Below are positions 1-36,710 of a DNA stretch of 36,710 nucleotides, piece by piece. Under the pieces are notes generated by a model. That model searched no databases. It had not been told where the DNA came from and saw nothing but the letters and a program-made list of their open reading frames with translations. Within the stretch, counting starts at the first letter, position 1, and every line of letters begins with the position of its first letter. The position numbers and the translations under genes were made by a program. The stretch comes from a virus, in IMG/VR virus record IMGVR_UViG_3300044213_000007, positions 1 through 36,710 of that record; one strand, written 5' to 3'.

Positions 1-188
1 CTATGGCTAAGACAGAAGCTCAACATCGCTTGACCAACACATCAATCGGTTTGACTAACAAACTGGACGACACAGCATGGCTGGCTTTGCTGACAACTGC
101 ACGTTCTGCAATCGCTGCTGCTACTAACACCGCTGGTTTGGTTGCTGCTGTTGAGCCTGTTCAGGCTGCTATTACTGCTAACGCTTGA
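1..188 (+). CDS. Fibre-associated protein, 5'-truncated copy
   Basis: This is the last third of a gene whose complete copy lies at 35418-35846. The reading frame enters from the window edge, so the ATG at position 3 is an internal methionine (residue 81 of the full protein), not a start. The visible part is alanine- and threonine-rich with no membrane segment. The full-length protein begins with a short segment mentioning a GGVSVCVPTGEL motif and is of a type I remember being encoded next to phage tail fibres. Its function is unknown. The next gene begins 8 bases after the stop. Confidence 0.85.
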   Translation, partial: MAKTEAQHRLTNTSIGLTNKLDDTAWLALLTTARSAIAAATNTAGLVAAVEPVQAAITANA

Positions 189-196
189 GGTGATCT

Positions 197-703
197 ATGA
201 GTATCGTATTGGATGGAAGCAATCAAACAACGGGTGGCTTGATTAATGCTGGTACTGCTGTGGCTTCCACTAGCGGTACTGCAATCACGTTTACGGGAAT
301 TCCTAGTACTGCTAAACGCATTACTGTGATGTTTAATGGTGTGAGTACGAATGGCAGCTCTATTCCGCAGATACAAGTCGGTTCTGGCTCTGTTTCGACT
401 TCAGGATATTCTGCACAAGCATGGAGAGCTGGCGGCGGCGGTGGAGTCGTAACTTCTGGCTTTCAAGTAAATACTTCAACGTCAGCATCTGATGTAGTTG
501 CTGGAACTGCAATTCTTACTTTGATTAGTGGGAATATTTGGATTTGCTCTGGAACATTAACATATACAAATGCCACTTCAGTTGGCGCAGTTTTCAATGG
601 TGTTTCGCCTTCTTTGAGCGGCGCTCTTGATCGCGTAGTCATCACCACAGTAAACGGCACAGACACATTTGACGCTGGTAGCGTAAACATCTTCTGGGAA
701 TAA
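197..703 (+). CDS. Tail-fibre-like protein, allele A
   Basis: 168-residue protein rich in Gly, Ser, Thr and Val, with the alternating polar/hydrophobic look of beta-structured fibre tips; no signal peptide or membrane segment. A GAGGTGAT ribosome site precedes the ATG. The copy at 35855-36361 has the same length, identical residues 1-51 and a near-identical last ~23 residues (ending GSVNIFWE), but the middle (about 52-140) is largely different. The conserved N-terminus carries many synonymous changes, so the copies have been separate for some time. I infer that the ends mediate attachment or trimer contacts and that the variable middle is exposed, possibly receptor-binding. No enzymatic motif was seen. 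Confidence 0.75.
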   Translation: MSIVLDGSNQTTGGLINAGTAVASTSGTAITFTGIPSTAKRITVMFNGVSTNGSSIPQIQVGSGSVSTSGYSAQAWRAGGGGGVVTSGFQVNTSTSASDVVAGTAILTLISGNIWICSGTLTYTNATSVGAVFNGVSPSLSGALDRVVITTVNGTDTFDAGSVNIFWE

Positions 704-706
704 ATC

Positions 707-1189
707 GTGTCCGACTTTGACTTTGATCCTGTGGATTTTAAATCTTTGTTTTATTACAAAGATGGAATTCTTTATTGGAAAACCAAAAAAAATCTTAATA
801 AAGTTGCTGGATCATTAAAGCCAACAGGTTATACAGTTGTTGAAGTATTCGGAAAAAATATAATGGCTCATAGAATTATTTGGGCCATGCATTTTGGGGA
901 TACAAATTATTTCATTGATCATATAGATGGAAATAGATCAAACAATAAGATAGAGAATCTCAGGATTGTTAATAGAACATTAAATCAATGGAATAGAAAA
1001 ATAAGTCGCAATAGCTCTACGGGAATTAAAGGAGTACGCTTAAGAAAAGATAATGGCAAATTTGAAGCAAGATTATGCGTTAATAAGAAAAGACTAGTTC
1101 TCGGTTCTTTTGACGATATAGAGCTTGCAGAATTTGTAATGCAAATTGCAAGAGATCATTATCATGGAGAATATGCAAATCATGGATAA
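707..1189 (+). CDS. HNH homing endonuclease with AP2-like C-terminus
   Basis: 160-residue protein starting at GTG. The central HNH_3-type motif reads IDHIDGNRSNN followed by KIENLRIV, with the AHRIIW segment before it. The C-terminal ~55 residues (GIKGVRLRKDNGKFEAR onward) resemble the AP2-type DNA-binding domain often fused to phage HNH nucleases. The gene is AT-rich compared with its neighbours and absent from the right-end copy of the locus, both signs of a mobile gene. Its first residues, (M)SDFDFDPV, resemble the start MADFEIDPV of the XhlA-like protein it precedes, so it seems to have taken over that gene's start. The stop overlaps the next start in ATGGATAA. Family knowledge: such enzymes cut the allele lacking the insertion. 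Confidence 0.9.
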   Translation: MSDFDFDPVDFKSLFYYKDGILYWKTKKNLNKVAGSLKPTGYTVVEVFGKNIMAHRIIWAMHFGDTNYFIDHIDGNRSNNKIENLRIVNRTLNQWNRKISRNSSTGIKGVRLRKDNGKFEARLCVNKKRLVLGSFDDIELAEFVMQIARDHYHGEYANHG

Positions 1190-1394
1190 TGAAATTGATT
1201 TGATTAAATACGGTGTCCTCTGGCAGAAAGTGCAAGACATGGACAAAAAGATGGACAAGATGGAAACCCAACTTGAGGAGCTTGTCGCCCTTGCCAACAA
1301 AGGTAAAGGCGGCTTGTGGTTGGGTATGTCAGTTATCTCTGGAATTTCCATGTTAGCTGGATTCGTCTTATCTTGGTGGCGAGGCAGCCATTGA
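1182..1394 (+). CDS. XhlA-like small membrane protein, allele A
   Basis: 70 residues: an N-terminal amphipathic segment with heptad-like spacing (KVQDMDKKMDKMETQLEEL) and a C-terminal transmembrane helix from about residue 44 to 64, ending WWRGSH. This is the layout of hemolysin XhlA-type proteins, which work with holins in some phages. I chose the ATG at 1182 because it overlaps the HNH stop (ATGGATAA), aligns with the intact allele at 36364 and has GGAGA 11 bases upstream; earlier in-frame ATGs lie inside the HNH gene. The N-terminus (MDNEIDLIKYG) is a rebuilt version of MADFEIDPVKYG. The lysis role is inferred from neighbours. Confidence 0.8.
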   Translation: MDNEIDLIKYGVLWQKVQDMDKKMDKMETQLEELVALANKGKGGLWLGMSVISGISMLAGFVLSWWRGSH

Positions 1395-1413
1395 CCCCAT
1401 CTCTCTCCTCCTT

Positions 1414-2145
1414 ATGGCACAAAGCGCAGTTTCAGCGATCCGTACTGGCTGTCAGATGCTTAGTGAGGGTAAAGCAGAGATTGACAAATTTAAAAAACAG
1501 GTTGAAGGCGGGATAAGTGACGCCAAGGCCATTTACAAAGAAGTCACGGGGATATGGGGCTGGCTCAAGTCTTTATTTGTTAGACCTACTGCCAAGCTGG
1601 AACAAAAAACTGAGAGTCGCCCAGTACTTCAAACTGCAAAGACGAAAAGCAAAACCCCTGAACTAAGTTACGAAGAATTTAAAGCTAATTCAGTTCATAA
1701 CATTTTTGAACACCTTAAAGTCTATTTAAGCGCCGAACGCCAGCTAGAAGAACATTGCAGGCGGGTTGAGGAAGAATCTAAGACTACCGACAACGTGGCA
1801 GAAAGCGCCATTGACCTAATCGAGATTCGCTGGCAACTTCACGAGATGAAGGCACAAGTCAAACACGCAATGATTTACGAAACGCCACAAGATTTGGGTC
1901 TTGGGGCTATGTACGAAAACTTTTTAATCACGTATGATGAGATACTAGAGGCGCAAGCTGTCGCCCGCGAACTGAAACTGCGACAAGAGAGAAATGCGCG
2001 ATGGCAACAAGACCTGCTCAGAAACCACCGAATCGACCGAATGGTGCAAGTGTTGGCGGTTCTTCTTCTTCTGGCATGGACGTGGGGCTTTCTGCTGTCG
2101 CTCAAATGGCTCGGGACGACACACGATGGTTTGTGGTCGGCGTAG
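1414..2145 (+). CDS. Conserved phage protein with C-terminal TM helix
   Basis: 243 residues, family not recognised. Residues ~1-60 are mixed with a possible short amphipathic segment (IWGWLKSLF). A long charged, helical middle (about 85-205) looks like coiled coil. A single hydrophobic helix (VLAVLLLLAWTWGFLLSL, about 208-228) lies near the C-terminus. This topology, a cytoplasmic helical domain anchored by a tail helix, and the position between the XhlA-like gene and the spanin/holin genes suggest a lysis-associated or envelope role, but nothing in the sequence proves it. The last 145 bases are shared with the next gene in another frame. A 5' fragment of the same gene reappears at the right end of the window. 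Confidence 0.8.
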   Translation: MAQSAVSAIRTGCQMLSEGKAEIDKFKKQVEGGISDAKAIYKEVTGIWGWLKSLFVRPTAKLEQKTESRPVLQTAKTKSKTPELSYEEFKANSVHNIFEHLKVYLSAERQLEEHCRRVEEESKTTDNVAESAIDLIEIRWQLHEMKAQVKHAMIYETPQDLGLGAMYENFLITYDEILEAQAVARELKLRQERNARWQQDLLRNHRIDRMVQVLAVLLLLAWTWGFLLSLKWLGTTHDGLWSA

Positions 2146-2303
2146 TGGTTTTATCGGTGGCGTTGTTTCTTGGATTGCCAGCGGGGATTCTTTTGATGGT
2201 TGACCAAGAGAAACGTCTAGGCGCTATTGAAAGACGGGTTGACCGTAAGATTCATCGGCTTGAAAAGCTAGAAAAAGAACTGCAAGAACAAAAGGACAAA
2301 TGA
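2001..2303 (+). CDS. Small membrane protein, coiled-coil C-terminus
   Basis: 100 residues: a polar Ser/Gly-rich N-terminus, one transmembrane helix (about residues 43-66, FVVGVVVLSVALFLGLPAG) and a charged helical tail rich in Lys/Glu. The start at 2001 has AGAGAG about 10 bases upstream but overlaps the preceding gene by 145 bases. A later ATG at 2106 would cut the overlap to 40 bases but has no evident ribosome site. The TM-plus-coil form resembles inner-membrane accessory lysis proteins. Function unknown. The stop overlaps the next start (ATGA). Confidence 0.65.
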   Translation: MATRPAQKPPNRPNGASVGGSSSSGMDVGLSAVAQMARDDTRWFVVGVVVLSVALFLGLPAGILLMVDQEKRLGAIERRVDRKIHRLEKLEKELQEQKDK

Positions 2304-2503
2304 TGCGGTGGTGGTTGTTTTTGATTGCCTGCTTGACGGTCATTTACTTTTCGGATGACGATTACCGTTATAAATGCCAAAACCCTGAAAATTGGAGTAA
2401 CGATGAGTGCAAACCGCCAATCTGCCACGCAAATCAATCTTGCCCTGAATATTTTGAAAAAGATGGCTTACAAAAATACAACGCCAGAGCAGCAAGTCGC
2501 TAG
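2300..2503 (+). CDS. Small secreted/anchored Cys-containing protein
   Basis: 67 residues. A hydrophobic N-terminus (WWLFLIACLTVIYF) acts as signal or anchor and is followed by a short exported domain with four cysteines in the pattern YRYKCQ, DECKPPIC, SCPEYF. I recall the YRYxCQ...PPxC pattern from other phage lysis regions, always uncharacterised. Two ATGs in tandem (2300, 2303) are possible starts, and the first overlaps the preceding stop. The 3' 101 bases overlap the next gene in another frame. The cysteines would be in the periplasm and could form disulfides. Function unknown. Confidence 0.7.
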   Translation: MMRWWLFLIACLTVIYFSDDDYRYKCQNPENWSNDECKPPICHANQSCPEYFEKDGLQKYNARAASR

Positions 2504-2858
2504 TGACAGATCGTTTGTCATTCGCTGTTTAGCGGTTGGCATCTTGTTCATTGTGATTATTTTTGGGTATTCGGTTGTTAAAGAAGCTCAACCGTTGTTT
2601 TCTGAATCGCCCACAGATAAGGCAATCATTGCGGTTTTGTCGCTGGTTTTGGGGCAGGCAATCCAAATCATTGCCAATTACTTAACCAGTTCAAAACCCA
2701 CATTGCCGCCGCCACTTTGCCCGCCTGCATTGCCAGCGCCTACTATGCCAAGCATTGCACCTGTTACGCCAATTTCATCCGTTGCCGTTGTTGCGCCTAA
2801 ACCGCAAATCACGCCAGCGCCCGTTCAAAAATCTTTTAAATTGGATGATGATGCTTAA
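2403..2858 (+). CDS. Holin candidate, two TM helices
   Basis: 151 residues from the ATG at 2403, which has GGAG five bases upstream; an upstream in-frame ATG at 2355 has no such site. Two hydrophobic helices are visible (about residues 40-59, CLAVGILFIVIIFGYSVV, and 75-96, AIIAVLSLVLGQAIQIIANYL), followed by a Pro/Ala-rich tail (about 100-151). Two helices with both ends probably on the same side fits a class II or pinholin-like holin. Its position just before Rz/Rz1 and an endolysin without signal peptide supports this, since that endolysin needs a holin. The long proline-rich tail is unusual for a holin. Confidence 0.65.
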   Translation: MSANRQSATQINLALNILKKMAYKNTTPEQQVASDRSFVIRCLAVGILFIVIIFGYSVVKEAQPLFSESPTDKAIIAVLSLVLGQAIQIIANYLTSSKPTLPPPLCPPALPAPTMPSIAPVTPISSVAVVAPKPQITPAPVQKSFKLDDDA

Positions 2859-3288
2859 TCCGTACATTCTTGGTGGAATTGTTTGTTTGGTGATTGCTTC
2901 ATTTTTTGAAGGCATCCATTACAAATCATTGGAAGATCAAGCGGAAATCGCTAAACTTAACGAGCAAGCCCGTTTGATTGAACAACAACGGGTACAAGAC
3001 GCAAACGACCACGCAACCAAACTAAGGCAAGCCAATGCACAAGCTGACAAAACTATTTCTAAACTCAAGTCTGACGTTGCTTCTGGCGAGTTGCGGCTCA
3101 GTATCGCTCGTGCCGTACCAAGCGCCAGCGATTCCGCCTCTGCCGCCAGAGTTGGGAACGAAACAAGATGCGACATTGACCCAACGGCTGCTCAATCTAT
3201 TGTCACCATCGCCGCAGACGGAGACAAAGCCATCAGGCAATTAAACGAACTAATCGACTTCTACAACCAACTGAAGGGTAAAAAATGA
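2851..3288 (+). CDS. Rz: Rz-like i-spanin
   Basis: About 145 residues: N-terminal transmembrane anchor (YILGGIVCLVIASFF) and a periplasmic, Gln/Ala/Lys-rich coiled coil, with a Cys near the C-terminus (RCDIDPTAAQ). This matches the Rz family of inner-membrane spanin subunits, which with Rz1 fuse the inner and outer membranes in the last step of lysis of Gram-negative hosts. Three ATGs in a row (2845, 2848, 2851) overlap the end of the holin candidate; I chose the last because it directly precedes the hydrophobic segment. The Rz1 gene is entirely inside this one in another frame, a known arrangement. Confidence 0.85.
   Translation: MLNPYILGGIVCLVIASFFEGIHYKSLEDQAEIAKLNEQARLIEQQRVQDANDHATKLRQANAQADKTISKLKSDVASGELRLSIARAVPSASDSASAARVGNETRCDIDPTAAQSIVTIAADGDKAIRQLNELIDFYNQLKGKK
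3035..3244 (+). CDS. Rz1: Rz1-like o-spanin lipoprotein, nested in Rz
   Basis: 69 residues in the +1 frame inside Rz. A lipoprotein signal peptide ends in the lipobox LLASC (Cys at residue 20), and the mature part has the proline-rich segment PAIPPLPPEL typical of Rz1 proteins. The outer-membrane lipoprotein would bind Rz through its C-terminus across the periplasm. No strong ribosome site is visible, but the nested position, lipobox and proline cluster together make the call solid. Confidence 0.88.
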   Translation: MHKLTKLFLNSSLTLLLASCGSVSLVPYQAPAIPPLPPELGTKQDATLTQRLLNLLSPSPQTETKPSGN

Positions 3289-3806
3289 TTGAAAATTGGC
3301 AAACCTGTTTTAACCATGTGATGCAATCGGAAGGCGGGTATGTCAACGACCCTGCCGATCCAGGTGGAGAAACCAACCACGGTGTTACCAAAGCCGCTTG
3401 GCAGGCATACATTGGGCGTCATGTGCAAGATGGAGAAATGCACCAATTGACGCTGGAAATGGTTGAGCCGTTTTACAAATCTCGATATTGGGATGTAAAC
3501 CGCTGCGATGAATTGCCCGCTGGCGTTGATTACGTTGTGTTTGATTTTGGCGTTAATGCTGGCGTTAAACGTGCCGCTAAGTTTTTGCAGCAGGCGCTAG
3601 GACTTGAGCAAGACGGTTCTATCGGCGAAGGTACGATTGAAGCCGCCAAAAGCGTCAATGCTCAAGAATTGATTGCTGCTTTTAGTCAGGTGAAAAATCA
3701 GTTTTACAACCATCAGGCTCAGACAAATCCACATCTGGAAAAGTTTTTACACGGATGGTTGAATCGTGTTGCTTCTGTTGAGCATATTGCCAACCAAATG
3801 GCATAG
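3285..3806 (+). CDS. Endolysin, GH108 muramidase with PG-binding domain
   Basis: 173 residues. The N-terminal half has the GH108-family signature EGGYVNDPADPGGETNHGVT, with the catalytic glutamate at residue 16, followed by the conserved region around YWDVNRCDELPAG and DFGVNAG. The C-terminal half (about 98-170) matches the peptidoglycan-binding domain usually paired with it. It would hydrolyse the glycan strands of the cell wall. There is no signal peptide or SAR helix, so release needs a holin, as encoded just upstream. Its ATG overlaps the Rz stop (ATGA). It is the last rightward gene of the lysis cassette and faces the leftward early operon. Confidence 0.92.
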   Translation: MIENWQTCFNHVMQSEGGYVNDPADPGGETNHGVTKAAWQAYIGRHVQDGEMHQLTLEMVEPFYKSRYWDVNRCDELPAGVDYVVFDFGVNAGVKRAAKFLQQALGLEQDGSIGEGTIEAAKSVNAQELIAAFSQVKNQFYNHQAQTNPHLEKFLHGWLNRVASVEHIANQMA

Positions 3807-3841
3807 GACAATCTTCGCAAGAAGGCACTAAAACAAGACAA

Positions 3842-3864
3842 ACCCCATTTTGGTCACATGGGGT
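3842..3864 (-). terminator. Hairpin terminator of the leftward operon
   Basis: A 7-bp perfect stem (ACCCCAT at 3842-3848, ATGGGGT at 3858-3864) with a 9-base loop. Read on the minus strand, the stem is followed by a T-rich stretch (TTGTCTTGTTTT), as in an intrinsic terminator. On the plus strand there is no T-run, so for the lysis genes it is at best weak. It sits exactly where the two convergent operons meet and overlaps the last codons of the 38-residue gene. Confidence 0.5.
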
Positions 3865-3970
3865 CATCTTCGTCATTCCACGGGTGTTTCATATCCCAAA
3901 TGAAAGCTAGCGCAACGCCAACAACAAGTGCTGCTGCTATGCAATAAATAACCATATCAACGGTGTCCAT
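3854..3970 (-). CDS. 38-residue single-TM protein
   Basis: A small gene: ATG at 3970, stop at 3854-3856, with a strong ribosome site (GGAGG, 7 bases before the ATG). The protein has one transmembrane helix (about residues 6-25, MVIYCIAAALVVGVALAFIW) and an acidic tail (WNDEDDP). It overlaps the preceding gene by 14 bases and is the last gene of the leftward operon. Its tail is encoded by the terminator stem. The clear ribosome site and helix argue that it is real; function unknown. Confidence 0.7.
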   Translation of the reverse strand: MDTVDMVIYCIAAALVVGVALAFIWDMKHPWNDEDDPM

Positions 3971-4157
3971 CTTCAGCCTCCAGTTTCCACAACATTGCAG
4001 AACCAAACAAAAACGCCCAGATTGTCATCACAATTTTTAACTCCCAACTCCATGCGTCTGGATACCAGCTTGCAGAAATAAACGATCCCACAAAGTACAA
4101 AAATCCATAGCTGACAAAGTACGGGAAAAGAAGTTCCCAGATTCTTACGTAATTCAT
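3957..4157 (-). CDS. Small membrane protein, two TM helices
   Basis: 66 residues with two probable transmembrane segments (about 8-28, LLFPYFVSYGFLYFVGSF, and 40-58, LKIVMTIWAFLFGSAMLW) joined by an aromatic linker (SWYPDAWSWE). Its start overlaps the preceding stop (ATGA) and its end overlaps the 38-residue gene, so the three are translated together. Family not recognised. Small early membrane proteins in this position can be superinfection-exclusion or host-takeover factors, but that is only a guess from position. Confidence 0.7.
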   Translation of the reverse strand: MNYVRIWELLFPYFVSYGFLYFVGSFISASWYPDAWSWELKIVMTIWAFLFGSAMLWKLEAEDGHR

Positions 4158-4411
4158 TTCATGCTCCTCAATTCAAAAAATCCATTCATGTGTGGATGTT
4201 TTTTCATAAACCGTCTAGCCAAATGAGGTGTGATGTGGTCGTTAATTTTCCATTCCGATTCAATCTCAGCCAGCGCAGAATGATGGCGCAAAAACTCAAC
4301 GATTGTTCGTGCTGAGTAATGGCGGTGTCCTCGTTGGTAGATTAAAAGCGCTTGTTCCTCAAATGCTTTCCAAATATGCTCATTGCGCTCAAACCAGTTC
4401 TCAATATTCAT
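4154..4411 (-). CDS. Conserved small phage protein
   Basis: 85 residues, no signal or membrane segment, rich in His and aromatic residues (RGHRHYSARTIVEFLRHH, ITPHLARRFMKKHP). The predicted fold is mainly helical and could be a small helix-turn-helix domain. I recall similar proteins, with the HYSARTI and NDHITPHLARRF motifs, from many phages and prophages, always as uncharacterised early genes. The ribosome site GAGGAAAAC is 2-10 bases before the ATG. The start overlaps the stop of a 12-codon reading frame. Confidence 0.75.
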   Translation of the reverse strand: MNIENWFERNEHIWKAFEEQALLIYQRGHRHYSARTIVEFLRHHSALAEIESEWKINDHITPHLARRFMKKHPHMNGFFELRSMK

Positions 4412-4446
4412 TTGTTTTCCTCATATAAAGCCTTGCTCAATTTCAT
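4408..4446 (-). CDS. Possible 12-residue leader peptide
   Basis: A mini reading frame (MKLSKALYEENK) with a good ribosome site (GAGGAG, 6 bases before the ATG at 4446) whose stop overlaps the start of the 85-residue gene as ATGA. It could keep ribosomes on the mRNA across the 45-base gap after the SSB-like gene and couple translation of the next gene. It may equally be a chance frame. Confidence 0.3.
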   Translation of the reverse strand: MKLSKALYEENK

Positions 4447-4456
4447 CTCAATCTCC

Positions 4457-4702
4457 TCAAAATGGTACAGAATCGTCCTCGTCTTGTGGCAAACCTTTGT
4501 AACCGTGATCTTTAGGGCGTGGCGTATTCAAATAACACCATCCTGACCAGCCGTTGTCAATTACTGGAATAGCATCGATTTTCAACATAAGTCCGTTTCG
4601 CGTCTCAATGACAGACCCAATCTTTTCATAACGACCTTTTTCTTGACCGTCTTTTTGATATGTTCCTGTTTTTACTTTAACTTCATACACAGTTTTAGAC
4701 AT
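4457..4702 (-). CDS. Small SSB-like protein with acidic C-terminal tip
   Basis: 81 residues, predicted mostly beta-strand, consistent with a small OB-fold. The last residues, LPQDEDDSVPF, strongly resemble the acidic tip of bacterial single-stranded DNA-binding proteins (DDDIPF), which recruits partner enzymes of replication and recombination. The gene lies directly downstream of the YqaJ exonuclease (8-base overlap) and the Erf annealing gene, where a DNA-binding partner is expected. At 81 residues it is shorter than a normal SSB (about 110-180). The tail is seen; the OB fold is inferred. Confidence 0.6.
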   Translation of the reverse strand: MSKTVYEVKVKTGTYQKDGQEKGRYEKIGSVIETRNGLMLKIDAIPVIDNGWSGWCYLNTPRPKDHGYKGLPQDEDDSVPF

Positions 4703-5315
4703 TTTTTTCTTTCAGTTGATTTAATTTTTCAATGCGCGATTCAAGTTCTTCAAGGAATTTATTAACTTCCGCTTCTAACTTTAAAATGTATTTGTCATCA
4801 CGCTCAATTCGCGTAACAAACAATTGCAATCCTTCAGGTGCGCGTGGATCAAAACTCACAAAATCTACCCACAAACGATTAGCGCAATCCATTTGCCATT
4901 GAACTTGCGGAATGTATTTGCTTGGCATCTTGCCACTTAACAAGGTTTCAAAATGAGTTGCCGTGTTTGGACACTTAATCTCAACCATACCGTCAAAAGA
5001 AACAAGGCCATCTGGAGAAGCAGCACACATTGGAAGGAATGGATGGTCAATGATGCCAATCTCATCCACCAAAACGTCTTTAAACGCCTCGTAAGCGGCT
5101 CTGGCAAGTGGTTCTGTCTCAGTACCCCATTCCATCGCTGCGTTGCTGTATGAATCTTGTTTTTGACCTGTCATTCGCTCACAGATTAGTTGTGCCATGT
5201 AGTTCTCACGGCTGGCGCTATAACCTGTTTTGGTCTTGGCAATTACGTCACCAACTTTGCTGGCTGTTACTTTGCCAAGACGGGCTGCAAACCATTCAGG
5301 TGATCGTTGATCCAT
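4695..5315 (-). CDS. YqaJ/lambda-exonuclease-family nuclease
   Basis: 206 residues. It starts with the family's RSPEWFAARLGKVTAS segment, followed by GTETEPLAR, the catalytic SPDG (Asp) and EIKCP (Glu-X-Lys) motifs of the PD-(D/E)XK fold near residues 105-120, and the conserved QVQWQM further on. The C-terminal ~35 residues are a charged helix. Such enzymes digest one strand of linear double-stranded DNA and load a partner annealing protein, here the Erf-like protein encoded two genes upstream. It overlaps the next gene's start by 8 bases and the previous stop in TAATG. Length is close to other phage members. Confidence 0.92.
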   Translation of the reverse strand: MDQRSPEWFAARLGKVTASKVGDVIAKTKTGYSASRENYMAQLICERMTGQKQDSYSNAAMEWGTETEPLARAAYEAFKDVLVDEIGIIDHPFLPMCAASPDGLVSFDGMVEIKCPNTATHFETLLSGKMPSKYIPQVQWQMDCANRLWVDFVSFDPRAPEGLQLFVTRIERDDKYILKLEAEVNKFLEELESRIEKLNQLKEKNV

Positions 5316-5563
5316 TATTTTTTCGCTTTCTTGACTTCTTCAATAAAAAAAATGGCATTTGCTTTAGCTTCTTTGCGTGTATCAAACAATGCACCTCGTT
5401 CTGTTGATACTGGTCTGCCAAACACAGTACCAACATAACCCTTCCACAACTTTCCGTTACGAACTTGTTGCCAGCTTTTGGAGCCAGCATCGTCAGGCGT
5501 TGCTTTTGAATAGAAATCCATCATGTCTTGGTTTTCTTTAGATGTAACTTCTTCTTTAATCAT
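5315..5563 (-). CDS. Uncharacterised protein between Erf and exonuclease
   Basis: 82 residues, basic and lysine-rich, with no signal or membrane segment. The centre (WQQVRNGKLWKGYVG) and the helix near the end (TRKEAKANAIFFIEEVKKAKK) suggest a compact mixed fold. Family not recognised. Its start overlaps the Erf stop (ATGA) and its stop overlaps the exonuclease start (TAATG), so it is translated in lock-step with the recombination pair and may assist it. Confidence 0.7.
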   Translation of the reverse strand: MIKEEVTSKENQDMMDFYSKATPDDAGSKSWQQVRNGKLWKGYVGTVFGRPVSTERGALFDTRKEAKANAIFFIEEVKKAKK

Positions 5564-6111
5564 TTCAAACTCGCTTTCTTTTGATCTTTAGCTGCAATTA
5601 CTTTCTTTTGCCAATTGGCATCAGTTCCACAAGCCTTATACGCTGCTTGATAGGCTTTCTTAAGAGAATCTTCATCAATTGAATCTTGGATGGCGATTAA
5701 GTGGTCAGCCATTGCATTGGAATCAACTGTTGATTTTGGTTTGCTGGCGGCGTTTCCATCATCATCTTCTGGGGCAATACCGCAAGCTGCCATCAATGAA
5801 TAGCGCCTGGCGTATGTAAGCGCTGATCCATAACCTTGTGGGTCTTGTTTGCTGGCTGGCACATGGAGAATTCCGCACTCCAGCATTTCGCCAGATTCGT
5901 GAACAAACATTGTTTCAACCATCACGCCGTTGGCGCAGTCGTAGCATTTTTGAATCAATGCTATGCCATTATCATTTAAACCGTCCATAACAGCCTCAAC
6001 GCAAGCAGCAAGGTCTGCGTATCGAGATTGGAAATGTGGGTTTGTAGAGGACTTTAAAGCAGGGCCAAAAGCCTTTTGTGCTTTAACCAAAGCTGTTGCG
6101 ATTTGTTTCAT
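5560..6111 (-). CDS. erf: Erf-family single-strand annealing protein
   Basis: 183 residues. It carries the ERF-family features NPHFQSRYADLAA near the N-terminus and GYGSALTYARRYSLMAACGI followed by the acidic PEDDDGNAA in the middle. The C-terminal ~50 residues are a helical, lysine-rich extension. Erf proteins (P22 type) anneal complementary single strands and circularise or recombine phage DNA. With the YqaJ nuclease two genes downstream it forms a two-component recombinase. It overlaps the genes on both sides by 4 bases, within the leftward early operon. Confidence 0.93.
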   Translation of the reverse strand: MKQIATALVKAQKAFGPALKSSTNPHFQSRYADLAACVEAVMDGLNDNGIALIQKCYDCANGVMVETMFVHESGEMLECGILHVPASKQDPQGYGSALTYARRYSLMAACGIAPEDDDGNAASKPKSTVDSNAMADHLIAIQDSIDEDSLKKAYQAAYKACGTDANWQKKVIAAKDQKKASLK

Positions 6112-6347
6112 ATCATTGCTCCTTGAATGTATGCTTCATGTTCGTTTTGAGCAATCAAACGCAGAATTGCGTGGGTTTCTTTATTGCTGAACAAATGCTC
6201 AATTGTTTCTTTGTCGCCGTTGTCAGACACAGCTATCACTTCAAAGTTCAAGCCCTCGTCTGTAAACTCATACTCAATGAACATTCTTCTTTCACCAAGC
6301 ACTTCATCAATGGAAGATGGGAAATCCCAAGATTCAAAACTAATCAT
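6108..6347 (-). CDS. Uncharacterised early protein
   Basis: 79 residues from the ATG at 6347, chosen because it overlaps the preceding stop (ATGA) and removes an unlikely Cys-rich N-terminal extension. Acidic, with no membrane segment. The body (MFIEYEFTDEGLNFEVIAV, then ETIEHLFSNKETHAILRL) looks like a small alpha/beta domain. Family not recognised. Its stop overlaps the erf start, so it is part of the same operon. Confidence 0.7.
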   Translation of the reverse strand: MISFESWDFPSSIDEVLGERRMFIEYEFTDEGLNFEVIAVSDNGDKETIEHLFSNKETHAILRLIAQNEHEAYIQGAMI

Positions 6348-6547
6348 TTCACACCCCACAGCAAGTGAACAAGGAAACCAGCAGCAAACGCCAGCGTGAT
6401 GTATACCCAAAACTCAGCGGCAGATGCTTGCTCGTCTTTGTAAATGGATTGTTGGTAAGCCAGGTACTGTTCGTGTTTAACAGTATTGGGAAATGCCTCA
6501 TCCATCGTGCGTGGATATTGGCGGGTGGTTGGGTTTAGATCATTCAT
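6344..6547 (-). CDS. First gene of leftward operon, C-terminal TM protein
   Basis: 67 residues from the ATG at 6547; the longer reading from 6586 would add residues encoded in the promoter leader. The soluble N-terminus has the motif TTRQYPRTMDEAFPNT, followed by a charged helix and one transmembrane segment at the end (FWVYITLAFAAGFLVHLLWG). I recall proteins with RQYPRT-DEAFP followed by a tail helix in other phage early regions; they are uncharacterised. A cytoplasmic domain anchored by the tail is the likely topology. Confidence 0.75.
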   Translation of the reverse strand: MNDLNPTTRQYPRTMDEAFPNTVKHEQYLAYQQSIYKDEQASAAEFWVYITLAFAAGFLVHLLWGVK

Positions 6548-6592
6548 CTTAGTTTCTTTCTTAAAGACCGCATTTGTTTGCGGCATGGATGT

Positions 6593-6620
6593 ATCTTAAG
6601 CCAACTTAAATAAATGTCAA
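6593..6620 (-). promoter_or_regulatory. Leftward early promoter (PL-like)
   Basis: On the minus strand a perfect -35 TTGACA (6620-6615) is followed after 16 bases by TAAGAT (6598-6593), which matches four of six consensus -10 positions. The first gene's ATG is 46 bases further on. It is the only good minus-strand promoter seen upstream of the recombination operon. Confidence 0.65.
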
Positions 6621-6633
6621 CAATTATTTTGTA

Positions 6634-6643
6634 GGTAATTACC
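6634..6643. promoter_or_regulatory. Possible Cro operator palindrome
   Basis: A perfect 10-base palindrome GGTAATTACC, 13 bases upstream of the leftward -35 and about 30 bases before the possible rightward -10. It lies in the divergent control region next to the Cro-like gene, where operators are expected. A looser AT-rich inverted repeat (AAATAA 6608-6613, TTATTT 6624-6629) overlaps the leftward -35. Confidence 0.4.
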
Positions 6644-6670
6644 CTAAGAGTGAGATTTGTTGTTTTCGTG

Positions 6671-6676
6671 CATAAT
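6671..6676 (+). promoter_or_regulatory. Possible -10 of the rightward early operon
   Basis: CATAAT (5 of 6 to TATAAT) lies 9 bases before the ATG of the Cro-like gene. No clear -35 is found 16-18 bases upstream and no ribosome site precedes the ATG. If this is the promoter, the transcript would begin within a few bases of the start codon, a nearly leaderless mRNA like that from lambda PRM. Confidence 0.3.
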
Positions 6677-6685
6677 CTAGCTTAA

Positions 6686-6853
6686 ATGGACAAACAATAT
6701 TTCATCAAAAAAGCTGGATCAATCAAGAAATTGGCTGAGTTGCTTGGCATTAATCAAGCGGCTATTTCTCAATGGACAACAGTTCCAGAGATGCGAATCT
6801 GGCAATTGAAAGTTTTGCGCCCAGAATGGTTTGAAATTATTGAGCCAGATTAA
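6686..6853 (+). CDS. P22-Cro-like repressor, 55 aa
   Basis: 55 residues with a helix-turn-helix typical of the P22 Cro family: SIKKLAELLGINQAAISQW (about 12-30), followed by VPEMRIWQLKVLRPEW, the conserved segment after the recognition helix in this family. It would bind operators in the divergent region just upstream and repress the early promoters. It is the first gene of the rightward operon. No CI-like partner gene is seen between it and the leftward operon. No Shine-Dalgarno sequence is visible before its ATG. Confidence 0.87.
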   Translation: MDKQYFIKKAGSIKKLAELLGINQAAISQWTTVPEMRIWQLKVLRPEWFEIIEPD

Positions 6854-6861
6854 GGAAAAAC

Positions 6862-7137
6862 ATGAAAAAAATCTTGATTCTCATTAGCTTGGTTTGCGGG
6901 TTAGCTAACGCAGCCACTATTGCAACATCGCCAAACAATTCTGGCGGTCAAATGATCCTGACGGACATTAAATGCAAAAAGTCTGGTTTTGTGGCTTACA
7001 CCACCGTTCCCAATGGAAAAACAGGGTTTGGCTGTTATTTTTGGGATGACAATTACATTCACGTTGAATGGGATGAAGCTGGCGTGATGAGCTATCCATA
7101 TTCATCATGGACGTTTAAAGCCAAAACAACCTATTGA
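6862..7137 (+). CDS. Small secreted (periplasmic) phage protein
   Basis: 91 residues with a clean signal peptide (KKILILISLVCGLANA, cleavage after residue ~17) and a mature domain of about 74 residues containing two cysteines (IKCKKSG and GFGCYFWDD) and several aromatic residues near the C-terminus (VEWDEAG, YPYSSWTF). AGGA lies 6 bases before the ATG. Short exported beta-rich proteins like this are frequent in phage early regions; I do not know a function. The -35 element of the next promoter overlaps its stop codon. Confidence 0.8.
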   Translation: MKKILILISLVCGLANAATIATSPNNSGGQMILTDIKCKKSGFVAYTTVPNGKTGFGCYFWDDNYIHVEWDEAGVMSYPYSSWTFKAKTTY

Positions 7138-7160
7138 CAAGCGAGAAAAGTGTGTATAAT
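7134..7160 (+). promoter_or_regulatory. Consensus-like promoter of the structured RNA
   Basis: TTGACA (7134-7139) and TATAAT (7155-7160), both perfect hexamers, separated by 15 bases, shorter than the optimal 17. TAATCC at 7157 would give 17 but is a poorer match. Transcription would start near 7166-7168, exactly at the first RNA hairpin. Confidence 0.6.
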
Positions 7161-7565
7161 CCGAACCGTCTGGAGTGGCATCTAGACGAACGAAATGAAG
7201 GATTGAACCCCGCAGGTTTCTGTGTGGTCTTGTCGTATAGCGAGCGAGGCTTTTGCCTTCATTTCAATCGTCTCGCTGTTGCTCTCGCCAAGAGCCAAGA
7301 CCACAGAGCATCTTGCGGGGTTTTTTCTTTTGGCAACAGACCGAGTGACTCGCGTTACGTTACTGGGCCTGAATGGGCTGCCAAGTCAGAATACACCGAC
7401 AACAAGACACACCCCTTGATTTGCCGAACAGCGTTGATTGAGCGACTGTTAAAGGATTGGGTACAACGGTGGAAACAAGGCCCTATCTATAAGCGAATCA
7501 ATCCGTCCAGCGCACTTGGTCTTTGTGTACTTGAGATGATTAAGATTAACTTTGAGGATGAATGA
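7134..7565 (+). CDS. Doubtful reading frame through the RNA hairpins
   Basis: An open frame of 143 codons with no ATG until near its end; it would need a TTG or GTG start. The part after the terminator (about 7340-7565: SRYVTGPEWAAKSEY, then LICRTALIERLLKDW and WKQGPIYKRINPSS) looks like real protein, with basic and aromatic residues and a plausible helix. The part before it is spelled by the inverted repeat. A second open frame (7222-7419) covers the same stem-loop. I recall phage early regions where NPAGF...CGVF-type translations are annotated, but whether they are translated is unclear. Possibly a gene whose start is hidden in the hairpin. Confidence 0.35.
   Translation: MTSEKSVYNPNRLEWHLDERNEGLNPAGFCVVLSYSERGFCLHFNRLAVALAKSQDHRASCGVFSFGNRPSDSRYVTGPEWAAKSEYTDNKTHPLICRTALIERLLKDWVQRWKQGPIYKRINPSSALGLCVLEMIKINFEDE
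7161..7326 (+). ncRNA. Candidate structured small RNA or attenuator
   Basis: About 160 bases between a strong promoter and a T-run. Hairpin 1: CGTCTGGA (7167-7174) with TCTAGACG (7181-7188), 8 bp including one G-U, 6-base loop. Hairpin 2: a 27-base imperfect stem, 7206-7232 with 7296-7322, with the perfect outer part AACCCCGCA/TGCGGGGTT and inner part GGTCTTG/CAAGACC, closing a loop that can itself fold through AGCGAG and CTCGCT (7272-7277). The second stem ends in TTTTTT. Either an independent RNA of unknown role or a leader that stops most transcription before the replication genes. Confidence 0.6.
7206..7326 (+). terminator. Long-stem Rho-independent terminator
   Basis: The 27-base imperfect inverted repeat at 7206-7232/7296-7322 has a GC-rich base (CCCCGC/GCGGGG) followed directly by six T residues (7321-7326). 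It should terminate the cro-operon transcript and the RNA starting at ~7166 unless antitermination occurs. The downstream replication genes then need read-through. Confidence 0.65.
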
Positions 7566-7585
7566 GATGAACATAAAGATGGAGA

Positions 7586-7605
7586 AAGGTGGTATATCCA
7601 CCCTT
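7586..7605 (+). promoter_or_regulatory. Small hairpin in front of a ribosome site
   Basis: GGTGG (7588-7592) and CCACC (7598-7602) pair around TATAT, extended by AA/TT with one bulged C. The GGAGA ribosome site of the next gene (7606-7610) follows immediately. It could tune translation of the replication-type gene. Confidence 0.35.
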
Positions 7606-7614
7606 GGAGAACCT

Positions 7615-7995
7615 ATGCCCAAATTATTTGAAAGCGGTTTTGACAGATTTTGGACAGCTTGGCCTAAGTCACCTAGAAAAGGTGCAAAGTCAGAATGTCT
7701 AAAAAAATGGACTAAGCTATATTGCGAAACTTGTGCGGATCAAATTGTCAAGCACGTTGAATGGATGAAAACAACCGATCAATGGAGGCAATCAAACGGG
7801 GCGTTTATTCCTGCACCTTTGGTTTATCTGAACCAACAACGATGGGATGGCGCTGAGATTCCTGAAATGGAGAATGTTTTGCCAGAAAAATATAAAGACC
7901 CTGCCCTTTTAAAGATTGAACAAGACCGTCAAAAGGCTTCTCCGATGCCTGAAGATGTACGAGCAAAAATAGCGGCTTTAAGGGGGTTATTTTGA
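7615..7995 (+). CDS. Replication-associated (DnaT/O-C-terminal-like) protein
   Basis: 126 residues from the ATG at 7615, preceded by GGAGA at a 4-base spacing; the open frame extends upstream to 7552 but without a better site. The N-terminus FDRFWTAWPKSPRKGAKSECLKKW matches a segment common at the C-terminal part of phage replication proteins (FxxFWxxYPKK...GK..A...W). The middle has a conserved patch FIPAPLVYLNQQRWDG typical of the same proteins. It lacks the N-terminal winged-helix domain such proteins usually have, so it may be a short primosome-loading factor. It is the only replication-type gene seen. Its stop is followed without gap by the methyltransferase starts. Confidence 0.7.
   Translation: MPKLFESGFDRFWTAWPKSPRKGAKSECLKKWTKLYCETCADQIVKHVEWMKTTDQWRQSNGAFIPAPLVYLNQQRWDGAEIPEMENVLPEKYKDPALLKIEQDRQKASPMPEDVRAKIAALRGLF
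7980..7986 (+). promoter_or_regulatory. Ribosome site shared by two overlapping starts
   Basis: AAGGGGG lies 5 bases before a TTG (7992) that opens the methyltransferase frame and 9 bases before an ATG (7996) that opens the overlapping frame. Both spacings are workable, so one ribosome site may feed two reading frames. Confidence 0.55.
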
Positions 7996-8816
7996 ATGAG
8001 TTGGCTTTATTCGCAGGCGCTGGTGGGGGCATACTTGGGGGAAAACTTCTCGGATGGCGAACAGTCTGCGCCGTTGAATGGGAAGTTTATCCAGCAAGCG
8101 TACTGTGCGCCCGACAAAATGACGGACTTCTCCCGCCTTTCCCGATTTGGGATGACGTACAAACCTTTGACGGACATCCCTGGCGAGGAGTTGTTGACGT
8201 TGTATCTGGAGGGTTTCCATGCCAGGACATCAGCGCCGCAGGAAAAGGCGCAGGAATTGATGGAGAGCGATCAGGAATGTGGCGAGAAATGGCTCGCATC
8301 ATTTGTGAAGTACGACCCCGATACGTCTTTGTGGAGAACTCACCAATGCTCACTTCTAGGGGACTTGGAGTTGTTCTTGGAGACTTGGCCGCAATGGGGT
8401 TTAATGCGCGATGGGGAGTGTTGGGAGCAAATGCCGTTGGAGCCAATCACAAGCGCGACAGAATTTGGATTGTTGGTAAATTTTCCAACACCAACAGTAG
8501 GAATGGTGACGGGAGGTCAAAATCCGGAAAAGGGAGGCCAAGTGGGATTAGGTTACATGGCTCGAAAGAACAAATGGCCCACACCGAGAACGGCTGGGAT
8601 GTGTGGTGGGACAGGTTCATGGGAACTACTCAACAAGAACACGACAAAGGAAGAGGCACGTTTGATGGGAGCGGGGAATGGTGGAAAACTGAACCCAACG
8701 TGGGTAGAGTGGCTGATGGGGTGGCCGCTAGGGTGGACAGACTTAAAGCCATTGGGAATGGGCAAGTTCCCTTGTGCGCCGCAACAGCATGGAGAATCCT
8801 AAGTGAACCGCGATGA
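7992..8816 (+). CDS. DNA cytosine-5 methyltransferase (C5, Dcm-type)
   Basis: 274 residues. The C5-methyltransferase motifs appear in order: motif I FAGAGGG (7-13), binding S-adenosylmethionine; motif IV GGFPCQDIS with the catalytic Cys77; motif VI ENS (115-117); motif VIII KRDRIW (154-159); then a short variable target-recognition region; and the C-terminal motif X, AIGNGQVP. It would methylate cytosine in an unknown sequence. No partner restriction enzyme is nearby, so the likely role is protecting phage DNA from host restriction. The start is a TTG overlapping the previous stop; no ATG is available before motif I. Codons 2 onward are overlapped by another long frame for ~800 bases. Confidence 0.9.
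   Translation: MNELALFAGAGGGILGGKLLGWRTVCAVEWEVYPASVLCARQNDGLLPPFPIWDDVQTFDGHPWRGVVDVVSGGFPCQDISAAGKGAGIDGERSGMWREMARIICEVRPRYVFVENSPMLTSRGLGVVLGDLAAMGFNARWGVLGANAVGANHKRDRIWIVGKFSNTNSRNGDGRSKSGKGRPSGIRLHGSKEQMAHTENGWDVWWDRFMGTTQQEHDKGRGTFDGSGEWWKTEPNVGRVADGVAARVDRLKAIGNGQVPLCAATAWRILSEPR
7996..8802 (+). CDS. Protein fully overlapping the methyltransferase
   Basis: 268 residues in the +1 frame, starting at an ATG 9 bases after AAGGGGG. The sequence does not look like a random shadow: it is balanced in composition, with regions such as DFSRLSRFGMTYKPLTDIPGE, KYDPDTSLWRTHQCSLLGDL, WPTPRTAG and NPTWVEWLMGWPLGWTDL. I remember the FSRLSRFGMT and NPTWVEWLMGWP segments from many phage proteins, some annotated as methylase-related or hypothetical. 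The same bases give the MAHTENG and EPNVGRVADGVAARVDRLKAIGNGQVP-like segments in the methyltransferase frame. No known domain. It could be an overprinted gene; the function is unknown. The stop is followed at once by the next GTG start. Confidence 0.6.
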   Translation: MSWLYSQALVGAYLGENFSDGEQSAPLNGKFIQQAYCAPDKMTDFSRLSRFGMTYKPLTDIPGEELLTLYLEGFHARTSAPQEKAQELMESDQECGEKWLASFVKYDPDTSLWRTHQCSLLGDLELFLETWPQWGLMRDGECWEQMPLEPITSATEFGLLVNFPTPTVGMVTGGQNPEKGGQVGLGYMARKNKWPTPRTAGMCGGTGSWELLNKNTTKEEARLMGAGNGGKLNPTWVEWLMGWPLGWTDLKPLGMGKFPCAPQQHGES

Positions 8817-9045
8817 AGCCCACGAAATCTTAGACCGAGTAAAAAATGGACTCTGGCAATCAGACAAATCAATCAGAGAAGCCCTTGTGGTTACTGGAGA
8901 CTTACAAAAGTTTAGTAAATCACTACGCTTTGATGGCGTTGTCTACGTCAAGTATCGACCACGCACGATATATGGTAAAGCAGCACATGAGCGAGCCAAC
9001 GGGAATTTTCAAGAATCTGGGGCAAGACGTAGCGGAGAAGATTAA
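8803..9045 (+). CDS. Small early protein, GTG start
   Basis: 80 residues. The GTG at 8803 follows the stop of the overlapping frame directly and has GGAGA about 8 bases upstream. The first ~35 residues (NRDEAHEILDRVKNGLW, then IREALVVTGDL) look helical and phage-like; the second half is less convincing and is overlapped by the next frame. Possibly only the N-terminal part is under selection. Function unknown. The stop overlaps the next ATG in TAATG. Confidence 0.55.
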   Translation: MNRDEAHEILDRVKNGLWQSDKSIREALVVTGDLQKFSKSLRFDGVVYVKYRPRTIYGKAAHERANGNFQESGARRSGED

Positions 9046-9067
9046 TGAGATACGCAGCAAGGGTTGA
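8846..9067 (+). CDS. Overlapping small protein, alternative frame
   Basis: 73 residues in another frame, starting at an ATG after GAGTAAAAA. Its C-terminal end (SEPTGIFKNLGQDVAEKINEI) is a plausible helical segment and reads better than the same bases in the 8803 frame, whereas the 8803 frame reads better over the first half. Two partly overlapping small genes, or one gene broken by a frameshift, would both explain this. Function unknown. Confidence 0.4.
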   Translation: MDSGNQTNQSEKPLWLLETYKSLVNHYALMALSTSSIDHARYMVKQHMSEPTGIFKNLGQDVAEKINEIRSKG

Positions 9068-9326
9068 TGCAAATCAAATGCAAATCGTAAGCGCTTTACG
9101 AGCCGCTGGCGCATACGTTTGGATTATTGGTTTACCAGTGGATTTATTGGTCGGGTATGGTTCAAAAACCCTGCTTGTAGAAATCAAATCAGATCACACA
9201 AAAAAACTCACAAAATTGCAAAAAGATTTTTTTGAACGCTGGATTGGTGGTACATTATGTCGTGTAGACACACCTGAAGCAGCGCTTAGAGCAATCGGCG
9301 TTATTAAGAAAACTGAGGAAAACTGA
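9045..9326 (+). CDS. VRR-NUC/PD-(D/E)XK-like nuclease
   Basis: 93 residues, close to the minimum for a stand-alone VRR-NUC domain. Visible elements: an N-terminal helix (RVDANQMQIVSALRAAGAYVW), the Asp of GLPVDLLVG (near 33), the EIK motif (46-48) with a basic stretch behind it, and LQKDFFERWIGG. The Asp...Glu-X-Lys set is the PD-(D/E)XK active site. Family members act on branched or nicked DNA, and phage versions are proposed Holliday-junction resolvases. GGAG lies 7 bases before the ATG, which overlaps the previous stop by one base. The position next to ninB fits a recombination role. Confidence 0.85.
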   Translation: MRYAARVDANQMQIVSALRAAGAYVWIIGLPVDLLVGYGSKTLLVEIKSDHTKKLTKLQKDFFERWIGGTLCRVDTPEAALRAIGVIKKTEEN

Positions 9327-9327
9327 G

Positions 9328-9732
9328 ATGATTTTTGAACTCCATGAACCAAAGCAAGCTCATGCGGCGATCCTGTCGCTATGGCCTAAGATTAAATCGA
9401 GCCTTGAAGCTGGCAACAAGCTGATTCTTGAAGTTAAGACAGCCAGCAAAAGCCGTGAGCAAGAAGAAAAATATCACGCGATTATTGGTGATATTGCAAA
9501 GCAAGCTCAACACCTTGGCGCTAAATGGGACGCAGAAGGCTGGAAACGCCTCTTGGTTGACCAATTCTGCAAGGATGAAGGCATACCCACAGGGAAAGTA
9601 ATTCCAAGCCTTGATGGGGCTGGAATCATCCAATTGGGTTTTCAAACTAGAACATTCACTAAAGAACAAGCAAGCGCATTTGTTGAATGGCTTTTGGCTT
9701 GGGCAGCAGAAAACGGAATCGACACACAATGA
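9328..9732 (+). CDS. ninB: NinB-family recombination protein
   Basis: 134 residues. It matches the NinB (lambda Orf) family in length and pattern: basic N-terminal half (KLILEVKTASKSREQEEKYH), central DIAKQAQHLGAKWDAEGWKRLLVDQF, and the C-terminal TRTFTKEQASAFVEWLLAWAA. NinB binds single-stranded DNA and SSB and substitutes for host RecFOR functions in recombination. The presence of an SSB-like protein and an Erf/YqaJ pair in this genome fits. It begins one base after the previous stop and its stop overlaps the next start (ATGA). Confidence 0.92.
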   Translation: MIFELHEPKQAHAAILSLWPKIKSSLEAGNKLILEVKTASKSREQEEKYHAIIGDIAKQAQHLGAKWDAEGWKRLLVDQFCKDEGIPTGKVIPSLDGAGIIQLGFQTRTFTKEQASAFVEWLLAWAAENGIDTQ

Positions 9733-10217
9733 TTACTCACACAGTTGAAAGCCTAAAAGCCCTGACGATTGAATGTGGGGATTGTTGGGAATGGCAAAAA
9801 TACATTGCAAACGGTACGCCTTACGTTTGCCACAACGAAAAAATGACAAGTGTTCGTAAGCTGTTTACATCATTGATGGGCGGTTATCTGCCAAATGGCT
9901 GGTTTATTTCCACGAAATGCGACAACCAAAAATGTGTCAATCCTGACCATTACCTAAAACTTAACCGATCAGCAATGTCCAGCCGTAATGGGAAACGTGC
10001 TGTGCAATCTGTTGCAAAACGCATTAAGATTCAAAAACTTAAACAAGCAAGTTACGGTAAATTGACATGGGAAATTGTGGATGAAATTCGATCCAGCGAT
10101 GAATCTTCACGCCAATTGGCAAGCAAATATAACGTAAATAAGTCATTAATTTGTAGAGTACGGGCAAACAAGGCTTGGCGGCGGTTTGAAAACAATGTTT
10201 TTGCGGGGTTGATGTGA
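9729..10217 (+). CDS. HNH-like zinc protein with C-terminal HTH
   Basis: 162 residues from the ATG at 9729, which overlaps the ninB stop; the frame extends further upstream but inside ninB. The N-terminal half resembles HNH endonucleases of the type with CWEWQ near the start and a Cys cluster CDNQKCVNPDH, in which Cys and His bind zinc. The C-terminal part (about 115-155, TWEIVDEIRSSDESSRQLASKYNVNKSLICRV) is a clear helix-turn-helix. The combination suggests either a DNA nuclease with its own targeting domain or a transcription factor. Catalytic residues are not certain. Confidence 0.7.
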   Translation: MITHTVESLKALTIECGDCWEWQKYIANGTPYVCHNEKMTSVRKLFTSLMGGYLPNGWFISTKCDNQKCVNPDHYLKLNRSAMSSRNGKRAVQSVAKRIKIQKLKQASYGKLTWEIVDEIRSSDESSRQLASKYNVNKSLICRVRANKAWRRFENNVFAGLM

Positions 10218-10393
10218 ACAGTTTTTTGGAATGGGCAAAGCAATTTGGGCTAGATGAATCTCACTATGAAGCCTATAAAGCATTGTGGGATCACGCTGCG
10301 AAGCATGAAAGACAGAAGATTTTGGGAGTTTTAAGGCGTAAACCTGACCAACAGATTTACAAAGTGTTAGATGAACTGAGGAGTATGAAATGA
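10214..10393 (+). CDS. 59-residue early protein, GTG start
   Basis: The GTG at 10214 overlaps the previous stop (ATGTGA) and has GCGGGG 5 bases upstream. The protein is basic and helical (NSFLEWAKQFGLDESHYEAY, then HERQKILGVLRRKP), with no membrane segment. Its stop overlaps the next start as ATGA, continuing the chain of coupled genes, which supports that it is real. Function unknown. Confidence 0.65.
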   Translation: MNSFLEWAKQFGLDESHYEAYKALWDHAAKHERQKILGVLRRKPDQQIYKVLDELRSMK

Positions 10394-10977
10394 TTGAAGC
10401 AATGAAACAGGCGCTTGGGGCGTTGGGCGAAATTGAATGGAGTAACAACAGTCAATGGCAATCAGACAGAGCGAAGGTAGCCATCACATCCCTACGCCAA
10501 GCCATTGCAGACCTTGAGAAGAAAAAGCCTGTGGCGTGGAAACTTGTTCCGATAGAACCAACAGAAGAAATGCTAAAGGCAATGGATGAGTGTTCAACAG
10601 AAGGATATGACGAGCGTTTGTATTCTGGTCATGCGGCATCTGTTTACATGGCGGCTGTTGATGTTGCGCCATCCCCACCAGCACAGCAAGAGCCTGTGGC
10701 GTGGCGTAATGTCATTCCAGGCGGTCGTATTACTGATAAATGGGAGTCAGCCAGAATCGCTGATTACAACCAAGGCTGGAATGACTATCGCAAAGCCGCA
10801 AAAACAGCGTTAGAAAATCTCTACACATCCCCACCACAACGCCAATGGAAAGAGCTGACGGATGAGGAAATTTTTGTGGAGTTAGAACGGGTTGACCCGC
10901 ATGCTAAAAGATTACCTGCGGGGTTGAAGATTTTTGCGCATTATCTTGAAGCCAAATTAAGGAGTAAGAACACATGA
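10390..10977 (+). CDS. Uncharacterised early protein with repeated PVAW segment
   Basis: 195 residues, soluble. The segment PVAW appears twice (KKPVAWKLVPIEPTEEM and QEPVAWRNVIPGG), as in a group of phage accessory proteins built from variable modules; I remember such PVAWR/EPTxEM proteins from Burkholderiales phages. N-terminal helix (EAMKQALGALGEIEW), C-terminal helix (AGLKIFAHYLEAKL). No catalytic motif was seen. It is flanked by ATGA overlaps on both sides. Confidence 0.75.
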   Translation: MIEAMKQALGALGEIEWSNNSQWQSDRAKVAITSLRQAIADLEKKKPVAWKLVPIEPTEEMLKAMDECSTEGYDERLYSGHAASVYMAAVDVAPSPPAQQEPVAWRNVIPGGRITDKWESARIADYNQGWNDYRKAAKTALENLYTSPPQRQWKELTDEEIFVELERVDPHAKRLPAGLKIFAHYLEAKLRSKNT

Positions 10978-11285
10978 AATCATTGAGCAAACTACACCAA
11001 GAGGCAATCATCAAGGCCCAAAACGAAACCGACCAGAACAAAGCGGCGGCGATGGCAATGATTGAGAAGCCTATTGAAATGATTAAGGCCATCATGCTCA
11101 AGCATGAGTTGGCGGTCATCGAGGTGATGCGTGAGTTGCACGAGTCGCGAGAAGCCGCAGTCAGGGCAGAGCGACAGCGCATCATCAATTTGCTGATGGT
11201 GCAACACGAAGCGGCTAAAGGGTCACACAACCATTGGCACGTTGCGGCAAACTTAATCAAAGCAGAGTCAGGAGAAAACGTATGA
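10974..11285 (+). CDS. Helical early protein
   Basis: 103 residues, almost entirely helical and rich in Ala, Glu, Lys and Met, with a probable coiled coil between about 10 and 85. Ends in a His-containing stretch (HNHWHVAANLIKAE). No domain recognised. The coupled starts on both sides place it in the rightward early operon. Confidence 0.65.
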   Translation: MKSLSKLHQEAIIKAQNETDQNKAAAMAMIEKPIEMIKAIMLKHELAVIEVMRELHESREAAVRAERQRIINLLMVQHEAAKGSHNHWHVAANLIKAESGENV

Positions 11286-11494
11286 GTACATTTCAAATTA
11301 AAACAACAGAAGTGACTATCGAGATGGATGGTTTGCACATCACTACCGTGTCACGCTCTGAGCCACACCCTCACGAACAGCACGACCCGAATGAAGCCCA
11401 AATTGGCGACTTTCACATGAGTTTGTTTACGCTTGATGAGTGGGTGGAATTTTCTGGGCTGATTGAAAAGGCGATTAAAGAGGTGACGAAATGA
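11282..11494 (+). CDS. Small acidic early protein
   Basis: 70 residues from the ATG at 11282 (overlapping the previous stop). His- and Glu-rich centre (SEPHPHEQHDPNEAQIG) followed by a helix (LDEWVEFSGLIEKAIKEV). The His/Asp cluster could bind a metal. Function unknown. The stop overlaps the next start by 4 bases. Confidence 0.65.
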   Translation: MSTFQIKTTEVTIEMDGLHITTVSRSEPHPHEQHDPNEAQIGDFHMSLFTLDEWVEFSGLIEKAIKEVTK

Positions 11495-11748
11495 GCAAAG
11501 ACACAAAATGGGAACGAAGTATCGAGACATTTTCAGACGAGCAGTTATTGTTTGAATTGGTGCGCCGTAATGGTTTTCAACGAGCTGCCAAAAAGACAGA
11601 GTATTACGGTGAAGGTTGGATGACCAGCACAGTTGGCATTGGCAAAAACCATAGCGTGTCTATCACGATGGACGCAGACGATTTCAAAGAGCTGTCTGTG
11701 TTAGCGGTTGTTGGTTTTGAAGCCAAACTCAAGGAAAAAAACACATGA
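11491..11748 (+). CDS. Uncharacterised early protein
   Basis: 85 residues, mixed alpha/beta by eye: an N-terminal helix (TFSDEQLLFELVRRNGFQRAA) followed by beta-like segments (TSTVGIGKNHSVSITM) and a short C-terminal helix. No membrane segment and no known family. Coupled to its neighbours by ATGA overlaps. Confidence 0.65.
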   Translation: MSKDTKWERSIETFSDEQLLFELVRRNGFQRAAKKTEYYGEGWMTSTVGIGKNHSVSITMDADDFKELSVLAVVGFEAKLKEKNT

Positions 11749-12206
11749 GCCGCAAGCGTTGTCGCCGCAAAATCTATTCAACCGCAATTAACCCGATTGC
11801 TCATGCCATTGCTGGCGCTGCCATTACAGACGAAGCAAGTCTAAACAAGCTACGTTTAGCTGAATTGTCAGCCTTGGAAGCCATGCGTATGGGGCATGGA
11901 ACGGTAGAAGATTGGCGTATGTTGGTTGATCTTATGAATATTGCGGAGATGTTTGGTAAAAACGGGATTGGCCCTGAAGTGCTAGAACATTGCGCCAAAG
12001 CCCAAGAAAGCCTCCATAAAGCCGCCTTGCGCTACGAAAAGACCGACAGAATGGGTTTGGATGGTCAAGGCATTACAGCTCTGCAAAACGTCCATCAATA
12101 TCACGACCTTCAGCGTACCAGCGTGGCAAGATCAGTTTATGAGCAAATGATCCAAAAAACACGAGATAACATCAAGTCTCACGGAAAAGATGTGGTGGTT
12201 ATATGA
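11745..12206 (+). CDS. Conserved protein at the antiterminator-Q position
   Basis: 153 residues. The N-terminus is very basic (SRKRCRRKIY), followed by NPIAHAIAGAAITDEASLNKLRL, a long helical middle (EDWRMLVDLMNIAEMFG) and a basic C-terminal region (HDLQRTSVARSVYEQMIQKTR). I recall this protein as widespread in phages and prophages of beta-proteobacteria without assigned function. It lies near the end of the rightward early operon, where lambdoid phages carry the late antiterminator Q; a regulatory role is a hypothesis from position and basic charge only. Confidence 0.75.
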   Translation: MSRKRCRRKIYSTAINPIAHAIAGAAITDEASLNKLRLAELSALEAMRMGHGTVEDWRMLVDLMNIAEMFGKNGIGPEVLEHCAKAQESLHKAALRYEKTDRMGLDGQGITALQNVHQYHDLQRTSVARSVYEQMIQKTRDNIKSHGKDVVVI

Positions 12207-12466
12207 ATAATAGACTTACTCCCAAACAACGGCATCATTTGGCTAAGATCAAAGAGATGCCATGCGGTGTTTGTGAAGCTCCACCCCCAAGTGATGCCCA
12301 TCATATAAAACAACATCATCAATATTTATGTATCCCGTTATGCAAAAGTTGTCATCAAGATAATTTTAACGGAATTCACGGACAAGCGAGGATTTGGTCT
12401 GTTTACAAAACGGATGAATTGCAAGTGTTGAATAAAACCATTGAGGCACTTTTGAATAGCCGTTAG
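12203..12466 (+). CDS. HNH nuclease (Ref/NinG-like)
   Basis: 87 residues with a zinc-type HNH fold: CGVC (21-24), DAHHIKQ, then CKSCH and NGIHG as the final histidine motif. The close resemblance is to small HNH proteins such as Ref and the DUF968 group. Ref cuts DNA with RecA; phage relatives sit near Q like this one. It would be a nuclease for recombination. It is the last gene of the rightward early operon, coupled to the preceding gene and followed by the inverted-repeat region. Confidence 0.75.
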   Translation: MNNRLTPKQRHHLAKIKEMPCGVCEAPPPSDAHHIKQHHQYLCIPLCKSCHQDNFNGIHGQARIWSVYKTDELQVLNKTIEALLNSR

Positions 12467-12471
12467 AATAA

Positions 12472-12543
12472 AAGTGTTGGCGGCTAAGACATTGGGGTTT
12501 TCTCGATTTTCCCCCATCGGGATGTTTTAGTTTGCCAACACTT
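12472..12543. repeat. 72-base near-perfect hairpin
   Basis: Three stacked stems: AAGTGTTGGC (12472-12481) with GCCAACACTT (12534-12543), perfect 10 bp; CTAAGACAT (12484-12492) with ATGTTTTAG (12522-12530), 9 bp with one G-U; TGGGG (12493-12497) with CCCCA (12512-12516). About 24 base pairs in all, with small internal bulges and a T-rich loop. There is no T-run on the right, so it is not a standard terminator. It sits right after the early operon. Confidence 0.7.
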
Positions 12544-12547
12544 ATAC

Positions 12548-12649
12548 GTTAGTCAATAGGTTAAGCCGCCGCTTCAGGATGTGACACTTAAGGAATTTTG
12601 CGGCTTTCTGCCTTAGCTAGTTGAGTCACCAAATGAACTGTTGACTAAC
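12548..12649. repeat. Inverted repeats around the late promoter
   Basis: GTTAGTCAA (12548-12556) is the exact reverse complement of TTGACTAAC (12641-12649), which contains the late -35. Inside it, AAGCCGC (12563-12569) pairs with GCGGCTT (12600-12606). Together with the 12472-12543 hairpin, this 180-base stretch holds no gene but three inverted repeats, possibly a binding site for a late regulator or a packaging/replication site. Confidence 0.55.
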
Positions 12650-12668
12650 TTATAGATTCTGTGATAAT
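12641..12668 (+). promoter_or_regulatory. Late promoter for the head genes
   Basis: TTGACT (12641-12646), a 16-base spacer and GATAAT (12663-12668), each hexamer matching 5 of 6. It lies 38 bases before the first structural gene (12706), which has GGAGA in front. It would not need a special sigma factor. Its -35 is part of a 9-base inverted repeat. Confidence 0.65.
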
Positions 12669-12705
12669 TAAGGGGCGCATAATTCTTTTTTCTCTGGAGA
12701 AACAC

Positions 12706-12927
12706 ATGAAAGAACTTCCAATCGAAAGCACCAAAGAGCGTGCAAAAGTCAGCAAATCTGGTTTGAAAGATGAAGGTCATCTGCAAGCCGCTGCTGATTA
12801 CGCTCATGGTTGCCGCATCGGTGATCGCAATCACTTTGCACCCCCTGCTGGCCCTAAAAAAGAGCCTAACCTGACCAATGGCGTGCCTATGTTGCCCCAA
12901 CGTGGCATCAGCTCTGGCAACAAATAA
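12706..12927 (+). CDS. Conserved small protein at head of late operon
   Basis: 73 residues; ATG at 12706 with GGAGA 6 bases upstream. Hydrophilic, with Lys/Glu-rich N-terminus and Pro/Gly-rich C-terminus (FAPPAGPKKEPNLTNG), probably loosely structured. No membrane segment or known domain. It is the first gene behind the late promoter and is followed 10 bases later by a putative decoration protein, suggesting a virion or packaging role. Confidence 0.7.
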   Translation: MKELPIESTKERAKVSKSGLKDEGHLQAAADYAHGCRIGDRNHFAPPAGPKKEPNLTNGVPMLPQRGISSGNK

Positions 12928-12937
12928 GGACTAAATC

Positions 12938-13369
12938 ATGTCTCATAAAGCTCTTGGTGTTGCCTTTGAAGATGAAAGTCTTATCGGTTCACAAACTATT
13001 GCTCCAGCTAACAACGGTCGTTTAGGCTATGCAATTGGTTTAAATGCTACTGTACCTACAGTGACTCAAGCCACCAGCAAATCTACTGGTGTGACTTTGA
13101 ACGCTAGTATTGGTCAGATTACTCTGAATAACGCTGCTTTGGCTGCTGGTGCTGCTGTGAAATTCACAGTGACAAATAACATGGTGTTTGCTGGCGATGT
13201 GCCATCTGTCATCATGTCATCTGGCGGTACATCTGGTGCTTATTCGTTGGATGTGACGGCTTTGGCTGCTGGTTCTTTTGACATTACTATCCAGAATATT
13301 TCTGCTGGTAGCTTGTCTGAAGCCTGCGTGCTGAACTTTGCCATCATTCACGCTGTACCATTGGCTTAA
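12938..13369 (+). CDS. Probable head decoration or virion protein
   Basis: 143 residues, mostly beta, Ala/Thr/Ser/Val-rich (e.g. SIGQITLNNAALAAGAAVKF, TALAAGSFDITIQNISAGS), with the Ig-like look of head decoration proteins. Soluble, no catalytic motif. It precedes the packaging genes. The assignment rests on composition and context; it could also be a minor capsid or fibre protein. The next small gene starts 3 bases after the stop. Confidence 0.6.
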   Translation: MSHKALGVAFEDESLIGSQTIAPANNGRLGYAIGLNATVPTVTQATSKSTGVTLNASIGQITLNNAALAAGAAVKFTVTNNMVFAGDVPSVIMSSGGTSGAYSLDVTALAAGSFDITIQNISAGSLSEACVLNFAIIHAVPLA

Positions 13370-13371
13370 TC

Positions 13372-13518
13372 ATGCCTTTGAAAAAATCGACCAGCAAGAA
13401 AGCGTTTCAAGAAAACGTGAAAGCTGAGATTAAAGCAGGAAAACCTGTCAAGCAATCTGTGGCAATCGCGTATTCAGAAAAGCGTGAGGCTGAAAAATCA
13501 AAGCGCAAGAAGAAGTAA
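13372..13518 (+). CDS. 48-residue basic protein
   Basis: Short Lys-rich protein (MPLKKSTSKKAFQENV, ending KREAEKSKRKKK). I recall similar tiny basic proteins with KKS...S..AFQ..N...E...GKP.KQA.AIAYS in many phage late regions. Highly basic, so DNA-binding is plausible, for example in the capsid or during packaging. The protein and its start are supported by the repeated family pattern, not by a strong ribosome site. Confidence 0.75.
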   Translation: MPLKKSTSKKAFQENVKAEIKAGKPVKQSVAIAYSEKREAEKSKRKKK

Positions 13519-13676
13519 CTGCTTGCCAAATCTTCATTCATGCGAATGAGGACGAGGACGAGATTCAGGTTAATGTGATCGGGGATGGTCTTGCCGCCCA
13601 AATCGCATTAACTTGGATTGATGAACTGTCAGACCGATACCTGATAATCGGAAACTTCAACAAAACCCGAAATTAA
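13515..13676 (+). CDS. Possible small gene with non-ATG start
   Basis: A frame of ~50 codons, open from 13494 to the TAA at 13674-13676, which looks protein-like (IHANEDEDEIQVNVIGDG, then LTWIDELSDRYLIIGNF). No ATG is in frame; a GTG at 13566 or a rare ATT/GTA start is possible, or continued translation from the preceding gene by a -1 shift at its AAGAAGAAG end. It fills the gap between two accepted genes. Confidence 0.35.
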   Translation, partial: VTACQIFIHANEDEDEIQVNVIGDGLAAQIALTWIDELSDRYLIIGNFNKTRN

Positions 13677-13680
13677 AAAA

Positions 13681-13875
13681 ATGGAAAATCTCAAACTTAC
13701 TTACTCCGACCTTACGATTCAAGAGTCGGATTTGATCTTTATGGGCTTGCGTAAGCTCCCAATGGAATCAGTTGAAGAACTGTTCAAGAAATTGGGTTAT
13801 CAAGCGCATCTTCAGTTGGCAGCATATAACGCCAGCAAAGAACAGCCCAAAGAGGAAGAAAACACCGAGGCTTAA
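13681..13875 (+). CDS. Small acidic late protein
   Basis: 64 residues: beta start (NLKLTYSDLTIQESD), a helix (MESVEELFKKLGYQAHLQLAAY) and an acidic tail (KEEENTEA). No recognised family and no clear ribosome site (A-run before the ATG). It precedes the long polyvalent-type protein by one base. Possibly a packaging accessory; the function is unknown. Confidence 0.65.
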   Translation: MENLKLTYSDLTIQESDLIFMGLRKLPMESVEELFKKLGYQAHLQLAAYNASKEQPKEEENTEA

Positions 13876-13876
13876 C

Positions 13877-15616
13877 ATGGCTGGACTGCTTGATCTAATC
13901 TCAAACATCTCATTGGGTAACGGGGTTGCTCGAAACCGAATGGGTGGAGTGGTAGATACGAGCGACACAGTTTCAGGCGCTTTACAGGGATTGGGGAATA
14001 TCCTTGGAGGCGCTGCCCGAGGATCAATCGCGGGAACGCTAGGCATCCCTGGCGACATTAACCAAGCTATCGTTAACAACGTAGGCTCGTTATTTCCTAA
14101 CGCTCCAGCATTGCCAACAACAGCTCAATGGCAGCAATTGCTACCTTACGCACCAACATCGCCAGAAGGTCAGACATACCAGCAAATCGGCAATATGTTG
14201 CCAATCACGCCTGGCATGGTCGGCAAAGCGGCTCAAGCGACAAAGGATTTGCCTTTGGGATTGTCGATTGTTAGTGAATCGCATCCTGAATGGGACAAGA
14301 TGATGGGAGATGCTGCCAAGATGATGGAGGCGGCAGGCAAGACCCCAGAGGAAATTCATAAGGTTACTGGAACTTATAGAAACGCAGCGGGTGATTGGGT
14401 GCAAACCTTACCATCTGAATTTGTGCCAGGTGTAAAGTCTGGTGAGGAAATGATCGTTCACCACAATTTGAGCGAAGACAAGCTAAGACGAGCCGAAAAG
14501 TTAGGTGGTATGCCTGTACCATCATTGGCAGTCAGCAAAACCTCAGAACCATTGCAAAACTTTGGCGATATAACTTTAGTTGGTGGCAAAGAAATGGCTG
14601 TTCCATCTAGGGAAAATCCTGTTTATGGATTTGATGCCTATACCAAGAGAGCGCCAACAATCGACTATCAGTTTGATGCTAAAACTGGTAAGAATTTAGA
14701 CAATATGTTTGCTGACTTAAAAGACCAAGTTGGCGACAGAAATCTTTATCGTTTGAAGCAAGAATGGAAAGATCGTGAATTTAATGATCTAGTCAAAGCT
14801 AAATATTTAAAAGAAAAAGGACTTCTTGCAAACAAAGAAGACTTTAAAGACGCTTGGGATTATCAAAGAGACATTAGCACAAAAGTAGATAACAACTATA
14901 AAGATTACAAAAATTGGTTAGCTAAGTTTGATACTGAAGTAGCAGAAAATGGTGCAAGTCCTGCCGAAAAGATTTTTAAAGGTTATACCTACTCAGGTAA
15001 TCGCCGCTATGCTGAAGCGAACTTGGAAAATATTGTTAAAGAGATGAAGGGCAAAGCTGGCGAAGAAGGCTGGAACTATGGCGTAGGAAACATAAGAGCC
15101 GTAGCAACACCTAAGTTTAAAAGGTTTGATGACCTGATTAAAAACAGAAGTCAACTTGTTCCTCAAAAAGACTTTGAAGTCATCAAAAAATCAACCAATG
15201 ACGCTTATGACAACATAATTGGAAGACTTGAAGGATTAGGAAACTATGACGCTAGGGACGCTTTACTTGAATCTGTGCAAAACAAGAATTTAAGCAATCT
15301 TCATAGAATCTATGGTGATGTTCCAGAAGAACTAAAGGCAGACATTGGCTTGTTCATTAAGAACATCAAGAATATGCCTACTGAATACTTTGAGATCAAG
15401 CCCCAAAGAGCAGTCAAGCTCAATGAGTTTAAAGGCGCAATCATTCCGTCAACTGCCTCGCCTGAAGTTCGTAGAATCCTAGAGAAGAACCAAATTCAAA
15501 AGATTTACGAATACTCAACCCCTGAAGAACGCAAAGGATTGATGAGAAAGTTTGGGCCAGAGATGTTTGCTGGTTTACCATTAACTACCCTGAATAAAAA
15601 AGAAAGCGAAAAATGA
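13877..15616 (+). CDS. Large polyvalent-type protein next to terminase
   Basis: 579 residues from the ATG at 13877. N-terminal region Gly/Ala-rich and possibly membrane-interacting (SGALQGLGNILGGAARGSI). Residues ~195-240 contain HHNLSEDKLRRAEKLGGMPV followed by PSLAVSKTSEPLQNFGDITL, a pattern I know from large polyvalent phage proteins that are packaged and injected or delivered to the host. The C-terminal half is charged and helical (coiled coil). No catalytic motif confirmed. It lies immediately before the terminase genes, overlapping the small subunit start by 4 bases. Its role could be an injected effector or an internal virion protein. Confidence 0.6.
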   Translation: MAGLLDLISNISLGNGVARNRMGGVVDTSDTVSGALQGLGNILGGAARGSIAGTLGIPGDINQAIVNNVGSLFPNAPALPTTAQWQQLLPYAPTSPEGQTYQQIGNMLPITPGMVGKAAQATKDLPLGLSIVSESHPEWDKMMGDAAKMMEAAGKTPEEIHKVTGTYRNAAGDWVQTLPSEFVPGVKSGEEMIVHHNLSEDKLRRAEKLGGMPVPSLAVSKTSEPLQNFGDITLVGGKEMAVPSRENPVYGFDAYTKRAPTIDYQFDAKTGKNLDNMFADLKDQVGDRNLYRLKQEWKDREFNDLVKAKYLKEKGLLANKEDFKDAWDYQRDISTKVDNNYKDYKNWLAKFDTEVAENGASPAEKIFKGYTYSGNRRYAEANLENIVKEMKGKAGEEGWNYGVGNIRAVATPKFKRFDDLIKNRSQLVPQKDFEVIKKSTNDAYDNIIGRLEGLGNYDARDALLESVQNKNLSNLHRIYGDVPEELKADIGLFIKNIKNMPTEYFEIKPQRAVKLNEFKGAIIPSTASPEVRRILEKNQIQKIYEYSTPEERKGLMRKFGPEMFAGLPLTTLNKKESEK

Positions 15617-16077
15617 AAAAATCGAACCCAGTAGGACGCCCAACGCTCTACCGACCAGAATACTGTGAACAACTCCTAGACTACTTCAGCATCAAGCCCT
15701 ACGAAGTCCTAGAGATCACAGACAACCAAGGCCAAGTAAAAGAACGTAAACCCGTTCCTAACCTGTTCCCTACACTCGCCCGTTTTGCTGTAAACATAGG
15801 GGTGACAAGAGACACTCTTTACGAGTGGTCAACCGCTGAAAACGAAGATGGAAGTATTAAATATCCTGAATTTTCCTACGCTTACAAAAAAGCCAAGGAA
15901 TATCAAGAGGCTAATCTTGTTGAAGGCACGTTGAGTGGTGCTTATCAACAGACCTTTGCTATCTTTGCAGCTAAGAACATCTTAGGGTGGAGAGATAAGA
16001 CCGAACAAGAGCTAACTGGTGCTGGTGGTGGCCCTGTTCGCATTGTTGCTATGGATAACTTAGATGAGGCTGCATGA
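15613..16077 (+). CDS. terS: Terminase small subunit
   Basis: 154 residues. The N-terminus NPVGRPTLYRPEYCEQL is the typical beginning of phage terminase small subunits with a HTH fold. A helix-turn-helix follows (NLFPTLARFAVNIGVTRDTLYEWS), and a long helix YAYKKAKEYQEANLVEG that would form the oligomer ring. It recognises the packaging site and feeds DNA to the large subunit, whose start overlaps the stop (ATGA). Confidence 0.88.
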   Translation: MKKSNPVGRPTLYRPEYCEQLLDYFSIKPYEVLEITDNQGQVKERKPVPNLFPTLARFAVNIGVTRDTLYEWSTAENEDGSIKYPEFSYAYKKAKEYQEANLVEGTLSGAYQQTFAIFAAKNILGWRDKTEQELTGAGGGPVRIVAMDNLDEAA

Positions 16078-17423
16078 AGCTGACCGAACGTCAAGTTGCG
16101 GCACAGAGGGTTCTCTCTGCTGACCATACGTATTTGATGCTGTTCGGTGGCTCACGCTCTGGCAAGACATTCCTGATTACAAGACAAATCATCATTAGGG
16201 CGCTGAAAGCTCCTGACAGCCGACACGCCATCCTGCGTTTTCGGTTTAACCATGTGGTGAACTCGATTGTTTACGACACTTTCCCCAAGGTGATGAAGCT
16301 CTGCTTTCCTGAAGTCCAGTACAAGCTAGACAAACAAAGCTGGTTTGCTAAATTTGAAAATGGCTCAGAAGTTTGGTTTGGCGGTCTGGACGATAAAGAG
16401 CGCACCGAAAAGATTTTGGGGATGGAGTTTGCCTCAATCTACCTGAACGAATCAAGCCAGATTAGCTGGCAACCAGTTGGGATTGCAGTCACGCGCTTGG
16501 CTCAAAAGGTCATGCAAAAGATTGAAGGGAAAGAGCCTAAAGAACTCAAGCCCCGTATGTTCTTTGACTGCAACCCTCCCAATAAGAACCATTGGACTTA
16601 CCAATTGTTCATCTTAAAGCGTGACCCTGAGAGCAAAGCTAACCTGACAAACCCAGACGATTACGCTTATTTCCAGATTAACCCACGGGATAACATTGTT
16701 AACCTGTCAGACGGGTACATCTCAACGCTGGAAAACATGAGCGCAAGGCTGCGTAAACGCTTCTTAGAGGGAGAATTTACCGATGCAAATCCTAATCAGC
16801 TTTTTCCCGATGTTGATATTGACCGTTATCGTGTTACTTCTGACGACCTACCCGATATGGCAAGAATTGTGGTTGGAGTTGACCCATCTGGAGCAGGCGA
16901 TACTGATAACGCTGACGCTGATGCTATTGGTATCGTGGTTGGGGGCTTGGGTACAGACGGAAATGCTTACCTTCTCGAAGATGCCACCGTAAAGGCTGGC
17001 CCTGCTACATGGGGACGCATGGCTGTCTCTGCCTTTGATCGACATAAAGCAGATGTGATCGTAGCTGAATCAAATTATGGTGGCGCGATGGTCGAGGCGG
17101 TGATTCAAGCTGCCAGACCAAAGACTAACTTTAAGTCCGTAACAGCCACTAGAGGCAAAGTAGTAAGGGCTGAACCCTTTGCAAGTTTGTACGAGCAAGG
17201 TAAAATTCGCCACGTTGGTAGATTTGCTGATTTGGAAGAAGAATTGTCGGGATTTTCGACAAATGGCTTCACAGGAAGCACATCGCCCAACAGGGCAGAC
17301 GCTTGGATTTGGGTTTTAACTGAACTTTTCCCTGGTATGTTGAGAAATCGGGAAAAAGATAAACCTAAACTCCTAACGAAGCCGATTAACAATTTCTCCC
17401 GTGGTTCGGGATACTGGATGTAA
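16074..17423 (+). CDS. terL: Terminase large subunit
   Basis: 449 residues. ATPase domain: Walker A GGSRSGKT (25-32), a Walker-B-like SIYLNES, and the coupling motif FFDCNPPNKNHW. The nuclease domain has the Asp of VVGVDPSG (about residue 265) and a second conserved acidic site in VIVAESNYGG. It powers DNA translocation and makes the headful cut. Length is normal for the family. The small subunit overlaps its start and the portal gene begins 2 bases after its stop. Confidence 0.95.
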   Translation: MKLTERQVAAQRVLSADHTYLMLFGGSRSGKTFLITRQIIIRALKAPDSRHAILRFRFNHVVNSIVYDTFPKVMKLCFPEVQYKLDKQSWFAKFENGSEVWFGGLDDKERTEKILGMEFASIYLNESSQISWQPVGIAVTRLAQKVMQKIEGKEPKELKPRMFFDCNPPNKNHWTYQLFILKRDPESKANLTNPDDYAYFQINPRDNIVNLSDGYISTLENMSARLRKRFLEGEFTDANPNQLFPDVDIDRYRVTSDDLPDMARIVVGVDPSGAGDTDNADADAIGIVVGGLGTDGNAYLLEDATVKAGPATWGRMAVSAFDRHKADVIVAESNYGGAMVEAVIQAARPKTNFKSVTATRGKVVRAEPFASLYEQGKIRHVGRFADLEEELSGFSTNGFTGSTSPNRADAWIWVLTELFPGMLRNREKDKPKLLTKPINNFSRGSGYWM

Positions 17424-17425
17424 AC

Positions 17426-19573
17426 ATGGCATACGAAAAAGATGATGATATTGTCGCTCGCGCACAGCGTAACTTCAAAGCCTGTTTAGATTGGGAACAA
17501 GACACCCGTCAACGCTACCGTGAGGATATGCGTTTTCTGTTTGCTGACTCAGACAACCAAGACCAATGGGAGCCTGCGGTTAAGGCTCGCCGCCGTTTGA
17601 ATACTCAGCCGATGGTGACGATCAATAAGACGCACACGCATTGGTTGCACGTTGTGAATAACTTGAAGGCTAACAAGCCCTCGATCACGGTTCACCCAAC
17701 GAATGACGAGGCGACCTATGAAGCTGCTCAAGTTTTTGAAGGTGTTGTGCGCCATATTGAGTACATCTCCAACGCAAAGGTTGCCTACGACATGGCTGCT
17801 GAAAGCCAAGTTGGTGGTGGTATGGGCTACTGGCTGGTGACTACCGCCTACGCTGATGACAATTCTTTTGACCAAGAGATTTACATCAAGGAAGTGCCAG
17901 ACCCAATGAGTGTCTACCTTGATCCGCATATCAAGAAACGTGACGGTTCAGACGCTAAGTTTGGTTTCATTTACGAGGATATGCCTCGCGCTGAGTTCCA
18001 AAAACGTTATCCCAACACCCTGATTCCCGCCATTTCTCCACAAGGTAATCAAAACTGGATCACTAAAGATGTGGTTCGCGTGGCTACCTACTACGAAGTG
18101 GAAGATAAAAAAGAATGGCTCTACGCTTTGCCTACTGAAGATGGCGGCTTGAAATACGTCAAGCAAAGCCAACTGAGCAAAGAAGAAGTCAAGATGTTCA
18201 ATGAGGCTATCAAGATGGGCGCAGACATTGAGCGCCGCCGCATTGATAAAAAGAACATCAAGAAGTATCTGATTGGTGGCAACACCGTTTTGGAAAAAGG
18301 TGAATGGGCTGGTAAGTACATCCCTATCGTTCGTGTGCCAGGCGAGGAAATGACGCTGGAAGGCAAGCTAGACCGTAAAGGTTTGGTGCGCTACATGAAA
18401 GACGCTCAACGTGCCTATAACTACAACGCAGCCGCTGCCCTTGAGTACGGTGCATTGCAGTCTAAGTCGCCATACCTTGCGCCTGTTGAGGCTATTGAAG
18501 GTTTGGAGAACTATTGGGCAACGGCTAACACCGAGAATCACGCTTATCTGCCTTACAACCATGCTGACGAGGACGGAAACCCTGTTCCATCGCCAGTAAG
18601 AGCGCCAGCACCATCGTCTGCCCCTGTTTACATGGAAGGCATGGCTCAAGCTGCTCAAGAGTTGATGATGACTTCTGGGCAGTACGACCAAACTTTTGGC
18701 GCTCAGTCCCAAGAATTGTCTGGTATTTCCATTGAGAAGCGTATCAACCAAGGTGAACGGGTCACGTTCCACTTTCAAGATATGCAAAACATGGCAATCC
18801 AGTACACAGGCAAGATTCTGATTGACCTGATTCCTAAGATTTACGACACCAAACGCATAATTCGCATTTTGGCTGACGATGGCACAGAGCATAAGATCAC
18901 GGTTGATCCAGAGCTTAAAGTTGCCATGAAGAAGAAAGAAGAAGCTGACGAAGGCAAGGTTGAAGTTATTTTTAACCCGAACGTGGGTACGTTTGACGTT
19001 GTGGCTGAAGTTGGCCCTAACTACGACACACGCCGCGAACAAGCCTTTGACGCTATGACAGGCATTTTGAAATCTCAGCCTGAGTTGGCATCGGTTATCG
19101 GTGACTTGTACTTCAATTCTGCTGACTTCCCGAACGCCGACAAACTCCAAGAGCGTATGCGTAACTGGATTGCGCCTGCCATCTTGGGAACTGGCCCATC
19201 ACAGCAAGAGATTGCTTTACAACAACAACTGCAACAACAGCAAGCAGTTATCCAACAATTAACATTGGCTTTGGAAGATCAGAAAGCCGATGATGCTCGC
19301 GCCGATAAACGCCTCGAAATGGATGCTTATAATCATCTGGCGAAACGTTTTGAGGACGAGCGCAAGTCTTTGATTGATGCTTTCCGAGCCGAAACAGATC
19401 GACTCAAGGTGTTGGTCAATGATGTTGCTCCAGCACAGATGGGACACATCACTAACAAGTTGGTCGGCGAGATCGAAAGCTCACGCAATCCAACCCGTGA
19501 TATGTCTCCTAACTATGCCGAGGGCAGCATGGTGTTACAAAATGAAATCCCAGACATAACCAAAGGAATTTAA
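17426..19573 (+). CDS. P22-type portal protein
   Basis: 715 residues, close to the 725 of P22. N-terminal region with the pattern FKACLDWEQDTRQRYREDM, then VTINKTHTHWLHVVNNLKANK and the MGYWLVTTAY segment seen in P22-like portals. The C-terminal ~130 residues are Gln-rich coiled coil (QQEIALQQQLQQQQ), as in the barrel of P22 portals. It forms the dodecameric DNA entry channel. It is flanked by terminase and scaffold, the usual order. Confidence 0.93.
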   Translation: MAYEKDDDIVARAQRNFKACLDWEQDTRQRYREDMRFLFADSDNQDQWEPAVKARRRLNTQPMVTINKTHTHWLHVVNNLKANKPSITVHPTNDEATYEAAQVFEGVVRHIEYISNAKVAYDMAAESQVGGGMGYWLVTTAYADDNSFDQEIYIKEVPDPMSVYLDPHIKKRDGSDAKFGFIYEDMPRAEFQKRYPNTLIPAISPQGNQNWITKDVVRVATYYEVEDKKEWLYALPTEDGGLKYVKQSQLSKEEVKMFNEAIKMGADIERRRIDKKNIKKYLIGGNTVLEKGEWAGKYIPIVRVPGEEMTLEGKLDRKGLVRYMKDAQRAYNYNAAAALEYGALQSKSPYLAPVEAIEGLENYWATANTENHAYLPYNHADEDGNPVPSPVRAPAPSSAPVYMEGMAQAAQELMMTSGQYDQTFGAQSQELSGISIEKRINQGERVTFHFQDMQNMAIQYTGKILIDLIPKIYDTKRIIRILADDGTEHKITVDPELKVAMKKKEEADEGKVEVIFNPNVGTFDVVAEVGPNYDTRREQAFDAMTGILKSQPELASVIGDLYFNSADFPNADKLQERMRNWIAPAILGTGPSQQEIALQQQLQQQQAVIQQLTLALEDQKADDARADKRLEMDAYNHLAKRFEDERKSLIDAFRAETDRLKVLVNDVAPAQMGHITNKLVGEIESSRNPTRDMSPNYAEGSMVLQNEIPDITKGI

Positions 19574-20287
19574 ATGTCAGAAATCGAAAACCAAACCCCA
19601 ACCGAGCAGGTAGTTACCCCCGAAGTACCTGAGCAACAAACCGAACAGCAAGTTGAGCAAAAAAAGGACTCCTATCAGGAATTGCCTGATTGGGCGCGTA
19701 AACGCATGGGTGAATTAGCAGCCCAAAAAAACGCCGCCAAAGAGGAAGCCGCTAGGTTTCAAGCTCAATTGGCTCAATTCCAGCAACAACAGCCAGAAGC
19801 AACGCCTCAGTTTCAATCTCAAGATGAGATGATGAAATATGCCGAGCGTATCGCTGCCGAAAAACTTGCCCAACAGACATTTGTTCAGAAAATGGGGCAA
19901 ATTGAGGCATCTGCTAAAGAACAATTTGGAGAAGAATACGACAAAGCTATTTCTAACCTGAGTTTGGCTGGCGTTCAATCCAATGACTTTTTGCAAGCCT
20001 TGGCTGAAATCCCCAACCCAGAGAAAGTTTTGGTGTATCTCGGTCGCTCAGACAACGTAAACGAAGCTATCCGTGTGGCTAACTTGTCACCCATGCAATT
20101 GGGCATTGAAATGACCAAGTTAAGCCAAAAGGCAGCTAAAGAATTGTCTAAGCAACGTTCAAGCGCACCTGCTCCAATTAGCGAGGTAGGTGGCGGTTCG
20201 TCTAGCTCTGGCGGTGGTGCTGAACCACCTATGAGCGACACGGCTGCTTGGGTAGCATGGCGTAACAAAACCAAAAAATCACGTTAA
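19574..20287 (+). CDS. Capsid scaffold protein
   Basis: 237 residues, highly charged, Gln/Glu-rich N-terminus (QQTEQQVEQKKDSY), coiled coil (about 45-110) and a Lys/Arg-rich end, with a Gly/Ser linker (GGGSSSSGGG) before it. This composition and the position between portal and coat genes are typical of scaffolds, which direct coat assembly and leave before packaging. Basic C-terminus (WRNKTKKSR) would bind coat protein. Confidence 0.85.
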   Translation: MSEIENQTPTEQVVTPEVPEQQTEQQVEQKKDSYQELPDWARKRMGELAAQKNAAKEEAARFQAQLAQFQQQQPEATPQFQSQDEMMKYAERIAAEKLAQQTFVQKMGQIEASAKEQFGEEYDKAISNLSLAGVQSNDFLQALAEIPNPEKVLVYLGRSDNVNEAIRVANLSPMQLGIEMTKLSQKAAKELSKQRSSAPAPISEVGGGSSSSGGGAEPPMSDTAAWVAWRNKTKKSR

Positions 20288-20293
20288 GTATTG

Positions 20294-20313
20294 CGGCAGC
20301 CTAAAAACTGCCG
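20294..20313. terminator. Hairpin after the scaffold gene
   Basis: CGGCAG (20294-20299) pairs with CTGCCG (20308-20313) around CCTAAAAA. No T-run follows, so it may act as an mRNA-processing or attenuation site that separates the scaffold from the highly expressed coat message. GCCGTA occurs three times downstream. Confidence 0.4.
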
Positions 20314-20320
20314 TAAAATG

Positions 20321-20349
20321 TTTACATAGGCAGAAACAGGCCGTATAAC
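20321..20349 (+). promoter_or_regulatory. Internal promoter for the coat gene
   Basis: TTTACA (20321-20326), a 17-base spacer and TATAAC (20344-20349), each matching 5 of 6. The coat ATG follows 87 bases later with AGAGG in front. It would boost the most abundant structural protein. Confidence 0.6.
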
Positions 20350-20436
20350 TGTTGTACTTGAAGCCGTAAAAAGAAGTTTCCGAAGGCTAGGGAACGAAGG
20401 TAATCCTTTTTCTTTTTCATCTCAGAGGTACAACAA

Positions 20437-21639
20437 ATGACCACAAACTCGCTTCTGACGATCAACCAAATCACCAATGAGGCTGTTCGTCTTTTCACCC
20501 AATCTAACGCTTTCTTGCGTACCGTTTCCCGCCAATATGACGATCAGTTCGCTCGCACGGGGGCGAAGATCGGCTCGGCCTTGAGAATTCGTTTACCAAA
20601 CGATTACACAGTCTCAACAGGTGCAGCAATTACTCCTCAAGGTACTAACGAACAAAACACTAGCTTGACCGTTGCTACACAAGCAAACGTGCCAGTGTCG
20701 TTCGGTACTGCTGAGAAGACCTTGTCTTTGGACGACTTCAGCGAACGTATCTTGGCTCCCGCCGTGAACCGTTTGGCTGCTTATGTTGCCGCTGACTTGA
20801 TGAACGTTGCTGGTCAATCTGCCAACATCGTTGCCAACACTAGCGGCGGTTCTTTGACAAGCCCTAACGCAACCACATGGTTGACTGCTGGCTCTGCATT
20901 GGATCAAAACTTGTCACCACGTATGGATCGCAAGATTATTCTTGATCCCGTGACTCAAGCTCGTACCATTTCGTCTTTGGCTGGCTTGTTTAACCCACAA
21001 GTCAAAATCGGCGAACAATATGAAACTGGCATCATCAGCAAAGACACTTTGGGCTTTGATTGGATGTACGACCAAACTACGCAAGTTCACACCGTGGGTT
21101 CATTCTCCGCTGGTACTGTTAACGGTGCAGGTCAAACTGGTTCTACATTGACCGTGAACGCCATTACTGGTACTTTGAACGCTGGTGACATCATCACTAT
21201 CGCTGGTGTGTATGCTATCAACCGTTTGACAGGTCAATCGCAAGGTCAATTGCGTCAGTTCGTTGTGACTGCTAACGTGGCATCTGGTGCTACTAGCATC
21301 CCAATCTACCCCGCAATTACTCCTGCTCCTGCTGCTTTCAACACCGTGACTGCATCTCCTGCCAACAGCGCAGCGATCAGCTTGGTGATGACTGCTGGTT
21401 CGCAATATCGTCAAAACTTGGCTTACTACCCAGAAGCCTTCACTTTGGCTACTGCTGACCTCGAAATGCCTACATCTGGTGTCGTTCAAGCTGCTCGCGC
21501 ACAGTTTGACGGTATTAGCCTGCGTATGATCGAAGCCTATGACGTTATGTCTGACAGCTTGATTACTCGTATGGACATCTTGTACGGCTATGCGGCTATT
21601 CGTCCCGAATGGTCTTGTATCGTTGCAGACGTAGTCTAA
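20437..21639 (+). CDS. P22-type major coat protein
   Basis: 400 residues (P22 has 430). N-terminus TINQITNEAVRLFTQ, then LRIRLPNDYTVSTGAAITPQ and EKTLSLDDFSERIL as in P22-like coats. Residues ~215-285 are Gly/Thr-rich beta and likely correspond to the inserted I-domain of the HK97 fold. The Shine-Dalgarno AGAGG is well placed. Highly expressed late structural gene with its own promoter. Confidence 0.92.
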   Translation: MTTNSLLTINQITNEAVRLFTQSNAFLRTVSRQYDDQFARTGAKIGSALRIRLPNDYTVSTGAAITPQGTNEQNTSLTVATQANVPVSFGTAEKTLSLDDFSERILAPAVNRLAAYVAADLMNVAGQSANIVANTSGGSLTSPNATTWLTAGSALDQNLSPRMDRKIILDPVTQARTISSLAGLFNPQVKIGEQYETGIISKDTLGFDWMYDQTTQVHTVGSFSAGTVNGAGQTGSTLTVNAITGTLNAGDIITIAGVYAINRLTGQSQGQLRQFVVTANVASGATSIPIYPAITPAPAAFNTVTASPANSAAISLVMTAGSQYRQNLAYYPEAFTLATADLEMPTSGVVQAARAQFDGISLRMIEAYDVMSDSLITRMDILYGYAAIRPEWSCIVADVV

Positions 21640-21654
21640 AACGGAGTCCTCCCC

Positions 21655-21882
21655 ATGAAAATCGAGACATGGTACAAGGGGAGGCTCGTTCCTCCCCCTA
21701 CCTACGAATTCCACGAATTCCCAAAGTGGATTAAAACTGAAGACGGAAAAGATGTACTGGTAAATACTGCTGACGAAGAATCTCAGTATGCGCCTAAACC
21801 AAAACGAGGAAGGCCAAAAAATGACACAACCATTGCCAACGACCCCCTCGGACATAATCAGCCTAGCGCTGAAAACAGCTAA
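21655..21882 (+). CDS. Small protein with AT-hook motif
   Basis: 75 residues. N-terminal part aromatic (WYKGRLVPPPTYEFHEFPKW); later a basic KPKRGRPKND, a good AT-hook core (GRP flanked by basic residues). Its 3' 62 bases overlap the next gene in another frame. Between the coat and tail genes, it could be a minor head protein binding DNA. Function unknown. Confidence 0.65.
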   Translation: MKIETWYKGRLVPPPTYEFHEFPKWIKTEDGKDVLVNTADEESQYAPKPKRGRPKNDTTIANDPLGHNQPSAENS

Positions 21883-22570
21883 CGTCATTGGGGTTGGACA
21901 AACCCCTTTGGCGCAGGATATTAACGACTCTTTCAACCAACTCAACATGATGATGGCGCAATGGCAGCGCCGCCGTTACATGGTTTACGAGTTGGTTACT
22001 GTTTCTAAACAAGCTACTGGACAAGTCTCTTACACCATCGGCGCAAGCCCAACGTGCGACTTTAACGTAGCTCGTCCAGTTAAGCTGGAATTTGCTTATT
22101 TCCGTATGAACTCTGGCACTCCTTTGCCTGTTGACTATCCGTTACAGGTTTTGAGAGCGCAAGAGGATTACGACCGTATTTCCATCAAGAACCTTAATGC
22201 TTTCCCGCAATATGTGTTCTACGATACTGGTTATCCAATCGGTAATGTTTACGTTTGGCCTGTTCCAAACAACCAATACGAGATTTTCCTGACGGTGATG
22301 CAACAATTGCCGCAGTTCAACACGATCAGCGACACGATTGTCTTACCCCCTGAGTACTTAGATGCTTTGCATTGGAATCTGGCTCGCCGCTTATGCGTTG
22401 TTTATGGTGTCCCTGTTACTCCTGAGCTTACTGGATATGCTGAAGCGTCCATGAGAGCCATCGAGGAAGTTAACAGCCAAATCCCTCTGTTGCATATGCC
22501 TGTTGCTTTGCGCGGCAAGTCTGGCGCATACAATATTTACGGCGATTTCTATGTCGGGAGTGCTGGTTAA
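21821..22570 (+). CDS. gp4-like tail accessory (head-completion) protein
   Basis: 249 residues from the ATG at 21821 with GAGGAAGG upstream. Features of P22 gp4-like proteins: SDIISLALKTANVIGVGQ, then LNMMMAQWQRRRYMVYEL, and PPEYLDALHWNLARRL near the end. It docks below the portal to seal the packaged head. It overlaps the AT-hook gene by 62 bases. P22 gp4 is shorter (166 residues), but this longer type is known in related phages. Confidence 0.8.
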   Translation: MTQPLPTTPSDIISLALKTANVIGVGQTPLAQDINDSFNQLNMMMAQWQRRRYMVYELVTVSKQATGQVSYTIGASPTCDFNVARPVKLEFAYFRMNSGTPLPVDYPLQVLRAQEDYDRISIKNLNAFPQYVFYDTGYPIGNVYVWPVPNNQYEIFLTVMQQLPQFNTISDTIVLPPEYLDALHWNLARRLCVVYGVPVTPELTGYAEASMRAIEEVNSQIPLLHMPVALRGKSGAYNIYGDFYVGSAG

Positions 22571-24033
22571 TGACTAAAGCGGCTCTCGTAACTGGCGCTT
22601 ACCAAACAAAAAGCGTCATTGCAGGGGCGCAGCGGTGCGTCAACCTGTATATGGAGAAGAATCCCGAAACATCGGTATTTCCATTTACGCACTATCCAAC
22701 CCCAGGGCTGACTCTGATTAAAACAGCGCCTAGCGGTTCAACATGGCGAGGGCTTTACTTTGCATCGACTAATGTTTTGTATGGCGTATGTGGCAATGCT
22801 GTTTATCTCATTACTCCTAGCTGGCAGTTTTCTCTTTTGGGGACTATCAATTCGTCTAGCGGTACTGTTTCAATGGTTGATAACGGGCAGTATCTCTTTA
22901 TTGTTGATGGCACAACGTATTCTTCAACGAATCCTGCTGGCTGGACGGTCAACCTAACAACAAACTTACTCGCACCTGTAAATAACTCTGCTGGTACTGG
23001 TGGAGATCAGGGCGGTTTTTACGGGTCTAATCAAGTTAACTATGTTGATGGTTATTTGATTTTTAACCGACCTAGCACTAATCAATGGTATATCTCGCTG
23101 AATAATTCGATTCAGATTGATCCCGTTGATTACGCATCTAAATCTGGCTATTCGGACAATATTGTTGGTATTGGTGTTTCGCGCCGTTACATCTATTTAT
23201 TTGGCGAATTTACAACAGAGGTTTGGTTTAACGCTGGTAACACAGCTTTTCCATTCCAAGAAATGCCAGGCACGTTCATGCAATACGGCTGCGCGGCAAC
23301 TAACTCCATCGCACAGTTAGATGGGCAGATGTTCTGGCTCGCGCAATCGGAACAAGGGCAGGCGTTTGTCTGCATGACGCAAAACTTTGCTGCCGTACAA
23401 ATCAGCACGTTTGCGATTGACCAAGAACTCCAGACTTACCCAACTTTGTCAGATGCGATTGGCTACACATACGAAGTAAATGGTCACTTCTTTTATGTGT
23501 TGACTTTCCCTTCTGCCAACAAAACTTGGGTCTATGACTATTCAAACCAGCAATGGAACGAGTGGGCAAGCATGGATTCGGACGGTAATCTGAACCGACA
23601 TTTGTCTAATTGCTTCTGTTTTGCTTACAACCAACTTGTTGTTGGTGATTGGAAATCAGGTAATTTGTACCTGCTGGATCAGAATAACTATACCGACAAC
23701 GGTATGCCGATTAACCGCATCCGTGGCTTTTATCATCAAGAAGATGGTATGTCAGACCGTGTGCGGTATAAGCAATTTATTGCCGAAATGGAATCGGGTG
23801 ACGGATATAACAATCAACCAATGACTGTTTTTTTGAGTTGGTCAGATAACCGAGGCCAATCCTACGGCAACCCAATCGGTCAGACTATTGGTGTCGAAGG
23901 TGAGTATTTGACGTCAATCAATTGGTGGCGTTTGGGTATGGCAAGGGATCGAGTTTTTGAGATTCAATGGTCAGACCCTTGTAAGACTGCCCTTTCTGGC
24001 GCTTTCATTGACGCAGAGCCGAACAGAAAATGA
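22570..24033 (+). CDS. gp10-like packaged-DNA stabilisation protein
   Basis: 487 residues, beta-rich throughout (beta-propeller-like), with RCVNLYMEKNPE and YPTPGLTLIKTAPSGSTWRG at the N-terminus and VRYKQFIAEME near residue 395. This matches P22 gp10-like proteins (472 residues), which form the tail hub with gp4 and gp26 and prevent DNA leakage. The start overlaps the preceding stop by one base and the stop overlaps the next start. Confidence 0.88.
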   Translation: MTKAALVTGAYQTKSVIAGAQRCVNLYMEKNPETSVFPFTHYPTPGLTLIKTAPSGSTWRGLYFASTNVLYGVCGNAVYLITPSWQFSLLGTINSSSGTVSMVDNGQYLFIVDGTTYSSTNPAGWTVNLTTNLLAPVNNSAGTGGDQGGFYGSNQVNYVDGYLIFNRPSTNQWYISLNNSIQIDPVDYASKSGYSDNIVGIGVSRRYIYLFGEFTTEVWFNAGNTAFPFQEMPGTFMQYGCAATNSIAQLDGQMFWLAQSEQGQAFVCMTQNFAAVQISTFAIDQELQTYPTLSDAIGYTYEVNGHFFYVLTFPSANKTWVYDYSNQQWNEWASMDSDGNLNRHLSNCFCFAYNQLVVGDWKSGNLYLLDQNNYTDNGMPINRIRGFYHQEDGMSDRVRYKQFIAEMESGDGYNNQPMTVFLSWSDNRGQSYGNPIGQTIGVEGEYLTSINWWRLGMARDRVFEIQWSDPCKTALSGAFIDAEPNRK

Positions 24034-24422
24034 GTAACTTAAGCTCGGCAGGGCCACACATACAAACCCAGTTCCTAGATGCGAACGGGAAGATCAGTAC
24101 GCCTTGGTTGATGTTCATTAACCAGTTGTATCAGCGTACAGGTGGAAACGACACACCCCCGCTAAACTTGACTCAGGTTCAAACGTATCTTTCTGGGTTG
24201 ACTGTTGCGGCTGCTAATGGGTTTAATGGGTATGTAACAAGCACAGGAACTGCTCCAGTTCTTACCCTAGAAACGTCAATCAATGGTCTAATCTACGGTA
24301 ACGGTACGGCTTTAGAGCAAGTCACTATTGGCGCTAATTTGACGTTCTCTGGTGGAACATTAAGTGCTTCTGGTGGTGGATCAGGCCCTGATAGTTTAGC
24401 TTTTGCAGCGAGGCATGGATGA
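24030..24422 (+). CDS. Small tail protein, fibre-proximal
   Basis: 130 residues. First part soluble (SAGPHIQTQFLDANGKISTPWLMFINQL), second part repetitive beta (GLTVAAANGF, GTALEQVTIGANLTF), probably a trimeric adaptor for the long fibre encoded next. Overlaps flanking genes by 4 bases on each side. Function inferred from position. Confidence 0.65.
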   Translation: MSNLSSAGPHIQTQFLDANGKISTPWLMFINQLYQRTGGNDTPPLNLTQVQTYLSGLTVAAANGFNGYVTSTGTAPVLTLETSINGLIYGNGTALEQVTIGANLTFSGGTLSASGGGSGPDSLAFAARHG

Positions 24423-27400
24423 TTCGTCTAAATTCAACAACTAGAACACTTCAGTTATTTCTTGCTGGCGCTGTCACGACTAACCAGCTTCAAGTAACTG
24501 TTTGCTATTCTGACCAAACAACCAGTACATATTTGGGTAGCACCCAACTCAGTACGTCTAACAATACAACCGCTGTCGTTATCTGTTCAGCCCCTGCTTC
24601 TGGCGCGGTGCGTGATATTGATATGGTTAACGTCCTGAACACGGACACAGCCTCGGCTACCGTCACAATTGAGATTGTTGACACATCGACTGCTTATCAG
24701 CAAATCAGCGTTGCGCTTGCTGTTGGTGACAAACTGACCTACACACATGGCAGCGGGTGGCAAGTTGTTTCCGCTTCTGGCTCTTTAAAACAGCAAACAA
24801 TCTCCTCTGCTGGCGTTACCGCTGTCACGGCTGGAACGGGTCTTAGCGGCGGGACGATCACATCCACAGGTACTATTGCCATTGCTAACACGACTGTTAC
24901 GGCTGGTTCATATACCAACGCAAACATCACAGTCAACGCTCAAGGGCAAATTACTGCCGCCGCTAACGGTTCGGGAGGCGGTAGCGTCACATCCGTTTCA
25001 GCGACTGCCCCTGTTGTTTCCTCTGGTGGTACAACTCCAACAATTAGCTTGGCGAGTGCTTATGGCGACACACAAAATCCGTATGGGTCAAAAACAGCTA
25101 ATTATGTTTTGGCTGCGCCAAACGGATCGTCAGGAACGCCAACATTTCGAGCCATTGTCGCAGCGGATATTCCAACGCTTAACCAAAACACAACAGGTTC
25201 TGCTGGCTCAGTTGCCAACTCACACACAGCAGGATCGGGATTAAGTGGTTCATCTTTTAATGGATCAGCGGCAATTACTTGGACACTTGCTACGGCTTAC
25301 GGCGATACTATCAATCCTTATGCCAGTAAGACGGCAAATTATGTTTTAGCAGCTCCTAATGGTAGCGCTGGTGTGCCGACATTTAGAGCTTTGGCGGCGG
25401 CAGATATTCCATCGTTGCCCTATGCGCCAACAGCAGGCTCAACCAGTATTACAACCTTGGGAACAATCACAACAGGGGTATGGAATGGAACTGCTATTGC
25501 TAACTCTTATCTCGCTAATAGCTCTATCACTCTTAACGGTAATGCTATTAGTTTGGGCGGCTCTGCAACTATTACAGCGGCTGCTCCTTATGCACTTACC
25601 ATCGGTACAGGACTTTCTGGTTCATCTTATAACGGTTCAAGTGCTGTAACTATTGCCATTGCTAACTCTGGTGTCACTTCTGGTACTTACGGCTCTGCTA
25701 CGGCTATTCCTCAGATCACAGTGAACGCTCAAGGGCAAATCACTAGCATCTCGACAAACACTCTTAATTCCCCTGCTTATCAGGGAACTTGGAACGCTTC
25801 TACAAATACACCGACACTCACTTCTAGCTCTGGCACAAATAATAACTATTACATTGTGTCTGTGGCTGGTACGACTACTCTTAACGGTATTTCCTTGTGG
25901 TCTGTTGGCGATTGGGTGATCTATAACGGAACGACTAACGCTTGGGAAAAGATCAACGGTTCTAGCTCTGAGGCTTTCACAAGTCTTACAGTAACAGGAT
26001 TGACAGGTTATATGTATGCTAACGGCTCTAGCGCTGTGACTGCATCGACCACAATCCCGACCACTGCTTTGAGTGGAACGGTAACTAATGCTCAGTTGAC
26101 TAACAGCTCAATCACAATTAACGGTAGCTCAGTTAGTTTGGGCGGTTCTACTACTGTTACCGCAACAGCCTCAAACGCTTTGACGATTGGCTCTGGTCTA
26201 TCAGGGACAAGCTATAACGGTTCTACGGCTGTTACTATTGCTTTGGCTACGGCTTACGGTGATACGGTTAACCCTTACGCTTCTAAGACTGCTAACTATT
26301 TCTTGGCAGCACCCAACGGTAGCGCTGGCGCACCGACTTTCAGGGCTATTGTTGTTGCTGACATCCCTACGTTAAACCAAAACACCACTGGTAACGCTGC
26401 AACCGCAACAACCGCAACTAACATTGCTGGTGGCTCTACTTACTCATTGCCTTACCAAACAAGCTCTGGCACGACTCAGATGCTGTCTGCTGGTACTTCA
26501 GGCAGTTTGTTAATGACATTGGGTACGGTAACAGCCCCTACATGGGTTGCGCCATCTTCCCTAACTGTAGGTACAGCGACACAGGTTTCTAACTCTCATA
26601 CCGCAGGAACGGGCCTAAGTGGTTCATCTTTTAACGGTTCTGCTGCGGTTACTTGGACTTTGGCTACAGCCTACGGTGACACAATTAACCCTTATGCGAG
26701 CAAAACAGCTAATTATGTTTTAGCTGCTCCTAACGGCTCTGCTGGTGTGCCTTCATTTAGGGCTATCGTAGCGGCTGATATTCCTACTTTGAACCAGAAT
26801 ACTACTGGCTCGGCTGGCTCTGTGGCTAATGCTTTGACCATCGGTAACGGTCTATCAGGTACGTCTTATAATGGCTCTGGCGCAGTTACTATTGCTGTAG
26901 CTACGACTATCACGACAGGAGCTTTCGTTGCCAACGAGACAATCACAGGCTCTTTGAGTGCTGGCGCTTATAGCTATGGCACTTTGAGCTATTCGGACGT
27001 TAACTTATTTGCCTCTTTCTCGTCTAGCGTCAATACATATAACCAGATCGTCCTGCAAAACACCAATAGCGGTTCAGCGGCATCGACTGATTATGTGGTG
27101 AGCAATAACAACGGTACTGCTACTACTTATTACGGTGACTTTGGTATGAACTCGTCCACCTTCAGTGGTACAGGTTCTTTAAGTGGTGCGAATAACGTAT
27201 ATTTGACATCAACTAGCGCTGATTTAGCGATTGGTACGACTACTTCTAACGCTATTCACTTTGTTATCAATGGCTCTGCTACTGATGCGATGACCATCAA
27301 TACTAGTGGTGCTATCGCTGTTAATGGTTCTTACGGTACTTTAGGGCAGGTTTTAACCTCTGGCGGGTCTGGCTCTGCTCCTACTTGGTCTAATGCAAGC

Positions 27401-27463
27401 GGCGGCTCATCTCCTCCCGCTTTGAATGTAAACTTGATGCAAAACTACGGAGGCTTTCTCTAA
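24419..27463 (+). CDS. Long tail fibre with internal repeats
   Basis: 1014 residues, overwhelmingly Gly/Ser/Thr/Asn/Ala. At least four copies of a unit beginning AYGDTxNPYxSKTANY and containing LAAPNGS and FRAxxxADIP (bases ~25058-25172, 25295-25411, 26252-26368, 26669-26785), alternating with GLSGSSYNGSxAVTIA modules. The C-terminal ~180 residues differ and may be the receptor-binding or chaperone region. A trimeric beta-fibre is expected. No endorhamnosidase-like motif seen. Confidence 0.88.
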   Translation: MIRLNSTTRTLQLFLAGAVTTNQLQVTVCYSDQTTSTYLGSTQLSTSNNTTAVVICSAPASGAVRDIDMVNVLNTDTASATVTIEIVDTSTAYQQISVALAVGDKLTYTHGSGWQVVSASGSLKQQTISSAGVTAVTAGTGLSGGTITSTGTIAIANTTVTAGSYTNANITVNAQGQITAAANGSGGGSVTSVSATAPVVSSGGTTPTISLASAYGDTQNPYGSKTANYVLAAPNGSSGTPTFRAIVAADIPTLNQNTTGSAGSVANSHTAGSGLSGSSFNGSAAITWTLATAYGDTINPYASKTANYVLAAPNGSAGVPTFRALAAADIPSLPYAPTAGSTSITTLGTITTGVWNGTAIANSYLANSSITLNGNAISLGGSATITAAAPYALTIGTGLSGSSYNGSSAVTIAIANSGVTSGTYGSATAIPQITVNAQGQITSISTNTLNSPAYQGTWNASTNTPTLTSSSGTNNNYYIVSVAGTTTLNGISLWSVGDWVIYNGTTNAWEKINGSSSEAFTSLTVTGLTGYMYANGSSAVTASTTIPTTALSGTVTNAQLTNSSITINGSSVSLGGSTTVTATASNALTIGSGLSGTSYNGSTAVTIALATAYGDTVNPYASKTANYFLAAPNGSAGAPTFRAIVVADIPTLNQNTTGNAATATTATNIAGGSTYSLPYQTSSGTTQMLSAGTSGSLLMTLGTVTAPTWVAPSSLTVGTATQVSNSHTAGTGLSGSSFNGSAAVTWTLATAYGDTINPYASKTANYVLAAPNGSAGVPSFRAIVAADIPTLNQNTTGSAGSVANALTIGNGLSGTSYNGSGAVTIAVATTITTGAFVANETITGSLSAGAYSYGTLSYSDVNLFASFSSSVNTYNQIVLQNTNSGSAASTDYVVSNNNGTATTYYGDFGMNSSTFSGTGSLSGANNVYLTSTSADLAIGTTTSNAIHFVINGSATDAMTINTSGAIAVNGSYGTLGQVLTSGGSGSAPTWSNASGGSSPPALNVNLMQNYGGFL
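25058..26785 (+). repeat. Fibre repeat units in DNA
   Basis: Four units of about 115 bases encode nearly the same ~38 residues but differ widely at synonymous positions; for example, the LAAPNGS codons differ in each copy. The units therefore evolve as protein repeats and not by recent duplication. Confidence 0.8.
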
Positions 27464-27874
27464 ATGGCTGCTAATACTTCCCCAATTTTCCCAGTTTCCC
27501 CTATTGTTGGCATTGCAACGCTAACAGCGGCTACGGCTGTGACCTCTAGGGCTAACATCACTGGTACAACAGGTCTTGTTCAGCTTACAGCAACGTCTAC
27601 CAACGGCACGAAAGTAGACGCTATCACTGTGACCGCCAAAGGCACTACCGTAGCCAACATCGTTGATATTTGGATTTACAACGGTACGACTTCCTATTTG
27701 TACGCTGAAATTCCAGTATCTGCGATCACTCCTAGTACAACCGTACAGGCTTTCCAAACTACCGTGACTTTCAATAACTTGGTGCTTCCACCTACTTATC
27801 AGCTCTATATCTCTGAGCAGGTCGGTACAACTAGCGCTGATTTGAACGTCATTGCTTTCGGTGGAGCATACTAA
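27464..27874 (+). CDS. Virion beta-protein downstream of the fibre
   Basis: 136 residues, no signal. Beta-sandwich-like (FPVSPIVGIATLTAATAV, VVLPPTYQLYI region) with Thr/Ala-rich repeats. Starts at the base after the fibre stop. It may cap or connect the fibre. No known family. Confidence 0.6.
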   Translation: MAANTSPIFPVSPIVGIATLTAATAVTSRANITGTTGLVQLTATSTNGTKVDAITVTAKGTTVANIVDIWIYNGTTSYLYAEIPVSAITPSTTVQAFQTTVTFNNLVLPPTYQLYISEQVGTTSADLNVIAFGGAY

Positions 27875-28077
27875 TGGCTTTTCCAGGACAGTCTTTTCAA
27901 TTTAACCAGACTGTGCCTGTTTTGCAGGCTACTACACCTTTTGTGATTAACTCGCAGACGGTTACAAGCAGTTTTGCAATTCCTGTTGGTTCAAGCTGTG
28001 TTTCTGGTGGCCCTGTAACAATTCAATCTGGAGTGACGGTCACTGTGCCTACTGGGTCAAAATGGGTCATTCTATGA
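27874..28077 (+). CDS. Short fibre protein with PTGSKWVIL terminus
   Basis: 67 residues, one base overlap with the previous gene. It ends in TVTVPTGSKWVIL, the same terminus as the 106-residue protein at 33609-33929 (TIPTGSKWVIL). The region before it (VTIQSG) also matches (ITINTG). The terminus looks like a small beta-helical cap that joins to a fibre. Its stop overlaps the next start as ATGA. Confidence 0.65.
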   Translation: MAFPGQSFQFNQTVPVLQATTPFVINSQTVTSSFAIPVGSSCVSGGPVTIQSGVTVTVPTGSKWVIL

Positions 28078-28469
28078 AGGATTTTGTCGAATCTGTCATG
28101 CGTGATGAGAGGGTCTTTCGTTGGATGACCGTAGACGGCGCAACCAAAGAAGAACTAACTTATAACGAAAATGCTACATATTTCACTAATGAGCATGGTT
28201 TCATGATGTTTCGAGGTTTGTATCCCCATTTTCAGGAAGTGCATATTTGCATGAAAAAAGGGGCTAAGAATGTGGATGAATTTGCTATGAAGAATTTACA
28301 AGCAATGCGGGAACAAGGTGTTAAAAAGTTCTTAGCGCCTATTGGCGAATGGAACACTCCTGCGCTAAAATTGGCTAAACGCTGCGGCTTCATTGAAGAA
28401 GGTCGAATCACCAAGGCTTATCAGCGAAACGGCCTATTCAAATCAATGGTTTTGCTAGGAGCTGAATAA
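28074..28469 (+). CDS. GNAT-like acetyltransferase fold protein
   Basis: 131 residues from the ATG at 28074, overlapping the previous stop. The pattern resembles DUF2824-type phage proteins and the GNAT fold: MKNLQAMREQGVKKFLAPIGEWN, then LKLAKRCGFIEEGRITKAYQRNG, the last being like the C-terminal half of GNAT enzymes (CGF..EG....AY...G). It may modify a virion or host protein. The acetyl-CoA binding loop is not clearly recognisable. Confidence 0.65.
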   Translation: MKDFVESVMRDERVFRWMTVDGATKEELTYNENATYFTNEHGFMMFRGLYPHFQEVHICMKKGAKNVDEFAMKNLQAMREQGVKKFLAPIGEWNTPALKLAKRCGFIEEGRITKAYQRNGLFKSMVLLGAE

Positions 28470-29194
28470 TGAGTGTAATCGGAAATATCATCGGCGACAT
28501 TACTGGTACGAACCAGCAAGCTAGTGCCGCTCAATCTGCTGCACAGACGCAAGCTAATGCTGCTAAATATGCGGCTGATTTACAAAACCAACAATTTCAA
28601 ACAACTCAAGCTAACTTGTCTCCATACATGGGGATCGGTACTCAGGCATTGCCTCAATATTTGAGTTTATTGGGTCTAGGTTCTGGCGGTACGGCAGGCA
28701 TCCAATCTGCTTTGCAAAATATGCCAGGCTATCAGTTTGCATTACAACAAGGCATGAAGGGCGCTGCTAACACCGCATCTGGTTCAGGTTTAAATCTTTC
28801 TGGCGCACAACAAAAAGGTTTGGCTAACTACGCTACTGGTTTGGCTCAACAAAATTACCAAAACTATCTTGGCAATCTTGGAAATGCTGTTGGCATGGGT
28901 CAAAATGCTGCCGCTGGTTTGGGTAGCTTAGGTGCTGCAAATGCTGCTGCTTTAGGAAACTATGCAACGCAAGGCGCTAACGCTTTGGCGGCTGGTCAAA
29001 TTGCTGGTGGTAACGCTCAATCTAATATGATGAATTCATTGTTGGGATTAGGTCAAGGCGCTGCTGGTATTTACTCACTTGGTGCTAGAGCGCCTGGCGG
29101 CTGGAGTGCTATTGGCAATTTGTTTGGCGGTGGTGGTGGCGCTGTCAATTTAGGTGATACATCTGCATTAGATGCAATGTCTACTTTGTGGTAA
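28469..29194 (+). CDS. DNA-ejection protein (gp7-like)
   Basis: 241 residues, Ala/Gly/Gln-rich, no signal peptide. It contains LSPYMGIGTQALPQYLSLLG, then MPGYQFALQQGMKGAANTAS and a glycine-rich tail (GNLFGGGGGAV). I recall this LSPY...PGYQF...QG pattern from ejection proteins of P22-like viruses, which leave the virion with the DNA to form a channel across the cell envelope. Followed by two more proteins of this class. Confidence 0.75.
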   Translation: MSVIGNIIGDITGTNQQASAAQSAAQTQANAAKYAADLQNQQFQTTQANLSPYMGIGTQALPQYLSLLGLGSGGTAGIQSALQNMPGYQFALQQGMKGAANTASGSGLNLSGAQQKGLANYATGLAQQNYQNYLGNLGNAVGMGQNAAAGLGSLGAANAAALGNYATQGANALAAGQIAGGNAQSNMMNSLLGLGQGAAGIYSLGARAPGGWSAIGNLFGGGGGAVNLGDTSALDAMSTLW

Positions 29195-29203
29195 GGAATA
29201 AAA

Positions 29204-30643
29204 ATGCCTATTGACGCAACAATCATTCCAACTAAACAGCAAATCCCAGACTTTGCTGGCGCTGCAACTAATCTGTTGAATTTGCAAAACTCTAACTTGC
29301 AATACCAACGTGGTCAGCAAGAATTAATGCAAGCGCAGCAAGCTATGGCTGCTAATCAAGCCGTTTCACGTGCAATGCAAGGAAACATTGACGAGCAAGG
29401 GAACATCAATATTCCCGCCGTGATGCAAATGTTGTCTGACAATCCAGCGGCTGCTTACAAGTTGCCAGAGATTGCCGCATCAATGGGTAACGCTCAAGCT
29501 GGACTGACAAACGCTCAGACTGCTCAATTGGCTAATGCTGCCAAACAAATTGAGAACATCATGCCAACTGCGTCTGATTGGGTAAGCCAAGGCGACAAAT
29601 TGAACCATGATTATGTTTTAAATAGTTTGTCTAAATTGGTTGCAACAAATCAATTAAGTCCAGCTTTTGCACAAGTTCAAGCAAAAACAATGCCTGCCAA
29701 AGATGCTTCTCCGCAAGAATGGCAAGATTGGGCTGCTCGTGAATTCAATACAGCTTTGGGACATCAAGAGGCTGTTGCAAAACAATTAGGCACTTACGTT
29801 GCTGATACTGGCAGCGGTCAACCTGGTGTTGTTAATCTTTTCACCAAAAAAGTAACGCCTTTGCAATTCCCTGTTCAGGGTGTTGAGGGAGACAAACAAT
29901 CAACTGGAGAAATTGAATCTCAATTGGTTTATCAACCCCGCAAACCTGGCGAAGTTCGTCCATTACAAGGTCTTGAAGGGGATGAACAAAAACAAGGCAA
30001 TACTTATTTGTCTAATTTAATGTCTCGCAAAGCCAATATGTCTATATCTAATCGCAATTTAGATGAAGTCATCAAAAAAGCTGAAGAAATTAATAAAAAA
30101 TATAAATTCAATCTTGGTTCAACATTGGGCGATATTGAATCAAAAATTCGCGGCACAACAGATGCTTCTGATTTGCAAGAGCTCAAAAAGAATTTGGCTA
30201 ACGTAGTGTCTGCTAATGAGGGCGCTATGGGTGGTCAAACTGACGCTGGACGCCGTTTGGCTGAACAATCGGTTGGCGCTGGCGAGCACGTTATTTCTCC
30301 AAGCGTGATTATTGATATTGCCAAACGCGCCAAAGGCGATAACGCAAACATCAATATGCAAGCAGATGCCGCACAAAAGTTTGCTCGCCGTTACGGAATG
30401 CAGAACTACAAAACATTCCAAAGCATCTGGGGTAATGAGGCCGAATCTCGCATTTTCCAAATTCAATCAATGTTGGAAAGCCCTGAATTTAGAAGTTTGC
30501 CAAAAGAAAAACAAATTGCCGAACGCAATTCATTGCTAGGTATTAGCGCAGAAACAAAACCAGAAGAACGCAAAAAGATTCTGTCTGACTTCCAAAAACG
30601 CAGCCAACGCCTTGAGAAACTTAGAGAAACGGGGACTCTGTAA
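29204..30643 (+). CDS. DNA-ejection protein (gp20-like)
   Basis: 479 residues, mostly helical and rich in Gln and Ala (NLQYQRGQQELMQAQQAMAA at the start, ARRYGMQNYKTFQSIWG late), with no signal peptide or membrane helix. The position between the gp7-like and transglycosylase ejection genes, as in P22, supports the call. GGAATAAA precedes the ATG. It would be packaged in the head and injected. Confidence 0.75.
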   Translation: MPIDATIIPTKQQIPDFAGAATNLLNLQNSNLQYQRGQQELMQAQQAMAANQAVSRAMQGNIDEQGNINIPAVMQMLSDNPAAAYKLPEIAASMGNAQAGLTNAQTAQLANAAKQIENIMPTASDWVSQGDKLNHDYVLNSLSKLVATNQLSPAFAQVQAKTMPAKDASPQEWQDWAAREFNTALGHQEAVAKQLGTYVADTGSGQPGVVNLFTKKVTPLQFPVQGVEGDKQSTGEIESQLVYQPRKPGEVRPLQGLEGDEQKQGNTYLSNLMSRKANMSISNRNLDEVIKKAEEINKKYKFNLGSTLGDIESKIRGTTDASDLQELKKNLANVVSANEGAMGGQTDAGRRLAEQSVGAGEHVISPSVIIDIAKRAKGDNANINMQADAAQKFARRYGMQNYKTFQSIWGNEAESRIFQIQSMLESPEFRSLPKEKQIAERNSLLGISAETKPEERKKILSDFQKRSQRLEKLRETGTL

Positions 30644-33186
30644 TGGGTGCTTTAACTGACTTTTTCTCTGATAGCGATACGGCGAAAAGTTCGCCTATTA
30701 CTGAGCAACTTCTTGACAATCTTTACAAGACTGAAAGCTCGCGCAATCCTAAAGCGGTAAACGAGAAAAGCGGTGCGTTGGGGGGGTATCAATTCCTGCC
30801 TTCAACTGTTGAAATGCTTGCCAAAAAAGGCATTAAGTTCAACCCAATGAATGAGCCTGAAGCCCGTAATGCGGCTCGGACTTACTTAGAGATGCTGACA
30901 GAGCAAAACGGCGGTGACGTTCGTAAAGCCTTGGCTCAGTATGGTGGATTCGTTAAAGAAGACCCAACTGACTACATCAATAAGGTAATGGGCAGCACTT
31001 CTAGCAAATTGGCTGACTTCTTTGCTGATGTAGAACCAGAGCAAATTCAAGGTGCTGGCGCTGGTCGCGGCTCTTATGCTGGATACAATCCAATTTTGGC
31101 AAGAGAAGGCGTAACAGGTCATCAGGTTGGAAACCCAATCCAAAACCTTAAAAGCCAGATCATTGCAGATCAAAACAAAGAATCAGTTGGCGCTGTTGCT
31201 GGAGATTTGCTTAAAACGCTAGTTACTGGCGTTCAAGCCCCTATCGTTGGTGCTATAACTGGCAAAATTGCAGAATTGCGTTCGCCTCAGTTTGGAACGC
31301 CACAAGGCGCTAGAGTCGCTGAAGAACAATTTAGGAATTATCTAAATCAAACAATGCACCAGCCAGAAACACAAACTGGCAAAAACATCATTGATTATTT
31401 AGGTCAAATCCCTGAAAAAATTACTGGTTCTTCAATGGGTTTTGGCATCTTGCCAGAAGCGCAAGCAATTTCTACTCCTGCCGCTGCTGTTGCTAATCGC
31501 GCTGCTGCTCCTCTTATTCCCATTATGGGCAAGATTGGTCAAGTCGCTGGCGAAGTTAAAAACCCATTCAGGACAACTCTTGCTGAACATCTGGCTCAAA
31601 TGGGTGAGCAAGCTGCGCCACAAACTGAAAAAGCTGTTACCGCTGGTTCTGTAGGCGCTAAAGCTGTTAACGTGAATCCGTTAAAGGGTGAAATCTCTGG
31701 TGAAGAAACAGCCAAGGGTGAGCTTTACCCGACATATAAATTTTCTAAAACATCTAACGATGTTCCAGAAAGAGAACAAAACATTCGTGCAGAAATCGCG
31801 CACGAGATCAATCCAAGTGGTCAAGTGCGTGAAGGCGTTAAAACAGGCAACGAACAAACGCTGCGTAACGAACACGCATTGGCTAAGAGTGCAGACCGCA
31901 CACCTGAAGGCGAGTTGTTGTCGCAACAAATCGCACAAGAACAAACTGCTTTATCTGATTACGCCCAAAAACGTATTGCGGCAACAGGTGCATCGCCTAC
32001 TCTGATCAACGACGAGCAGCGCGGTATTCGAATTAACGATGTGTTTCACGGTACAACACCTGAAGGTGAAGAGCCTACAAGTCTTAAAGGATTTCTGGAT
32101 CAAGCGAAACAGAAAATCTACGACGATGCCAAGGCTAAACATGGAGACATTCCTGTCACCACATCGCATGTAGATGAGTTGTTTGATAATCCTCGCTGGA
32201 AGGCTACCCTAGAACTGCGCGACACATCTGGCGTTGCAAGCGGTGCTCAAAAGCTCATCCAGTTGGCTAAAGAAGTAGGCTTTGAGGATCAAAATGGCAC
32301 GATGCACCCTGCGGGTTCGGTGGGTGCTTTTGATGCTGTCAGAAAGGCTATAAACGCCGATTGGTCGCAGTCTAAGGCAAGCACCATCCGCGACATTAAC
32401 CAAGCGATTGATAAAGACATAGCGTCTGTTGCAGACCCTAAGTTGTACAAACTTGGTGACCGTATCCATGAGGCCGAAAAGAAGATTTACGAAACCAAAG
32501 GCATTGAGCGTTTGTTTGGTGAGACAGACCAAAACGGTATTGTTAAATCAACGACTCCTCTGGAGAAAATCCCAAGCAAGCTGAACAACTTGCGGAAGGA
32601 CGAATGGCGGCATGTCAGGGATACGCTTGTTGACCTGTCAAACGGTATTGTGAGAGGCGCACCAGAGGGATTGCCTCCTGTGCCTGAAAGCCTGCGTAAC
32701 TCTGCCAAAGCCGCTGTCGCTGAGATTGATGGCGCATTGGCTCGTGAGGTTTATAAAGCAGGCGCAGGTCGTGCAGGTGTTTGGAATCAGAACGATGTTC
32801 GCGATGTTTTGAATTCAACAATTGGCGAAAAAATCCACGAAACGTTCCCGCCTAATGAGGTTTTGCGTTTCCAAATTCTGAACGCAGGCGGTCATTTGAT
32901 GCCTGGTGTTCATTCTTACGAGGGCGGGGCGGCGCAACAGGTTCGTTTGAATATGCTTAACCGCAATCTTGGCACGCTCGGCGCTAGTGCTGGATCGGCT
33001 GCTGGAGGATATTTATTTGGGCCTTATGGCGCTACCATTGGCGCAGGCGTTGGTGGCTATGCAGGCAAGAAAGCTGAAGAGGGTTTGCTTTTGAGCAAGC
33101 TCGCAAAAAACGCAGAAAAAGCTCAAAAACAGATGCAAGAAAATGCCGCTAGACCTAAAATTCTGAAGCTCAGATCGGAGAAATAA
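30643..33186 (+). CDS. Ejection protein with lytic transglycosylase domain
   Basis: 847 residues. N-terminal SLT domain: YKTESSRNPKAVN with catalytic Glu31, then GALGGYQFLPSTVEML (44-59). The middle is mixed and helical; the C-terminus has a Gly zipper (SAAGGYLFGPYGATIGAGVG) likely to insert in the membrane. It is the P22 gp16-like protein that digests a local hole in peptidoglycan while DNA enters. Overlaps the previous stop and next start by one base each. Confidence 0.85.
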   Translation: MGALTDFFSDSDTAKSSPITEQLLDNLYKTESSRNPKAVNEKSGALGGYQFLPSTVEMLAKKGIKFNPMNEPEARNAARTYLEMLTEQNGGDVRKALAQYGGFVKEDPTDYINKVMGSTSSKLADFFADVEPEQIQGAGAGRGSYAGYNPILAREGVTGHQVGNPIQNLKSQIIADQNKESVGAVAGDLLKTLVTGVQAPIVGAITGKIAELRSPQFGTPQGARVAEEQFRNYLNQTMHQPETQTGKNIIDYLGQIPEKITGSSMGFGILPEAQAISTPAAAVANRAAAPLIPIMGKIGQVAGEVKNPFRTTLAEHLAQMGEQAAPQTEKAVTAGSVGAKAVNVNPLKGEISGEETAKGELYPTYKFSKTSNDVPEREQNIRAEIAHEINPSGQVREGVKTGNEQTLRNEHALAKSADRTPEGELLSQQIAQEQTALSDYAQKRIAATGASPTLINDEQRGIRINDVFHGTTPEGEEPTSLKGFLDQAKQKIYDDAKAKHGDIPVTTSHVDELFDNPRWKATLELRDTSGVASGAQKLIQLAKEVGFEDQNGTMHPAGSVGAFDAVRKAINADWSQSKASTIRDINQAIDKDIASVADPKLYKLGDRIHEAEKKIYETKGIERLFGETDQNGIVKSTTPLEKIPSKLNNLRKDEWRHVRDTLVDLSNGIVRGAPEGLPPVPESLRNSAKAAVAEIDGALAREVYKAGAGRAGVWNQNDVRDVLNSTIGEKIHETFPPNEVLRFQILNAGGHLMPGVHSYEGGAAQQVRLNMLNRNLGTLGASAGSAAGGYLFGPYGATIGAGVGGYAGKKAEEGLLLSKLAKNAEKAQKQMQENAARPKILKLRSEK

Positions 33187-33599
33187 TGGCAACCTATGGA
33201 ATCCTGCCGAATGGTAAACAACAGTTCATTGACAGCAACGGAAACCCGTTAGCTTCAGGGAAGGTTTACTATTACATCCCAGGCACAACAACGGCTAAGA
33301 ACACCTACCAAGACAATGCAGGCGTTACTTTAAATACCAACCCAATCGTCCTTGACGCGAATGGTCAATGTATTGCCTACGGTTCTGGCTCGTACCGTCA
33401 ACAGGTCTATGACGTTAGCGGGAATCTTATCTGGGACGTTCAGGTAGATGCGCCTACTTCTGCGTCTTACGGTAACTTTTCAATTAACGCTGTTGGCACA
33501 AAACTGTATTTCTATTACGGATCGACTGCGATTGCCTCGCTAGATTCGTCTGGGAATATCGTTGCATTGTCAAACGTCTCTGGCGGCGGTACGCCTTAA
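33186..33599 (+). CDS. Tailspike/fibre head-binding-like protein
   Basis: 137 residues. Contains GKVYYYIPGTTTAKNTYQD, then GVTLNTNPIVLDANGQ and YRQQVYDVSGNLIWD, the hallmark of the N-terminal virion-binding domain of P22-like tailspikes and fibres. Here it is a separate protein, not fused to a long spike. It would be an anchor for a receptor-binding module encoded by the following genes. Confidence 0.8.
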   Translation: MATYGILPNGKQQFIDSNGNPLASGKVYYYIPGTTTAKNTYQDNAGVTLNTNPIVLDANGQCIAYGSGSYRQQVYDVSGNLIWDVQVDAPTSASYGNFSINAVGTKLYFYYGSTAIASLDSSGNIVALSNVSGGGTP

Positions 33600-33608
33600 A
33601 GGAAGAAT

Positions 33609-33929
33609 ATGTCAACTGTAATCGGTTCAGGCGGTATTCAGCTCCAGCAATGGAGTACAGCCACTCGTCCTGCTGCGCCTATTTCTGGGCAGATGGGATT
33701 CAATACTAACTTGCTGCAATGTGAGGTATTTACGGGGTCTACATGGACTCCCGTAGGTGCTGGCGCTACTGGTGGTGGAACTGACCATGTGTTCTATCAA
33801 AATGGACAAACCATCACGACAAGCTATACAATCACAGCAGGCACAAGTGCTTCTTCAACAGGGCCAATCACAATAAACACAGGCGCTGTTATCACCATCC
33901 CTACTGGTTCAAAGTGGGTTATTTTGTAA
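33609..33929 (+). CDS. Fibre protein with PTGSKWVIL terminus
   Basis: 106 residues. N-terminal SGGIQLQQWSTATRPAAPISG is a pattern often found at the beginning of fibre domains (the TRP segment), then QTITTSYTI and the shared terminus ITIPTGSKWVIL. A beta-helical cap or linker is likely. GGAAG precedes the ATG. The next gene starts 9 bases after the stop. Confidence 0.65.
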   Translation: MSTVIGSGGIQLQQWSTATRPAAPISGQMGFNTNLLQCEVFTGSTWTPVGAGATGGGTDHVFYQNGQTITTSYTITAGTSASSTGPITINTGAVITIPTGSKWVIL

Positions 33930-33938
33930 GGATAAAAA

Positions 33939-34331
33939 ATGGCTTACGGAACAGTCGCAACGGATGTGGTTCAGTCAAGTACGACTGGCACACCGACTCA
34001 ATTTCAGGATGGATCAGGCACTCAGATTGGCACGCTGTGTCGTGCTTGGGTGAACTTCAATGGAACATCTGGTTCTACTGCAATCCGAGCATCATTTAAT
34101 GTAAGTTCTGTAACTAGAAACGGAACAGGTGATTACACAATAACTTTTACAAATGCTTTGACGGATGCAAATTATTCTTGTGTTGGTTCTACTGGAGCAA
34201 ATACAGCAGGTGTTACTGTAAACGCTCCTTACAACGGGGCAACAGCATCCACTGGATCAATAAGAATTGGAACTTCTACTTCTGGTGCATATTCTGACTC
34301 AACACAAATAAACGTTGCCGTTTTCCGTTAA
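33939..34331 (+). CDS. Fibre-tip protein, paralogue 1
   Basis: 130 residues, beta-rich. Its core CRAWVNFNGTSGST, then IRASFNVSSVTRNGTGDYTI matches the protein at 34987-35406 and is a pattern I recall from receptor-binding tips of phages. The C-terminus is variable. The two paralogues are separated by the GIY-YIG gene. Confidence 0.75.
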   Translation: MAYGTVATDVVQSSTTGTPTQFQDGSGTQIGTLCRAWVNFNGTSGSTAIRASFNVSSVTRNGTGDYTITFTNALTDANYSCVGSTGANTAGVTVNAPYNGATASTGSIRIGTSTSGAYSDSTQINVAVFR

Positions 34332-34340
34332 GAGGCCAAC

Positions 34341-35003
34341 ATGACAACAGCCGTTTACTGGATTCACCGACCTGAGCATACAGATATGTTCACTCAGGGT
34401 TACATCGGTGTGACCAAACATGGTCGTCAAAATCGTAGATATTGGGAACATAAAACGGTTTCTGGCAATGCTCATCTAAAAAGCGCACTGGCTAAATATG
34501 AAACGCAAATGGACATTATTTTGATTTCAGATCAAAAATACTGCCAAGACATTGAGTTTAAATTGCGACCAGTGCCAAATATTGGCTGGAATATCACCTG
34601 TGGCGGAGGTATTCCGCCAAATTTTAAAGGAAGAAAACGATCTGCTGAGTTTGTTGCAAAAGCTAAAATGCGTAAAGATTCTGAAGAAACAAGATTAAAA
34701 AAGTCTTTGTCATCAATGGGCAATAAACGAGGATTAGGATTGAAAAGAAGCGCAGAGCAAAAAGCTGCAATATCCAAATCGATGAAGGGCAAACAAAATG
34801 CTCTTGGTAAGCAAAACGGTCTTAAATATCGTTACATTGGTACAAACATTAAGACAGGTGAGATAATCACGTTAGTTGGTGGTAAGCCAGTAACTGATGC
34901 TGGTTTTCATGTTGGTCATGTTAGCGAATGTGCTAACGGGTCAATGAAGTCTCACAAAGGATACACATGGAAAAAGGAGCCTATTCATGGCAAGCATAAT
35001 TAA
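34341..35003 (+). CDS. GIY-YIG homing endonuclease
   Basis: 220 residues. GIY-YIG domain: VYWIHRP at the start and GYIGVT, then the conserved RRYWEHK, an acidic site in DIEFKLRP and WNITCGG. NUMOD3-like repeats follow (KGRKRSAEFVAKAKM, KRSAEQKAAISKSMKG) and a C-terminal HTH-like segment. AT-richer than the neighbours. It sits between two paralogous fibre genes, where it could promote their conversion. Its stop overlaps the next gene by 17 bases. Confidence 0.9.
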   Translation: MTTAVYWIHRPEHTDMFTQGYIGVTKHGRQNRRYWEHKTVSGNAHLKSALAKYETQMDIILISDQKYCQDIEFKLRPVPNIGWNITCGGGIPPNFKGRKRSAEFVAKAKMRKDSEETRLKKSLSSMGNKRGLGLKRSAEQKAAISKSMKGKQNALGKQNGLKYRYIGTNIKTGEIITLVGGKPVTDAGFHVGHVSECANGSMKSHKGYTWKKEPIHGKHN

Positions 35004-35406
35004 CGCAAGCCCTTCTAATGGGATTGTGCAGACCGCAGACGGTTCTGGCATTTTAAAAATCCAATCAAATTCTGTGACCACCAATGCGCTGGCTTGGGTG
35101 AACTTTAACGGAACAAGTGGAGCAAGTCCTGTTATTCGTGCTTCTTATAATATTTCAAGTGTTACAAGAAATTCAACAGGCTATTATTCCGTTGCATTTA
35201 CAAATTCAACAACTGATGTAAATTATTCACCATCTGTATCAGTAGCGCCAAATGCAGCAACGGGTTCTTTTGTTAATATATTTGACAATGGCTCTTTTTC
35301 ATCAGTTGCCCCAACTACTTCAGGTTTTAATATTGGAATTTATTCATACACAAGTGCAGCTTATAAAGATGTATCTTATGTTTGTGTTTCAGTCTTTGGA
35401 AATTAA
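34987..35406 (+). CDS. Fibre-tip protein, paralogue 2
   Basis: 139 residues, starting at the ATG at 34987 inside the end of the GIY-YIG gene. It shares AWVNFNGTSG, then IRASYNISSVTRNSTGYYSV with the 33939 protein; the rest (VAPNAATGSFVNIFDNGSF) differs. Probably a duplicated receptor-binding tip. The following gene begins 11 bases after its stop. Confidence 0.75.
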   Translation: MASIINASPSNGIVQTADGSGILKIQSNSVTTNALAWVNFNGTSGASPVIRASYNISSVTRNSTGYYSVAFTNSTTDVNYSPSVSVAPNAATGSFVNIFDNGSFSSVAPTTSGFNIGIYSYTSAAYKDVSYVCVSVFGN

Positions 35407-35417
35407 AAGGAAACATC

Positions 35418-35846
35418 ATGGCTCAAGTAATCATCTTCACAAACACAAACGGCGGCGTGTCGGTCTGCGTACCAACAGGCGAGCTGGACATTCACGCAAC
35501 TAAAGCCAAGGATACCCCTGCTGGCTCAGTTATCGTTGACGATAGCACATTGCCACAAGGTACTGATGCTCAATTCTTTGATGCGTGGGAACTCAGCGGC
35601 TCTACCGTGTCGGTCAATCAAACCAAAGCACAAGCAATCGCTACAGCTAACTTGACAGCTATGGCTAAGACAGAAGCTCAACATCGTTTGACCAACACAT
35701 CAATCGGTTTGACTAACAAACTGGACGACACAGCATGGCTGGCTTTGCTGACAACTGCACGTTCTGCAATCGCTGCTGCTACTAACACCGCTGGTTTAGT
35801 TGCTGCTGTTGAGCCTGTTCAGGCTGCTATTACTGCTAACGCTTGA
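35418..35846 (+). CDS. Fibre-associated protein, full copy
   Basis: 142 residues from the ATG at 35418, with AAAAGGAAA upstream. N-terminus QVIIFTNTNGGVSVCVPTGE, centre DDSTLPQGTDAQFFDAWELS, then the Ala/Thr-rich C-terminus shared with bases 1-188. I recall this protein near tail-fibre genes in many phages; a fibre-assembly role is possible. Its stop is 8 bases before the next start, as in the left copy. Confidence 0.8.
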   Translation: MAQVIIFTNTNGGVSVCVPTGELDIHATKAKDTPAGSVIVDDSTLPQGTDAQFFDAWELSGSTVSVNQTKAQAIATANLTAMAKTEAQHRLTNTSIGLTNKLDDTAWLALLTTARSAIAAATNTAGLVAAVEPVQAAITANA

Positions 35847-35854
35847 GGTGATCT

Positions 35855-36361
35855 ATGAGTATCGTATTGGATGGAAGCAATCAAACAACGGGTGGCTTGA
35901 TTAATGCTGGAACTGCTGTGGCTTCCACTAGCGGTACAGCTATCACATTCACTGGTATTCCTAGCACTGCTAAACGGATTACTGTGATGTTTAACGGTGT
36001 TAGCACAAGTGGCACTTCAAATTTGGTAGTCAGAATTGGATCGGGTTCTGTTGTTTCAAGTGGTTATTCATCTGGAGTTGGAAGGATTGCAGGATCAACC
36101 TCCGCAACTTCTACAGAAACATCTGGTTTTATGGTGGCTTATATCGGAGCAAGTTCAAATTTGCAAATTGGATCAATGATCCTTAATAATTTAAGTGGTA
36201 ATTTATGGGTCAGCCAAGGTTCTGTTTTTTCAAGTGGTTATGGTAATCAATACAATAATGGGTTAATAACACTTAGCGGAGTGCTTGACAGAGTGATTAT
36301 TACAACTGTTAATGGCACAGATACATTTGCCTCTGGTTCAGTAAACATCTTCTGGGAATAA
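35855..36361 (+). CDS. Tail-fibre-like protein, allele B
   Basis: 168 residues, second copy of the gene at 197-703 with the same ends and a different middle (SGYSSGVGRIAGSTSATSTE and IGASSNLQIGSMILNN). N-terminal residues are identical to allele A, with many synonymous base changes. Here it is followed directly by the XhlA-like gene with an ATG and no endonuclease. Confidence 0.75.
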   Translation: MSIVLDGSNQTTGGLINAGTAVASTSGTAITFTGIPSTAKRITVMFNGVSTSGTSNLVVRIGSGSVVSSGYSSGVGRIAGSTSATSTETSGFMVAYIGASSNLQIGSMILNNLSGNLWVSQGSVFSSGYGNQYNNGLITLSGVLDRVIITTVNGTDTFASGSVNIFWE

Positions 36362-36363
36362 GC

Positions 36364-36579
36364 ATGGCAGACTTTGAAATAGACCCTGTTAAATACGGTG
36401 TCCTATGGCAAAAAGTCGAGGACATGAACAAGAAGATGGACAAGATGGAAGATCAGCTTGAACAGTTGGTCACGCTTGCTAATAAGGGTCGTGGTGGCTT
36501 TTGGGTTGGAATGATGGTGGTATCTGCCATCTCCTCCGCTGTGGGCTACTTAGGTCATTTATTCGGGAATAGCCATTGA
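36364..36579 (+). CDS. XhlA-like small membrane protein, intact allele
   Basis: 71 residues. MADFEIDPVKYGVLWQKV, a heptad region (KKMDKMEDQLEQLVTLA) and a C-terminal membrane helix (GFWVGMMVVSAISSAVGYLG). It is the undisturbed version of the gene at 1182-1394, with its own ATG 2 bases after the fibre stop. It is useful for seeing where the HNH gene entered in the other allele. Confidence 0.8.
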   Translation: MADFEIDPVKYGVLWQKVEDMNKKMDKMEDQLEQLVTLANKGRGGFWVGMMVVSAISSAVGYLGHLFGNSH

Positions 36580-36598
36580 TCCAATCTCTCTCCTCCTT

Positions 36599-36710
36599 AT
36601 GGCACAAAGCGCAGTTTCAGCGATCCGTACTGGCTGTCAGATGCTTAGTGAGGGTAAAGCAGAGATTGACAAATTTAAAAAACAGGTTGAAGGCGGGATA
36701 AGTGACGCCA
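36599..36710 (+). CDS. 5' end of 243-aa membrane protein (partial)
   Basis: The first 37 codons of the gene found complete at 1414-2145, cut by the window end. The 112 visible bases appear identical to 1414-1525. It confirms that the window wraps around. Confidence 0.9.
   Translation, partial: MAQSAVSAIRTGCQMLSEGKAEIDKFKKQVEGGISDA

Follow-up and report, generated by a model that had tools for sequence, protein, structure and literature searches.

A strong promoter and a structured RNA ahead of the replication gene

What does a phage gain from a strong promoter whose transcript would end at a predicted terminator after only about 160 nt, directly ahead of its replication gene? The question is raised by a locus in the viral DNA of IMG/VR record IMGVR_UViG_3300044213_000007, the whole 36,710 nt of which were analysed (the window, to which all positions refer). 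An initial annotation had described a self-contained unit of promoter, structured RNA and terminator at this place, and the analyses support that description as a prediction. TTGACA (7134-7139), a 15-nt gap and TATAAT (7155-7160) were read in the sequence, as was the proposed 8-bp hairpin (7167-7174/7181-7188); the long imperfect stem was recovered with 39-nt arms (7206-7244/7284-7322, 77% complementary), and the six-T run lies at 7321-7326. The inner loop, said to be able to fold again, proved to be the site of V', the partner of a segment (V) that follows the first hairpin. The features of this 5' RNA and the genes flanking it are as follows.

6686-6853, + strand: P22_Cro-like regulator (Pfam PF14549, E=1e-10)
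7134-7160, + strand: predicted sigma-70-type promoter (from sequence; -35 box kept in relatives)
7167-7188, + strand: P1, 5'-terminal hairpin, 7167-7174:7181-7188, loop GUGGCA 7175-7180 (minimum free energy (MFE) fold; stem covaries)
7192-7201, + strand: V, hypervariable GAAAUGAAGG, 5' strand of the pseudoknot (inverted repeat I2, duplex test, rank test)
7206-7232, + strand: A stem, 5' strand, also the 5' half of the terminator stem (MFE, repeats, many double compensatory pairs)
7238-7278, + strand: branch B, stem at about 7238-7248/7270-7278, with V' in its loop (MFE, RNAalifold)
7256-7265, + strand: V', CCUUCAUUUC, 3' strand of the pseudoknot (repeat I2, duplex and rank tests)
7281-7295, + strand: hairpin C, loop CGCCA 7286-7290 (RNAalifold; loop-loop complementarity to P1)
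7296-7331, + strand: A stem, 3' strand, and U-tract TTTTTTCTTTT, predicted intrinsic terminator (from sequence)
7552-7995, + strand: replication initiation protein, phrog_9474-like (PHROGs, E=1e-14), likely start at the in-frame ATG 7567

The preceding ORF (6862-7137) runs into the promoter, which was missed by an automated scan because that scan accepts spacers of 16-18 nt only. In relatives, the spacing was mostly 15-16 nt, and among the matches listed a perfect TTGACA was present in 42 of 103 (0.3% in shuffles), with at least five of six positions matching in 61 of 103 (about 3% in shuffles). The -35 box was absent from every search pattern, so that its conservation was not imposed by the way in which relatives were collected. 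The MFE of the RNA was -78.5 kcal/mol, compared to -49.6 +- 4.3 kcal/mol for dinucleotide shuffles (z = -6.8), and none of 200 shuffles folded as well; the RNA fold and the promoter arrangement are beyond chance.

Relatives in freshwater phages and absence from known families

Protein searches with the neighbouring ORFs led to relatives in IMG/VR, in many of which the RNA aligned at 79-87% identity. Two DNA patterns, one covering the promoter and P1 (imposing TGTATANT and GTGGCA) and the other imposing part of the A stem, each gave at least 120 matches, largely in the same contigs and about 70 nt apart; the -35 box, V:V', the C loop and the base of the stem were free of any pattern constraint. 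Altogether, the RNA recurred in more than 100 IMG/VR loci with at least 110 distinct sequences, 62 of which remained at a 92% identity cut-off. The family sample is biased by the search patterns and consists of metagenomic contigs only, and since related contigs are not independent, evolutionary events are fewer than these counts suggest.

The earlier statement that the RNA corresponds to no recognised family agreed with the Rfam search proposed along with it, in which none of the 4227 families of Rfam 15 hit the window at the gathering threshold; relaxed thresholds gave chance-level hits only. The 5' RNA was likewise not found in 50,697 phage records or in PLSDB plasmids. A pattern search of 84,980 prokaryote genomes returned 64 hits, all of which appeared chance-like when read by eye, an absence valid for that pattern only, as it covers 79 of 88 family members. 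Three mini-elements (L056, L108 and L118) gave weak covariance-model hits (E about 0.02-0.5) and were not accepted as members, their membership being unproven. No publication describing the family was found among open-access papers. By every search made, the predicted RNA is a new family, in uncultured freshwater (lake, river) phages.

Covariation and strandedness

The initial annotation had staked the RNA on compensatory changes in related phages, and these were found. RNAalifold predicted 39 pairs from an alignment of 56 relatives, 23 of them with double compensatory changes. The 5' side of the basal A stem varied (for example GCAG, AUAG, UACAG, UCAG) with the 3' side matching in each case, while the closing helix and the U-tract remained constant, and the traits of a terminator (GC-rich base and U-tract) were present throughout the aligned relatives. 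A covariance model retrieved further members, among them the divergent L171. As newly defined here (P1, A, B, C, V:V' and a P1:C loop-loop kiss), the family showed covarying helices and the pseudoknot in different phages. The body of the RNA is predicted to be a three-way junction, the basal helix of which is a predicted intrinsic terminator.

Paired cells of the 5' RNA alignment contained G.U and A.C combinations in a ratio of 231:7, and this large excess of G.U indicates that the element acts as + strand RNA. The same excess disfavours a reading as DNA structure, in which the element, adjoining the replication gene as it does, would be a replication origin or a single-strand initiation structure at the DNA level; given also that promoter and U-tract are conserved, we regard such an origin as extremely improbable.

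Kissing loops between P1 and C

Overlooked at first, UGGC (7176-7179) in the P1 loop is complementary to GCCA (7287-7290) in the C loop, which would allow the two loops to kiss. As the first search pattern had demanded GTGGCA, the loci retrieved by the second pattern were checked for this pairing, and nearly all of them retained both GUGGCA and GCCA. Compensatory changes were present in L190 (UGGU:ACCA) and L171 (GCUAA:UUAGC), and the loops of the L008 group could pair as UGGCA:UGCCA.

A hypervariable but matched pseudoknot

The initial annotation had also overlooked that V (7192-7201) pairs with V' (7256-7265), over 10 bp in the window, in a pseudoknot of 10-14 bp that was already apparent as inverted repeat I2 (23 nt, 83%); the pairing of V can run further 5', into the 3' strand of P1. 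From base counts, the B and V helices together (about 22 bp) and the A stem (about 22 bp) have similar lengths, which would make an intramolecular pseudoknot sterically plausible.

In 88 distinct RNAs, the V:V' duplex was far more stable for matched strands (-22.3 +- 4.1 kcal/mol) than for strands swapped between phages (-12.6 +- 3.4 kcal/mol), and in a rank test of 44 distinct V' types the own partner was best in 39. V' was diverse (48 distinct sequences among 96 RNAs), and pairs of RNAs with about 96% identical scaffolds had identical V' in only about 12% of cases, no other helix of this RNA being nearly as variable. As predicted from these comparisons, V:V' is hypervariable yet co-varying. 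Strands that are very different between phages yet nearly always matched point to a regulatory switch, and perhaps also to recognition of their own kind.

V was considered as an antisense to its own phage, and 11 matches of V 10-mers were found in own phages compared to 1.5 in swaps; this reading was rejected, as the sites were few and scattered, some of them being counted more than once. A consistent copy of a V or V' target was not found elsewhere in the own contigs.

We consider it decidedly unlikely, though of interest, that V:V' is a self code, each phage type having a pairing word of its own by which its RNAs or nascent transcripts would recognise one another in trans and ignore other types; immunity, copy control or assembly of homo-oligomers may be the outcome. 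A smaller probability is assigned to immunity by RNA only, in which the V' of a resident phage would pair with the nascent V of an incoming phage of the same type and shut down its replication operon, like P4 CI RNA. The wide variation of V and V' on a conserved scaffold, the location of V' in a hairpin loop and the failure to find a CI repressor or an integrase among those window proteins that were tested would all fit such immunity, and P4-like leaders operate in this way (PMC4825925). P4, however, has extra seqA/seqC sites outside the CI RNA, and an extra V site was not found here; V moreover lies within the same RNA, where it would normally pair in cis, and no sign of lysogeny was seen.

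A second RNA domain directly behind the terminator

A further structured domain, not recognised in the initial annotation, follows the 5' RNA.

7332-7519, + strand: second structured domain (class 1), which contains a separate pseudoknot at 7436-7441/7498-7503 (covariation, 24 sequences)

This domain abuts the U-tract without a gap, and so do the domains of classes 2 and 3 and others. Class 1 was found at no fewer than 26 loci, including the window, class 2 at no fewer than 50 and class 3 at no fewer than 12, with several more classes besides, so that the predicted downstream domains form at least five exchangeable classes behind the same 5' RNA. Classes 1 and 2 contained covarying helices, with G.U:A.C ratios of 189:6 and 522:75, respectively, and the class 1 pseudoknot also covaried. 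None of the second-domain examples tested matched Rfam, and no covarying helix linking the 5' RNA with the second domain was found. Other structured classes followed the 5' RNA in L104, L152, L195 and L202, in L156 and L196, and in L141; in L177 (reverse strand), the downstream domain of which resembles that of L196, a frame of about 80 aa just past the RNA apparently lies within the first part of the domain.

In class 2, a variable tag of 6-12 nt after an internal GGCUCC recurs directly past the 3'-terminal CACC, the two copies being identical and not complementary, in about 57 loci or more (for example L045, L048, L052, L078 and L086). The tag, which in L078 reads GAAGGUCAACAU / AAAGGUCAACAU, looks like an internal copy of the flank; a flank tag of this type was not found in class 1.

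An ORF at 7134-7565 (143 aa), covering both the RNA and the domain behind it, was judged spurious because its frame is not conserved (frames and stops differ among the about 20 relatives compared), it has no Pfam or PHROGs family match, and covarying RNA helices lie behind the RNA.

The two domains might be modules of a single noncoding RNA of about 350-500 nt, of the GOLLD/ROOL sort, in which the "terminator" would be mainly a structural stem. Adjacency of the modules in the loci inspected points in this direction, as do the pseudoknots and covariation in both domains and the joining of class 1 to an alternative 5' element (type II, below) even where the replication gene lies upstream. A single long RNA is nevertheless regarded as unlikely, since the GC-rich stem and U-tract are kept in aligned relatives and in type II as for a real terminator, the 3' domains are exchangeable, and a covarying helix between the domains was not found.

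Genomic context

A Cro-like homologue was located upstream in at least 67 loci and a homologue of the replication gene in at least 92, the latter at a median distance of 306 nt downstream; both lie on the strand of the RNA. The location is that of a lambdoid cro-to-replication junction as predicted from these homologies, with the RNA pair nearly always before the replication gene and usually after the Cro-like gene. The window encodes head, portal and ejection proteins like those of P22-like podoviruses, and neither an integrase nor a CI repressor turned up among those of its proteins that were tested. Two long ORFs overlap in different frames downstream of the replication gene (7992-8816, a C-5 cytosine methylase by Pfam, and 7996-8802), and an HNH homing-endonuclease-like gene (34341-35003) lies beside the tail-fibre genes.

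At the same location, L011, L023-L030, L036 and L040 carry an element (type II) that is built differently on the same plan. It consists of two hairpins, one at the 5' end and a long one of terminator type, again with a GC-rich stem and U-tract, and its P1 loop is complementary to a segment of the long hairpin over 7-9 nt, a complementarity kept across several different sequences. In L012 and L013, the replication gene comes first and is followed by type II and a class 1 domain (at about 3830-3960), and control of that gene is therefore not universal.

A conditional terminator as the preferred reading

A phage small RNA, a put-like antitermination element and an attenuator had been offered side by side in the initial annotation. 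The data lean towards a conditional terminator that would release a short RNA, and nothing specifically put-like was observed. With a probability somewhat short of even, we propose that the cro-to-replication junction carries here a conditional terminator (attenuator) that also yields a short RNA, a reading favoured because the predicted terminator is kept in the aligned relatives and yet, in the loci inspected, a covarying + strand domain directly follows it.

According to this proposal, the sigma-70-type promoter, situated where the preceding gene ends, would start an RNA of about 160 nt near 7167, which would fold into a 5' hairpin and a three-way-junction body with the V:V' pseudoknot and the loop-loop kiss. 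Most transcripts would stop at the terminator, freeing a compact and stable short RNA, while a controlled fraction would be extended past it, through the second domain and on into the replication gene; pseudoknot and kiss would set how easily the terminator forms, and the released RNA may possibly act in trans as well. As the second domain follows the U-tract without a gap, it would be reached by read-through, from this or an upstream promoter, and given its + strand folding and the lack of space for a separate promoter, we infer that polymerase sometimes passes the terminator. An attenuator alone does not explain the fast change of V.

The second domain could also be transcribed solely from the upstream cro promoter, with a constitutive terminator and a purely trans-acting short RNA. 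A trans-acting phage sRNA of this kind, whose compact form would act on a host or phage partner and whose position before the replication gene would be historical, is judged somewhat unlikely. It would account for the promoter and predicted terminator carried by the RNA across the family, for the compact and very stable fold, for the combination of one 5' domain with five or more downstream classes and for the lack of a covarying helix between the two; it fits poorly with the structured domain directly behind the RNA in the loci inspected, with the nearly constant position before the replication gene in the same orientation, and with the failure to find any consistent complement of V in the rest of its phage.

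Comparison with known systems

The plan predicted here, with promoter, leader RNA and terminator before replication genes, is recognisable. The attenuators of pT181-type plasmid rep genes, which are antisense-controlled, likewise combine a terminator before a replication initiator with variable pairing segments; here, in contrast, no antisense transcript is known, and the variable helix has its two strands within one RNA. The lambda PR'-tR' unit (6S RNA), which is subject to Q antitermination, resembles the locus in having a strong promoter, a terminated leader (about 190 nt in lambda) and an operon behind, but it precedes the late genes, whereas the 5' RNA lies before replication and is far more structured; no qut-like site or Q partner was identified for it. 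The put antitermination RNA of HK022 is built of two neighbouring stem-loops that act on RNA polymerase in cis, an architecture from which that of the 5' RNA (MFE, RNAalifold) differs, and the 5' RNA is not classed with put.

IsrK of prophage Gifsy-1, which resembles the P4-like SeqA RNA, is an sRNA that has a promoter and a terminator to itself and some of whose transcripts continue into downstream ncRNA/mRNA (PMC4825925). The anatomy of the locus, with a predicted promoter, a predicted terminator and a second RNA domain behind, would fit this layout. IsrK, however, lies downstream of a Q-like gene and the 5' RNA before the replication gene, and the latter has no Rfam match and a fold with pseudoknot, kissing loops and three-way junction. 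The untranslated P4 CI RNA leader imposes termination before replication genes, with specificity conferred by short complementary segments (PMC4825925); the locus shares with it a predicted terminator in a leader and a replication gene downstream on the same strand, but the partner segment is within the same RNA and external target copies like seqA/seqC were not found. GOLLD and ROOL are structured phage RNAs of unknown function, GOLLD being partly lake-derived and having a less conserved 5' region (PMC12286853). The 5' RNA is similarly a structured phage RNA, but is much smaller and does not match the Rfam models. As a predicted RNA it belongs to no known family, and its hypervariable matched pseudoknot is a feature that we cannot match in any known system.

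Implications

The locus adds a widespread and strongly supported RNA family that neither Rfam nor the searched phage records contain, and the exchangeable second domain adds several further undescribed structured RNAs. If the 5' RNA is an attenuator, it would give the lambdoid cro-to-replication junction an RNA switch. If V:V' is a specificity code, RNA-based self-recognition in phages would become directly testable; and if the self code is true, it would constitute an RNA-only self/non-self system, located at the replication switch of phages that seemingly have Cro and lack CI.
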